The position numbers were made by a program, and so were the translations under genes. From Spinellus fusiger (lineage: Eukaryota > Mucoromycota > Mucoromycetes > Mucorales > Phycomycetaceae), in assembly GCA_025094145.1 (NCBI GenBank), contig JALLLS010000115.1, forward strand, positions 1 to 64,000: a DNA stretch of 64,000 nt, in the 5' to 3' direction. The notes beneath the pieces are model-generated. The model was not told where the DNA came from, made no database searches, and saw only the letters and a program-made list of their open reading frames with translations. Numbering within the stretch: the first letter of the stretch is position 1; every line of letters begins with the position of its first letter. Shown piece by piece: positions 1-64,000 of this stretch.

Positions 1-8
1 GAGCCAAT

Positions 9-25
9 AGTAATACTACTACAGT
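9..25. repeat. 17-bp duplication, inverted mate of 2537-2553
   Basis: Read on the minus strand this is ACTGTAGTAGTATTACT, identical to 2537-2553 on the plus strand; flanking bases diverge immediately on both sides. The first four bases are the tip of mariner element 1. It has the length and composition of the LINE target-site duplications seen at 18703/20970 and 22335/23298, but lies in inverted orientation. Confidence 0.9.
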
Positions 26-1380
26 GACTCGTGGAAATCTTACGTAGATTTTTCATTTTCCGACATACTTCTGTAATAGGAAATACTCATTCTTTGTCAT
101 AAAAACACACATTAAACACACAGTAGAGACTTCAAAATCGGATGAAGTATAAAGAAGGTCAATAGAATAATAAAAATAATTTTATTGGGTAGAAACCATT
201 AATATTTGGTGTTTCCACCATTGGCCTCAATGACGGCCCTACATCTCCGATGCATGCTGGAAATGAGGGCGTCTGTGGTGTCCTTGGGGATTTTCTCCCA
301 TTCTTCCAACAGAAGCACCTCCAAATCCTGGAGAGTGCTTCTTGGGGTCATCCTCTTGCGGATAGCCCTGTCAAGAACCTCCCAAAGGTGCTCTATGGGG
401 TTGAGATCGGGGTTCTGGGAAGGCCACCATGGAGGGGTGGCAATGGTCTCTTTTGCCTTCCACAACCTGGACTCTCTGCTCTTGTGGCAGGTGGCGTTGT
501 CCTCTTGAAGAACATAATCCACCTCTGGATTCATTGCCTTGAGTCGGGCCAGCTCAGGGCAGTATTCCTTCTTCAAGATCTCAATTTATCTTGCACTATC
601 AATACTGCCCTTCACAGGCGCCAATCTCCCGACACCTTCACCAGAGAAAGATCCCCACACCATTACGCTGCCACCTCCAAACTTCACAGTGGGCTTGACG
701 TTCTTCGGGAGCAGTCCTTCATTCACTTTTCGTACTACTCTGGTACGGTTGTTGGTGGTGACCAACTGGTATCTGAACTCATCGGACCAGATGACCGTCT
801 TCCAGTCGTCCTCGGTCCAGTGGAGGTGGGCCTTAGCCCAAGCAAGCCTCAGCTTCTTGTGCTTCTTGGTCAAAGAAGGCTTCTTGACCACCCTGCAAGA
901 TAACAGGCCAAGCTTCTTCATCATCTTTGAGAAAGTGGTCATGGACACTTTGGTGGTCATCTAGCTGCGAAGCTGATTCATTGTCTGGAATGAATCTCTT
1001 GCTACTTCGCGGGCAACTTCTCTCTCGTCCCTCTCTGTCAGAATGGGCTTGCACCCAGTGCTCTTCTTGGCCTTGAAGTAGCCAGTTTCTTTATATCTCT
1101 TTAAGATAAAGGAAACCGACTGCGCACTGACTCCAAACCTAGCAGCAATGGCAACCAGGCTGGTCCCATTTACGGTGGCCTCGTGAGCAATGAGGCATCG
1201 AGTGAAGTCATCGATATTTTTCTTCTTGTTTCCACGAGGTCTCATGGGTTGGTTGGTGGTGTTAGATGAGGTAGACATTATGGTGGAAAAGCAATAAATG
1301 AGGAATGTTTAATTGAAAAAAATTAAGGAAGAAACTAGGGTCTGAATTTGAAATCTACGTATGTTTTCCACGAGCCACTG
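22..1380 (-). mobile_element. Tc1/mariner element 1, dead copy
   Basis: This is a 1,359-bp DNA transposon. Its terminal inverted repeats of about 30 bp are imperfect: the left begins CAGTGACTCGTGG and the right, read inward, begins CAGTGGCTCGTGG; both end in TACGTAGATTT. It is flanked by the TA duplication typical of the superfamily (20-21 and 1381-1382). The transposase lies on the minus strand. The right tip abuts a truncated LINE, and the left tip abuts a 17-bp sequence that reappears, inverted, after that LINE. The ends look intact, but the transposase is broken, so the copy could move only with enzyme supplied in trans. Confidence 0.93.
199..1278 (-). pseudogene. Tc1/mariner transposase, two nonsense codons
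   Basis: Transposase that would cut and paste the enclosing element. The ATG at 1278 opens MSTSSNTTNQ, followed by a helix-turn-helix region (IAARFGVSAQSVSFILKRY). The catalytic triad is visible as VIWSDE, VLQEDN and PDLNPIEHLW; I count 35 residues between the second and third acidic residues, suggesting a DD35E type. The frame is open except for two in-frame stops: one near 961-963, where the related copy at 21085 has a glutamine codon, and one near 577-585, where that copy has histidine. No frameshift is needed to connect the three segments. It ends ANGGNTKY-stop at 199. The product is inferred to be inactive. Confidence 0.9.
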
Positions 1381-1393
1381 TATAATAATTTTT

Positions 1394-2536
1394 TCCTGAA
1401 GACACCCTCCTCTGGTGCCTTGTCCCGCAGCTTGAAGCACCCCAGAGTAAAGCCAGATGGATTAAGCTATGTGGCAATGTACTCTGGCAAAATACTCAAA
1501 GAATAGGACGGGCTCACAACCCTCCTAAATATCCATTAAAAGTAGCTTATCTTGAACGTCTTCAAAGTGAAATTACTAGTCTAGTACGTGGCAAGAATCC
1601 GCTGGTGACGGTAGCCCGTGGACTATGTAGACCTGTTTGGGATCCAATTCTTCTACTACCGTGCACGCGCAAAGAAAGACATCGTCTACTAAAATGGAGG
1701 ATTGCTTGGTTACCACCAACACCTTCAGTTCCTTGCCAATGTGGCCACCCAGCTGCCAATCGGGACCACTTTCTCACTTGCACATTCGTTGACCATGAAC
1801 GCTCCACGTTCTTGTTATTCTTAGTTCCTGCACCACCACAAGACATTCATCTAATTGACTATTGTCTAAATCTTCTGCCGCGCACGGTTAAGTCTTTTGT
1901 TAAATGGCGAGATCTTTGGCCCAGTTTGTTAATACTGCTGCAAGCCATTGATCGAGCCACGTCCACTCGAGACTTTAAGGTAGAGCCATCAGCTGGTAGC
2001 TTGCTCATTGAGGCTGCTGATGGGTGTGTTGAGCGGGAACGCCAACGCCGCCATAGAGTGCAAAGACTCTTGCAGCAACAGACGCTGTATCCTCACTTCT
2101 CCTCCGATCTCTCCTCTACCACCCATTCTTAACCCGTTTAGCAAAGCCAGAAGCTGCTAGTGTAGTTGCTGTATTTGTGTCCTCAGGATTGTCCGAGTTG
2201 CTCTAAGTATCCCTCGTTGGATTTCGAATCGCCACAGGATGACGGTTATCTTTTTGGTGTCCTGGTTTCCTTACTGACTTTATGGCCTTTTGGATGTCTA
2301 TTCATAATTCCCATTTACAATCATTTCTCATGTTTCATCATTTTTCATCATTTTTCCCTCATTGAGGTTTTATATTCTCTTTTCTTTCCGTCTCTTCTCT
2401 CTTTGCATTATTTTTTCACTTATGTATTTGAAGTGTTTCAATGTTTATTCTTTTTTTTTTCAAACGATCTCATAGGGTGGCTAAAATGCCCAATGCGCGA
2501 ATAGCAACCAACACCCAAAAATAAAAAATACTTTGA
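1394..2536 (+). mobile_element. LINE copy 3, 5'-truncated non-LTR retrotransposon
   Basis: About 1.14 kb from the 3' end of the same LINE family as the copies at 18720-20969 and 22352-23297. It starts abruptly inside the ORF (the segment beginning PEDTLLWCLVPQ in the longest copy) and runs through the C-terminal ORF and a 3' UTR to the shared terminus CTTTGA before ACTGTA. The upstream boundary lies 13 bp past the tip of mariner element 1. There is no poly-A tail. It is more diverged from the other two copies than they are from each other (for example HPAANRDHF against HPSANWDHF). Confidence 0.9.
1395..2132 (+). pseudogene. LINE ORF C-terminal fragment
   Basis: C-terminal part of a reverse-transcriptase polyprotein. 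The open stretch from about 1605 contains a zinc-knuckle-like motif, CQCGHPAANRDHFLTC, typical of the region after the reverse transcriptase in many LINEs, and ends TTHS-stop at 2132. Upstream, 1395-1604 reads as the same protein with changes (RWIKLCGNVLWQNTQ). The reverse-transcriptase domain and any endonuclease are missing, so it cannot encode a working enzyme. Confidence 0.85.
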
Positions 2537-2553
2537 ACTGTAGTAGTATTACT
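2537..2553. repeat. 17-bp 3' target-site duplication of LINE copy 3
   Basis: ACTGTAGTAGTATTACT directly follows the LINE 3' terminus. Its partner is not at the LINE's own 5' junction (there the sequence is ACTGTATAATAATTTTT, 1377-1393) but on the far side of mariner element 1 in inverted orientation (9-25). Confidence 0.88.
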
Positions 2554-3589
2554 GAAATAACATTATTTCTATTCTGATTTCTAATGATTTTTATACTTAA
2601 ATATTTGACAACTCATTTATGACAACACTGGCGGATTTATTGTTGGGGACTCATCATTAACACTACATAGCTCAGCAACATATAATATTAAAATGATATA
2701 AACTAACATATTAAAAATAAAATAAATAGTAGTGATAGCAAAGAAAGGGCTTAATGATCAAACTTTATTTTAACTTCAAATGTGCAACTTGTCATAAACA
2801 AGAGTATTATTCAAATATTAATTATCTATAAAATAATAGACCCTTTAATCCACATGTTTGTTGAACGAAGATTTGTAAATAGTATAGCATCAAACAAGAT
2901 GACTATCCAGTGAGAACTCGTGAGAAATATATATTATGATATATAGAAAAAAAATACATAGGTGAATGAATGAGAAAAAAATTACATAGACATATATACA
3001 TATAACCTTAGTCATCACTCTAACAGATGATGGATCTATCACAAAGTGCCAGGTAGGTATGATTTGATTGATAGCTTACAGGATTGCTAAAAAAAAATTG
3101 GGTCAACCACTTTATTAGCCAACAAAAGAATTGTCCACATGTGGCAAAGTGTTAAGATAATGATCAACGAGGTTTAAGATTAATGTAGTGCAAGAACTAG
3201 GAATAATAAGAGCATGGAGAGTTTATAATTGGTCTATAAAAAACATCTATAGTATATACAGCCGACAATAAGCATCATAAATATTGATTAAAAATAGGAA
3301 TATCAATGTTGATTCAAATATAATTATTCATCTTATCTACTTATGTTCACACCTCCAATACCTATTCATTCTATAGTTGAGTATTTATTGGATCAGGTAT
3401 GATGGGTGTAAATACTATTCTACTTGTTCATCTATATTTCATGTAATTATCACGACCTTTTCACAAGAGTAGACGTTCTTTTATATGCAACTAACAAATT
3501 ATTTTTGATTGAAAGACAAATAGCCATATTGACAAAGAATTGAAAGTATGGGTAGTATTAAATCAATCCCCCGCTTTGATAATCAGTAT
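2554..3589. other. intergenic, no gene recognised
   Basis: AT-rich sequence with only short, unconvincing ORFs. I recognise no protein, tRNA or repeat family in it. Confidence 0.5.
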
Positions 3590-3990
3590 CTCAGTATCAC
3601 ATTCTATGTTCATGTGTAATAGTGGAAGGACTAAATTTCATAAAAGTCTGTAGTTCACAGGCTACCATCATTCAATGAGTTTTTCATACACAATACTAGT
3701 GATTATGCTTTCCACCCGGATTTACTCTTGGGTTCATCAATTTGTGTGATTAAGCACCAGAGGAGAGTGTCTTCAGAAAGGGTAACTTTACTCACAACAA
3801 ATATAGTTTGTAAATAAGGAAGACAAGGGTAAATTCTAGGAAGGGAGACTCATTAGACAACCTGAATCACCACAAGCCTCTCAAACAGACAGACAAAATA
3901 ATTATTTCTATCGGGTAGAGGTACTTCCTGTTGGCATAACATATTACTAGCCTGTACTTAAGAACACGCCGAGCAAATGATGTTTTATAC
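3590..3990 (-). mobile_element. old LINE fragment, heavily decayed
   Basis: This stretch aligns by eye with the minus-strand LINE at about 19590-20090. Shared blocks include the one ending CACCAGAGGAGAGTGTCTTC at about 3756, plus diverged matches around 3648 (GTTCACAGGCTACC) and 3960 (AACACGCCGAGCAAA). Several internal deletions are apparent. It lacks the family's 3' terminus and has no coding capacity. It shows that the family has been in this genome far longer than the three well-preserved copies. Confidence 0.7.
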
Positions 3991-5335
3991 ATTAAAGAGA
4001 GAAAGGTATATTTCCTCCCTGCTCTATACCGACAATAGGAGAATAGATAAGGTCTTTATCAATCTCTTTTTATTTTATTTATATTCTAGCACTAAGAAAA
4101 TATTTTATCATTGTGGAAATCTCCCTCCCCCTTTTTTTAATAGGTACACTCAAAGCTACTCAATTTGGCTTGTGTCTGGGCTTTGGATTAGTCAATCAAG
4201 CATAGCCTAAATGACTTTCCCCGCTTCCCAGGGCACTGCCGTCTTGCTGGTGTAGGACTTGACATTGTCTTCTTGTAGGCAGTAACCAACTCTAGGACTC
4301 AGGGATGAAAAATGACAAATTTCAGGGTGCTATGTTTTCTTCAGCGCTTTGATGTAGTTGCTAAAGTCTATAGCACTCTTTATAACACATACATATCTAA
4401 GTCCTGAAGAGTAGCCATCTTGTCTTTTTTTATTATTATATATATATATAATGACAAGCCCATTATTTTCTTCTCTTGACATATTTTATCTGTACATTCA
4501 ATAAAGTACCACTACTCATCTTGTGATGTAAGTGTACATATGCCTAATTGACTATTGTTTCTTTATGATCCCAGATTATTACGGGTGTTTCCACGGACCT
4601 GTGAGGGTGACAGACTTATGTATTATTGTGTATTAGAACAGCTATAAAAACACCTAGTTTATTGTAATTATTTCATGTTACACTCAAGGTGGCAGATATC
4701 ATCTTAGGCATAGATGTAATGTTAGCATCAGATCTATTATTGATAAAGGACTTGTGCACAATAGCCGAGTGAGTCTTAATTCTTGAAGTTTTATACTTTA
4801 TAGCAGGGGTCTTGTTGAGTATGCGTATTAGATAATAAAATATTTTTAGCGAATGAATTTATAATAGAAAACAATAATACTGCCGAGTACATATTTACAA
4901 AATACTAATCAGTTTATTTTTTTGAATGGAAACAATGTTTTTGGATCTTCATTGTAGAACAAACACTGAGTCATGAGATAACTATATTAGTATGATACTC
5001 AATATGCATAGAGTTGACACTGTTTGCATTGTCACTCTTTCCTTTACCTAATTCAGATAACTGCATATTTTTTATCTTATTACGGCTGTCAAAGGCTTCC
5101 ATTTCCTCAGCAGTCATTTCCCCCCCTTTTCCGCTTTCTACGCGTTTAGTTTATGTTTATAGATGTTTGTATCATCCCTATATTATCTACCCTAGCCCCT
5201 TCCACAGGGCACATACCGATGTGCATATATATTTATATAAATATAAATAAATATTCGCCTTAATTCAAGTTCATTCGAGCTCTTTCCGACTGGTTTTATA
5301 AAACAGTCTATACATTCAGTTTCTAGTTTCTAGTA
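3991..5335. other. intergenic, no gene recognised
   Basis: AT-rich, with short ORFs only (the longest, about 78 codons at 5014-5250, is low-complexity and has no recognisable domain). It includes the promoter region of the zinc transporter that starts at 5336. A short TA repeat lies near 4436-4450. Confidence 0.45.
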
Positions 5336-7015
5336 TGAGTCTTACTCGACAAACACGCATCTTTATGATGCTATTTATAACCGGTGGATTCTTTATTGCA
5401 GAAATTGTGATTGGGTACTATGTCAGATCACTAGCTTTGGTACGTATAATTATGCTAGATAGTATTGATAGGTTCTTGTCAGGTTGCAGACTCTTTTCAT
5501 ATGTTGAATGATATGCTTGCTTTGGGTGTTGCTTTGTGGGCTATTAGGGTAAATGGGTATCCAAAAACCATCACTGCTAAGTATTTATTTATAGATAGCC
5601 GTAAGTAGCCAGTGGGATTCTAAATATTCATATGGCTGGCAAAGAGCCGAGATTCTCGGTGCTCTTATCAATGGCGTCTTCTTACTCGCCTTGTGTTTTA
5701 CTATTGTCATTAATGCTATCGAAAGATTCATCTACCCAGAACCCATCACTAATCCAGTCATGGTACTAATTACTGGTTGTGTTGGATTGGCGGGTAATAT
5801 CTTGGGACTTTTCCTCTTCCACGGTAAGTTGACTGTGAAAAAGATCGAAAATAATAGTGTAGAGTACTAATCATATAAATCATCATATAAAGAGCACGGA
5901 CATGGCCACGGACACAGACACAAAAACAAACACGAGCATGAACATGAAATCTCACACCATTCTAAAGAAGCTGCCTCATCCGATCATTCACACTCCCATA
6001 CCCACTCACATCCGGATTCACACGCACATGGAGGCCATCTTAATATGAAGGGTGTAGGTGTTAATGTTTAAAAGATACTATGGGAGACCAACCTTTGAGA
6101 AAATAGATATTCTTACATGTCTTGGGAGATGCTTTAGGAAACGTAGGAGTCATTGTCACAGCTCTTTTTATCTGGCTAACACCCTATCCCTGGCGCTTTT
6201 ACATGGATCCAATTATAAGGTAATAGTACCAGTTATTCTATCTAAAAGAAAGAAAGAAGCTCACTCTAATGGTTGGTAGTTTGGTAATTTCTGTTATTAT
6301 TTTCTTTTCTGCCATGCCATTAGGTAGGTTCTTATTTATCTTTTTGCACACTCATTGTAGTTTTAATATGTTATTTTCTATTTTGCAGTACGTCAAACAT
6401 CTGCAATATTATTACAAGGTGTACCTGCTAGCGTTGATCTGGATCAAGTGCACAGTGATCTTCTTAATGTAAGTAATACATAGTGTTATCCATGATACAC
6501 TCTTACAGAGTATGATTTTATTACATTTTTATAGATACCTTATGTTCTGTCTGTGCATGAATTGCATATTTGGCAATTGTCTGATACGAAACTTATTGCA
6601 TCACTCCATGTTTTACTCGACTCCCAATCTCTCTACATGGTAACAGCATCCCATTTACGCAAGATACTTCATGGCCACGGTGTACACTCGGTGACGATTC
6701 AGCCCGAGTTCAAAGAAGTAGCACACACCACACTTCAGTCAGCTAAACACATGACTGAATTGGCAGTAGGAGATGCATGCTTATTAACTGATCATTCATC
6801 AGTGACTGAGCATCCTACTGTTTCTTCTACACACGCCGATACTCTTAGATCCAGAGAAGTGCGTAATTTCCATGTTGAATTCAACACATATTCACTGCTC
6901 ATTGTTTTGTTTAAATTCTTGTTCATAGATTCCATACGAAACAACATGTTTATTGCGATGTACAGATACATGTTCCGAAAGCACTTGCTGTCCGGATACA
7001 TTTGGACCCCCTTAA
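5336..7015 (+). CDS. CDF/SLC30 zinc transporter, Zrc1/Cot1-like
   Basis: Cation diffusion facilitator, expected to exchange Zn2+ for protons across the vacuolar or another endomembrane. The gene is split by several short introns. Exon 1 (MSLTRQTRIFMMLFITGG) joins to VADSFHMLNDMLALGV, the signature of transmembrane helix 2 with its H/D metal site (FHML.D). After helices 3-4 comes a histidine-rich loop (HGHGHGHRHK, later HSHSHTHSH), the usual zinc-sensing loop of this family. LHVLGDALGNVGVIV supplies the second metal site (H..GD). The cytosolic C-terminal domain contains VHELHIWQL and SLHVLL. The last intron is about 6858-6929; joining GAA to ATTCCATAC gives a short cysteine-rich tail (CLLRCTDTCSESTCC) and a stop at 7013-7015. 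It converges on SCAP with about 155 bp between stops. Family is secure; membrane location is inferred. Confidence 0.9.
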
Positions 7016-7170
7016 GTCCAACGATTTTTATTTCTTTATTTCTTTTTCAATATTCTTTGTAGATCTGTACAGTATACATACAACAACAACAATAATAAAA
7101 TGAACTATTTACGTACTTGCTTTTTTCTTATCTCAACAACTAACATATTATGTACATTATATATAAATCT

Positions 7171-10100
7171 CTAATTGGAAGGCTTAACAAGTCGTTTGCC
7201 GTCTATTGCTCCACCACACGGAGCACAATCGCCATCACAAGGTAAATAGGATGTCTTGGAGACAGTTCTTAATGGCTTCATCGTACTCAATGAAGGAAGC
7301 ACCGTCTCTGTAGGTCTGAAGCGTTCCTCAAATCGAACTATTTTGATAAAGTTACCAAAATCACATGCAAACCCTTGGCCTTCCAAAGGGATCAAGTGTC
7401 GCACTGCAGAGAATGGAAGCAGTTCTTTAGCTTCTTGTTCGTCTTCTAGTTCCTCATTTTCACTCGATATTTCTGGTATATTCCGTGCATGATGGCGTCG
7501 ACGAGGGAGGATATGTTTGCGCGGTGCGAAGGGTGCTACGTTGGGTCGACTAGGTGGCGTTTGTTGGAGAGTCGTCTCCGTTATAGTATTGAAAAGAGAA
7601 GAAGGTTCTTGTACAGCAGGGTCTTCCATGGAAAACACTTCTACAGAAATTGTGTGCTTTGGAATGGGTTCAAATGCCTGCAAAGAGGCAAACCAGATTT
7701 CCCAGGACATGGTGGGAAGGTCTTTGCACTGTCTTACACCCGCCAACACCATGTTATCACAAAAGACTAAGCTGCGTCCAGCCAGTTGCTCGATTTCACC
7801 AAGAAACACAGGTGTAATCTGCAACCTGCCCCTTTCTCCCAACTGTTCAATGTCAAGCACATCCTCTACTGATTTTGTCATGGAAGTGTGTGTGTCGAGT
7901 CCAGGTCGTTGAGAAGGACGGTGTTGAAAGACACGAGGGTTGCGAGCGTTGGAGACAGCAATGGGAGATTCTTTACGATCTAAAGTATCTTCTATGCCTG
8001 TCTTGGCCGTAGCAACAGCAGCAGCAACAGCAGCAGCAGCAGCGGCAACAGGTCGACGGTAAATCTTACGATGATGATCTTTACTACAAGAAGTAGAAGA
8101 AGTGTCGGATAGTTTTGAGGCGTGTTCATAGTGCTCCAGACGCCATACATGTACAGTATTGTCTACAGAAGCAGAGGCAACAATAAACCCATTACTATAG
8201 CAAGTATCACATCCACGACAGGCATCTAATGTCATTTGTGTATGGCTTATCGGGGTAATAGCCACTTGTGTGATAGATCCTTGATGATCAGGGACAATTA
8301 AGGTTTTGTTGGTAGCATGTTGAGCAGAAGAAGCCTCTAACAGCATGGCCCGGGTTTCCACCATGTTCAGGTTACTAAATTTAAGTAAGGGGCCTCCTCC
8401 AATAGGTACTTGAAGGGGTTTTCTTTTGATGCCGCCACTTGAGAGAGTGCAGAGAGCATTGCCTGTTTCAAGATCCCATACCTTGACAGCACCATCATGG
8501 GTTCCCGTGACAAGGATACTAATATTGTTAGCCAAGATATCACTGGCAATCACAGTAACCGACTGTCCTCCATGTTCTAATGTATACAAAGAAGTCCAGG
8601 TATACACATAGGCCTCTGGATTTTCTCCTGGTGTCTTTACAGCCTTACGTTGCCAGCACTGCACCTTACCATCTTTGGAACCTGTGAGGATCCAAGTAAG
8701 ACCCACCTTGCAATGAAGGAGTCTGGAGTTTGCCACATGCAGCACAGTAATGTCTTTTTTATGCTGAGTAGGGATTGTTTGAAGACACTCTCCTGAAAAA
8801 ATATCCCATTCCCTCAGAACTCCACTTTTGTAGACAGCAAGAATCTGATTTTGAGATATTCTTTCACTGGCTTCTGTGTTGGTGGTGTCTGTACCTGTGT
8901 TGGCGGCCATGGATTGTGCCAACTGCAGTGGATGATGGTCCCCCATAGTACTCAAGAACTCGATTGCCAAGACACGATCCTGCACATGCTTTGGTGCTTT
9001 ACGAGGCTCCACAACCACGGCTGGCTCTACGTCCTTCTTAAAGCGATGGTGAAGATTGGCACTTGTGTCTTCCACCGTAACAGATATCTTGGCAGAAAAA
9101 GTCAATTCGCGTACAAGTTGGCCAGTGCCAATGTTCCATACTCTCACTGCACCATCCTCAAATCCAGCCGCCACCCATCGATCACCTTGGTCCAGTTTAA
9201 CGCAGCGAGCACTGGATAGGGTCTTTGTGAAGCGAGCACGCATGAATTGTGTTTGATAAGCAGAGTTCATATGGCCTGTGGCGCCTATGGGTGACTGATG
9301 CACAGTGTCTAAGCGTGCCATCCAATTTGCTGCATAAGTATCCCATACGACAATACTGCCATCTTGGCTACACGAAACAAGCTTATTATGCCTTGAGCTG
9401 CTATCTAGTTTAACAACATCAGCAACATGTTTTCCAGACAATGTCTTGACAATGACACGTTTAATATTATTGTTCCGTAGTCTGTTGAACTGTTCCTGGG
9501 CAGAAATAGCACCAAGATGAATACCGTCTGTTGTATATTCATCTGACCATTGTTGAGCAATACGTCGTATTAAGGCAGATCTCCATGGTAAGAAGGGTGC
9601 CATGGTGAAGAGAAGGCGTGAGGTGATATTGACAAAGGCAGTCTTGAGAAGGGGGAGCAGTACTTGTTCTCTCCAACTAGGCATCATCCACATAATAATG
9701 CCCACCAGTACTAAGCATAGAATCAAAGAAGGTACGTTGATCAGAAGGATAATGAATAAAAGCAGTTGATGTAGAGCCTGCAGTCCATAGTAAGCGATAT
9801 GTGGCTGTACATCAGGACAAAGGGCATACGCTTCTTGGAGCATATTGGCCTTGGCCTCATAGTAGGCTTCGTAGTGGTTGAGATCAGACAAGCCTTGGTA
9901 ATGGTCTGATGTAAACACAATTAAATAGGGCGCTTTGATATGCAGCCATTCAGTAACATGGCGTGGATTAACAAGATCCCAGAATCGACTTGATATCAAC
10001 ATAAGATCAGAATGAGTGGAGTCTATGGGTCGATTCGTAGTAATGACAGGTATGGGCTGTAATTGGGAGCGAAAGAGAGCAAGGACAAGAATGGAGAGAC

Positions 10101-11766
10101 ACAATATTAAAGCACACAGTACACGATGTGTCTTGAATTCTTTACACTCTGCACATGTCTTGCTTTCTCCATTAATATCAGCATCTTGCACAGGACAATA
10201 GTCTGTTGAGTCAGCAATGGGCTCGTATTGAGCAAGTTCTCGGAGTCTTTTGGACACTTCTCTGTCTCCTAAATCTGCCAACTAGAATATGCCATAAGTA
10301 AATACAATTGAGAACAAGATGTGCAAATTCTACCTCTGCTCTTTTTACATCAATGGCAAGTACAGCAACAAAGAATGTCATTTGGAGTGCATTTTCAATA
10401 ATAAGAGCAATACCACTCAGGATACAGAACTCTCTCACCACAGCAATTCGAGTGGAATAACCAATCATAAGAATCGATAGTTCTGCTAGGAGTGTAGTCA
10501 TCATGGATACACCTACACTCTGAAGACCTGTAGTTTGTCAGACAAAATAATAAGATGAAGCTTACCTCTTCCAATCTTTTCTTTTACTAGCATATCACAT
10601 CCTGCAATAAGGACGGCATTGGTCAATAGAAACACATTCTCCAATGTAGACACTATGGTCACAAGAGAGAACAGAGAAGTATGGACGAGTTTTGGCTCCC
10701 ACCCAATGCGATTCAATACGCCCAGACTGCACATATGAGAAGCAATGGCAGTAAAGACAGCAGCAAATCCCAGGCCAAAGTTGGATCGCACCAATTGAGC
10801 TTTTGCAAATGTAAATGTTACAACCAAAAAGACAGCAACGTAGGCAGCCGATGTGGTGTAGATCTCAACAGGAAGATCATAAGGAAACACCTTAAACTGT
10901 ATTTTATGTTAGCGATACTATGAAATCATCAACCCTCAAAGGGGACAAATTTACCTTACCATGTACTGAATAGTTTCTGCTGTAATAGGGCTTAGATGTC
11001 TCTGCCACCCTATGCCTTCAATTGAGAAGTGGTCATCGTTAATGGAGGATATCTTGAGTTCTGTTGTGATGTCTCTCCACAGTGTATCCCATATTTTGTT
11101 GGTGTTGATATGAGGTGTTTGGTGGAGCAGCACAGTGAGAACAATAGAGTCTGCAGATACAAAGTAGCCTCTGTTGTCGAGCGTCACATTGCCAAACACC
11201 GAGAGTGGATGAAGAGAAAGACCTGTTGTGTCAGACACAGTGTCTCGCTGTTTGTTGATGGTGCCAATAATGTCCTTGTCTTGTTCTATTTTTGTTGAGC
11301 GAGATTCCCAATACTCAAGAGGAGAGTGGACGACACAGTAACCACGGTAGCCAAGACACACTGTCGCTAATGATGCTGGTTTTCCATCGACATGGACAAA
11401 GCTAGTTGTTAGAGCGTTTTGAACTGAGAGAGCACTTTTAAGCAGGGCATGGTTAATAGCTCTCTCAGAGTTTGTGATGCGTATTTGTTGTGCTACCAGA
11501 AAGGTAGATGACCCCAGTGACTGATTGCCAGGTTGAAGATGAGGTGAAAAGTGCCAGAACTGTGCGTCTATTTGATCGATACTGGTATTGCTAGTGTCGT
11601 GACCGAGACTGTTGTAGAATGCAACGACGACTGGGTAAGAGAGAAAGCAGACAGCAGACAGTGAGAACAAGAGAACAAGAAAAGTCCGGGAAGCACACGC
11701 CTTTCCATAGGGGTAAAAGGGACTTGAGAGGCGTGTGTTGAGGGTAGCAAGTGCCAATAACGGCAT
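7171..11766 (-). CDS. SCAP homologue (SREBP cleavage-activating protein)
   Basis: Sterol-sensing escort that carries the SREBP transcription factor from ER to Golgi. Four exons (10960-11766, 10566-10896, 10334-10527, 7171-10281) give about 1,480 residues. The first ATG in frame is at 11766; SPFYPYGKACAS soon after matches the start of SCAP helix 1. Exons 2-3 encode the sterol-sensing domain (VRSNFGLGFAAVFTAIASH, LENVFLLTNAVL, ENALQMTFFVAVLAID) and the junction AIDVKRAE/LADL, matching the SCAP IDIRRMELADL motif. Exon 4 carries at least six WD40 repeats (for example SCSQDGSIVVWD, AGFEDGAVRVWN, TGTHDGAVKVWD), which in SCAP bind SREBP. An alanine run (about 8010-8050) and a disordered acidic segment interrupt the WD40 region. 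The splice sites are my reading; the family call is strong. Confidence 0.9.
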
Positions 11767-12573
11767 AACAAGAAGTAAAACAGCGAAAAAAGAATGGAGA
11801 AGGGAAACAACCAATAATCAATGATGAAAAAGATAGAGGAATAAATAATAAAAATAAGTGACAGATATAAATCATTAATAATAATTAACACCAATGATAA
11901 TACCCATGAGATGAATCACTAATCAGTAGAATCCCTTGCTAATCTTCGCCAATAGAGCCAGCAACCAATCGTTAATAACCAATAACGGATGATGAGTAGG
12001 GCGTATTATTAAATGTAGGTACTATTAAGTATACTTATTATTAAACGTGTGTTATTAATAGGTATGCTCCTAACCATCCTTCTGATAATAATAATAATAT
12101 TATCATCTTTATTATTATTACTATTATTACTATTATTACTATTACTAGTATTACTATTATTATTATTATTATTATTATTATCACTATTATTACTATTATT
12201 ATTATAATAATAATAAAAAAAGAGGGAGTAATACAAGGCAAAAGAATAAAAATGTGTCCCTACTGCTATTTACCATTAAAGCGAGAAGAAAATAAGAAAA
12301 CCCAAAGATACACAGATACATTGACACAGATACAAAGATACAAAACTACACAGATATATAAATACATAAATATGACTTTATTAAGGAGGATGCTGAATAG
12401 AAACACTCGAGTGTCTTGTTGAAAATAGAAGTGTTTGCCCTACAATTGACCTTTATATGGTGTGGTCCGGTAAGGAAGAATAAGGGAAGAAATCAGTTTA
12501 TATCAACATGGTGTGCACGGTTGTACTACAATGCTATGAATGAGGTAATGTACAATGGAAAATATCTCCTGTT
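11767..12573. other. SCAP upstream region with ATT/ATA microsatellite
   Basis: Spacer between the start of SCAP and the end of the arrestin gene, both on the minus strand. Its centre (about 12080-12215) is almost pure ATT/ATA trinucleotide repeat. Apparent ORFs of Asn or Ile runs here are artefacts of the repeat. SCAP control elements must lie here, but I recognise none. Confidence 0.7.
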
Positions 12574-13921
12574 CTAGGCATTGCTGCCTAGTACAAACAC
12601 AGAATCATACGTGGGCAGTGAGCCTGAGAAACTATGAAGGCGTCTAGAGTGGATAGCTGTGGTATAAGAAGGCACGCGTGAAAGATCGCCTCCTTCCCAA
12701 GATGGCCACTCCTCCACCTCCCTATTCTCATTTAGGTAAAGATGAGACATTGCTTCTGATGTATCTACATTGGCTGCAGTAGAATAGGGCATGGAGCATG
12801 ACTGTGAAGGAGTGGAGATTGGAATGGCAAGTGTACTGGGATCATAGGGTGCTGTTCTCCATGCATCTTCATAGGCAGGAAGATAGCCAATGTCTTGTTC
12901 GGGGGATATATCAACAACAATAATGGGTATAGTGGCTCTGATTTCTATTATATATTCTCTTTAGGATGAGTGACATGTTCTCCAGAATGTATTATGTAAA
13001 TATATTCATTTGTTACCTGAGACATGTCCATCGGCATTCATAAGCGAAACAATAAAGTTGAGTTCATGGTGTATGTTTAATAGATCATTATCAGAGTCCA
13101 TATGTGCAGTTGAAGGAACCTTTAGGTAGCTCATTTCTTTCCAGTCTCCATTCATCTTACACGAATGATCATCTTTGACTTGCTTAATCACTTTGGTGTC
13201 TGTTTTGCAGTGGCTCAATAGTGTCGCGTACTCCTTGAGAGAGCACAAAATAGTCATCACTTTGAGATCCGCAGCAATGGGAATTAAATCAAAAGTGATA
13301 GGAATGACTGTACCCATAGGAAACACTTTGCCAGGCAGACTGATATCGTAGCTCAGTTTGTCTGTCCATACATTGGATACACTGATAGATTGGTTAAGTT
13401 CAAGAGAAATGGGAGACAGAACACGGGAGATATGAATCTTCTTCTTGTCAATATAGTTGAGTAAGAAAGCTGGGCGATCCACAGTGGCTTTGAGGCGGTA
13501 ATCAATACTTCCCAAATGGTGGGTAATACTTTCTGCCAAATTACCTGGAAGAGGCAATTCAAAATTCCTAAACGTGAGCAATAAGAAAAAAAAGATCGGA
13601 TGCTTACCATTGATGATGGCCTACGCTGAGTTGGTGATTTTTTAGGGTAGGAGGCATAAATTGCCAATCGTGTTCAATGAGTGTCGTTTCGTCTTTGTAA
13701 TGGGCTTGGTGGGATCCTATGCCTTCTATCCAGCTTGCCTTGGCTTTACCAAGGAATTTGAGTGTAATGGATTTCACTCGGATAGTCTCTTTGCAGTTTA
13801 GCACTACACATCCTCGCAAAATGGCACCGGCAGACTCCTCTACTGATCCATGAAATAGAATATGGTCTGTTTCTAGCTTAATGTAGAATTCACAGGCTTT
13901 TGGTAATTGAATGGGAGACAT
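12574..13921 (-). CDS. arrestin-related trafficking adaptor with PY-type motifs
   Basis: Alpha-arrestin expected to recruit a Rsp5/NEDD4-type ubiquitin ligase to plasma-membrane transporters. Three exons (13608-13921, 13017-13567, 12574-12956) give 415 residues. Exon 1 holds the arrestin N-domain (FHGSVEESAGAILRGCVVL, IRVKSITLKFLGKAKASW). Exon 2 runs WNFELPLPGNLAESITHHLG into the C-domain (FPMGTVIPITFDLIP). Exon 3 begins EYIIEIRATIPIIVV only if the acceptor after AAAGAG is used; the AG two bases earlier would give a stop. The short tail has three PY-like sites, LPAYEDAW, VPSYTTA and LPTYDSV, the kind bound by WW domains of Rsp5. The transporter it regulates cannot be told from sequence. Confidence 0.85.
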
Positions 13922-16470
13922 GGTATGAATGAGGAAAAGAAAAGAATAAATCTGAACTTCTTTATATATATAAGATATTATCCCTATCGTTGGCCTAATA
14001 TCAAGTATAAAAGTCCAGGTACACCTAGATCATGTTTAAGCTCCACTAAGCTATTGACTATTCTTTATAAAGTAATGTTGTTTATTATCATACTTTGTTA
14101 AGCAATACCAGTTTATTGTAATTCCTAAAATAAAACATATTCGACCGATCAGTCATCGATGTAGATAGGTGATGTAGAGTGTAAAGTTATCCGATATCCA
14201 TAATATTCCTCCATTGGCTAATTGATATACTATCCGTTTATCTGATCTCCATGTTAAATCAGAAGATTCATCGGGATTTAATAAAGGTAACGATATTATC
14301 CGATACTAACATACTGCTAAGGGCTGGTTATGGACACACGAAGAAAACATAAAGGACAAGTAACTTGAACAGAGGAATATTACGCGTGTCATGGTGTTAA
14401 TAACAATAGTAGAAATAGCATTTATTAGTATTCTACATACATACAGATAGGATGGATTAATACAGTGATAAGTTGAGCAACAGACAATGTTATATCTAAT
14501 GTTTAGCATTTATGGTACCTACTTATGAATGTACAAATGTTTGTACTTCTGTCAATACCTTATTGATCTGGTAAATAGAGATATTTTATTAGAAAAAAAG
14601 AAAGAAAAAGCACTATTAGTCTAAACCATCATGAATGTGTTCTCATAGTTTACTATTTTACTAACAGCAGATAGAAATGGTTTATTCTGCCTCCCTTTTT
14701 CTGTTTTCTTACTAGTAATGATAAACTACAGATTAAAGTCAACCATCTGTAAACTCTCTAAACAAAAGCATGTGCTATTATTAAATGATATAAAGTGGAT
14801 AAATACCAAAAACAGAAAATTTAAACGTATATGTAGAGTATAGAATAGTATAAATTCCTTTTGAATCTATCAAAATATGTTTCATACTACAACAGCAACA
14901 CTCCGAACTGCTTATCTTTTAGAGTCTTCTCGGGGTCTTCTAATTCTATTTTAAAAGAAAACTACTTTTTCATTGTGTATTCTCGGCAATGATGAGAATG
15001 ATAACATAAGGGTCTATTTATTTATACCTGTGATTTTATAGTCTATCAACTCACAGGGAAGATTCACTACGAGCCACATTAGGGGATCAGCCAGTAGGAA
15101 TACTTTGATCTTTGGACCTTCTTTTCTTTTTAGAAAGTGGCCAGAGCATGCTGTTTTTATTTTATTTTATATCCTGAACTGAAGACTTGGCAGAATATAT
15201 TTGTTAAGTCATTATAAAAAGACCTTCCGAGTCTTGTTATTAGAATGACACATAGAAGGCAATGATCACTTGAAACTCCGCGACACATTTTTTAATGAAT
15301 AAAGAAGAAATATTGATATAAATGGCCATTTAAATTTCAAAGTAATTTATACATTAAACTAGAGACATATCTATCTACCGTGTTTTTATTGAATTATTAA
15401 ATGTTAAAAGTCTATTTCAAAGAAATTCTTAAGGTGTTGGTCATAAGAAAAGGAGGCAGACTAAAAGAAAAACATCCGGACTTTCAAATAGCACTTACTT
15501 TGCACGGGTCACTTTATTTGAAAACAATAACAACTTAAAGCGCTCTATTTAGCAAGTCCATAGTATCAAGTGCGTATAGATTGTGTTGGACACTTTAGAT
15601 GTGATGCTATAAGAGATATTTTTGTTTGTAAAAGTAATTCATGTGAATAGACATGTGTAAAAAGTGTCCAAATTAAGGATATCTCTTTACTCACTAGTCT
15701 TTCATAAGAAAAAGAAAAAGTGGATAGATACTTCTTACTAAGGATATTGTTCACCATGGCTACACGAGTCATCTGCTATTCACTCTGCGGCTGTGCTGAT
15801 AGTAGTGAGAGAATAGAAGCAGGAGAGATGGAAACCAAAAAGAGATCAGCGGAACAATACTAGCCAATTAGTACGAAGAAGTGTGTATTATTATTTAAAC
15901 TCATCGATTACAAATTATGATTATCTCTTTTTCTTAATTTAAAATCTTATTTCTCTTCAATCTGAAACTTTAAATATTAGAGATCGGGTTAAAATGGCTC
16001 ATCAAAATAATAAATGACAAAAAGAAAATAGACAGTGAAGTATAATAAAATAATATTGATATAGAAATACAGTGAATTTTATTAAAGAAAAATAAGTAGA
16101 AAGAATAGACATTGACAGATTGTAATGATCAGAATCACTAGTCATCAATAGTAGTATAGATTTATTCAAGACATGGGAAAGTTCTAGCATACTATTGCAG
16201 GATGGATAGCTAAATAGGAATATTTTAGCAAAATAGGTGATATACAGAATCCAAATAGCAGACTTTCATTGACTAATAGCATTTCATTTTTATTCCGCTC
16301 TTTTCTGTATTATACTGAGCATCAGTGATAATACCCACATATATTTAATACAAGACGATCAAGACAGGATCGTCACCGAAGATGGTGATAAATTGATGGA
16401 TTACATTAATGAAGAATCTGAAGTTCATTTATTCTTCAGAGTCAGAATTATTTTTGTAATAATAATAAGG
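13922..16470. other. long AT-rich intergenic stretch
   Basis: It begins with the arrestin promoter. Beyond that I see only short ORFs (up to 68 codons) on either strand without recognisable domains, and no tRNA or transposon ends. The base composition matches the other transposon-bearing gaps. Confidence 0.5.
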
Positions 16471-18665
16471 GTGCTGTTATTTGGACCACAACCTTTACAT
16501 TTTGGACCGCAAAATCAACCTCATGAAAATGAGAATATCATAGATTTTCAGTTCAAAAACAACAAAATAACCTTTTCTTGAAGTATAAATTCAAAATATT
16601 AACCCTATTGTCAGTAGAGCCTTTAAAGGACAATCATCACTGAACCGAATGATATAGAGTAATTAATCTAGCTAATAGCATATTGTATTAGGCGTGAAAA
16701 TATAAGGGTAATGTCATTTTATTTTAATAAAGTTCTTTTTAAGTTTTATTATTGTTGGTTCATATTCTTTTTTATTGCATAACTCCACCCTATCTGACAT
16801 GGAAGAACTATCTACTTGTAATGATTTCGCAAATTGTGAGCACAAGTTTCAGTATTCGATGAACCTTGTCAATCAAGACATCGAAGAAATACAGGTTGAT
16901 TAAAAAATTACTGAGACCGACATGAAGGATGATGCATTTGGCAAAAACTTTACCATAGAGTGTGATCTTTGAGAGAATGATAAAATATCTGAAGCAGAAA
17001 GCAATGCCGATGAATGCTATGAATATGATGAAAATGAAAACTTTGTTAATGCGTAATTCACTATGGAATCACCTTCAAATCTCGGTTCATTTAGAACATT
17101 TGAATTGGCACTTGAATCTGCTTATTCTTTTGCAAATCAACACTTATTTGAATTTGTTAAAAGGTCAGATTCTGATGGAACAAGGTTCTCTCAGAAATTG
17201 TGAGTTGATATGTGATAGGAGAAGGTAGCCCGCCAGTGCTATGATTTCCCCAAAGTTGTGGTAACAGATCGTGAGCTGACACTGATGAATACCATGGAAG
17301 AAATTCTTCCCCAGGCTACTCATCTACTATGTCAATAGCACATATCTATGAATATTTTATCCAGCCTTGTAAAATATATTCTTGGGATTAATAAAGAAAA
17401 GAGTGACAAAATTCAAAGAGAATGGTGTACTCTTATTGAATACTCTTCGACAGAAATAAGCTATAAAGAAAGGTTAAAAAAGTTCAAGAATAAGTTGCTA
17501 GAGCTGGACACTATCAGTAGCGGAGGGCTTTAGGATTCAAGCAACTTTATACATTATATAGATTCAATATGGTTTATTTACAAAGAAAGGTTTGTTCACT
17601 TGAATTTATTTAACTTAAAAATCATTCTTTCAAGATAACTAAGACTGTATGTTTGTATAGATTTATATCTGCTTGGACTAACAAAATATTACACTTCAAC
17701 TTCCTCTTCTAGGTTTGAAAGTGCACATTCTCTTACGAAACGAGAGATAAGAACTAGTACTGGGGACCTAAATGTTGTATTTGAGCGCATTGATAATGTT
17801 TCAGTAAAATAATAATAATCAAAAGTGAAATAGCAGTGGGAAAGAGGCATGAAATAGATGTATTCCAAAAACCCAATTACGATATAAACAGCAAGATTTC
17901 AACTGTAGCTTACACAAAAGTTGCAGATGTTAAGAAGGATGGATTCTGTGGTTTCAGGGCTTTAGCTGTTTGGTTATATGAAGACGAAAAAAAGGGGTTT
18001 GAGAAGTTAAAACGACTATGAGAAATAACTTGATTCAAAATATCAATAGATATAAGTGTTTGTTTTGGAAGTTCTATGATTACCAAGACTGTAAGAAGCG
18101 ATTAGAGTATGGAGTATCAATACTAAAGAATAGACAAGTCTTTCTGGAATAGGCACTTATCATTTGAAAAGAGATACACAAAAGAAGGTATGTTATTTAT
18201 GAATGAATTCTTAAAAATATGTTATTTAATTTGTTAAATATTTTAGATCCTAGAGTACAAGCCATTTCCTTAGAATTAGGAAAGTATGATGAACTTCATA
18301 CATACTTATTATTGCATAAAGATGATTTCTAAGTATGATTTCTGTAGTAAAAAGGCTGTATTTTGATAAATACATTGACTTAGCCAAAAAACACAAGTAT
18401 ATTTTTTTAGTGGAAACATGAGAATTGAAATATTTTGCGGTCCAAATAACAGCATCCAAGAAGAAAACATAAGAATATCTTATTCTTCAATGATCAAAGC
18501 AATTGCAAAAAAATAACAGAATAGTCCTGTGGTAGTATTTTATTAGTTATCTCCTCATGTTGGATGAGATACAATACCTCTAAATTTTTTTAACATTTGG
18601 CCTATTGCTCATCATGAAAGTATGCATAATGACAAAAAAATACTTAATAGCGGTATGTTGTTATA
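16471..18665 (+). mobile_element. decayed Mutator-like element with FAR1, MULE and OTU-like parts
   Basis: Translated in pieces, the stretch follows the domain order of a Mutator-like transposase. A FAR1-type start near 17065-17195 (LGSFRTFELALESAYSFA) is followed at about 17240-17340 by the MULE core (VVVTDRELTLMNTMEEILP then ATHLLCQ). At about 17715 comes FESAHSLTKREIRTSTGDLN, the conserved ESAHS region, and at about 17935-18000 an OTU-protease-like segment (KKDGFCGFRALAVWLYEDE). WPIAHHESMHNDKK at about 18598 may be the end of that domain. Stops and frameshifts are frequent. An inverted repeat of about 18-20 bp around TGCTGTTATTTGGACC (about 16472-16490 and 18435-18455) could be terminal repeats, but coding similarity seems to continue past the right copy, so the right boundary is uncertain. 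No target duplication was found. Confidence 0.7.
16799..18021 (+). pseudogene. MULE transposase pseudogene with C-terminal OTU-like domain
   Basis: The ATG at 16799 opens MEELSTCNDFANCEHKFQ but meets a stop 34 codons on. The downstream pieces are the FAR1-like DNA-binding segment, the DDE core, the ESAHS motif and the OTU-like DGFC motif. At least one intron may remain before the ESAHS block (acceptor TCTTCTAG at about 17711). In OTU proteases the D-G-x-C motif carries the catalytic cysteine; here it reads DGFC. OTU domains fused to FAR1/MULE proteins are known in eukaryotic Mutator elements, which supports the assignment. Too many lesions remain for a working product. Confidence 0.7.
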
Positions 18666-18702
18666 AGTGACCCTCAACAAGTAACCGGAAAATTTCAAAT
18701 GT

Positions 18703-18719
18703 ATAAATATAAATACAGT
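18703..18719. repeat. LINE copy 1 target-site duplication, outer copy
   Basis: ATAAATATAAATACAGT is identical to 20970-20986. On the minus strand it reads ACTGTATTTATATTTAT and follows the LINE 3' end. In the inner copy the ACTG belongs to the tip of mariner element 2. Confidence 0.93.
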
Positions 18720-20969
18720 TCAAAGTATTTTTTATTTGTGGGTGTTGATTGCTATTCGCGCATTGGGCATGTTAGCCACCCTATGAGATCGTTTGAAAAA
18801 AAAAGAATAAACATTGAAACACTTCAAATACGAAAGTGAAAAAAATAATGCAAAGAGAGAAGAGACGGAAAGAAAAGAGAATATAAAACCTCAATGAGGG
18901 AAAAATGATGGAAAATGAGTGGAAATGATGGTAAAATGAGAATTATGAATAGACATCCAAAAGGCCATAAAGTCGGCAAGGAAACCAGGACACCAAAAAG
19001 ATAACCGTCATCCTGTGGCGATTCGAAATCCAACGAGGGATACTTAGAGCAACTCGGACAATCCTGAGGACACAAATACAGCAACTACACTAGCAGCTTC
19101 TGGCTTTGCTAAACGGGTTAAGAATGGGTGGTAGAGGAGATATCGGAGGAGAAGTGAGGATACAGCGTCTGTTGCTGCAGGAGTCTTTGCACTCTATGGC
19201 GGCGTTGGCGTTCCCGCTCAACACACCCATCAGCAGCCTCAATGAGCAAGCTACCAGCTGATGGCTCTACCTTAAAGTCTCGAGTAGACGTGGCTCGATC
19301 AATGGCTTGCAGCAGTATTAACAAACTGGGCCAAAGGTCTCGCCATTTAACAAAAGACTTAACCGTGCGCGGCAGAAGATTTAGACAATAGTCAATTGGA
19401 TGAACATCTTGTGGTGGTGCAGGAACTAGGAAGAACAAGAACGTGGAGCGTTCATGGTCAACAAATGTGCAAGTGAGAAAGTGGTCCCAATTGGCAGATG
19501 GGTGGCCACATTGGCAAGGAACTGAAGGTGTTGGTGGTAACCAAGCAATCCTCCATTTTAGTAGACGATGTCTTTCTTTGCGCGTGCACGGTAGTAGAAG
19601 AATTGGATCCCAAACAGGTCTACATAGTCCACGGGCTACCGTCACCAGCGGATTCTTGCCACGTACTATGCTAGTAGTTTCACTTTGAAGACGTTCAAGA
19701 TAAGCTACTTTTAATGGATATTTAGGAGGGTTGTGAGCCCGTCCTATTCTTTGAGTATTTTGCCAGAGTACATTGCCACGTAGCTTAATCCATCTGGCTT
19801 TACTCTGGGGTGCTTCAAGCTGCGGGACAAGGCACCAGAGGAGGGTGTCTTCAGGAAGGGTAGCTGCGCGCTCAACAAATTTGGCTTGCAGATAAAGAAA
19901 ACGAGAGTATATGTTAGGGAGGGCAGCTAATTGGGCAACCTGGATCGTTCCAAACCTAGCAGTAGCAGATCTAGCAAGACAAAGTCTCAGACAAGCAGAC
20001 TGACAGATTTGTAGCGGGCGGATGCCTAGTCTATTGACATTACAAATAGCCAACCCATACTCAAGGATAGGCCGAACAAAAACAGTATACGCTCTTAGGG
20101 CTGCTGTAATCCCAAAGCCATACATGTTTACACCCATTCCTCTCAGCTTTTGCATTACTGCAATTGCCTTGACTTGTGAGTGTGAGAAAAGTGCGTCTTG
20201 GTTAATACCTTGACGTGAAAAGGGGATACCAAGGTACTTGAAAGTATCACAGGTTGGAAGCTCGTTGCCATAGAGGTAAAACGGCACATTGGCCGGGGCA
20301 TTGAGTACTTCACATTTGGAGGGACTCCATTTGTAACCAAGGAGGGTCGAGTGAATTTCGGCAAGTGCCAGCATTCGATGTATATCTTCTGGGCAGCCCA
20401 TAAGAGCCACATCATCAGCATACAACAAACAATTCACAGGAGCCCAAGTAACAGTGACATGAGACGGACTGTAAGAAGAATCTGACGACTCAGAAGAGTC
20501 ATCCGAAACTGTAGAAGTAGGAAAAGGATTGTGAAGGGAATTCTGTAACTCGTCAAGCAATGCGTGAACAGTTGCCTGTGGGGAAGCAAAAAAGAAAGGA
20601 TTTCGAGCACAGAGATTAATGGACCGTCCCATGGTAGGTGGGTGCATACCAACCAGTATTGGGGATACCGAAGCAAACCTCAAGAAACGTGGAAGAGTAT
20701 CAATGAAAATAGAATAAAGTAATGGAGAAAGAATACTACCCTGTAAGACTCCTCGTTTAGGTGCAATGTCCCAGGATGCTACATTTTTCAGAATCACATT
20801 CACCATAATGTCATCAAACAAATTCTGTAGTAACAAGAGCAACAGCTGAGACACGAAGGGCATCAGCGACTCCCATATGACAGAGCGTTCCACACTATCA
20901 TGTGCAGCTTTAATATCTAGGAAGACGACGACTGGAGGTTTTGGATCTTGCTCTCCTGATCCTTGGGCA
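18720..20969 (-). mobile_element. LINE copy 1, 5'-truncated non-LTR retrotransposon
   Basis: The longest copy of the family here (2,250 bp). It is bounded by a perfect 17-bp direct repeat whose inner copy overlaps the left tip of mariner element 2. The 5' end is truncated inside the reverse-transcriptase region. The 3' UTR (about 18720-19117) ends without poly-A in ACTTTGA before ACTGTA. Over about 950 bp it is nearly identical to LINE copy 2, lying inverted on the other side of the mariner. The clade cannot be assigned safely without the N-terminal half. Confidence 0.93.
19118..20969 (-). CDS. LINE reverse transcriptase, N-terminally truncated ORF
   Basis: Open for about 617 codons without a stop. 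It enters in mid-protein (GSGEQDPKPPVVVFLDIKAA) with the reverse-transcriptase fold: the first catalytic Asp region VVVFLDIKAAHDSV, then RGVLQGSILSPLLYSIFID, then the YADD box in LLYADDVALMG, then thumb-like YLGIPFSRQG. The C-terminus holds a zinc-knuckle-like CQCGHPSANWDHFLTC. An ATG at 21058 is in frame, but its first 29 residues come from the neighbouring mariner terminal region and are not part of the LINE protein. The endonuclease and the first reverse-transcriptase motifs are absent, so this copy is not autonomous, but the open frame suggests recent insertion. Confidence 0.88.
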
Positions 20970-20986
20970 ATAAATATAAATACAGT
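20970..20986. repeat. LINE copy 1 target-site duplication, inner copy in mariner tip
   Basis: Identical to 18703-18719. Bases 20983-20986 (CAGT) are simultaneously the first four bases of mariner element 2, and 20981-20982 are its TA. So the LINE cut inside an already inserted mariner end. Confidence 0.93.
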
Positions 20987-22338
20987 GGCTCCTAACAAAA
21001 CAATGGTATTTTCAAATTCAGACCATAATCTTACCCTTAAATTTTTTTTATTAAACATTTTTCATTTATTGCTTCTCCACTCTAATGTCTACCTCATCTA
21101 ACACCACTGAACAACCCATGAGACCTCTTGGGAACAGAAAGAAGAATATAGATGACTTCACCCGATGTCTCATTGCTCACGAGGCTACCGTAAATGGGAC
21201 CAGCCAGGCTGCCATTTCTGCTAGGTTTGGAGTTAGTCAACAGTCTGTTTCCCTCATCGTAAAGAGATATAAGGAAACTGGCTGTTTTAAGGCCAAGAAG
21301 AGCACTGGGCGCATGCCCATTCTGAAGGAGAGGGACGAGAGAGAGGTCAGTCGCGAAGTGACAAGAGATTCATTTCAGACAATGAATCAGATTCACAAGC
21401 AGATGACCACCAAAGTGTCCAGGAGCACCTCAAAAATGATGAAGAAGCTTGGCCTGTTTTCTTGCAGGGTGGTCAAGAAACCTGCTCTCACTGACAAGCA
21501 CAAGAAGTAGAGGCTTGCTTGGGCCAAGGTCCACCTACACTGGGTAGAAGAAGACTGGAAGGCGGTCATCTGGTCCGATGAGTCAAAGTACCAACTCATG
21601 AGGACCAACAACCACAACAGAGTGGTGCGCAAGAAGAAGGAGGGGCTGCTCCCAAAGAACATCAAGCCCACCATGAAGTTTGGAGGTGGCAGCGTGATGG
21701 TGCGGGGATCTTTCTCTGGTGAAGGTGTCGGGAGATTGGCGCCTGTGAAGGGCAGTGTAGACAGTAGAAGACACATTGAAATCTTAAAGGACAACTACTG
21801 CCCTGAGCTGGCTCAACTCAAGGCACTGAATCCAGAGATTGATTATGTTCTTCAAGAGGACAATGCCAGTTGCCACAAGAGCAAAGAGTCCAGGCTGTGG
21901 AAGGCAAATAAGAGCATTGCCACTATGGAGGGGTGGCCCTCACAAAGCCCTGACCTGAACCCAATAGAGCATCTTTGGGAGGTGCTTGAAAGAGCAATAA
22001 GAAAGAGGATGACCCCAGCAAGCTCCCTTCAGGATTTGGAGGTGCTTCTGTTGGAAGAATGGGAGAATATTCCTAAGGACACCACAGACACCCTCATTGC
22101 CAGCATGCATCGGAGATGTAGGGCTGTTATAGAGGCCAAGGGTGGAAGCACCAAATATTAAGGGTTTCCACCCAATAAATTTGTATTTATTATTCTGTTG
22201 ACCTTCTTTATACTTCATCCAATTTACAAGTCTCTACTGTGTGTTTAATGTATGTTTTTATTACAAAGAATAAGTATTTCCTATTGTAGAATTATACCGG
22301 GGTATGAAAAAATACCATTGTTTTGTTAGGAGCCACTG
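20983..22338 (+). mobile_element. Tc1/mariner element 2, nearly intact
   Basis: 1,356 bp. Terminal repeats of about 30 bp match almost perfectly (each begins CAGTGGCTCCTAACAAAACA inward). TA duplications lie at 20981-20982 and 22339-22340. Inside the left end the sequence CAAATTCAGACC is shared with element 1, so the two belong to related subfamilies with diverged tips. A LINE is inserted at each tip, 5' ends facing the mariner, outside the transposase. Confidence 0.95.
21085..22161 (+). pseudogene. Tc1/mariner transposase, single nonsense codon
   Basis: A 359-codon frame from MSTSSNTTEQ to GGSTKY-stop is broken only by an amber codon at 21508-21510, where element 1 has leucine. HTH part: ISARFGVSQQSVSLIVKRY. 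Catalytic residues: VIWSDE, VLQEDN, PDLNPIEHLW, with 35 residues counted between the last two acidic residues. The glycine-rich FGGGSVMVRGSFS block precedes the second Asp; element 1 has VWG at the VRG position, as most relatives do, so this may be a second lesion. One premature stop in an otherwise intact gene points to recent activity of the family. Confidence 0.9.
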
Positions 22339-22351
22339 TACATCTAGCATA
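22335..22351. repeat. LINE copy 2 target-site duplication, inner copy in mariner tip
   Basis: ACTGTACATCTAGCATA, identical to 23298-23314. The ACTG at 22335-22338 is the right tip of mariner element 2. The last bases (TAGCATA) also resemble the LINE's own sequence at this point, so the 5' junction may involve microhomology. Confidence 0.93.
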
Positions 22352-23297
22352 GTACGTGGCAAGAATCCGCTGGTGACGGTAGCCCGTGGACTATGTAGAC
22401 CTGTTTGGGATCCAATTCTTCTACTACCGTGCACGCGCAAAGAAAGACATCGTCTACTAAAATGGAGGATTGCTTGGTTACCACCAACACCTTCAGTTCC
22501 TTGCCAATGTGGCCACCCATCTGCCAATTGGGACCACTTTCTCACTTGCACATTTGTTGACCATGAACGCTCCACGTTCTTGTTCTTCCTAGTTCCTGCA
22601 CCACCACAAGATGTTCATCCAATTGACTATTGTCTAAATCTTCTGCCGCGCACGGTTAAGTCTTTTGTTAAATGGCGAGACCTTTGGCCCAGTTTGTTAA
22701 TACTGCTGCAAGCCATTGATCGAGCCACGTCTACTCGAGACTTTAAGGTAGAGCCATCAGCTGGTAGCTTGCTCATTGAGGCTGCTGATGGGTGTGTTGA
22801 GCGGGAACGCCAACGCCGCCATAGAGTGCAAAGACTCCTGCAGCAACAGACGCTGTATCCTCACTTCTCCTCCGATATCTCCTCTACCACCCATTCTTAA
22901 CCCGTTTAGCAAAGCCAGAAGCTGCTAGTGTAGTTGCTGTATTTGTGTCCTCAGGATTGTCCGAGTTGCTCTAAGTATCCCTCGTTGGATTTCGAATCGC
23001 CACAGGATGACGGTTATCTTTTTGGTGTCCTGGTTTCCTTGCCGACTTTATGGCCTTTTGGATGTCTATTCATAATTCTCATTTTACCATCATTTCCACT
23101 CATTTTCCATCATTTTTCCCTCATTGAGGTTTTATATTCTCTTTTCTTTCCGTCTCTTCTCTCTTTGCATTATCTTTTTCACTTTCGTATTTGAAGTGTT
23201 TCAATGTTTATTCTTTTTTTTTCAAACGATCTCATAGGGTGGCTAAAATGCCCAATGCGCGAATAGCAACCAACACCCAAAAATAAAAATACTTTGA
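22352..23297 (+). mobile_element. LINE copy 2, 5'-truncated non-LTR retrotransposon
   Basis: 946 bp from the 3' end of the family, nearly identical to copy 1 in inverse orientation. It carries the last part of the ORF (from VRGKNPLVTVARGLCRPVWD to TTHS-stop at 22900) with the zinc-knuckle-like motif, then the 3' UTR. It is bounded by perfect 17-bp direct repeats. The fragment has no catalytic domain. Confidence 0.92.
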
Positions 23298-23314
23298 ACT
23301 GTACATCTAGCATA
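23298..23314. repeat. LINE copy 2 target-site duplication, outer copy
   Basis: ACTGTACATCTAGCATA directly follows the LINE 3' end and matches 22335-22351 base for base. Confidence 0.93.
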
Positions 23315-23577
23315 ATTAATACTATCATTTAGCATTTGATATTTTCCTGTATCAGCACACCACCACCACTATATTTATTGGTGGACTTTATATGTCTTGG
23401 TCATATACTCTTGTTTATTCATCTATTTTAAAGCATAGTTTTGCTGCTATTGTCAGTAATAAACTAATACTATGACCCCATTTCATACAGAGAAGTACTA
23501 TTCAATATTTACATTCATCAATGAATACAAAAGAAACCACAATTCTTTATAAGAGAACTTCAAGCTTCATCATTTGT

Positions 23578-24561
23578 TTAAAGATCAAGTGTACAGCTGG
23601 ATTGATCTTGTTCCTGCTTGATTTCTTCATTGTCTGTGATAGATTGAGATTCTACTTGCAAGTTAACCTCAACTTCGTTAATTATGGACTTGGTCTCAAT
23701 GTCAGTTATGGGCTCAAGAGAGACTCTTTCCCTGTATGCCTTCCAGATTCTATAAACAGCTGATTCGCTGATACCAACTACAGCAGCAATCCTCTTTTGT
23801 GTAGGGCCATTGACGGTGTACTCGTGTATAACAGCATTGCGTATGTCTTTATCAATAAGTGTCCTCTTTTTAGGAGGTTTAATACTCTTTCCAGTACTAA
23901 GTGCATGTTTCTTCAATATATTGCAAACAGTCGCTTGGCTAGTACCAATCATAATAGCGATCTTCTCCTGACTGAGGCCATTGACAGTGTACTCATGTAT
24001 AACAGTATTGCGTATGTCTTCATTCATAAGTGTCTTCTCTTTACCACGTTTAATACTCTTTCCAGTACTAAGTGCATGTTTCTTCAATATATTGCAAACA
24101 GTCATTTGGCTAGTACCAATCATAACAGCGATCTTTCTTTGACTGAGGCCATTGACAGTGTACTCGTGTATAACAGTATTGCGTATGTCTTCATTATCAA
24201 CTTTTGTTTTTCTATGATGTTTAATGATATTTCCAGTACTAAGAGCATGTTTCTTCAATATATTGCAAACAGTCCTTTGGCTAATACCAACTACAGCAGC
24301 AATCTTTCTTTGACTGAGGCCATTGACAGTGTACTCGTGTATAACAGTATTGCGTATGTCTTCAGTATTAATAGTTTGTTTATTAGAGTTTGTTTCCTTG
24401 ATAGTGGCTGTCTTCTCGATAGTATTTTCCTGTTCAGTAGTGTTTGTTTTTTCTATAGTGACATTTCTCTCGGTGCTAGCTGTTTGTTTGATGATGGCTG
24501 TTTCTTCATTAGTGGTTGCTTGTTCAATAGCAGTTGTTTCTTCAGTAGGTGAAATAGACAT
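23578..24561 (-). CDS. protein with four tandem helix-turn-helix repeats
   Basis: Intact 327-codon ORF starting MSISPTEETT. Residues 1-66 are a Thr/Glu/Ile-rich low-complexity tail. From about residue 67 a 57-residue unit (171 bp) occurs four times, starting near 67, 124, 181 and 238, each with EDIRNTVIHEYTVNGLSQ, then a turn (IAAVVGISQRTVCNILKKH) and a basic linker. The unit resembles the N-terminal HTH of Tc1-like transposases (compare ISKVVGISKSTV in the dead element at 24695), but there is no DDE domain. The fourth unit is the most diverged (NGPTQKRIA, AVYRIWKAYRERV). The C-terminus is acidic. It is probably a DNA-binding protein that could contact repeated sites. Function unknown; expression unproven. 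It starts 134 bp from the Tc1-like element. Confidence 0.75.
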   Translation of the reverse strand: MSISPTEETTAIEQATTNEETAIIKQTASTERNVTIEKTNTTEQENTIEKTATIKETNSNKQTINTEDIRNTVIHEYTVNGLSQRKIAAVVGISQRTVCNILKKHALSTGNIIKHHRKTKVDNEDIRNTVIHEYTVNGLSQRKIAVMIGTSQMTVCNILKKHALSTGKSIKRGKEKTLMNEDIRNTVIHEYTVNGLSQEKIAIMIGTSQATVCNILKKHALSTGKSIKPPKKRTLIDKDIRNAVIHEYTVNGPTQKRIAAVVGISESAVYRIWKAYRERVSLEPITDIETKSIINEVEVNLQVESQSITDNEEIKQEQDQSSCTLDL

Positions 24562-24694
24562 TAGGTGGTGGAAGTAAGGAATTGCTATAGCTACGTTTGA
24601 ATGTAAACAACTACTCCTGAGTTTAAAGAAGCTCCAAGTAAAGTAACAAGGAAAAAGAATCAGGGCCTTTTAAACACAAATGTCCTTCTTTATA

Positions 24695-25973
24695 CAGTCA
24701 CACACCATTAGAAAGGGCACGACCCCATAATTTATACATTTTTAAACATGATTCCTCTTCTTCTTTGTACCGCAGGATCCTCAACTGGAAACTCCAGAGT
24801 TTATAATAAGCTTGAAGAAAATAGAGTAATGGGGTGTTTACTGGCTTAAAAGAAAAGAAAATTACTCTTGGGTACCATTTCAAAGGTCGTTGGCATTAGC
24901 AAGTCTACTGTCTAGAATATCATTAGTAGAATCATGACCACTGGTACACCTCTACCAAAGCCTAGTTGTGATGCACCAAAACAAATTAACGAAAGAGACC
25001 TCAGACGACTTGAAGCCATTCTAAGAGGCAACCCATTTGCCTCCTATAACTACATAAATTTGGAACTTAAGGCATATGAGATAATCATCTGTAGAGCAAC
25101 ATTCATCAAATACATACACCAGATTGGGTTTGGTTCCTACTTTGTAGCACACAAGCCAAAGTTATATGAAGAAAAAATGTCAAGAAAAAGGCTTCGTTAG
25201 GTAAAGGAACAAGTCAATTGGACCCTTGAGGACTGAAGACATGTTGTATAGTCTGATGAGTTACGGTTTGAAGTAGAGGGTTACCAGGGAGGGACCAGAG
25301 TGATTCAAAAGATCGGAGAGAGGTATAAGGCAGCATAATGATCTGGAGCTATTTCTGGGCTGGTAGATTTGGGCCTTTGGTCTTTATTGATGGTAGTGTA
25401 AATCAGGACATATATGTCAACATTTTGGCAGAGAAATTTCTGCCATGGTTCATTGAATTAGATGAGAAAGAGAATAGGGACTTTATATTCCAAGAAGATG
25501 GGGTTGGCTGCCCTACAAGTGACTATACAACATGGTGGAAAGAGATACATCAAATTAGGATTCTTTGATTACTGGCCTGCCCAAAGTCCTGATCTCAACC
25601 CCATTGAACATCTCTGGAGCTGTCTTGATAAGTTTATCGATAACAAGAAAGCTAGTATTAATAATATCGATGAGCTCAAAACAGCTTTAGAATAATCTTG
25701 GGGAGATATCTACGTTGATCTTGCCGAACGTTTAGTTGGCTCAATGAAGGATCGCTGCCAGGCAGTTATTGATGCCAAAGGTGGCCCAACAAAATGTTAA
25801 ATAAAAGCTTTTTTTATATACATTAATATAAACAATATGTTAAACCAACTTTCTGTTGAATTTGAGGTTATTGGTATGTGTTTTGAGGTTGTGGCATTTA
25901 TATCCGTAAAGCATGTTCTTTCTCAGGATTTCAAAAAAAGAAAAATCGTGCCCTTTCTAATAGTGTGTGATTG
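24695..25973 (+). mobile_element. Tc1/mariner element 3, decayed
   Basis: 1,279 bp. Terminal repeats of about 28 bp (left CAGTCACACACCATTAG, right read inward CAATCACACACTATTAG, both continuing AAAGGGCACGA) and flanking TA dinucleotides (24693-24694, 25974-25975) mark the ends. The tips differ from elements 1 and 2, and no LINE is inserted at either end. Confidence 0.9.
24870..25800 (+). pseudogene. Tc1-like transposase, several stops and a frameshift
   Basis: Reading across lesions, the piece shows ISKVVGISKSTV (HTH), then LPKPSCDAPKQINERDLRRL, then VYSDELRFEVEGY with the first catalytic Asp, FIFQEDGVGC with the second, and YWPAQSPDLNPIEHLWSCL with the glutamate, ending DAKGGPTKC-stop. In-frame stops occur near 24914, 25198, 25234 and 25336, and a frame change is needed near 25560. 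It is clearly inactive and older than element 2. Confidence 0.88.
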
Positions 25974-25975
25974 TA

Positions 25976-28604
25976 GGTTCTACTTATTTATATACTCTTC
26001 TAATGACTATTAAGGGGCATCTAAAGCTATCCTACTTCTAATGTTTCTAGTGACGCATAGTAAAAACAAAAAAAAAGGTTTTTATGCTAAAGAGAACTCA
26101 TTTTACTCTATTGATAACACTATGACTATGAAAAGAGAATGTGTGGCGTCATCAAACGTGGCCAAGATGTTACTTTATCATTAACCACTGTAAAATGTAG
26201 ATGTACAACGATTATATCCAATAAACAATGAAAGCACTTTACACTGTCCAGTAATGATTGTCTTTATTTACCTTTATATTAATAAGTTATTGTATATTCA
26301 ATCTATAATAAGTGTTTGATCTATAAAATAGCTACTATTAAAAATAATTCTGTTGATAATAAACTAATATTCATCTATATAATAAAAATAAATGCTTTCA
26401 ACTCAACAAATAATGTTAAGCTGTAATCAATTATTGATTTAGAATGCTATCCATAGTTTATTATTATAAAGGAAATAGATTAAAAAGTGGTATGGAAAGG
26501 GAGACCCTATGAATAAACCAGAATTAAGTTATCATAGAAAAGTGTGTGGTACTATCTGTACATTCACAGAGCAGGTAGGAATAAAGAGCCTAACAGACAA
26601 TATTAGATTAATTTTATTTGTTTACACTATTTTTTCATGTACACACTTCTATAGAGCAAAAATTAATGAATAAGAAATAAATAAATACAGGATATACAGC
26701 TCTAATTTCTCAGTGTCCTTTGCTACCTGTTCAATCATGACTGTATATGTTTGGGCTCAGGACATGGAGCTAAACCTGTATTAGTATTAGTATTAGTATT
26801 AGTATTAGTATTATCTTAATTATTATCATCATTGCATCAGTACTATTGTTTCAAAAATAAAGCCTAAATGAAATAGTATAGCTTTTCTTCTTGTATAGAC
26901 CATCATGACTCAATATCATTAACACCCCACTCATCTATCCTTTTGTCTCCTGAGTGTAGGACAGAGGATCAACAGAAGAATTTAACTTGATGACTGTTTG
27001 TTACATTAAACTTTATTTTATTTTCAAAAGCAAGCCTAGATTCAGCATCCTCTACATACACTCCAAGTACAGAACACAGTCCAGGTGTGGGTATTATTTA
27101 TAGAGATGACACGCTATACTATATGAATGATAACAATAACCATCTTATTATCATTCTAATAGTGTTCCATTCTTGTGCCATTGTTATTCTATCATCAATG
27201 AAAAAGGATTCTTGACTCTATACATCCTGTCATTGGCATGGATCTACCTTGCTTTTAATATTGAGGATAGGAGTGAGTGAGGACTACATTTGATCTGTTC
27301 ACTGTCCGCCAATGGTCATTCTATGGACCTGTACAAAGAAGGTGATGCCCAGAGTGGATTTTCACAACACCCCAGCAAAGGATCTTTTATGAGTAGTATT
27401 ACTGATGTTACTACTATTTATATTATTTATATTACTAGCCAATTTGCAAGGTGACTATGCTAATAATGAGCCAAAGTGTTTTCTTTTATTGTGTGTGTAC
27501 GTGTCTTGAGCCAATCTTAAGAGACAAGAAGGTGGATAGAGTGGCTTTTTATTTGTTCTCTCCATAAATTACACCCTTCCCATATTTACAGGTGAAGTAG
27601 CCCTCATTGATTGGGCCATCCTTTCCTCTCCCTTTTTTTTCCTCCACTTTCTCTTTTGTTTTGTTCAGAGCCCTAGATATACTTTTGGTATCAAGATGAG
27701 CCTCTACTGAGCCATACACACACTCTCCTTTTTGTTCTTTGTCCATTGTAATTATAAAATTATAATTGTTTTATTCTTTTAGTAGTAAGATTTCATCAAT
27801 TGAAATGGAGGAACAAGACAATTCAGCCTACAAAACCCCTTCTTTGTTCTAATGATGGTCTGATGGTTGCATTCTTGTAGATATTTATACTCTACACTCT
27901 ATTTTAGCAATATTATTATTAGCAATATTCTGTTATTAATATTATAGTGATTAAAATGATAAATAATTCAAGTATAGATCATTCACTACTGATTTCTGAT
28001 GAGGAGGGTTGTTCTGATGAGGAGTCCATCACAAGCACTGGGTATTTATGCAGTGGTATGTGCCTATCTATGCCTGTAGATGCTCTTACTTTAGGATGAG
28101 GTAGGATAAATACCCTGTTTCTCTGCCCACCCACCCATCTCTCTTAATTGAACAGTGCTCTGTCGGATCCAAACTGTTTTCTATTTTATCCTACCCTACA
28201 GTGCAATGAACTCCCCCTACAGAGAATAAAGAAGACAAAAAAAGACAGATGTGTGCATTCTCCTTTCTATTGCCCACCATCCCCAGAACACCAGCCATAA
28301 AAAGGGATGGAGGGTGTGGACTACACATCCAACAAGAAATTACACCTCACATAGCATGGCTTTCTCTTTTTGATAGGGACACTTTCTACACCACCGGAGC
28401 TCTGAGGTGGTGTTGATTGGTCTTTTTGAATTCCCTTTTGTACAAAATAAGGCTGATCAGAGGGTGTGACGGTGATTCATTTCTTTCTCTCTTTCTCTCT
28501 CTTTTTTTTCTTTTTCTTTCATTTCTATTTTCTGCTGTACATGTCCAACACCCTTCCATTCGCTACTGTCCTTCCTCTCCTTGTTCTCTTCCTCACAGAA
28601 GGTA
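25976..28604. other. long intergenic region with low-complexity patches
   Basis: No convincing gene. It contains an ATTAGT hexamer repeat at about 26779-26812, AT-rich stretches and a pyrimidine-rich tract (28480-28530). One 65-codon minus-strand ORF at 27549-27746 (MDKEQKGECVYGSVEAHLD) has an ATG and an ordinary composition but no recognisable domain; I leave it uncalled. The end of the interval contains the promoter or leader of the gene at 28605. Confidence 0.5.
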
Positions 28605-29735
28605 ATGCGTGTAAATACCACTCGCCAACTGACGTCATCAGATACCATTCTCTCTTTTCCTGTTCTGTTTGTGTTTGATGTGGCTCTCTCCACCTTTGTT
28701 CGTCAATACAATGTTCTTTCTTCCGGTGATGTAGGCCCAGTCACACTAGAGCCTCTGTGGTTGGAGGCTGTGACCCGGTCTCCCAAAGAAATAACCGACC
28801 TGCCACGAAAGATAGACCGTGGAAACGAGAACGGATCCATTGATGGGGTGACCAACGAAGCCTTTTATGAGAACAGCAGCAGCAACGATAACAATGATAA
28901 CGACAATGATAACGACAATGATAATGACAACGATAATGACAACGATAACGATATGATAGATAATAGCAACACAGCAGAGAATACAGTCGAGCTGAAGGAA
29001 GAAACAGCAGCAGTGGACTCACCTCTTCCACTGTCTCTTTATGAACAGATACCAGCGTCCTATGAAAGACAGGAGATGCGACTGCCTCTTTATCCTACAG
29101 ACACTGTGCTTGATCCACTGCCCAAGGACGATACTAAATACGATAAAGAGAATGAAGAAGAGAAAGAACAGTCATTCACCCATCACCCCACCACCACAGC
29201 CACCACCACAGCCACCACCACAGCCACCACCACAGCCACCACCACATCCACATCCACTTCGCTTAAGCCTATGGGTTCTCCCATCCACCCACCCTGGGAA
29301 AGAGCAGCCGACCGACTCTGCCCTCTGCCCACTCTTCTCACTGCCTCCAAATCAACACCCATTGCCCACATCAGATCTACTGTTCCAATGGAGGACTTTG
29401 ATTGGCCACACTCACTGCCTCCTCTTTCCTCCTCACCACCCACCCTCAGCACCTGGCCCATGCTCAGTGCCTCTTCTTCTGCCAGTAGCATGGACATGGA
29501 CTACACAAACTCACCCGCCTTCTCCCGCCGCAGACAATCCCGCGTGGAGCAGTATGTGCGTCTGATTGAGACAAGAGACATCACCAAGAGCCACTCCACA
29601 CCCACCCGCACACGCGGACAGAGTGTTGGAGAGATAGCGTACGATCCCATCCGACCCAAGCCCATCCGACACCGTACCTTTGGATTTCCCGACACTGTAG
29701 GTGTATGGGAGAAGCGTATCCAGACTGCTAAATAA
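28605..29735 (+). CDS. hypothetical low-complexity protein
   Basis: Not recognised. The ATG at 28605 (MRVNTTRQLTSSDTILSFP) gives 376 residues; the sequence CTCACAG just upstream looks like a splice acceptor, so an upstream exon may exist. The first 60 residues contain a hydrophobic stretch, ILSFPVLFVFDVAL, possibly a membrane segment or buried helix. Then follow an Asn/Asp run (about 28887-28953), a Pro/Thr tract encoded by CCACCACAG repeats (about 29188-29245), and a long Ser/Pro-rich disordered part. The basic C-terminus (SRRRQSRVEQYVRLIETRD, then RPKPIRHRTFGFPDTVGVWE) looks the most conserved by composition. Confidence 0.55.
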   Translation: MRVNTTRQLTSSDTILSFPVLFVFDVALSTFVRQYNVLSSGDVGPVTLEPLWLEAVTRSPKEITDLPRKIDRGNENGSIDGVTNEAFYENSSSNDNNDNDNDNDNDNDNDNDNDNDMIDNSNTAENTVELKEETAAVDSPLPLSLYEQIPASYERQEMRLPLYPTDTVLDPLPKDDTKYDKENEEEKEQSFTHHPTTTATTTATTTATTTATTTSTSTSLKPMGSPIHPPWERAADRLCPLPTLLTASKSTPIAHIRSTVPMEDFDWPHSLPPLSSSPPTLSTWPMLSASSSASSMDMDYTNSPAFSRRRQSRVEQYVRLIETRDITKSHSTPTRTRGQSVGEIAYDPIRPKPIRHRTFGFPDTVGVWEKRIQTAK

Positions 29736-29944
29736 GCGTACCTCTTCTTTCCACTGCCATCCCCTCCTAAATAAGCCCACCTATTTCCACCCTCTTTCTT
29801 TCTTTCTCTCTCTTAATTATATAATTTCTCTCTCTTTTTCCTCTTTTTTATCTGACTTTTTTTTTTTCTTCTTTTTTTTCTTTGGTGTTTATCAACATCA
29901 GTTTATCTGCAATCGATCTCAATGGAATAATAAAATAATGATAA

Positions 29945-31306
29945 TTAGCGCCTTGCAGAAGATCGTGGCTTGGATTCATCGTCTCGTACAGCATGGAGCA
30001 TAATCTTGTTAGGGTTTTGTCCAGCAAATTTATGGCCCTGAAGTGATACAGCGTCAATGCCCTTTGTTTACATGGAGAGACTATAGAATAGATGTACCTT
30101 TGACCAGTCATAGCTCACAGCATAGGCAAAGATGTTGCCCGTGCGATTGAAGGCTGAGCAGGACACGGTGCCATTGACATTGGACAGCAGCTTGAGTTTC
30201 TGCTTGGAGTCCTTGTCCCAGAAGTTGATGGTGCCATCCGACCCAGCCGTAGAGAACGTGCCGTACGTAGGATGAAAACTAATGGCATTGACAGAATACA
30301 CATTCTTCTGGTCATCTCGATGGCACTTGAACGAGAAGCTCTTTCTGCTCATTGTAGTGTGTTATGTGAGTTCTATTGCGCTAGAGTGACTTACGACTGC
30401 TCCTTCTCCTCAATGTACTGGATACCCACACGGCCCTCAATACTGCCCACAGCATATCCTTTGCTGTCAATAAAGCACGACACAACGCGTGTCTGCCATT
30501 TCAAGGGAGATGTGGCTTGCTATAGGGGAGTGAATAGTCTGGCATGCAGGCTGGGTTGCTTACTTTGAAGACCACCGTAGGATTGGACAGGTCATACAGC
30601 TGGATGTGTCGGTCGGCGGTGGCTGTCACTAGCAGATTGCCCACGGTGTCCATGGAGTAGCAGCGTTCAGGAAGCTGCACTGTGCCCACTGGCTGGGGTG
30701 AGCGCAGATCCCAGTACTTCATTGTCTTATCCCAGCTGCCTGTAGCAAGGATCTGTTGGCCCTGGTCAAGGAATTTGACGCACTTGATGGCATCCATGTG
30801 TTCTGCTATTTGTGTTGACTGTCCAGTCGCCACATCGTACATGCGGGCTGCTTTGTCTGTTCCTCCCGACACTACCTTTGTGCCATCCTAGAGTCCAGGT
30901 ATGTGTGGATGTGTATATATAAAACAGGAGAGAAGATAAGGACACTGCCTGTTGGGTTGATTCTTGGCTGGACTCGATTACCTTGCTCCAGGTCACGCAC
31001 AGTGCAGGTGCTTCGTGTGAGTAGGCAGCCAATGGCACCGTATTACCACTGGGCTGCACTTCATACACTCTGACCTAATCCCTCATTATCATCATCAGTT
31101 TCTACCCAAAAGATCCTTTCTTTGTTTCCTTGTTTCCTTGTTTCCTTGTTTCTTACCTGTTGATCCCATGAAGCCACCGCCAAATAGTCGGCTTGTGATG
31201 AAAACGCAAGGGCAGAAATACCGTCAGTAGGTGGAGAAGCAATCTATTCTCTTGTTAAACGCACATTCACAGGACCAGACCCTACTTCAAAGTCAGGAGC
31301 GTCCAT
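29945..31306 (-). CDS. RAE1: Rae1/Gle2 mRNA export factor, WD40 propeller
   Basis: Seven-bladed WD40 protein that docks at the nuclear pore with a Nup98-type nucleoporin and supports mRNA export. Exons read MDAPDFE (31286-31306), [58 protein letters not shown] with [31 protein letters not shown], then [40 protein letters not shown] and [11 protein letters not shown], and finally [20 protein letters not shown], stop at 29945. These blocks follow Rae1 almost exactly. The first intron is only about 42 nt (31244-31285). A TGACGTGG octamer lies about 107 bp upstream. Confidence 0.93.
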
Positions 31307-31411
31307 GGCAAGAATGGCAAGAAGTGAATGGAAGCCATAATAAAAAGTGACTTTTTTGACACGTCCATCGCCCACCCCACGCTATATGCACCCTTATGAA
31401 AGAGAGAAAAA

Positions 31412-31419
31412 CCACGTCA
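31412..31419 (-). promoter_or_regulatory. bZIP-type TGACGTGG site upstream of RAE1
   Basis: TGACGTGG on the minus strand, 106-113 bp before the RAE1 start codon; the same octamer sits 93-100 bp before WBP1. The TGACGT core is bound by ATF/CREB-type bZIP factors. The regulatory role is inferred. Confidence 0.35.
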
Positions 31420-31514
31420 CTTTAGACTTGCTTTTTTTTTTTTTCAAAATCAATTCAGTCATTCCTGCCTGCCCTTTTTATATAGAAGCTTAGTTGAGTT
31501 TATTCTATATTCTA

Positions 31515-31700
31515 TGTATAGTATAATGTATAATGTATAATGTATAATGTATAATGTATAATGTATAGTATATCCTATCTATATCTCATGGTTTATATCT
31601 CATAGTTAATAGTTAATAGTTTATATCCACATATATTTCACAGCCTTTATTTTATATATTTATATTTTATATACATACTATACCTTATGTATCCACATTT
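31515..31700. repeat. TATAATG heptamer repeat and TA-rich spacer
   Basis: About six tandem TATAATG units (roughly 31522-31566) followed by imperfect TA-rich repeats, between the RAE1 promoter and the STT3 3' end. Confidence 0.7.
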
Positions 31701-31758
31701 TCTATGTCTTATGTCATGTTTATAGTTTATATTTTTATTTACTTCTTAAACTACTCTT

Positions 31759-34313
31759 TCATTTCTGGTTCTCTCTACTTCTTCTTTCCTGACTCTTCTT
31801 GCTTCGAGCCCCACTCTTACTCTTCTTCTTTTTACCAGCCTCAAAGGCACTCGCCAAAGCATGCTGCCGTCCCAAGTTATCCAGCCCCTTGACCTTGTAG
31901 ATCCGCACAATCCAGTTCTCTGATGTGAATGCTTCATCCACCACACTGATCTCGGGTCCCTGCGCCGGCAATCTCTGTTTCCGCACACGGTCCATGGCTG
32001 GCTTGCCTCCATGCATCTCGCTGAACCGGTAGTAGCTCAGCTTGTACATCAGCGAGTCGCGCATGGCAGGCGAGGCCTGGTCATCGATCCGATAGTCGCC
32101 CTGATGAAAGTACGCCGACTCGTCAATCACATCGGGCCACACCCCCGCAGCAATCCGCACCATCCACAAGTACTTGTTGATGTCGTCGCCAGAGTAGCCC
32201 AGCAGCCCGCCGTAGATGACAAGCACATAGTCCACGTCGTGCTGCTGCATAATGGCATAGGCGTCCTCTTCGTTGGAGGCCATGGCGCGGCCCACCGTGG
32301 CAATGTGGGTGTTGTTCCATGTGTTGTTGTCGACCAGGGTGTGGCGGTCGGCCATCCCGGCGATCTGGTAGCCGTAGTCCCACCACGACATGATCTTGGC
32401 GTCCTGCTGTGTGTTTTTGCGGAGCCAGTAGTAGGCTTCTCGGAAGTCGTCGATGATGTGTTGGGAGCCGTCGGGGTTCTTGGAGGCAAGGACGACAGAG
32501 GGGCTGGAGTAGGCGTTGGAGGTGACCCATGTGCAGTGCCATACAAACATGAACAGGAAGAAGGTGAAGCTGGCCACGACCAGGGCACGCGTGTCTTTGT
32601 TGAGGATGGCGTTGGTGGTGGGTGTGGGTGTGGTTTTGTTACTGGCCTTGTTGCTGGTTTTGTTGCTGGTTTTGTTACTGGCCTTGTTGCTGGCCATAGC
32701 AACAGGTGCAGGTGCAGAAGCAGAAGCAGAAGCAGAAGCAGAAGCAGGAGTAGGGGCAGCAACAGGAACAGATTTTTCCTCTGAAGAACCCACCTTCAAA
32801 TACGTGTCCAAAAGACTGGACACAGCCATTCCAGAACATACACACACAACAGGCGTCAGAGTCAACATCAGACGCACCATCACACCTGCAAAGTAAGAGG
32901 CAAAGATGCTGTACACAATCACAAACACATGCTCATCCCTCAACTCCCGGAAACACAGGTAAACACCCACAGGGAACAGAAAGATGAGCATCTCCAGATC
33001 AAAAAAGAACGAGGCCCAGGCGGTCGGCTGGTGCTCAGACACAGAGGCAATGATGGGAATGTGGATCTTGGCATAGCCAGTGTCCCACAGCGAATAGAAG
33101 CGGCCTGTCCATGGAGCCACCACACCACTCATGGTCAGAGCAACAAGTCCTGTGAATCCCACGACAAAGGAGCCCACGACAAGAGTCTTGAGGGCGTGTC
33201 TGAACTGCTGTTCGGGAAGATAGCCACGGAGGAGCTGGACACAGGCCATGACTTGGCAGAGACCAAAGATACCTACACTTCCCCATACACACACACACAT
33301 ATATATATATTGTATTAGCCTTCTTCTGCTCTGGTGTAGACTCGTTATGACATTACCCAAGGCTGCCATGTGCTCTGATGTGCGTGTGGGCTGGAACCCA
33401 ACAAACGGAATCTGCATGGACATAAGAGTCCCCAGCACATAAAACGTCGAGTAGGACACATACACGCGGCTGGAGAAGCGACCCATCAGCATCAACACAA
33501 ACACATGCATGGGGATAATGTTGATGATAAACACATAGCCACCCCACGCAGCCACCATGTAAAAGTAGAACAGGGCAGCACCCGTTGCCCACAGTGCAGA
33601 GCCTAGCTTGAGGGCCTTGATCCACAGGTAGAAGGTGAACATGAGCAGGAAGATGGCAATGGCCTCGTTGTCATAAGAGCCAGCCACAGAGCGAGAAATG
33701 TAGCCAGGCGCGATGCCAATGAACGCAGCTGCCAACAAACCAGCAGCTCCATCCTTCATTTCTCGTGTCAGCAGGTAGGTGGCGTAGGCTGTGGCGCCTG
33801 AGAACATTGGGGCCAGGAGAACACACACGTTGCGGATGTCGACAGGAAAGTGGAGCCAGTGGAGGATGTTGTGGATGACGGCAGCAGTGATCATAAGGCC
33901 AGGGTAGACAGTGCCGCCAACAACGCGTCCAAGAGGATACCATGACCGGTCATCAAACCAGTTCCAGAACTCATAAAAGCCATCCTTGACTAGCATCTGA
34001 GTGGCACGGTAGTTGAACCTGTGTGTATATATGTGTGTATATATGTGTGTATATATGTGTGTATATATATGTGTGTATGTGGTGTGTGAGTGTGGGTGTG
34101 GGTGTGTATGTGTGTATATATATGTGCATGTGCGTGTCAGCTTATTTTCTGATGGGTCTCTTAACACGTTCTTTACCATGGGTCAAACTCATGGATAACA
34201 GATTCATAACGGACAATACTAAAGAGACGGGAAGAAAAGGCTGCTCCTGCTATTAAGCAGAGAATGACTGATTTTAGGAGAACCTTTTGACTCTCCACAT
34301 CTACACTCGTCAT
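31759..34313 (-). CDS. STT3: STT3, catalytic subunit of oligosaccharyltransferase
   Basis: Transfers the lipid-linked oligosaccharide to Asn-X-Ser/Thr in the ER lumen. Exon 1 (34177-34313) starts [15 protein letters not shown] and contains [15 protein letters not shown]; joining to exon 2 at 34018 restores [13 protein letters not shown]. This N-terminal DxD-like region is followed by [20 protein letters not shown] and [10 protein letters not shown]. The catalytic WWDYG motif is in [15 protein letters not shown], next to [18 protein letters not shown]. About 770 residues, many membrane helices, basic C-terminal tail. The first intron (158 nt) is filled with TGTGTATATA repeats; a second of about 80 nt lies near 33270-33350. 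An insertion of Ser/Ala repeats and NKTS/NKAS repeats (about 32625-32760) lies in a loop before the last helix. Only 103 bp separate it from the end of PP2A-B55. Confidence 0.95.
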
Positions 34314-34415
34314 TGAGAAAGGAGACAAAAGACGTAAGAAAGTAATTAAAAAAAAAGAAAAAGGGAAAAAGCACAGGTTTATTAAAGAGGCGACTCGTCT
34401 TCATGTGCAGTCTTC

Positions 34416-36255
34416 TCATTGGACAGCGTCACTACAGAAAGAGAGAGAGAAAGAGAGAATATCAATAGGCGTGGGGCTGGAGAGTGGATCCTTACGTAAA
34501 AATAAACAGATTGTTGGTGGCAGCCACGGCAATGGAGTTCTCGTGGGGATGCCAAGATGCATGGAGGATTTTCTTTGTAAAGTCCATGGCATCATTGGAC
34601 TGTTTTGTGCCTCTTGCCATGGACAGCTTGTTCTTGGCAGACCCCAGACGCTTGGCCTTGAAGGCGTTTTTGTCTGCCTCTAGGCTGATGTTGCTCTTTC
34701 CCTGGGTGTCGTAGATGTGGAAGGTGTTGCTGTAGGATCCAGTGAGGACGGACCTAAAACACCGTTTATTCGTACTAGCAGGACATGACTTGACTTACTG
34801 TCCATCCGCACTAAAGTTGCACTCAAACTTGTCAAAGATGCAGTCGTTCTCATACAAGTCACACAGCTTGTTTCTGAGCTGGTCGTGGATCTGCAATGTC
34901 TGGACTGGCTTTGTGTCCATGTTGATATCCCACAGCTTCAGTGTCAGATAGTCGCGGGACAGAATGTAGCGGCCGTCCTGGCTGAACTTGACATCAGAGA
35001 CCGAGGAAATAATCTCTGAGAAGAAGGACCGGTTGGCAGGATCCTCTGTCTCTTCAAACACTACAGAAGCACCGTCAGCACCACGCCTGCATCTGGAGGC
35101 ACTGTGACTGTACCTTTGGCATGCTGGTCACAGAGAGCAGACGATCGCATGTCGGCTAGTTTGATGGATCCCTTGCTGGAGCTGTACATGAACACATTGC
35201 AGTGCATTGGATGGAATTCAGCAGCAGTAATGACTTCTGTCAGTTCTTCCATGTTGGCAGGCTTAATGTCGACAATGTCTTTTTTTTTTAAGAAAAAGAA
35301 AAAGAAAAAGAAATAAAAAAAGAAAGAAAGTAAAATAGAGGAGGGAGGAAGAGAGGGTTTAGCCATACATTGCACCGGCTACTTACTGAAGCTCTGTTCA
35401 GAGATGTCCATATTCCACAGGTTGATCCGCAGATCATCCGCAGACAGATATGTCTCGCCATCGGAATTGGTGGAGATGGAGTTGATGTGGTAGGCATGGG
35501 CTAGAGCAACATTTCAATTCATGCAGGGTAGGGTGGCTTACCATTGGCATACACTTTGCGTGGAACAGCAGCAACAATGGTGTCTCTGTGCGATAACTTG
35601 GGGATACGTAGAGACGGCTGCGATGGACCCACTGTGTGTTCTGATACTACGCGTAGAGACTTCTCAAACACCTTCCACAGCTTGATGGTCTTGTCTGTCC
35701 ACGGAAGAAAAGAATAGTCAGCCCACTGCAATGTAAAGCTGTTTACCATTGGTAGAGAGTAGGAAATGGGCAGAGTTCTGACGCTTGCACCATTTGATCT
35801 TGTTGATCTTCTCTTCAATCTCCAGACTCTTGAGATAGTCGAATTCTGCTTCATGCGACTGGAATTCAGTATGGAACTTGTACTCGCAGCCCTTTTTCTG
35901 TAGTTTGTATATATACAAATATATATATATATGTGTGTGTTTTGTATATCAATCTCCTTTGTTCTGAAAGTGTCATTGACCTACGCTCTCGTTGCGCTCA
36001 AAAAGAACCACTCTGCCGCCCTTGTCTCCCGTTGCAAGATAGTCTCCCGTAGGGTCAAACTCGACCGTAGTAATAATATCAGCTATGACAGACACACACC
36101 TCGCCCATGTTATTTTCTCTCATGTGCATATAGGTCTCTCTCTCTGTACAGACCACGTGTCCTCTACCTTCTGTGATATCGTCAGAATCCCCCTTGTCTC
36201 CAAAGCACTGTGCAAATTTCCAATGATGATCTTCCATCTCGAATGCAGTACTCAT
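34416..36255 (-). CDS. PP2A regulatory subunit B55 (Cdc55 family)
   Basis: WD40 substrate-specifying subunit of protein phosphatase 2A, acting in mitotic exit and other processes. The start at 36255 gives [20 protein letters not shown]. The next exon reads [20 protein letters not shown], then [121 protein letters not shown] and [14 protein letters not shown] last short exon makes the end NNLFIFTDAVQ, like the family ending in which a TAA seen at 34492-34494 is removed by splicing. There are at least seven introns. A GACGTCA site lies about 60 bp upstream. Confidence 0.94.
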
Positions 36256-37529
36256 CACAGGAAAGCACCGTTAAAAATTTCAAGGCGGACACTTTATACC
36301 CCGCCAGTGTATCCGACGTCATTCCACCCTAGCAGTATCCGCACAGTGTATAAGGAAGAAGAGGAGGAAGAAGAGAAAAAACAGGAAGAAGAGGAAGAAG
36401 GGAAAAAAGAACGACAGATTGAGTGACTTTGTGGTATACTTTATGTAGTATAAAATATATATAAAAAGAGAAGAGAACACTCTCTTTGTTTTTCTTTTCT
36501 TTACACTGTCTCTCTTTACGCTGTCACAGAAACTACCTCCTACACACCAGGAGATTTCTGGCCTTTAAGCGGTGATATTTCCTTCCTTTTACGTCCACCC
36601 CAGATTTTGCCCTTTTATGGAAATGTGTGTAAAATCAAGGGTTTGTGGATATCCAAATTATTATTTCCTTTTGTAGAATACCTCAATATCAAATTGTATT
36701 ATCAATGGAATATAGTGTTTATGAATAATATTGTTTATTATAATAGTATAGATAATACTATAGTATGACTATAGCTGCTGCTGTTCTAGGCGTATTCCTT
36801 CATAGCAATAGAATATACACCCTAAAGGCCTTGTGCTTTATCCTTGGAAGATAGATAGATATGCTCAGGAGTATACCCTAGCCACCATTGATAGTATAGA
36901 AGACCACCTGAGACTGACTTGAGAAAGAGTCTTTATTTACCTAATAACAGAAGAGTGCATTAGTAATAATTCAATCAAGAGAGATAAATGTATAGATATT
37001 GGGTCTCTAGCAGGGACAACGAAATGGAGTATTAGTACAAAGTCTGGTTTAAGGGAAATCAAAGAGGGTACATGAACAAGAACACAACACACGATTTGAG
37101 CACAACGGGTAACTAGGCAACTGTTCTTTAAGCAATTCTTTTCATTTTAAAATGTTGTTGTAGTCTGCATTACTTTGGTGGTTCTGATTAAGTAAATGAC
37201 ATGAAAATTCATTTTGTTATCTTCTGCTCGAATATTAATACCTGCTAATTACACTGTCTGTTGTTCTTCATATCTTCTACCCTCTTTATTTTGTTTGCCT
37301 TTGTCTGGAATATAAACCAACAGTTGTGATCTGGTGAGTATATGTTTATTATGTCTGACATGTTAGTCAGTTTCTATTGTATATTCTTTTACTATAATAA
37401 ACCCAGTGAATCCGTTACAAAGACAGGAAGGTGCCAGTGCAAGGGTAATACGACACACACATAGAGAGTACATTAATACATCTCGAACTAATTGTTTTTA
37501 CTATTATTTTATTATTGAAAAGGGGTATT
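36256..37529. other. intergenic, PP2A-B55 promoter and spacer
   Basis: Contains the PP2A-B55 upstream region, a purine-rich GAA/GGA tract at about 36350-36420, and AT-rich sequence without a recognisable gene. I looked for the missing upstream half of the Fanzor-like remnant here and did not find it. Confidence 0.5.
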
Positions 37530-37983
37530 GGCACCTATAAGGATTGGAGTATGATCCTACCAAACTGCCTTTAATTGCTTATGGCACAGGAATAAAGGTA
37601 AAAGATGCTGCCAAGTTCAAAGGCCATTGTGTTGGTTTGACGAGAGTTTTATATCAATCATTGAAAAAGAGACAAAAAGATGGTGATCTTCTTCTGGTTG
37701 ATGTTGATGAGTTCCTTACATCAAGGGTAAGCAGGATTGACCTCTCACTCAATATAAAAAACTCTTCTAACAGTTACTCTTATTTTTGTTCTCAAGATCT
37801 GCCACACTTATAACACAAATAACCTCACCGAGGTATTCATAAATTTCAACAGTATCCGCACTTGCCAAAGTTGTGGAATTGTTTAGAACAGAGATGTGAA
37901 TGCATCAAATAATATCTATACAATTGCAGAAGAGGGATTAAAGGGTCACTACAGACCATCTCTATTCTGTAGAAAATAATTCT
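37530..37983 (+). pseudogene. Fanzor/TnpB-like nuclease remnant, C-terminal part
   Basis: The piece reads YDPTKLPLIAYGTGIKVKD, FKGHCVGLTRVLYQSLKKR, then LLLVDVDEFLTSR, and after an apparent intron (about 37728-37799, GTAAGC to CTCAAG) ICHTYNTNNLTE, RTCQSCGIV, an in-frame stop where Trp is expected, and NRDVNASNNIYTIAEEGLKG with RPSLF near the end. This is the order of a TnpB/Fanzor C-terminus: the RuvC-II glutamate in DEFLTS, a zinc ribbon (first pair C-H-T-Y, one Cys lost; second pair C-Q-S-C), and the RuvC-III Asp in NRDVNAS. The N-terminal domains are not visible, and the stop at 37886-37888 and the lost zinc ligand make it dead. No guide-RNA region or transposon end was recognised. Confidence 0.72.
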
Positions 37984-38473
37984 TATTTGTATTCATAGTA
38001 TACCATATCACCACATCAAAGGTAGCTCTTTCCGGGATTCAGATATTTACAGGTAAATCATAATAATCTTTATTTAAAAACTAACATGAATACATCTTAA
38101 TTTATTTTCACACCTTTTCAAATCGATGTGTCATTTCTTAAACAATGGTAGTTTGACTATTTCCTTTTATATCCTAAAGATCTCCTGGTGTGTAGGCACA
38201 CCTCCCTCCATAGTCATTTATTCATCTATCACGTCACATTATATCAAGTAAGTCACACCCTCACTCTCACCCTCACTCTGCCTTTGACTTTGCCTCGGGT
38301 CGGAAAATGAATCTCATCAAGTCAGTTTGTCTTGCCTGTCCTCCAACTCAGACACTCGGATTATGCGCCCATCAAAGCAGTCCCGTGGCTTATCTAAAAA
38401 TTCTCTAATGAGAAAAAAGTACAGTGTCCTTTTTTCCTTGTATTTTCCATTGAAGATTTTCACCTTTTTGGAA
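37984..38473. other. CBF5 upstream region
   Basis: AT-rich spacer and CBF5 promoter. It contains a TCACGTCA element (38229-38236), the reverse complement of TGACGTGA, about 240 bp before the CBF5 start, and a CACCCTCACTCT repeat at about 38255-38280. No other gene seen. Confidence 0.45.
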
Positions 38474-40198
38474 ATGGCGGACGAAACAGTAATCAAGCCA
38501 ACAGCAGTGACTCCTGCCATTGACACTTCCAAGTGGCCTCTTCTTCTCAAGGTAACATCCAAACAAAGAAAGACAGAGAGAAGGAAAGAAGGACTAATAG
38601 ATTGAGACCAGAACTACGATCAACTCAACGTACGCACAGGTCATTACACACCTATTCCCAACGGCTGTTCTCCCTTGAAGCGTTCGTTAAATGAGTATGT
38701 TCGTTATGGTGTCATTAACCTCGACAAGGTAAACACACGGATCCAATAGATAGATAGATAGATAGATAAAGAAAAAAAAGAAGAGACGACATGAACTCAT
38801 ACATAACACAACACATTAGCCTGCCAACCCCTCTTCCCATGAAGTCGTTGCATGGGTCCGTCGTATTCTTCGCATCGAGAAAACAGGCCACAGTGGTACT
38901 TTGGATCCCAAGGTGACTGGCTGTTTGATTGTCTGTCTTGACCGTGCCACCCGTCTTGTCAAGTCCCAGCAGGGTGCTGGTAAGGAGTACGTGTGTGTTC
39001 TCCGTCTCCACGAAGCCCTTGAGAGCGAGAAGAAGCTGTCCCAGGTAAGATACAAAGACACACTGTTTTCTTCTTTCCTTGTACAGACAGATTAAACACC
39101 TCTGCTTCTAGGCCATTGAAACACTGACAGGTGCCTTGTTCCAACGTCCTCCTCTGATTTCTGCCGTCAAACGTCAATTGCGTGTGCGTACTGTCCATGA
39201 GAGCAAGCTGCTCGAGTTTGACAATGACAAGCACTTGGCTGTGTTCTGGGCTAGCTGTGAAGCTGGTACTTACATGCGTACACTGTGTGTACACTTGGGT
39301 CTTTTGTTGGGTGTAGGTGGACACATGCAAGAGCTGCGTCGTGTCCGTTCTGGAGCCATGTCCGAAGAAGTAGGTGTCATTGCTGAGTGTTGTTGTGGAG
39401 TGCTAAAGATCGCTGTGTTTGTGTGTGTGTGTTTGTGGGGGAACCTTGTAGGATGATATTGTTACAATGCACGATGTCATGGATGCCCAGTGGTTGTACG
39501 ACAACAACAAAGACGAAACCTACCTGCGTCGTGTCGTGCGTCCTCTCGAGACCCTGCTGACAGGCTACAAGCGTGTGGTTGTCAAGGATAGCGCTGTCAA
39601 TGCCGTGTGCTATGGTGCCAAGTTGATGATCCCCGGTCTGCTGCGTTACGAGAGCGGCATTGAGATCAACGAGGAGATTGTATTGATGACCACCAAGGGA
39701 GAGGCCATTGCCCTCGCTTATGCTCAAATGACCACAGCTGTGATGTCGACATGCGACCACGGTGTGGTGGCCAAGGTGAAGCGTGTGATTATGGAGCGCG
39801 ACACCTACCCTCGTCGATGGGGATTGGGTCCTGTGGCTCTTGCCAAGAAGAAGCTCAAGACAGAGGGCAAGTTGGATAAGTTTGGCCGTGTAACGGAAGA
39901 GACACCTGCTCAGTGGAAGACAGTCTATGTTGATTACAACAACAACCCCTCGGGTAAGGAGCCTGAGCCTGCTTATGGCACTTCTGCAGATGCTATTGTG
40001 GCTGCTGCTGGTATTGCCCCCAAGATCAGCCCCGTTGTGGTGGCTGCCAAGGACACTGCTAGTTCTTCATTGAAGCGTACCATAGACGAGGTGGAGACAC
40101 CTGACGCCAAGAAGGAGAAGAAGGAGAAGAAGGACAAAAAAGACAAAAAAGAGAAGAAGGAGAAGAAGGACAAAAAGGAGAAGAAGAGCAAAGATTAA
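38474..40198 (+). CDS. CBF5: Cbf5/dyskerin, H/ACA snoRNP pseudouridine synthase
   Basis: Catalytic subunit of H/ACA ribonucleoproteins that pseudouridylate rRNA and other RNAs in the nucleolus. Exon 1 ([20 protein letters not shown]) joins to [29 protein letters not shown], then [20 protein letters not shown]. The TruB catalytic motif [11 protein letters not shown] holds the active-site Asp. Next come [20 protein letters not shown] and [20 protein letters not shown], then the PUA region ([38 protein letters not shown]). It ends in a Lys-rich [11 protein letters not shown] tail, as in other Cbf5 proteins, stop at 40196-40198. About 480 residues in five exons. I chose MADET because an upstream in-frame ATG-bearing stretch has unusual composition. 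Confidence 0.95.
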
Positions 40199-40936
40199 AC
40201 GGAAGAATGAAAGAATGAAACTAAGCATTGCATCCCTATGTGTAAATCCTATAGCCTCGATGTTGTAATAAAGAAAAAGGTCGACATTTGTAAATCACAT
40301 TAAGCGTGGTTGTAGGATGGATGTTTATTGGTGTTTGTAGGGCAATGGAGATAAGGAATTGGGCTTTGTTGGGTGTATTTGTGTGGCTGTTCCCATCTTC
40401 AGTGGTTTGATCCTTGGTCTTTTGTCTTTGGGAAGAGATAAAGTAAGGCGACTTTTTTTTTAATAGAGAGTAAGTAGGCTGTACTTTTGCCTGGTAATGA
40501 AAAGAATGCGCTATTCCTCGTTCATTCTTATGTCATGCCATGAAACAGTCAGACTAAAAATACACCCAAAAGAAGAAGGCCATTTTGTAGTGTTTAGTGT
40601 GTAGATGATGAAGCACTAGACTAACCTCTGTCTATACACCCCTGTCTATACACACCTGTCTATAATACACACTGTCTATAATCTATACTTACCTATAGCC
40701 TGGTAATACCTCTCTGGTAGAATCTATCCATTCATGCATGTATGTGTAAATTCTAGTCGCCGCTCCCTACTCACTCAGTAGGAACATCTCACTGAGAACA
40801 AAATAGACAGTGCAAAGTACAAGTGGCTATGGCTCCAGTGAGTAGTATAGACTCTTTTGCACCCTTTAAACAATAGTAATAACACACCCGTTTTCTTCTT
40901 CTTCTCTTCTTCTTCTATTTTTTCTATACTGCTAGT
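40199..40936. other. intergenic between CBF5 and TRK
   Basis: CBF5 3' UTR with AATAAA at about 40266 and the TRK promoter. Repeats of a CTGTCTATA motif occur at about 40628-40690. A short ATG-led stretch (ATGGCTCCAG at about 40828) could be an upstream exon of TRK, but nothing decides this. Confidence 0.5.
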
Positions 40937-43691
40937 ATGTCTTTTTCTTGCCAACTCAAGTCACTGGACATAAGGCAGGTCTGGACAGATAAAATACATT
41001 TCCTAGAACTGCACTACCTGTACATCTGTATCCTCATCTTCCTATCCTCTGCTCTCTTGTACTGCCAAACCAGCATCTCATTAGACTACATTGATGCACT
41101 GTTCATGGCCACATCTGTCGCCACCAACACCGGACTCAATACTGTCCGTCTGTCTGACATGAGTGTGTATCAGATCCTCCTCCTGTACTTCACTTCCTTT
41201 GTTGGCTCTCATGTCTTTGTTTCTGTCATCATTCTCTATGTGCGCAAATATTACTTTTCCATTCGATTCAACGATATCCTGCAGTTCAATAAAACCCGCC
41301 TTCAAGAAGAGAAAAACCGACGCAGATTCGAGTCTTGCCTTACTGACTTGGAAAAGGGCATCGAACGTAGCAGCATCAACAACAGTCGACACATGTCAGA
41401 ATCTTCCTTGAGACGTCGGTTTTCCATTGCCACCAATAAACCCACAGAAAAGAAACACACGGGTGGAGTAAGACATTCTCTTGATCTTGAAAGATCTAAA
41501 GACATTGCGGCCTTGGTAGAACAGTTTGAAAAGGCAAAAAGAGATTTACACTGCGCACAGACTCAGCGTAGAATGTCCTGTCTGCCAGAGGATGAGTCCT
41601 CACGGCCAAGATCACGGCCAAGATCAAGATCAAAGTCTGTGTCCATGCTTTTGTCCATGCCTGAGTTCATGCCTGAGTCTACGCCAGAAGAGGCATTTCA
41701 TGATGCTCCCTTATTGCACCCACTGGACAGCACCCACCCTGTCCTCACTGCATCCCCCACATCCATAACAGCAGAGGAACCCCTTTCTATCCATTCTCCA
41801 TCCAAGGACATGCCTCCACGGAATAGATTGGATCCTTCCGTGACTCCTTATCTTTGCCAGCACAGTCCAAACAGCACAGCCCTTACCTTTGCTAACACAA
41901 TAGATCAGCAGCGACAACAGGCAAGAGACAAGCTCACCCAACACAGACAGAGAGAAGAGCGCATCCAGTCCATTGTCACAGAGGCAGGCCACAGCATCAC
42001 CAGCAGCTCACCCACATTGCTAGAGACCCTCAAGGAAGATGAGGTCATGCAGAAGCTGATGCGTGAGCCCATCAACAAGAGCCAATTGACCAAAGAACAG
42101 CGCTACCGTCTTGGAGGAACAGAGTACAGGGCCATTGACACCCTCTCCCACATCATCCCCATGTACTATGTTGGATTCATCCTTGTGTGTGGCCTCCTGT
42201 ACCGTCTCTACATTGCCTGTTCTAGCCATGCACGCCATGTACTGCAGACCTCGAATGACACTGGGATTCCTGTCAACCCGTGGCTGTTTTCCTTTTACAT
42301 CTCCCTCTCTGCCTTTAACAACCTCGGCCTGAGTCTTGTGGATGACAGCATGGTGCCATTCCAGAACTCCCCGTTTCCATTGCTCCTGACTGCATTTCTG
42401 ATCCTGATCGGCAACACCGGGTATGCCATTATGTTGAGATGCATTCTCTGGCTCTACTCTTGCTGTGTCCCTTTGTCATATGGATTGTTAAAAGAGACAC
42501 TGCACTATCTACTCGACCATCCTCGTCGGTGCTACACCACACTATTTCCTGCTGCACAGACACGATGGCTTTTGGGAGTACTTTTGATGATTACAATGGT
42601 AGAGGTGGTGAGTTTCCTTGCTCTGAATTACTGGTTGCCTGTACTAGAGGGGATTTCGTGGGGATCCAGATTCATGGTGGGTCTGTTTCAGTCCATAGCC
42701 ACGCGGAATGGTAAGTTGTTGTTGGTGTTGTTGTTGGTGTTGTTGTTGTTGTTGGTGTTATCATTGTTATTGTTATTTGTATGTGTCTCTCTGCCCTTCT
42801 ACTCTTCTCTCCGTATGAATAGCAAGAGGGAACAATAGTGATAATAACAATGATAACAATGATAACAATGATAACAATGATAACAATGATAACAATAACA
42901 ATGATAATAACAATGATAACAATAACAATGATAACAATGATAAAGCTGGCTTCAATGTGGTGAGTCTCATGGATCTCAATCCAGGCACACAGCTGGTCTA
43001 CATTGTTGCCATGTACATTAGTGTCTATCCCGTGTCTATTTCTATACGCAATAGTAATATCTATCAAGAGCGTGCCCTTGGGATCTTCCGCCACGAACAG
43101 CCCCACGAGCACATTCATGCACAGCCCAAAAGACGCCCCACAGTGACCGGCCGGATTAGTACCACACGACACTTTCTGAGTCCTGACTTTTTTGTTATGA
43201 CACAGATCCAGCGTCAATTGACAAGTGAGATCTGTTGGCTGGTGGTGGGTGTCTTTCTTGTATGTGTCATTGAGTCTGGACCTATCATGCAGCCTTCTCC
43301 CATCACCATCAGCTCTGTTATCTATGAATGTGTCTCTGCGTTTGGCAATGTGGGTGCTTCTTTGGGCTATCCAAACACAGCCTTTTCTCAGGCAGGACAG
43401 TACAGAACTCCAAGTAAATTGGTTCTTTGTCTATTGATGTACAGAGGCAGACACAGAGGTAATTTACTCATTCATTGTTGGTGGATGAAAAGAAGAATCT
43501 GAAGAAGGAGTGCAGGCTAACAAAGGGTGTTGCTATGACTAGGACTTCCTGCTGCCATTGATCGTGCTGTACTACTTCCCTCTGAACAATTGGAAAAGAC
43601 AGAGGCAAAAGAACAGGACATTAAGAGAAGAAACACCCTGCTTTCCCTTGGAGAGGGCATGGAGCATCTCTACTACAAAGGCCCCTCCTAG
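40937..43691 (+). CDS. Trk/Ktr-type potassium transporter, Trk1-like
   Basis: Plasma-membrane K+ uptake protein with four pore-forming M1-P-M2 units. Three exons (40937-42710, 42946-43458, 43543-43691) give 811 residues. First pore: ATSVATNTGLNTVRLSD. After a long cytosolic Ser/Arg-rich loop comes YISLSAFNNLGLSLVDD (second), then LIGNTGYAIMLRCILWL, SIATRNAGFNVVSLMDLN (third, formed across the 42711-42945 intron), and ECVSAFGNVGASLGYPN (fourth). The family signature MYRGRHRGLP is formed across the second intron. The tail is short. The 235-nt intron consists almost wholly of TTG and GATAACAAT repeats. Confidence 0.93.
42711..42945 (+). repeat. tandem-repeat-filled intron of TRK
   Basis: GTAAG donor and TAAAG acceptor, with TTG/TTGTTG repeats (about 42716-42780) followed by nine-base GATAACAAT repeats (about 42838-42942). 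Removing it restores ATRN/AGFNVV. Confidence 0.85.
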
Positions 43692-44234
43692 TATGTCTGT
43701 AAGAATAAATAGACTCTTCTTTGTTTGTTTGTTTCTCATGGGAGGAGGTGTGTCCTGTATCAGATCATAGGCAGCCTACCAGTCCAGCCTTCTTTCTTTT
43801 TGTATTTTGTAGTCTGTACAGAGCTGGATGCAGGAGAGAACTGTAACTGTAGAAGGTGTTTGATAAAAGTAAGGAGATATCAACAGGTATCACCTTGCAA
43901 CCTTATTGGATGGTATTACAAAGGACCTTTTGTATATGCCTCTGCACAGGCCCACATGGAAGCCTCCCTCATTGACGGATGGATCCTTCTGTCTATTGTT
44001 AGATCCACTTCTCCCACCACTCTTTAGACTGTGGCGTAGTCTCCTCAAGGAGAGTAGCATCTGTGGGTGTTTCGTGACTGCGACAATGCAAAGATGGACT
44101 TGGTGAAGCGTATAAATAGGCACCCCTTTTCTATTGGCACTCTCCACTTTTTTTTTTTCTTTCTTTCTTTCTTTTTCTTTCTCTTTTTATTCTCTCTCTT
44201 TTTTGTTTGTTTGTTATTATCAGTTCACCCTACG
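43692..44234. other. TRK to NBR1-like spacer
   Basis: Short ORFs on both strands have no recognisable domain. A pyrimidine-rich tract (about 44146-44215) precedes the NBR1-like start codon. Confidence 0.45.
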
Positions 44235-47200
44235 ATGGAGGACGATACTGAGTTCAATCTTACTTGTTTTCTGATGATAGAAGTTGAGTTGAATGAAGCC
44301 CATCGACAGGAAACACAATTTGTCTATCTTTATGGCAATCCTCTGGCCAATCCTGGCTACCTTACCAGTTATAAGCGTGTAAAAGAAATGGTAGGGGAAA
44401 AAAGGTTAAAATAGCAGCAACAGCAACAAAGAGGCCTATCATGTTGAAGTTACTTGCTTATTTACTTGCTTATTTATTTGCTTATTTATTTGCTTATTTA
44501 TTTGCTTATTTACTTATCTTTCTGTCCCTTTTGGTCCCTTTTGGTCCCTTTTGTCCTTCTTAGATTGGAAAGACGTTCAAACTAAACCACAAAAACTTCT
44601 CACTTAAGCTTATGAGTCATAAAAAGACAGGAGACCTCCTGATCAAATCCAGTAAAGAACTGGAAAGGGCCATCCAAGACCATTTCTCCATGTTGGATGG
44701 CTCCTGCATGCTGAAGCTGGGTCTAATGACAGGCAAAGACCGCCGCTATTCTTCCCACACCAAAGAAGAAACAAAGAAAACAGCCCATGATGCCAGTGCA
44801 AGCAACAAGACTGTGCACAATGACAGCCATACCAAGACAGGGGCGGATGAAGAGAACAGTGCTGGTGATCTGTGGACATCATCAGAGAATGACCGTAGAA
44901 GGGTCGATTCCTTATCAGAGCTCGTCTATCAGCTCAATGATAAAGTGACTGTTGGCAATGAAAGAATACAGGTCCTGTCAGCCACGGTGGATCAGCTTCA
45001 CCTCAGATTGGAGGAGACAGCAGAGGAGATAAAGACAAAGAACCACAAGCTGGACTCGCTCTCCTCCAATGTGACTCACCTGAAGCACAAGCTGGGAAAG
45101 ATGAAGGAGGAGGCAAAGAAAAAGAGCAATGAGCGAGTGGAGTGTCTTTCCAACAGAGTGGACTACCTTGCCCATGTCTTGGAGAAGGATCTTTCCCAAC
45201 GACAAAAGGAGACTGCACTCAACTCCACGGTTCAGCGGCTGGCCACCACCCTGTCAGAGGCAGTGGCAACCCTCACCAAGGCCTCTCCACAGACACCACG
45301 TCACTCCTCTGTCCAGGAAGCAGCCTCTGTCCAGTCACACTCCACCGACCCACCTTCTGATCACTACCACAATGTACGCTCCGACCTGACCAAGACTGTC
45401 TTTTGCAATGCTTGTCTTGTCAATATAACAGAGTAAGTAAGCATTTCTTGTCATTGAAGAATAAGCGCTTTTCTTAACTCTTTTTATTATTAACTCTTCT
45501 TATTAACTCTTCTTATTATTAACTCTTTTTATTATTATTAACTCTTATTATTATTAACTCTCTGCTGCTGCCAATAGACCCTACTGGACATGCTTGGAGT
45601 GTTCTAATTACGATCTGTGCCCCTCCTGTAAGAGCCGTGGCATTCAGCACAACCACCACCCCTTGTCCATTGTGTCTGTGGGAACTAAAAAACCAACGCA
45701 CTTACCTGAAAGCGTCTGGTGTCTTCCTAGCGAATCAGAGAACTCGGAGAATGAATATTCATGTGATATCTGCCATTGTGATATAATAGACCTCCGCCAT
45801 ACCTGTACTACCTGCAAAGGTAAAACAAAAGAAAGCCACGCTACAGGCACATCCTATTTCTGTGTACTGATATCCATTGGTGGCTATTAATAGACTTTGA
45901 TCTCTGTCAAGGATGCTTTTCGGAAGACAAGTTCTGTAACCCACACCATCAGTTTAAAACTCAGGGCACCAAGAGAAATGTCCAAATGAGTCAAAAGAGC
46001 CAAAAGAGCCAAAAGAGCCAAAAGAGCCAAAAGAGCCAAAAGAAAGACAACCATGACTTTGGTAAGTAGTAGTTGCATTGCTGATGGGAAGACCAGGACA
46101 TGCGTGACTCTTTATTTTATATATTTCAACAGTCTTTACTATAATGTGCGATGAATGCAATTGTGTCATCCAAGGCAACTACTACAAGGTAAAAGAAAAG
46201 AAAAGAATAAGCCAATCAACACTCTTGCCTTGACAGTGTAGTACCTGTATTGACTATGATCTATGCCAATCCTGTGAGCAACGTGCTTCTCAGATCCATG
46301 ATGCCAGCCATATCATCCTAAGAATCAAATCTGCAGCAGACATCTACCGCAGCCCCATGCCATCGTCAGACTCTTTTGATCCTTCTCTTGAGGTTTCTTC
46401 TGTGGACTCTGCTGAGAATACACATTCATTGCGAAAGGCCTCAATGACTCTCTCACAAAGCTTCTTTGAAGAAGTGTCCATGAGAAAGTCACCCAACGTA
46501 TCCGACATATCCAACACATCCCACTGCAGCCATGACGCCCAGACCAATGCCAGAATTTCCTCTTCCTCCCGATCCTCCTCCAGATCCAGAGCCTCTGCTA
46601 GAATGAGTCCAACCCCATTCCAGATCATCGACGGATCCTCCTCCCAGTCTTCTCCCGAGATCGTAGCCAGTGCTCTTCCCAAGACAACAGTAGCTTCTTT
46701 GTCCAAGGCCCCTACACGCTCTTCCTCCACTCTGTCAGCCAATGACCTCTACTCTTCTACACACAGCAATACTCCTGAAGCATGTCAACCGTCTTCTTCC
46801 TTCTCACATGTCACCTCGCCAGCCTCTTCCGTGGGTCTTTCTGCTGCCTTTATTGCAGACATTACTATTCCAGATGGTACCCAGATGGTGCCCAACCACC
46901 GCTTCTTAAAGGTAATCATCACACCCACTTCTCCACACCCACACCCACATCCACAGCCCTAGGGAGGAGTCGGTGAACTCTCTCTTCGCAGCAGTGCTGA
47001 CTTGTTTGTATAGATATGGAGGTTAAAGAACAATGGCGTGACTGTATGGCCAACAGGCTGCAAATTAGTCCATACAGGAGACAACATCTTCAGTGCTTAT
47101 TCTCAAGAGACATCTCTACAGTACCACCTTGTCCCTGTCACTCTGCCCCAGAACGAGCTGTTTGTGATGGCTGAACTACGGGCCCCCGGAGTGCCTGGTC

Positions 47201-48086
47201 GCTACATTGGCTATTTCCGTCTCTCTGATGCAGAGGGCACTCTGTTTGGCCATCATTTGTGGTGCGATGTCACTGTTGCAGGCCCCACAACGCTATTCCA
47301 GGAGCAGCAAGAACATCAGGACCCATACCATGTCCACCACCACCACGTCCAACAGGTGCTGGAGCAACATCAGTGCATGATCTATCCAATCCTGACTTCC
47401 TCTGCTTCCGACAATGACTCCATTACAGACGACATCTCCCACGATGGAACGGCAGCCAACAACTATGCCTCTCCTATCATCAGCTATCCTACCAGTGTCC
47501 GCAGCCCCCGCAGTGATCGTAGTGACTGCAGCTATTCTAGTCTAGGAGATCTCTCTTATAGTCCCTCCATGGAGGAGCACCTCGAACCAGAATCCTATGC
47601 AAATGACCTTGCAGGCTCCATTCACAGACAAGGGTCTTCTTCTCCTCAGAATAGTACAAATGGCTTTGTTATCGTTGAAGAAGAACCTACACTGCTGCCC
47701 TTGTCAGAAGAGGAAGAGGAAGAACCTGCCACTGCCACTGCTGCTGCCAAGGTTGCTACTGATGCCACTGCCACTGCCGCCACAGTCAACTCACCCACAC
47801 CTGATACTACTGCAGTCAACAACTCAATCTACACTGAAGCCTACAGTTACAGTGCTCAATTAATCCAGATCCACGAAATGGTATGTGCCTATCATTAGTC
47901 TTGTGTGTCTGTGTGTCTGCTTGTACTGAGTCCCTCCCCTCCCCCTTTTTTCTTCTTTTCTTTCTTTTCATGTACGCTTAGGGATTCACTTTCTGTGATG
48001 ATCTTGCTATTCAGCTACTTGAGAAGTACAATGGAAACATTGATCAGGTGGTTCCTGAAATATTGGAGAGTCTTTATCCCGAGTAG
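44235..48086 (+). CDS. NBR1-like selective autophagy receptor
   Basis: Multi-exon gene with the domain order of NBR1. N-terminal PB1-like region: NLTCFLMIEVELNEAHRQE, then FKLNHKNFSLKLMSHKKTGD and IKSSKELERAIQDHF. A coiled-coil-like stretch follows (RRVDSLSELVYQLNDKVTVG). Three ZZ zinc fingers follow: VFCNACLVNITEPYWTCLEC with YDLCPSCK, then YSCDICHCDIIDLRHTCTTC with DLCQGCF, then MCDECNCVIQGNYYKCSTC with YDLCQSCEQ. The Ig-like NBR1 domain spans about 46845-47280 (FIADITIPDGTQMVPNHRFL, IWRLKNNGVTVWPTGCKLV, APGVPGRYIGYFRLSD). The last exon is a UBA domain (GFTFCDDLAIQLLEKYNGN). Such receptors link ubiquitinated or vacuolar cargo to autophagy. An SQK repeat lies between fingers 2 and 3; introns carry TTATTTGC and TATTAACTCT repeats. 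Exon joins are my reading. Confidence 0.85.
44450..44520 (+). repeat. TTATTTGC octamer repeat in first NBR1-like intron
   Basis: About eight imperfect tandem copies of TTATTTGC/TTACTTGC between the exon ending RVKEM and the exon starting IGKTFKLN. Confidence 0.8.
45985..46045 (+). repeat. nine-base AGCCAAAAG coding repeat
   Basis: Tandem units encode Ser-Gln-Lys repeats between the second and third ZZ fingers of the NBR1-like protein, a likely flexible basic linker. Confidence 0.85.
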
Positions 48087-48356
48087 AACTCTTGTATGTC
48101 TTGCAATGTTAAATGAAAATAAGAAATGGCTATGTAAACGAGTGTGTATAAAATGAAGAGAGATAAAATATAAAATATAAAATATACATATACATATACT
48201 ATAAATTCTGTTATACATTCTATTATACATATACACCATCGAATAAGAGAAAGAGAAAGAAAGAGTCTCCCCATAGAAAATACATTCAGAATGCTATTTT
48301 AATTGCAATGACAAAAAGAACAAAAGAAATACTACTTAAAAAAACAACTTGAACAT

Positions 48357-51300
48357 TCAAGTTTCTTTGGTTACAGATCGGTTGGCGCGTGCTTCCGAGT
48401 TGAATCCATCTTGAATCAAATCTACTTTGTTCTTGGCTTTGTCTGCAGCCCAGATTAACTTACGAACCACACTCATCTTTCTAATCTTGGTAGGTTTGGA
48501 CAATCGATGCATTTCATGGACGTATCTCTCCTCCTCACTTGCTTCACAGTCTCCTTCCAACGCCACTCCCTGCTCATCGTAGGACGTGGCGTTGGAGAGA
48601 TCTGAGGATTCAACGTCTTCCCTCTTCTTTAATTCTTCCTGGACAACGCCTTTTAAGTTTGAGCTTGAACCCGACTCATTCTCCTGGCTCTGCTCCTGGA
48701 TCCAATGCTGGGCTTCTGCTCTGAGGGCATCGTTGGAAAACGCATCTGCACCTAACATATCTCTCTTGTAAGAATGTAATTGCGTGTGCAATGGTGAGAT
48801 TCCTGGTATTATTTTCATTCGGAGGGCAATGTGGCCCCTATCGCCTCGAGTCTCCCAATCGTCTTCATTGCGATTGGCTTCTTTGGATTGTTCTGGACAG
48901 TGAGAGTGAAGTCCCAGAACAACCTCCTGCCACTCATTGTCGGGTATATTTTTTAGCCAAAGACGACCTGTTGCCGTGGTGTGGGTTAGTTTTCCCTGTA
49001 GAACATGAACATAGAGAGCAGTGTGGTATCGCATCGAAAGAGGAAAGTACACAGCCTGATGCCACCAGCCATAGTGAGTTTCCTGGTCCCTGTCTTTGTT
49101 GTGGCGTCTTTCTTTCAGGTGGGGTGACTTGAGACGTTGGCGCAGAGTAGGATCAACATTAAGAGCAAGTACTGCCTTGGTTGAGTTGATATAGCTTTGA
49201 TCAAAGGGGGGTCTCAGGTCTCTTAGGTCAAGGTAGTCCATTACCAATGTGCCCACATCTATATTTATATACACAAAGGACTGTGAGATAAGTTGTTGTA
49301 GATAGGTCTCCACATTCACACACACACACACACACACAAAGAGAAAGAGAGAGAAAAAGTGAGAGAGAGAAAGAGTGAGTACCTGAACCCTGAAGTTCGC
49401 GTGGTATAGCAAGCTTAACAGGCTTATATTTAACTGTTATCAGGACTTTTCCAAATCCAATGCCATTCTCAAGAAGAACCCATTGACGAACTCTCTTGAA
49501 CTATGTTTATAGATACCACATAGAATCCAGTCATCAATAAGTACATGAAGATTCTATTGCCATTTCGTTCTTTCTTTCTTTCACACTTACATTTCCTTTT
49601 TGGTCTTTAAGAAGATCATAGAGAGCCATCTTTTTGGTGCCCAAGACGGGGTTGTTCTCAAAGCTAATGGAGTTCTTGATAGAAATAAGAATAGAAGTAC
49701 TTTCATAGTCGGTAATGAAGCGCTCTAATACAGTGTTCCAATGCTAATACATACAATTATAAACTTGTGGATTGTTCTTCTGGATCACTTACGGGTGATG
49801 GGTTCTTAGCCTTTGTGAGTGTTCTTAGCACCTTGGTATCGTTGATGTAGAGAACAGCATACGGACTGACCACTTGATTGGGGCTGTAGGGGTGTTTTTT
49901 CTTATCAACCTCGAGTGTTTCTTGATGCTCAATGGCAAGATCTATTGCCTGATGAATTTGAACACTTAGAATACCTGAAATACACAAAATAAAAACACTA
50001 TACAGACATGACAGCATCATCAACACCGATGGGAAGATTAGCTTACCGTTGGCATGCATAGGGTTAACATCTTCTGATAGTGATTTTTCAGGTGTTTTTT
50101 CATGTGTCTTTGTATTCTCTTTATGGAGAGGCTTGATCTTTGAAGCAGTGTATTTTGGATGGAAGCTAAGTTTGTAATTCAGTTTGACTTTGGATTTTTC
50201 TTCAGACTTCTTGTCAATAGGCGTCCACCTACATTTCAATGTAAGTGATTTACATTCATACATGGAAAAAGAAAGAAAGAAAGAAATTACCCATCAAAAA
50301 CAACTCGCTCTTCCTTGGTCCAGTCAGATACATTCCCCAGGTCGTCTACCTGACCAAGCACACACTCTTTTACAGAAATAGATGTGCTTCCCCAAAGATC
50401 ATCAAATTTGACTTTATCTGCATCCCATACTTTGATGTCTACTTTGGTATTGGCAAGAATGTCATCTAATTGAGTTGTTTAATGAGATAGAATAAATAAA
50501 GAGTCTATGTTATGGACGTCTCTCTCTCTTTACCCTTATTGACTAACACATATAGGATCTCATCCCAGCGTGGATCCTTGTCGTTATTAAGAACACGTGT
50601 GCTTGACATAGTTTTATGGGGCTGGTTACTTAATGACAATGTCACATAAGAATCCTTCATTTCTACAGAAACATACATACATAAGCATTCTAAACAACTT
50701 TCTCATCCATTCAAGACATGCAAAGTCTACCTTGGAGTGACTTTGTTTTCCTTCGGATGGCTTCTCGTACTTCCACTTTGATGACACCAATAGCACGAAC
50801 ATCAATAGCAGCTGTACACAGAAGTGCATGGATGTCCAATGTCATGCTCTTTGGATCAATGAACTCATTAAACCCAAGGCTGATGGCTTGGTTCATTAAT
50901 ATCTTGATCATGGGTAGCTTTGAGAGTTTTATATGAATGAATGAATGAAGAAGAAAAATAAAAATCAAGGTGAAGAAATAGAAAGAAAGAAAGAAACATG
51001 AGCCTTGGAAACTAAGGGCATGGGAACCTGGGGACTAGGAGGAAGAGCTCTTGCTTACTTACATGCATAATGTTGACATGTTGTGTCAAGGGCATAATGG
51101 CAGTTTCAATGGTAGGCATGCTTGTAAAGGCAATGGTCATTTCTGACACAAAAGGTACTTCTGGAGAAGTTAAGATTTTAAACCGTAGTTTTCCAGAAAA
51201 AGCGACCAATTCAGCCCGAATGTCCATAGGGGCATGGACACCAAGATCAAATTGAAGAGCAATGCTAGGAGACTTTGCTTCTGAATCACAGTAGATGTCA

Positions 51301-52750
51301 AAAGAGGCTGAAGGGTGGGCATGGAAACTAAATGAGGCTTCACCAAACTAACGCACAAGTGTCAGTAGAGATAGAAAGATACTGAGAGTACTACTTACTA
51401 TACTTTCTTCTGATTGTCCTGGTAAAGAAGGAAATATACGTATACTAGTCATTGCCCCAACAGTGAGTCCATGGACAGTCAAATGCAATAGAAAGAAAGA
51501 AAAAAAGCAAGCCAACTTACGACTGAATGCGTGGAGCTTGTACACCAATGTCCAGGCCTGTTACTTTGATTGATTTCTTTCACCATAAACAAAGGTGAAT
51601 ATAGATGCTTCCATGACACATTCAACTATAAATACCAACAAGAGATACTTACAATAAAGCCTGGTATAACTGTCTTTAGTGTGTCTTGCAGGAAGACTTC
51701 CACAAACGCAAAGAAATCAGGATCAATGCTTCTCCATATCTTTTCCACTATAAAATTGAGCCATTCTGTTGATTCTCCTTCTGAGGTATACAGCTTATAT
51801 ATATATATATAGAGAGAGAGAGAGAATCATTAGTATTCTTCTTCTCCTACAATGGATTGTTTTTTCTTTCTTACTGATGGGATATCCTTGTGTTGGGTGA
51901 ACTCCCATCCCAAATCTACTCTCGTCTTCTTTCTCGTATATGTGAAAATTAATAAGGCTAAGCTTTTGGTGAATAATCCTATCTTTCTCTCTTTCTCTGT
52001 TTATACGAATTTACCTATGACTGTAAAGAGGATGCCAAAATTAAATCTTCCACACAGATAGCAAGCGGCACATACAGCTGCAATGCACTTTAATGTCTTG
52101 TTTTCTACCGCACTGATTATTTTAGCAGGATCCACAGGTTCAAGGGAAAAAGAAGAACTCGACTGAGACTCCAGAAGAGTGTCGTAATCCTGTCGATATT
52201 CCTTTGAACCTGCAGTAGGACTTTTTCTGATAGCTTGTCTATTCTCATCGTTCTTTATTGTCTTTAATGTTTTCATGGTTTCATGATGAGCTTTCTGTAG
52301 CTCTTTTATAAATTTATAAATTTATAAATATAAATATAAATATAAAACAAAGAACAAGACAAAAAAGATGAGAATTATTCCACAAGTACCATAGATTTTT
52401 TTTATTCTTATTCTTTTCCAATTACCTTTTCCCAAGGAAGGGTCTTGCATGGAATATTGCTGATCTACTTTCTCTAATCCCTTGCTATCAGAGCAAATGT
52501 TTGATAGGGAGAGACTAGATAAGCTTTCTTCTTCCCTTTGTTCATTTTCTTTCCCTTTATCATTCCCATGATGGCTTGCCGTAGTCACCTCACCAAGTTC
52601 ATCAATGGTATTTCCAGATGCTTGTGCTTGTGGTGGTGAATCCTCAGTATTAGCATGGGATCTTAGCTTTTCCATCTCCTCAATATTCATGTGCTGTCTT
52701 GCTTTTGTTTTCATATTGCCCTCTCGGTTGGACTTTGTGGTTGAATTCAT
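48357..52750 (-). CDS. SMP/C2-domain membrane tether, tricalbin or Mug190-like
   Basis: Large multi-exon gene (at least ten exons) from MNSTTKSNREGNMKTK to RANRSVTKET-stop. The charged N-terminus is followed by a hydrophobic segment near 52322-52400 and another near 52010-52080, which could form an ER hairpin. Then comes a lipid-transfer SMP domain: ESTEWLNFIVEKIWRSIDPD, QDTLKTVIPGFI, LDIGVQAPRIQS, ALQFDLGVHAPMDIRAELVA, VSEMTIAFTSMPTIE. Downstream are C2-like segments: IGVIKVEVREAI with YVTLSLSN and NDKDPRWDEILYVLVN; DILANTKVDIKVWDADKVKF; LSVQIHQAIDL with VSPYAVLYINDTKVLRT. This arrangement fits tricalbins/extended synaptotagmins, which bridge ER and plasma membrane; the SMP wording is close to the fungal Mug190 branch. 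Exact exon joins, especially around 49400-49600, are uncertain. Confidence 0.75.
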
Positions 52751-53264
52751 TCTGATCAGTTGAGTTTGCTTGTAGTTTATAGTTCAAGGAATAGAGAAAG
52801 AAAAACACTCTTCGTGAAGAGGAAAATAGTTCAAGAGATAAATAGTAGATGCCATTCCGCAACCATCAGTGATGATATGTTATGCTGTCATAAAATTACC
52901 TGCTATAGTAAAGAGCAATTGAGTTGAATCACAGCATTTATCCAATACATGAAGTAATGGAGAAACCTCCATGTCTTTGATAAGGCAACGGTCGTACACA
53001 CAAACGCCCCGCTACGAATCCTGTCATTGAATCAGCATGAGTGCATAATAAACAAGTGAATACCAAAGTGAATAGGGAAATCAATCAATCAAAAAATAAA
53101 AAATAAAAAACAACATGTCTGAATAAACCAGGCCTTTTTTTTCACTATTGTATTTTTTTTTCATTATTATTAACGATTAAATAAGTGGAGTAAAGAAAAA
53201 GAAAAGCAATATAAAATAAAAACAATATAAAATATGATACATTGGGCCATGGATTGCATTCTAT
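52751..53264. other. spacer between tether and apyrase genes
   Basis: Upstream region of the SMP/C2 gene and 3' end of the apyrase gene, both on the minus strand. AT-rich with A- and T-runs (about 53090-53165); no gene seen. Confidence 0.5.
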
Positions 53265-55878
53265 CTAATCCATGCCCTCCTCCCGCCTTGCTGTCCATGC
53301 CACTCTTCGCTCATCTAGACTGCCACGAGGACTAGCCCTTGGACTAGCACCACTCGAAAGCCAAGCAGTAGACGCAGGAGGAATAGGAGCTGGTACAGGA
53401 GACGCAGTGGTTTCTGGCACACTGTCACTCATGTACTCCTCCTCGTCTGATATTTCCTGAATAACAAAGCCAACACGAGATCGGGAGGTGTTCAAGAGAG
53501 GCTCCCCCGGACTAGAAATAAGAGGCTGTCGACTAACATTGGCTTCTGGTGAAAAGTGATTAAGATTGGGTGAGCTGCTGTTTCTTGTGAGATTGGGTGA
53601 GCTTCCATTGCGATTCGCCAGACCAAGGACAGAGGGAGTTCTAAAGGGTAAAATGCTGGATCCTTCTACTGTTTGGCCATGGATCATATGGTTTAGGTTA
53701 TGACTGTCTCCACTGTATCTTTTCTTGCTCCAGTATTTCATTGACACTGCACTGGGGGATTTGGTGGAGATGCCAAGGGTAGCATGTGAGTGGGCGGGTT
53801 GCATATAGATAGACACACTTTCGCCTGGTGCTGCAGTGTCAGGCAGAGTGTCTATTTCTACCATGGGGAGACTGGTGGAGTAATTACGGGTGCGAAGTAG
53901 ACGGGATCCCCAATAGCGCACTGTAAGCATCGATTGAGACAGCCGACTCGATAAGACTTGAGTAATAGAAGAAGTACTGGGGCGTCCTGGACCTGCTGCT
54001 ATTGGACCCAACAGTCCTCCATTGACACCAGCCTCTACACGATGGTATTCTGTATCGAAACGTCGTTTTCTTCGTGCGTTTTTGAAAAGATAGATAATGA
54101 ACCCAATACAGAGTACCATCAGTACTACCATGACTAGGCTCGTGAAAGACGGGTTGTTCATTAAACTCTTTAGAGAGCGCCCGCTTCCTTGGTTTACACC
54201 CAAGGTAGGCCCAAGGTTCTTCATTGGAGGGGGTCTAGAGGACTGAAGAGTGTCTGGAAGTGTGTGCTCACTTTCATCATCCGTGTCATGTCCTTGATAT
54301 CGATCAGGGGTATCTGACAGGGGGATTTGGTTTGCTACATGAAGCAGCATTGCCCCCAGTGTCCACGACACTTGAATATCATTAATGGTATCAATGCTTT
54401 GGAATGGAGGGTTCCAGTTCTTTGCCTCTACACTCTCAATGGATTGTTCTAGCAGCTCTTTATCGTGTTGGGGTCCATGTCCTCCAGGATCCACAATGCG
54501 AGGAATCTCAATGCCGTCATGAAGTACATTGACAATCCATGCTGACTTAAAGCACTGCAGTTGATAGCGATGAAGTTCTACTGGGTCCATGGCCTGATTC
54601 TCTTTTAAAAACTCATCCCAGTTCTTTGCACAATAATCTGTAGCCTTTTTTTCATATTCTGAGAAATCGTACATTCCTCCCAGACCAAGGATGTCATGAG
54701 AGGAGTACCAGTACTCAGAAATCCCTACAAACTTATTGACAGACCAGTCAATGTGAGGTGTGTGCACACCATTGAATAGACAAGGCTCTTGTGGACAATG
54801 GATGGTTTTGTTCAAGAGTGGCATTGTGTATTTCATGCACTCTTCAAACACACCTGTACCGTGCAGACTGAGGGAAATACTAGTAGAGTGTGAATCTGTG
54901 ATATTTAGATTGCGAGAGAGACATGGATCGTTCAAATGAAGTGTATGATGCTCATCCAACAGGTTTTTACCCTCTGATGCAATATGGGCTTCCTTTACTC
55001 TCTCCTCCAAGTACCGTCTTCGTGCTTCATTGCTGCCATACCCAAGAAACGTTGTAACAAACACATCGTATTTTACCAAAGTGCCATCTAATGTTCTCAA
55101 TGAAATCGTTGTTAGATCATGCATATGCTCTTGCTTTTGGTGGTGTTCAGGCTCAAAGGCGATCTGTGCACTAGCTCCTCCCATATCTAAAAACCCAAAG
55201 GTGTGGTGCTGTTCTCTCTCTGTTGTCTTTATATACGCCTGTATGCTGGTATCGAATCCACCCATCAGATAGTTGACACCCACCCACCCATACACACCCT
55301 CTAGTTCACCAGAGATGACCTGTATGTGGGTGTCGCAGTCACTCATAAAGAAGGGTGTGTTTTTTGTGATGTATCGGCATGCACTGTCCAACACAGCTTG
55401 TTGCTCAACAAAAGGCAATAGACGCATTCCAGCAGTAGCCATAAGGAAGATGGGGGTTGTAGAGTGTGCTTCTTTGGGTACTACTTCTGTGGCAAACTCC
55501 AAAAGAGAGCTTAGATGTCCTCCTACTTCAGCAGGCTTACTGCCATAGGTGGATATGCCTAATAAAATAGCACAATAGCAGAGGAAAGAGCAAGAGATGA
55601 GGAGAGAGGTCAGGCTCTGTCCATGTCTACACCTGTGCATAGTGTCCTGCAGCAGATCAACACTTGCCTGGTTCTTCCCTACGAGTCCACTTGAGTCCGT
55701 GTTGATCTCCACGCTCTACTGTCGGCACCTTTCCCTGTAGTTCTTCTAGTGAACTGACGGCCTTGAGGTGTTCATGATCCTTCCAAGAATAAACATAGAT
55801 TCTAGATCCAGAAGATCCGCAGTCTATAATCACACCATAAGAACGGTTTTCCTCCCATGACTGTAGCGATGAATCCAT
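53265..55878 (-). CDS. GDA1/CD39 apyrase, Ynd1-like
   Basis: Golgi nucleoside di/triphosphatase that breaks down nucleotides released by glycosyltransferases. The ATG at 55878 (MDSSLQSWEENRS) is chosen because the upstream frame lacks another ATG. Apyrase-conserved regions in order: IIDCGSSGSRIYVYSW, MATAGMRLLP, ISGELEGVYGWVGVNYL, FGFLDMGGASAQIAFEP. A C-terminal membrane helix (SLVMVVLMVLCIGFIIYLF) is followed by a basic, Ser-rich cytosolic tail of about 250 residues. Unlike many family members, no N-terminal signal anchor is visible. Two exons (55668-55878, 53265-55558), 834 residues. The intron uses a GC-AG pair (CAG/GCAAGT to TTAG); a GT donor that keeps frame was not found. It is divergent from the SLC35F5-like gene. 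Confidence 0.9.
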
Positions 55879-55927
55879 ATATATAGATATATACAAAAAG
55901 GGCTTCTAAAAGGATAAATATATATGT

Positions 55928-55978
55928 GTATCTATAAAAACAAAAACAAAAACAAAAACAAAAACAAAAACAAAAAAA
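55928..55978. repeat. AAAAAC hexamer repeat
   Basis: Around seven tandem AAAAAC units in the shared upstream region of the divergent apyrase and SLC35F5-like genes. Confidence 0.85.
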
Positions 55979-56251
55979 GTGGAATGCACGGGAGATGATG
56001 AGACGATGATGTTTTTGGGTTGAGTTGCTTAGATACCATCACTAAGAAAAGCCCGCTCATGACATTGGAACACCGACAGCAACAAAATAAATCCTTGGAG
56101 ATTTATCCTAAAATGGATATTATAGATCTACTCTCGACGAATTAAGTGGCGGAATTGCGACATCGCAGCCACACATCTCCCTTTAATCGTACTCTTTTTT
56201 TTCTTTTTTTTTTCCTTCTCTTGACCCGTCTTCTTGTTTCTATTATCTACA

Positions 56252-57760
56252 ATGCCAACACAACAGCTCCGAAGACGTTATTTAGGAGGTGTTCTTGCAC
56301 TATTGGGGGTTGTGTTTATATGGGTGTCTTCTTCTTTTGTTATGAATGTAAGGGCTTATTACTGCTGAGACAAAAGGAGGTTGTAGTAGCAGGGTTTATT
56401 CACACAAAAACAGAGTATCTTTGGAGAACAGAAATATAACAAGCCTTTCTTGATCACCTATCTCAATACAGCCACCTTCTCGTTCTATTTGGTGCCTCTG
56501 CTCTTTCGGAAAAGAACAGACTACACTACAGAAGAGACTGCAAAGTAGGTTTGCTGCTCTGTAAACTCTTCCTCAAACTCATTGATAGACTTCTGACGCC
56601 TCACGTGGAAGCAGTAAGTCAACACACACACACACTAAAAACAGGGATTCTTATGAATTAGCTGACAAACACACAGATTGAGGCAAGATCCTTGGTAGGA
56701 AGTGCTTCTCTCCTTGAACAAACACAACCTGCCTTGACAGTCTCCAAGCTCAGCACAAAACAAACAATAAAACTGAGTCTGGCATTTTGTATTCTGTGGT
56801 TCTTTGCAAATTACACAACAAATGCTAGTCTGGCTTACACAAGTGTTGGGAGTAGTACAATTCTTGCCTCTATGTCTGGTAAGTTCAAAGAAATAGTGGA
56901 ATAGAAAGTAATTCAAGTGAGATAAGGTCTTTTTACACTTGGCATTGGTGCTGCCTTTGGTGTTGAAAAGTTAAATCTCATCAAAATAGTGGCAGTGGGT
57001 GTAAGGTAAAAAAAAAAGATAAACACTATTACAGTCCAATGCCATTTCCCGTGTCTCATTCCTTCTTCTTATCCAGTCTTACGGGTGTGATTCTTGTCTC
57101 TTACTCTGATCAAACAAGTGTTCCTACTGTGAGTGAAGAGTACCGTGCTCCCTCTCCTCTTGTGGGGGATTTGCTGGCACTGTTTGGTGCAGTGTTCTAT
57201 GGCGGTTATACTACCATGTTGAAGCTGAGAATTGGAGATGAGTCCCGTATCAATATGCCACTGTTCTTTGGATTTGTTGGCACATTCAACGTTGTCTTGC
57301 TATGGCCAGCATTCCCTATTCTCCACTATCTTGGACTCGAGACATTTGAACTGCCTCCTTCTCCTATTGTATGGTTAATGATTCTATTGAATGCATTTGT
57401 GGGGACTTTTCTGTAAGTTGTTTTGGATGGTGTGGAATGTTGGGTAGCTCATTCCTTTGTAGATCAGACTATCTGTGGCTGCTATCTATGCTTATGACAT
57501 CTCCTTTGGTGGTGACCTTGGGGATTTCTCTTACGGTAATTGGAAGAAAGAGAGAGACATAATGCTCATACACTATTGGCTAGATTCCTCTTGCCTTAAT
57601 AGGAGATATCCTGTTAAAGCAGATTATACCTGGCATGGTTTATGCCGCGGGGGCTTTGTTAGTAGGCATTGGGTTCTTTATGGTGAATATGGATGCTCTT
57701 CGTGAAGTAGAAGATACGCCCTATGTTGCAGAACAAGAAGACTTCAACGCCTATTCATAA
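56252..57760 (+). CDS. SLC35F5/YML018C-like membrane carrier (EamA family)
   Basis: Ten-helix drug/metabolite-superfamily carrier, probably of the vacuolar or another endomembrane; substrate unknown. Exons: MPTQQLRRRYLGGVLALLGV, then KYNKPFLITYLNTATFSFYL with VPLLFRKR, then a loop (LVGSASLLEQTQPALTV), then KLSLAFCILWFFANYTTNAS and LAYTSVGSSTILASMSG, then LFTLGIGAAFGVEKLNLIKI, SLTGVILVSYSD, LLALFGAVFYGGYTTMLKL, IVWLMILLNAFVGTFLSDYL, TSPLVVTLGISLTIPLALIG and MVYAAGALLVGIGFFMVN, ending EDFNAYS-stop at 57758-57760. The N-terminal phenylalanine/asparagine run and SVGSSTILASMSG are characteristic of the SLC35F5 group. At least six introns. Confidence 0.9.
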
Positions 57761-58242
57761 CACTCTCCCTCTCCCTTCATGCATACTAATTATAGTGTGT
57801 TATTTATTGTCTTTACCTATATCTTTCTCCTTCTCTCCTCTATTTACTGCGTTTACTATGTAGTAATTGTAGATAATACAACTATTTAATCTTTCTCTCT
57901 TTTGTTATCCATTTCCAAGCACAGGCATTGGTATTCTATTGCCATTCTACTGCCACTCTACTGCCATTCTACTGTTGTTGCTATGGTTACAATAACCATT
58001 GGCCCTGTAGCCGTCTTTGTAGTCATAGTAACAGAAAGAATATAAAAGACATGTATTGCATTGCATTAATGTCCTTGGAGGGGATATGCAGTGTGCGGAT
58101 CGGACCCACCCATACAACGGACAGTGCCGGACTAGCAGCGTGTGACGTGGCAATTGAATTGCATTGAATTACCAATGGGAGACAAGACCCATTCCCTTTG
58201 GAGAATAACTGTGGTGTGGATTGCTTCGTTGTCCTATTTCTA
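57761..58242. other. WBP1 upstream region
   Basis: Contains TTCTACTGCCA repeats (about 57938-57972) and, about 95 bp before the WBP1 start, the TGACGTGG element. No gene recognised. Confidence 0.5.
58143..58150 (+). promoter_or_regulatory. TGACGTGG element upstream of WBP1
   Basis: TGACGTGGCA begins 100 bp before the WBP1 start codon. It matches the core of known ATF6/XBP1-type unfolded-protein-response sites, which would suit an ER glycosylation gene. The same octamer lies upstream of RAE1, so specificity for ER genes is not established. Confidence 0.4.
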
Positions 58243-59894
58243 ATGAAGAGCCTCATCTCACTCACAGCCCTTGTGCTGTCGACACTGACTGTCTTTGTGT
58301 CTGTAGCAGAGTCAAAGTCTGTTAGTGGAAACAACGTACTTGTTCTGTTGGACAGCACTGCCCACAGAAATGCCTATTCGCGTCTGTGGCAAACCCTCTA
58401 TGGTAAACTCCCATGATGTACTTTCTATGCTTATCTGGAGCAGATCGCGACTTTAAGCTTAGTTTTATAAGTGCCAGTGAGGAAAACATACCTCTGTATT
58501 ATTTTGGAGAGCCCATATACCAGCACATTCTTCATTTTGCTCCAACGACAGGCAGTATGTAACAACAGAGAAAGAAAAAGAAAAAGAAAAGAAAAACAAC
58601 TCACACTCTTCTTCTCAGGCTCAGCTACACATAAGCACATCAACACCATAGAGCTCGTCAAGTTTGTTAACAAGGGAGGCAATCTTTTAGTGGCAGCCTC
58701 AAAGGATGTGAAGCAGACTGTACGTGATGTGGCGAGTGAATTTGATATTGAGTTTGATCCTGCTGGTAAACACGTCTTTGACACAACTGCCTACAATGTA
58801 TCTTCTGAGCACGACATTATTCTGACGAGCCAAGTGGTGGCTCCTCACTCCATCATCCCCAAAGACCTTGGTGCAGCACCTATTGTCTACAGTGGTATTG
58901 GTCTTACTGTTGGACAGGTGCCATTGGTCAATCGAGTCCTGAGCTCAGAGAAGAGTGCCTTTGTAGCAAAACAGTACACAAAGGGTGTGTCTGATGTAGA
59001 TACTGTGGATCTTGTAGGTGCTTTCCAGGCACGAAACTCTGCACGAGCCACCTTTGTTGGTTCGCTTGATCTCTTTTCAGACAAGTAATTATCTTTCCAA
59101 AGTAGATGTAGATATAAAGAACAGCAACAACAACAACAAAACGGAGACTAATGACGTCTTGGTTAGGTTCTTTGATGCACCTGTTAAGAGAAAACAAAGC
59201 AATGGTGATGTTGTAAAGTAAGTATGCTGACAATGTGATCCATGACCAATGACAGTACGATAGATTCAAAAAGTCAGGCAATGAAGCCTTTGTGACAGAG
59301 TTAATCAAATGGACTTTCCAAGAGAAGAGTGTTCTCAAGGTGATTGATCATCGTCATCACAAGGCCAATCATACTGAACAGCCCAGTTATTATCGCATCA
59401 AAGACGACATGGTATGTGTTTTGTAATAGAACACTTATAGACAGGTGAATCTAATGTAATCTTATGACTAGGTGTATGCATTGGAGATATCTGAATACGT
59501 GGATGATCACTGGGTGCCCTTCAAAGCAGATGATATTCAGCTGGAGTTTATTATGTTAGATCCCTACATTCGCACTACTCTTAAGCAGGTGCCTGTGGGT
59601 CCCCAACATCACTATGGAAGATTCAAAGCCCATGTCCAACTGCCTGATGTCTATGGTGTGTTTACTTTTCGTGTGAACTACAAAAGAGCAGGGTTTACCT
59701 ATGTGTTGGCTGAGGATGTCGTGGCTATTCGACCTTTTAGACACGACGAATACCCCCGCTTCTTGACAGCTGCTTATCCCTACTATACATCTGTGGGTAG
59801 TATGGTTGTTGGATTCTTGGTATTTAGTGCTGTGTGGCTGTCCACATGGGGTGGAAGAGCATTGGAAAAGACGGAAAAGACAAAGAAGAACTAA
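58243..59894 (+). CDS. WBP1: WBP1/OST48 subunit of oligosaccharyltransferase
   Basis: Non-catalytic ER-membrane subunit of the N-glycosylation complex that also contains STT3 (31759-34313). The signal peptide MKSLISLTALVLSTLTVFVS is followed by NNVLVLLDSTAHRNAYSRLW, DRDFKLSFISASEENIPLYY with FGEPIYQHILHFAP, INTIELVKFVNKGGNLLVAA and ASEFDIEFDPAGKHVFDTTA. Next come SARATFVGSLDLFSDK, FKKSGNEAFVTELIKWTFQE, LEISEYVDDHWVPFKADDIQ, LEFIMLDPYIRTTL and VYGVFTFRVNYKRAGFTYV. One transmembrane helix near the end (VGSMVVGFLVFSAVWLSTWG) precedes a lysine-rich tail (EKTEKTKKN), which would retain the protein in the ER. Five or more introns. Confidence 0.94.
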
Positions 59895-60498
59895 AGAAGG
59901 GATGATTGGAATGAATCTTCTTAAAGGATGACTAGCTGGCTGTATTTTTATAGTGAAGCAGAAAAAGAAACAAGAGTGCAATCATAGACTATACATATAA
60001 TTGTCTGCTATTCTTTACATACATTTCTATCTATTAAATGAGGATAGAAATACAGACAGACCCTATGGATAAAGAGAGAGAGAGAGAGAAAGAGAGAGAA
60101 AGAGAGAGAAACTCAGGCTTATCCCTCCTGCTTCACCAATACAAATGGTGATACTAGTCCAAGTAGACATCTGGCTCTTATTAAAATACATACATTTGAG
60201 ATCCATGGATTCTGATCTCTTTCTGTATAAACATACCAATCCAACACGGGGTAATAGCAATCATCTATAGGAGCAGCACAAAGGATAAGAGTCTAATAAG
60301 AAGGAAGAGAAGGTGGGTGGGCTATTCGTGTTCTATAGTAATATACATATAAACTCTTTCAGCCAGAGCAGTATGTGAGATGTGTCTGCCATTCCATACA
60401 TACATACATTTATGTACTAATTTATAACCACTATTCAACATGAGTAACGCTCCATTTCCTCTCTTTCTATCCATCTTCACTTATACCACAAGCCTACA
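59895..60498. other. spacer between WBP1 and FLVCR-like genes
   Basis: AT-rich spacer with a GAGAGAAA-type purine repeat at about 60072-60112. No gene seen. Confidence 0.5.
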
Positions 60499-62392
60499 AT
60501 GGTCAAAGATTCATTAGAGATCCAAGTCATCTCACCAGGATCAATTCATGCCTATGAAGCCATTCATTTATCAAGACCTGTTAGTCTACCTTCTCCCTGC
60601 CTATCCCCCAAGTGTACTCCTCCACAAAGGCACTTGATGCATCGACCGCCTCCTGTTGCAAATCACCATACGACTGTCCTCAGAACTTACCCACAGGCCT
60701 GGGTGGCTCTCTTTTGCATTGTATTTCTTCGTATCTCTATTGCATTGTTTCAATTCACCTATAGTGCAATTCCTGGACTCACTGGACAGTACTTTGGTGT
60801 CTCTCTTATGGCTGTCAATTGGTTAGCCATCATCCTGTGTGGAGTCTATGTTGTGCTTAGTTTTTTTACAGAGAAAATATTTGAATATTCCGGTCTCAAA
60901 ATACCAGTAAGTTAGATAGCCTGAATACAATCCCAGAGGAGGGTGGGATCAGTCCTAAAGAGATAGATACTGTCACTAGATTATGTTGGCTGGATTTTTC
61001 AATCTTCTTGGAGCTGGTATTCGTTGTATTGGTGCAACAACACAACCCCCCTCCTTTATTGTCACAGTGCTTGGACAATTGATTGGAGCATTGGCAGGTC
61101 CATTGACACTTAATATTCTAACAAATGTAAGAAGAAAGAAAAGAAACTGTTTTTGCTTTATTGATAAACATGATGGCATGGCATAGTTTGTATCGATGTG
61201 GTTCACAGAAAGATTAAGAGCTATGGCTGGCATGTTGGTAGGTAAGATCTGTTGTATTGCGATCGAAAGAGTCCTTCTCATGTGGAGTTTATACTATGGC
61301 GATGGCAGCCTCCAACTACGGTGCTATTATTGGCATGTTCGTCATTCCAACAATAACGGTCAGCACAGAGTATATTCCCTACCTACTCTATGGTGTGACC
61401 ATCATCTCTTTTGTTGCATTTGTCGGTGTGATATTAATGCCGGCTCAACCACCTATTCCGCTCTCTTACCTAAAAGGCATTGAAAAGTCAGACTTTCTAA
61501 AGAGTCTTCGGATCCTCTCAAAAAACCACCAGTTTTGGATATTATTCTTTATTCATGGTCTCAATGTTGGTGTCTGTATTGCGTTCAATACACTTTTACC
61601 TCAACTCATTTCTCCTTATGGATACACGGACATCGATGCAGGCCAACTCAATGCAATCTCCTTTCTATTTGGTATTCTTGGATGTTGTAAGTACACTAAG
61701 AATAGCATGCATGCTGATAATAATTGTGCAGTAATTGCTGGAGTCATATGGGACAATACCAGACAACATGTACTGCTTCTACGTTTAACAGCACCCATGG
61801 TACTTGTCGCGGATGTTGGGATGATTCATATTAGTAAGTGTCCTGTACCTATTTTCTCTTTCTCTTTAGATTTGATGGGCTTAATATATTTTAGTTGATC
61901 TTCATTCTTATAGTGCCATGATGATAGTGATGTCTACAAACCAGTTTTTTCTCTCTTTCCTTGTACCTATTGTGATTGAGCTGGCTGGTGAAAGTAGGCA
62001 ATATAACTATTTATTAGATGCATATCTGTCTATGTATTATTTTATTCTAATTTTAAACAGTCTCTTATCCTGCTGCCGAGTCAACAGCAAGTTCTGTTAT
62101 GTGGCAGGGAGCACAAATGTTTGGTTTTCTATTCATACTTATTATGGGCTATCTTGGTGGGCCTAGTATGAACATCCAAGGTAGCTTCAACTTACACCAC
62201 GCACTAGTGCTCCAGGCTCTTGTAGCCACTGTGATGGTGGCTCTTACATTTATCTACAAGGAGCCTAGATCTTCTTCTGAGAGGGTATCAGAAGCGAGAG
62301 TAAAATCCAACCAACTTCCTGTAGCCACCTTGCGAGAGAATATGATCTTTGCACAAGAATATACAATACCCGCTGTTTCTATACGAGAATAG
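60499..62392 (+). CDS. MFS carrier of the FLVCR/DIRC2-like group
   Basis: Twelve-helix major-facilitator protein. FLVCR relatives move heme, choline or related small molecules; the substrate here is unknown. The cytosolic N-terminus (MVKDSLEIQVISPGSIHAYE) is followed by helix 1 (WVALFCIVFLRISIALFQF), FGVSLMAVNWLAIILCGVYV, then after an intron IMLAGFFNLLGAGIRCIGAT, SFIVTVLGQLIGALAGPLT, MWFTERLRAMAGMLV, AASNYGAIIGMFVIPTI, then FWILFFIHGLNVGVCIAFNT and QLNAISFLFGILGC. Later helices are spread over short exons (GAQMFGFLFILIMGYLGGP at about 62108). It ends YTIPAVSIRE-stop at 62390-62392. The NWL and WF.ERLRA blocks support the FLVCR group; exon boundaries between 61690 and 62110 are uncertain. Confidence 0.8.
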
Positions 62393-64000
62393 TCTCGACA
62401 AGGTAGCCCCAGTAAATCTATAGCAACCTCCTGAGGATTGAGCACTACTGCAGCAAGAAAGAATCCACAGTTAAGCATTGACACTTGTGTGAATAGTGCA
62501 GTGCCATTGATAGGTGTTTGTATTTATTTTTATACATGAATTCTTGTATTCTATGGGATGGTTTTGGGTGGGTTGTTCATCATTAAAAGCCTATGGCTTT
62601 TGCTCTTGTGGACTCCACTTCAGAGGAGTCCCTCCGTTTAAACCCAGTTGAGAAAAGAGGAGCATTTGCAGCACTTTACATTTATAGATTGTCTCTTTGA
62701 CTTTGTGTGTGGATGAGTGTAGAATCAGAATAACCAAAAAGGATAGTACGCGGTGAAATAGTCTTTTTTTTTGTTTTGTTTTTTGTTTTTTTACCATGCA
62801 ATAGTACTGGTGCATTTACCTTTATCTTAGTTATCAGACGACTGTTTTAAAATAACAATACTAATAATAGCAATACAACAAATGAGAAATGAGAGATAGA
62901 ATATTAATGGAGCATTTTTATTCATTGTAAAGTTGAATATGGCTTTGTAACCTAATGTTGTATATTTGGGTTTTATTGTTAATGGCCAAATAGTAGCAAA
63001 TTCATAAAAATGGCATATTTTGTTCAGAATTGTGGCACTCGTGTTCTTTTCTGTTTTTCTTTTTTAAAGAGAACCTGTACAACAAGATAGTCAAAAGAGT
63101 ATACCAGTTCAATAGATGTTTAAATTTGCATTTTGAGTAGAATTCATAAGGGAATTGTACGACTTGTATGGAATTTCCCATAAATTCTTTCTATTGAAAA
63201 AGCCAATAAATTCAATGCTGAGCCCCTCCCTTTTTTTTTTCTTGGATAGTCTTTCTCTAAATATCACAACAATTAAGGTATGTGTGTGAAAGTATACCAA
63301 TTTCTTTTTATAGTTGAAGAGTCATTAGGCCCGTTGTGCTTTGTATGACAAGGATAGTCCTTTTTTCCATGGTGAGTGTAGTAAGGAAGCACTGAGGTTT
63401 ATCTCTTTGCCAAACAGTAAAAAATAAATAGAGTATAATGCTTTAATTTTGCCTACATTCCCAGCATTCCTAAATCCTTGTATCTTTTTGTATTTGTATT
63501 ATTTTCTTTCTTTATTATAGAGTAAATAAATAGAACCAACTCTATTTGATAGCCATGAAGAAGGACAATGGCAAGAATAGATACAAAAAGAATTGTGTGA
63601 AAATTAAAATTAAAAATAAAGTACAAACACAAACACATATACATTGTCTATTTTTAATGACACTTCTAATAGCCATGTTATTCTGGAATAGACTAGGTCA
63701 TCAAGGCGCGTGTCTGGCTATTTCTATTTGACAAGACAGTGAGGAAGGTGGTTACGGAACCATTCATCTATCAAAACTATTCACATTGGAAATGTTTAGT
63801 TTACATTACATCACATCGCATCACATCGCATCGCATGCTATTATACTCTCATTGATCTGAAAGAAATATATTCTAATTCCTTATCCAATGATATTCAACA
63901 CATTTTGTGCCCAAAAGTGCTGCAGTGTGTATATTATTCTACGTGTAACAAGAATAGAAAACATAATAGCACTTTATGCTACGCTGGATGATAATCACAA
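62393..64000. other. terminal intergenic region
   Basis: No gene recognised. Contains two adjacent hairpins (62585-62631), poly-T runs (about 62763-62790, 63230-63240) and ACATC/GCATC five-base repeats at about 63803-63835. Only short ORFs occur. Confidence 0.5.
62585..62631 (+). other. pair of adjacent perfect hairpins
   Basis: AAAAGCC-TAT-GGCTTTT (62585-62601) and GGACTCC-ACTTCAGA-GGAGTCC (62610-62631) are two 7-bp perfect stems eight bases apart, about 190 bp after the FLVCR-like stop. They could be 3'-UTR structure or part of a small RNA; nothing decides. Confidence 0.4.

Follow-up and report, generated by a model that had tools for sequence, protein, structure and literature searches.

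A LINE of Spinellus fusiger (Mucorales), a mushroom-infecting mould with a genome of 38 Mb, almost certainly directs its insertion to the tips of Tc1/mariner transposons, whichever enzyme makes the first nick. The evidence comes from this one genome, namely from a 64,000-nt stretch (the window; its position 1 is contig position 1) with three such insertions (Table 1), from LINE ends sampled genome-wide, and from mariner tips sampled for the presence of a LINE.

Mariner elements and LINEs in the window

Both LINEs flanking mariner element 2 are bounded by perfect 17-bp target duplications (ATAAATATAAATACAGT on the left, ACTGTACATCTAGCATA on the right), in agreement with the preliminary description of the window. 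The inner copy of each duplication opens with the four terminal bases of element 2, followed by TA and then host DNA, and the window sequence and blastn place the 5' ends of both LINEs toward the transposon. Because the inner duplication runs from the tip through TA into host DNA, the LINEs must postdate the mariner, as had been proposed. The two LINEs have a stretch of 946 nt in common that is 100% identical. The ORF2 part of the left LINE shows up to 98% protein identity with other genomic copies, and has a C-terminal Cys/His motif recognized by eye.

Table 1. Positions of the mariner elements, LINEs and target duplications in the window.
Feature	Position	Strand	Evidence
Inverted copy of the 2537-2553 flank, by left tip of element 1	9..25		sequence
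Tc1/mariner element 1, tips TA/CAGTGACTCG.. and ..CGAGCCACTG/TA	22..1380	-	84.6% to element 2; DDE_3; tips
Third LINE, 5'-truncated, at right tip of element 1	about 1393..2536	+	blastn within window, tip sequence
Third LINE, 3' flank, ACTGTAGTAGTATTACT	2537..2553		sequence
Left target duplication, outer copy, 17 bp	18703..18719		direct repeat D11, 100%
Left LINE, 5'-truncated, 2,250 bp; 3' end 18720, 5' end at mariner	18720..20969	-	blastn within window
Left LINE, C-terminal part of ORF2 (reverse transcriptase)	19118..20969	-	protein identity, Pfam on full-length relative (L063)
Left target duplication, inner copy: host DNA, TA, mariner-tip CAGT	20970..20986		direct repeat D11, sequence
Tc1/mariner element 2, TA-flanked; TIRs 20983-21012 and 22309-22338	20983..22338	+	inverted repeat I2
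Element 2 transposase, N-terminal frame (DNA-binding part)	21085..21510	+	HTH_23 at cut-off; HTH_Tnp_Tc3_2 3.1e-5
Element 2 transposase, C-terminal frame (DDE domain)	21598..22161	+	Pfam DDE_3, 6.6e-12
Right target duplication, inner copy: mariner-tip ACTG, TA, host DNA	22335..22351		direct repeat D12, 100%
Right LINE, 5'-truncated; 3' end ..AATACTTTGA at 23297	22352..23297	+	sequence, repeats, blastn within window
Right target duplication, outer copy	23298..23314		direct repeat D12

The TIRs of element 2 are perfect over 30 bp (32 nt at 100% with TA included), and its Pfam matches lie above the curated cut-off for DDE_3 and slightly below it for HTH_Tnp_Tc3_2. Elements 1 and 2 both show the full set of Tc1/mariner features (TA duplication, CAGT TIRs, HTH and DDE_3 domains), while the other target elements discussed below are called Tc1/mariner on tip sequence and transposase similarity.

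The third LINE does adjoin the right tip of element 1, as described earlier, but we found no matching duplicate next to it. Instead, its 3' flank is repeated in inverted orientation beyond the opposite tip of the transposon. The third LINE lacks a normal duplication, apparently owing to an inversion of the mariner cassette. The minus strand at window positions 1-5 reads GGCTC, which resembles a LINE 5' start.

The complete LINE measures 5.2 kb and encodes ORF1, an APE-type endonuclease and a reverse transcriptase. In a full-length relative, the reverse transcriptase matches Pfam RVT_1 at 2.5e-19, and human LINE-1 ORF2p was found for it in PDB at 5e-13. The endonuclease domain matches Exo_endo_phos at 3.5e-6, and N21, E48, D146, N148, D205, S229, D230 and H231, which we take to include candidate catalytic residues, are invariant across 6 sequences. 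Since a sequence search with the endonuclease domain alone yielded no PDB match, we compared predicted folds. The closest structure to the model (mean pLDDT 73.8) was the LINE-1 endonuclease, with TRAS1 and R1 within the best 15 matches. Residue conservation and predicted fold suggest that the endonuclease is apparently intact. With its reverse transcriptase, N-terminal endonuclease, 5' truncation, fixed 3' end and duplications of variable length, the element is an APE-type non-LTR retrotransposon, and its APE endonuclease places it outside the R2 group (RLE).

The named relatives of ORF2 with more than 30% identity come from Circinella and Phycomyces, as hypothetical proteins. Another mucoralean LINE, Grem-LINE1 of Mucor, is described as pericentric and has an AP endonuclease, a reverse transcriptase and a zinc finger; compared by description, it differs from the Spinellus LINE in that mariner and Tc1 are absent from the main text of its paper (PMC7377519). 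Six tails (L034, L046, L051, L053, L059, L042) were considered as a second LINE family, a reading that we rejected, as they belong to an ORF1-containing, internally deleted relative. This relative has the same 3' tail as the LINE, and ACTGTA follows in 6/6 copies seen. It resembles HAL1-like elements, which are ORF1-only LINE derivatives, but differs from them in that it too lies at a mariner tip: L042, with a resolved 5' junction, adjoins a tip and has transposase sequence upstream.

LINE ends and mariner tips across the genome

The genome holds about 390 LINE 3' ends (396 tail matches). ACTGTA follows exactly after 130 of 147 exact 3' ends, the remaining 17 tails being without an exact ACTGTA next to them. 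At the 5' side we resolved 40 junctions, of which 32 show the tip CAGT and 31 show target duplications of 12-20 bp, counted from the A and most commonly 16 or 18 bp long. No matching duplication was seen at the other nine (C116, C121, C7, C51, L006, L026, L029, L052, W1). L052 apparently has a genuine duplication that was altered locally, and W1 is apparently an inversion. Transposase sequence of the Tc1/mariner type lies within 1.6 kb upstream of 35 of the 39 testable junctions (L011 was too short), and none was detectable at L017, L026, L037 and L058. For comparison, it occurs in 9 of 54 downstream LINE flanks of 1 kb. The points of 5' truncation are many and different, each directly against the duplication. 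Most sampled copies therefore lie at one defined target on both their 3' and 5' flanks.

Duplicates of one locus were removed before the 40 junctions were counted. Also excluded were an old copy with no clear boundary or recognizable tip (L018), copies still within the LINE at the edge of their stretch (including C1c, C165, C46, C176, C188 and C168), and copies of the deleted relative other than L042, as their 5' ends either reached or passed the edge of the stretch or had been shortened by divergence. The upstream sequences of C70 and C123 resemble each other, hence these are not insertion junctions and were left out.

When mariner tips were sampled instead, the LINE was present at 40 of 78, spread over three tip families (20/38, 10/20 and 10/20). 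All LINE matches point outward, and 37 of the 40 begin 10-20 bp outside the tip. If LINEs were placed at random, about 0.01 of the 78 tips would be expected to carry one (by arithmetic from 396 tail matches and a 35-bp window). We sampled 38 of 40 listed tips in family A (106 first-look candidates), 20 of 35 in family B and 20 of 40 listed in family D (67 candidates). Four further tips, all occupied, were kept out of these samples, namely C19 and C109 of family A, where the mariner 2 cassette may occur in two orientations, and the tips of the B and D queries, which had themselves been found beside a LINE. Two empty family-A tips (L138, L139) share one flanking sequence and possibly represent a single locus that was duplicated. 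The LINE-first and tip-first tests are not wholly independent, because several loci are common to both (e.g., L151, L157, L173). The transposases of the targeted families are as little as 32% identical to those of the window. With half of the tips occupied across three divergent families, the target of this LINE is the ends of many Tc1/mariner families rather than those of one.

These samples bear out what the preliminary description had expected of the other copies: most show ACTGTA, a Tc1/mariner tip and duplications of 12-20 bp, and insertion mainly at unrelated sites, which would have told against it, was not observed. Its suggestion that the LINE parasitizes mariner ends is supported from both copies and tips, the empty ends that it called for were found (38/78 tips), and the ACTGTA and occupancy counts exclude chance, which it had called very unlikely from three insertions.

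Two other readings of the association deserve attention. Mariners might have entered or joined older LINE 3' flanks, or the two might move as a composite; the ACTGTA after most LINE 3' ends would then be TA sites beside a pseudo-tip. This reversed order is extremely improbable, as 31 of 40 LINEs are bounded by duplications that combine mariner tip bases with private host DNA, the varied truncation points lie directly against these duplications, LINEs have landed successively at one tip, and 38 tips carry no LINE. Duplications, truncation points and empty tips together led us to reject mariner insertion into the LINE as well as composite movement. Alternatively, ACTGTA might be the 3' terminus of the LINE itself, and a preference for any TACAGT or for AT-rich, mariner-rich regions might produce the adjacency. 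The AC is indeed probably LINE-encoded (see below) and mariners are common in this genome, yet we consider this explanation very unlikely. Transposase sequence is concentrated upstream rather than downstream, which contradicts, in the sample, a preference for any TACAGT; 4 of the 15 TACAGTG sites in the window are mariner tips; and LINE starts mostly cluster close to the tips instead of scattering over the 260 bp read.

Target sequence and the first nick

The targets have in common TA, CAGTG and, within the TIRs, an A-tract or A/T tracts. On the host side the sequence is almost random, carrying 0.5 bit of information beside the TA and at most 0.25 bit further out. Set at 80% sensitivity, a 14-nt tip model (TA plus 12 nt) gives 134 matches across the window, and therefore recognition of a short motif by the LINE endonuclease alone is insufficient for the observed selectivity. 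A loose TIR-box test was passed by 6 of 40 window TACAGT sites (four of them the mariner tips) and by 51 of 710 TACA sites.

The position of the nick may be read from mismatches between duplication copies, which fall at the A and C of ACTG in 7/62 cases against 3/310 across the ten positions that follow (Fisher p 2e-4). This pattern suggests a first nick 2 nt into the tip, following TACA, and the LINE RNA as the probable source of the A and C, although at L021 the 3' copy deviates rather than the 5' copy, which counts against an RNA-supplied AC. Accepting the majority pattern, the priming strand would more probably end in TACA-3' than in TACAGT-3', the end originally proposed, because the A and C would then come from the RNA.

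The location and polarity of the insertions, their duplications, the reuse of tips and the range of tip families, all observed in the sample, would be accounted for by tip-targeted target-primed reverse transcription, with the first nick made by the LINE's own APE endonuclease. We regard this account as a whole as fairly probable. The two-ORF LINE would nick the strand running from host DNA through TACAGTG into the transposon at a point 2-4 nt within the tip, with TACA as the most likely sequence before the nick. The freed ..TACA 3' end would prime cDNA synthesis on LINE RNA ending in ..UUUGAAC, and pairing with a following UGUA would possibly assist. The second cut, on the other strand, would fall ~14-16 bp further out, where the host sequence can be nearly anything, giving a duplication made up of the tip remnant, TA and roughly twelve host bases. 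The LINE would thereby come to lie beyond the transposon end, its 5' end pointing toward the transposon, whose ends would stay intact. Because the duplication rebuilds tip and TA, one tip can receive further insertions; two tips have in fact been hit twice, with three copies of ACTGTATTAGTTTGTGA at C26 and three of ACTGTATAAAAAAAGC at C1. Since the duplication restores the tip, an insertion should also do no damage to the ends of the carrier and, where it joins a transposon already in place, none to host genes either.

Cleavage by Tc1/mariner transposases falls on the strand that the LINE would prime from, the non-transferred one, 2-3 nt within the transposon end. The first nick might thus come from the transposase at the TIR, with the LINE reverse transcriptase priming from TACA-3', or the transposase might recruit the LINE machinery. 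The span of targeted transposases down to 32% identity, the equal occupancy of a distant family (10/20), the few bases common to the targets and the abundance of short tip motifs over actual tips would all be consistent with such a role, which we consider possible though unlikely. Against it, the LINE retains an apparently intact APE endonuclease, excision would have to halt after one nick since the transposon remains, and a regular second cut 14-16 bp away resembles LINE activity. Moreover, the 2-nt position that it would explain comes from 7 deviating copies, one of them contrary. In an extension of this reading, likewise possible though unlikely, the LINE would be specific for a whole DNA-transposon superfamily, with a transposase nick or bound transposase as its primer source; it would follow every family with that cleavage chemistry, leave the carrier ends undamaged and build invertible LINE-mariner-LINE cassettes.

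Comparison with known target-specific LINEs

A full-text literature search, with most subscription papers outside its scope, returned no title or abstract on a LINE directed at Tc1/mariner ends. To our knowledge, the target-specific LINEs known so far use a fixed sequence. The Spinellus LINE uses the ends of several mobile-element families; its target is specified on the transposon side alone, and it occupies about half of the ends that we sampled. It clearly exemplifies a mobile element that lives on mobile elements of another class, and provides a natural system in which to study site choice by an APE endonuclease, the question whether target-primed reverse transcription can start from a transposase nick, and the effect of a mobile target on LINE survival. 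Tool builders have in it a naturally occurring LINE with insertion at TA-flanked Tc1/mariner ends.

Several target-specific LINEs use genes, such as NeSL with the spliced leader as target. R2 inserts into rDNA and both Utopia and Keno into U2 genes; Keno is APE-type, and Utopia and the R2 and NeSL clades have a restriction-like endonuclease (PMC4640811). All four have exact 3' junctions, as found here, and Keno is APE-type like the Spinellus LINE, but their gene targets are independent of any DNA transposon. R1, TRAS and SART (R1 clade) target rDNA and telomeric repeats. They likewise combine an APE endonuclease with site-specific insertion, and the predicted Spinellus endonuclease matches the TRAS1 and R1Bm structures. 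However, they use host repeats with fixed sequence on both sides, in contrast to the nearly random host side here. In Xenopus, Tx1L (Tx1 clade) has the piggyBac-like transposon Tx1D as its insertion site; it is similar in being an APE-type non-LTR retrotransposon with another mobile element as its target. Yet, whereas Tx1L uses one site in one transposon family, the Spinellus LINE uses the terminal tips of several Tc1/mariner families, and these tips are rebuilt.

The LINEs beside mariner 2

A repeat search of the window recovered the 17-bp direct repeats around both LINEs beside mariner 2. Both are perfect and lie exactly where the preliminary description had placed them. At each end of this Tc1/mariner element, the inner repeat copy starts with the four terminal bases of the transposon, followed by TA and host DNA. 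Hence, the LINE insertions are younger than mariner 2, and the order of events proposed earlier holds. The transposase frames of mariner 2 gave a Pfam match to DDE_3 and one to HTH_Tnp_Tc3_2 just below the cut-off. The window also carries an STT3 gene.

The arrayed helix-turn-helix frame downstream of this locus matches HTH_23 and HTH_Tnp_IS630. Across the genome it has at least 120 matches, among which open frames reach up to 637 residues. Such frames may represent a family in which DNA-binding domains that stem from Tc1/mariner transposases are arrayed in tandem.

Transposon-derived features of the window
Feature	Position	Strand	Characteristics	Basis
Mariner element 2	20983-22338	+	30-bp perfect terminal repeats, TA on both sides	Sequence, repeat search
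Frame of 327 residues with about four tandem transposase-like helix-turn-helix repeats	23578-24561	-	171-bp DNA repeat	
Diverged Tc1/mariner transposase remnant	4153-4404	-	29-45% identical (range for both remnants)	
Diverged Tc1/mariner transposase remnant	25087-25794	+	29-45% identical (range for both remnants)	
Diverged LINE fragment	3718-3846	-	53% identical to ORF2 residues 941-983	

Structure and genomic placement of the LINE

Two nearly full-length copies of ~5.2 kb each (L062, L063) encode an ORF1 of ~400 residues; their ORF2 frame is 1,208 residues long. In ORF2, Pfam recognizes a reverse transcriptase as well as an APE-type endonuclease. The endonuclease residues are kept in four aligned relatives; ORF2 relatives include proteins of Circinella minor (47% identity) and Phycomyces blakesleeanus (35% identity over 34% of the query). 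The best structural match of the predicted endonuclease model (mean pLDDT 73.8) was the human LINE-1 endonuclease, with those of TRAS1 and R1Bm close behind. A non-autonomous relative was seen at six of the sampled loci (L034, L042, L046, L051, L053, L059). It joins LINE positions ~4-1270, comprising the 5' end and ORF1, to the final 237 nt, and is ~68-83% identical to the LINE across most pieces. ACTGTA, the tip bases plus TA read outward, also follows its 3' end.

In the 38.08-Mb genome (197 contigs), the LINE 3' tail matched 396 places at up to three mismatches, against eight for a control pattern; copies and tips were read as samples of the total. ACTGTA stood directly 3' of the LINE at 28 of the first 30 loci and 26 of the next 30, with near variants at L031, L037, L052 and L054; six of these 60 loci duplicate another. 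Genome-wide, 130 of 147 exact tails were followed by exact ACTGTA. At the 40 resolved 5' junctions (27 from loci and the window, 13 from small stretches), the transposon tip was CAGT in 32 cases and target duplications were present in 31. A second, loosely defined TIR box was found at 36/40 junctions, compared to 6/40 TACAGT sites of the window, four of which are mariner tips. DNA upstream of the junction matched the window's transposase frames in 35 of the 39 tested (32-100% identity). Because these matches ran along the LINE in 12 cases and opposite to it in 23, both transposon ends are used. In contrast to the region up to 1 kb upstream, where 34/38 gave transposase matches, only 9/54 did so in the 1 kb downstream.

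In the reverse approach, tips were gathered by their own sequence and the 260 bp outside each were read. A LINE adjoined 20/38 tips of family A (the mariner 2 type), 10/20 of family B and 10/20 of family D; the family-D transposase shares only ~32% identity with the mariner 2 enzyme (from L062 and L006). All LINE matches pointed outward, and they began 10-20 bp outside the tip in 19/20 (A), 9/10 (B) and 9/10 (D) cases. The exceptions, including one in family A that begins 1 bp outside, are matches that reach into the duplication or the tip itself. In these samples, the 3' flanks, 5' junctions and empty mariner ends singled out in the preliminary description agree with its proposal. Since three occupied family-A tips (L123, L131, L137) hold LINEs only 74-88% identical to the query, the tip-targeting habit probably predates the young copies. 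TAC lies outside all 20 sampled tips of family D (L161-L180); these transposons may prefer a target longer than TA.

Target sequence and the first nick

The 21 distinct targets share TA, CAGTG, an A-rich stretch at 12-18 and Ts at 28-30, while the host side holds little information except a weak preference beside TA. Mismatches between duplication copies were concentrated at the first two positions, A and C (7/62 versus 3/310 at the next ten, p = 2e-4), although this comparison is indicative only, as duplications were selected on those ten positions and agreement there was favoured. In six of the seven mismatches AC is kept in the 3' copy and the transposon tip deviates; L021 shows the reverse. 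The simplest reading of these sequences is that AC would be supplied by the LINE RNA and that TACA-3', ending two nucleotides within the transposon, would serve as the primer.

An alternative explanation might be that the Tc1/mariner transposase, rather than the LINE, starts the insertion reaction, because its cut on the same strand coincides with the priming point suggested here. We consider this rather unlikely. That insertion is targeted to mariner tips, by whichever nick, seems to us nearly certain. The whole account, in which the LINE's own endonuclease would also make the first nick, is probable; we hold it less firmly than the targeting only because of this additional step.

Paired LINEs, possible inversions and comparison with known LINEs

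The duplication rebuilds the tip and its TA. At C26, a tip, two successive LINEs and then host DNA are set apart from one another by three copies of ACTGTATTAGTTTGTGA; at C1, three copies of ACTGTATAAAAAAAGC flank an ORF1-only element and a LINE of full length. For the first 100 exact 3' ends, neighbours within 8 kb formed five divergent pairs, one convergent pair and three in the same direction; divergent pairs are the pattern expected when a single transposon carries a LINE on each side.

On the 10-kb contig C109 (L002, L004), the same two LINE copies enclose the mariner 2 segment in the opposite orientation to that at window positions 17965-24968. Its left side (flank and LINE 3' part) matches the window at 100% identity along 1,710 nt and its right side at 99.5% along 1,867 nt. 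The window's order is probably ancestral, because both duplications are unbroken only in that orientation; C109 would then be either an inversion (a true polymorphism) or an alternative produced by the assembly. The same sign is seen at mariner 1: the flank of its adjoining third LINE (2537-2553) has its duplication mate in inverted orientation at the transposon's far tip, where window positions 1-25 also include the apparent 5' start of an off-contig LINE.

The element of Spinellus fusiger, a mould in the order Mucorales that grows on mushrooms, is both an APE-type and a target-specific LINE. Full-text literature searches, judged by title and abstract and covering few subscription papers, found no description of a LINE directed at Tc1/mariner ends. 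Targets of target-specific LINEs that are known to us include rDNA, snRNA genes, telomeres and microsatellites. The target described here differs from these: several Tc1/mariner families provide the ends, and the host side is nearly random. To our knowledge, the nearest precedent is Tx1L, which inserts in the transposon Tx1D.
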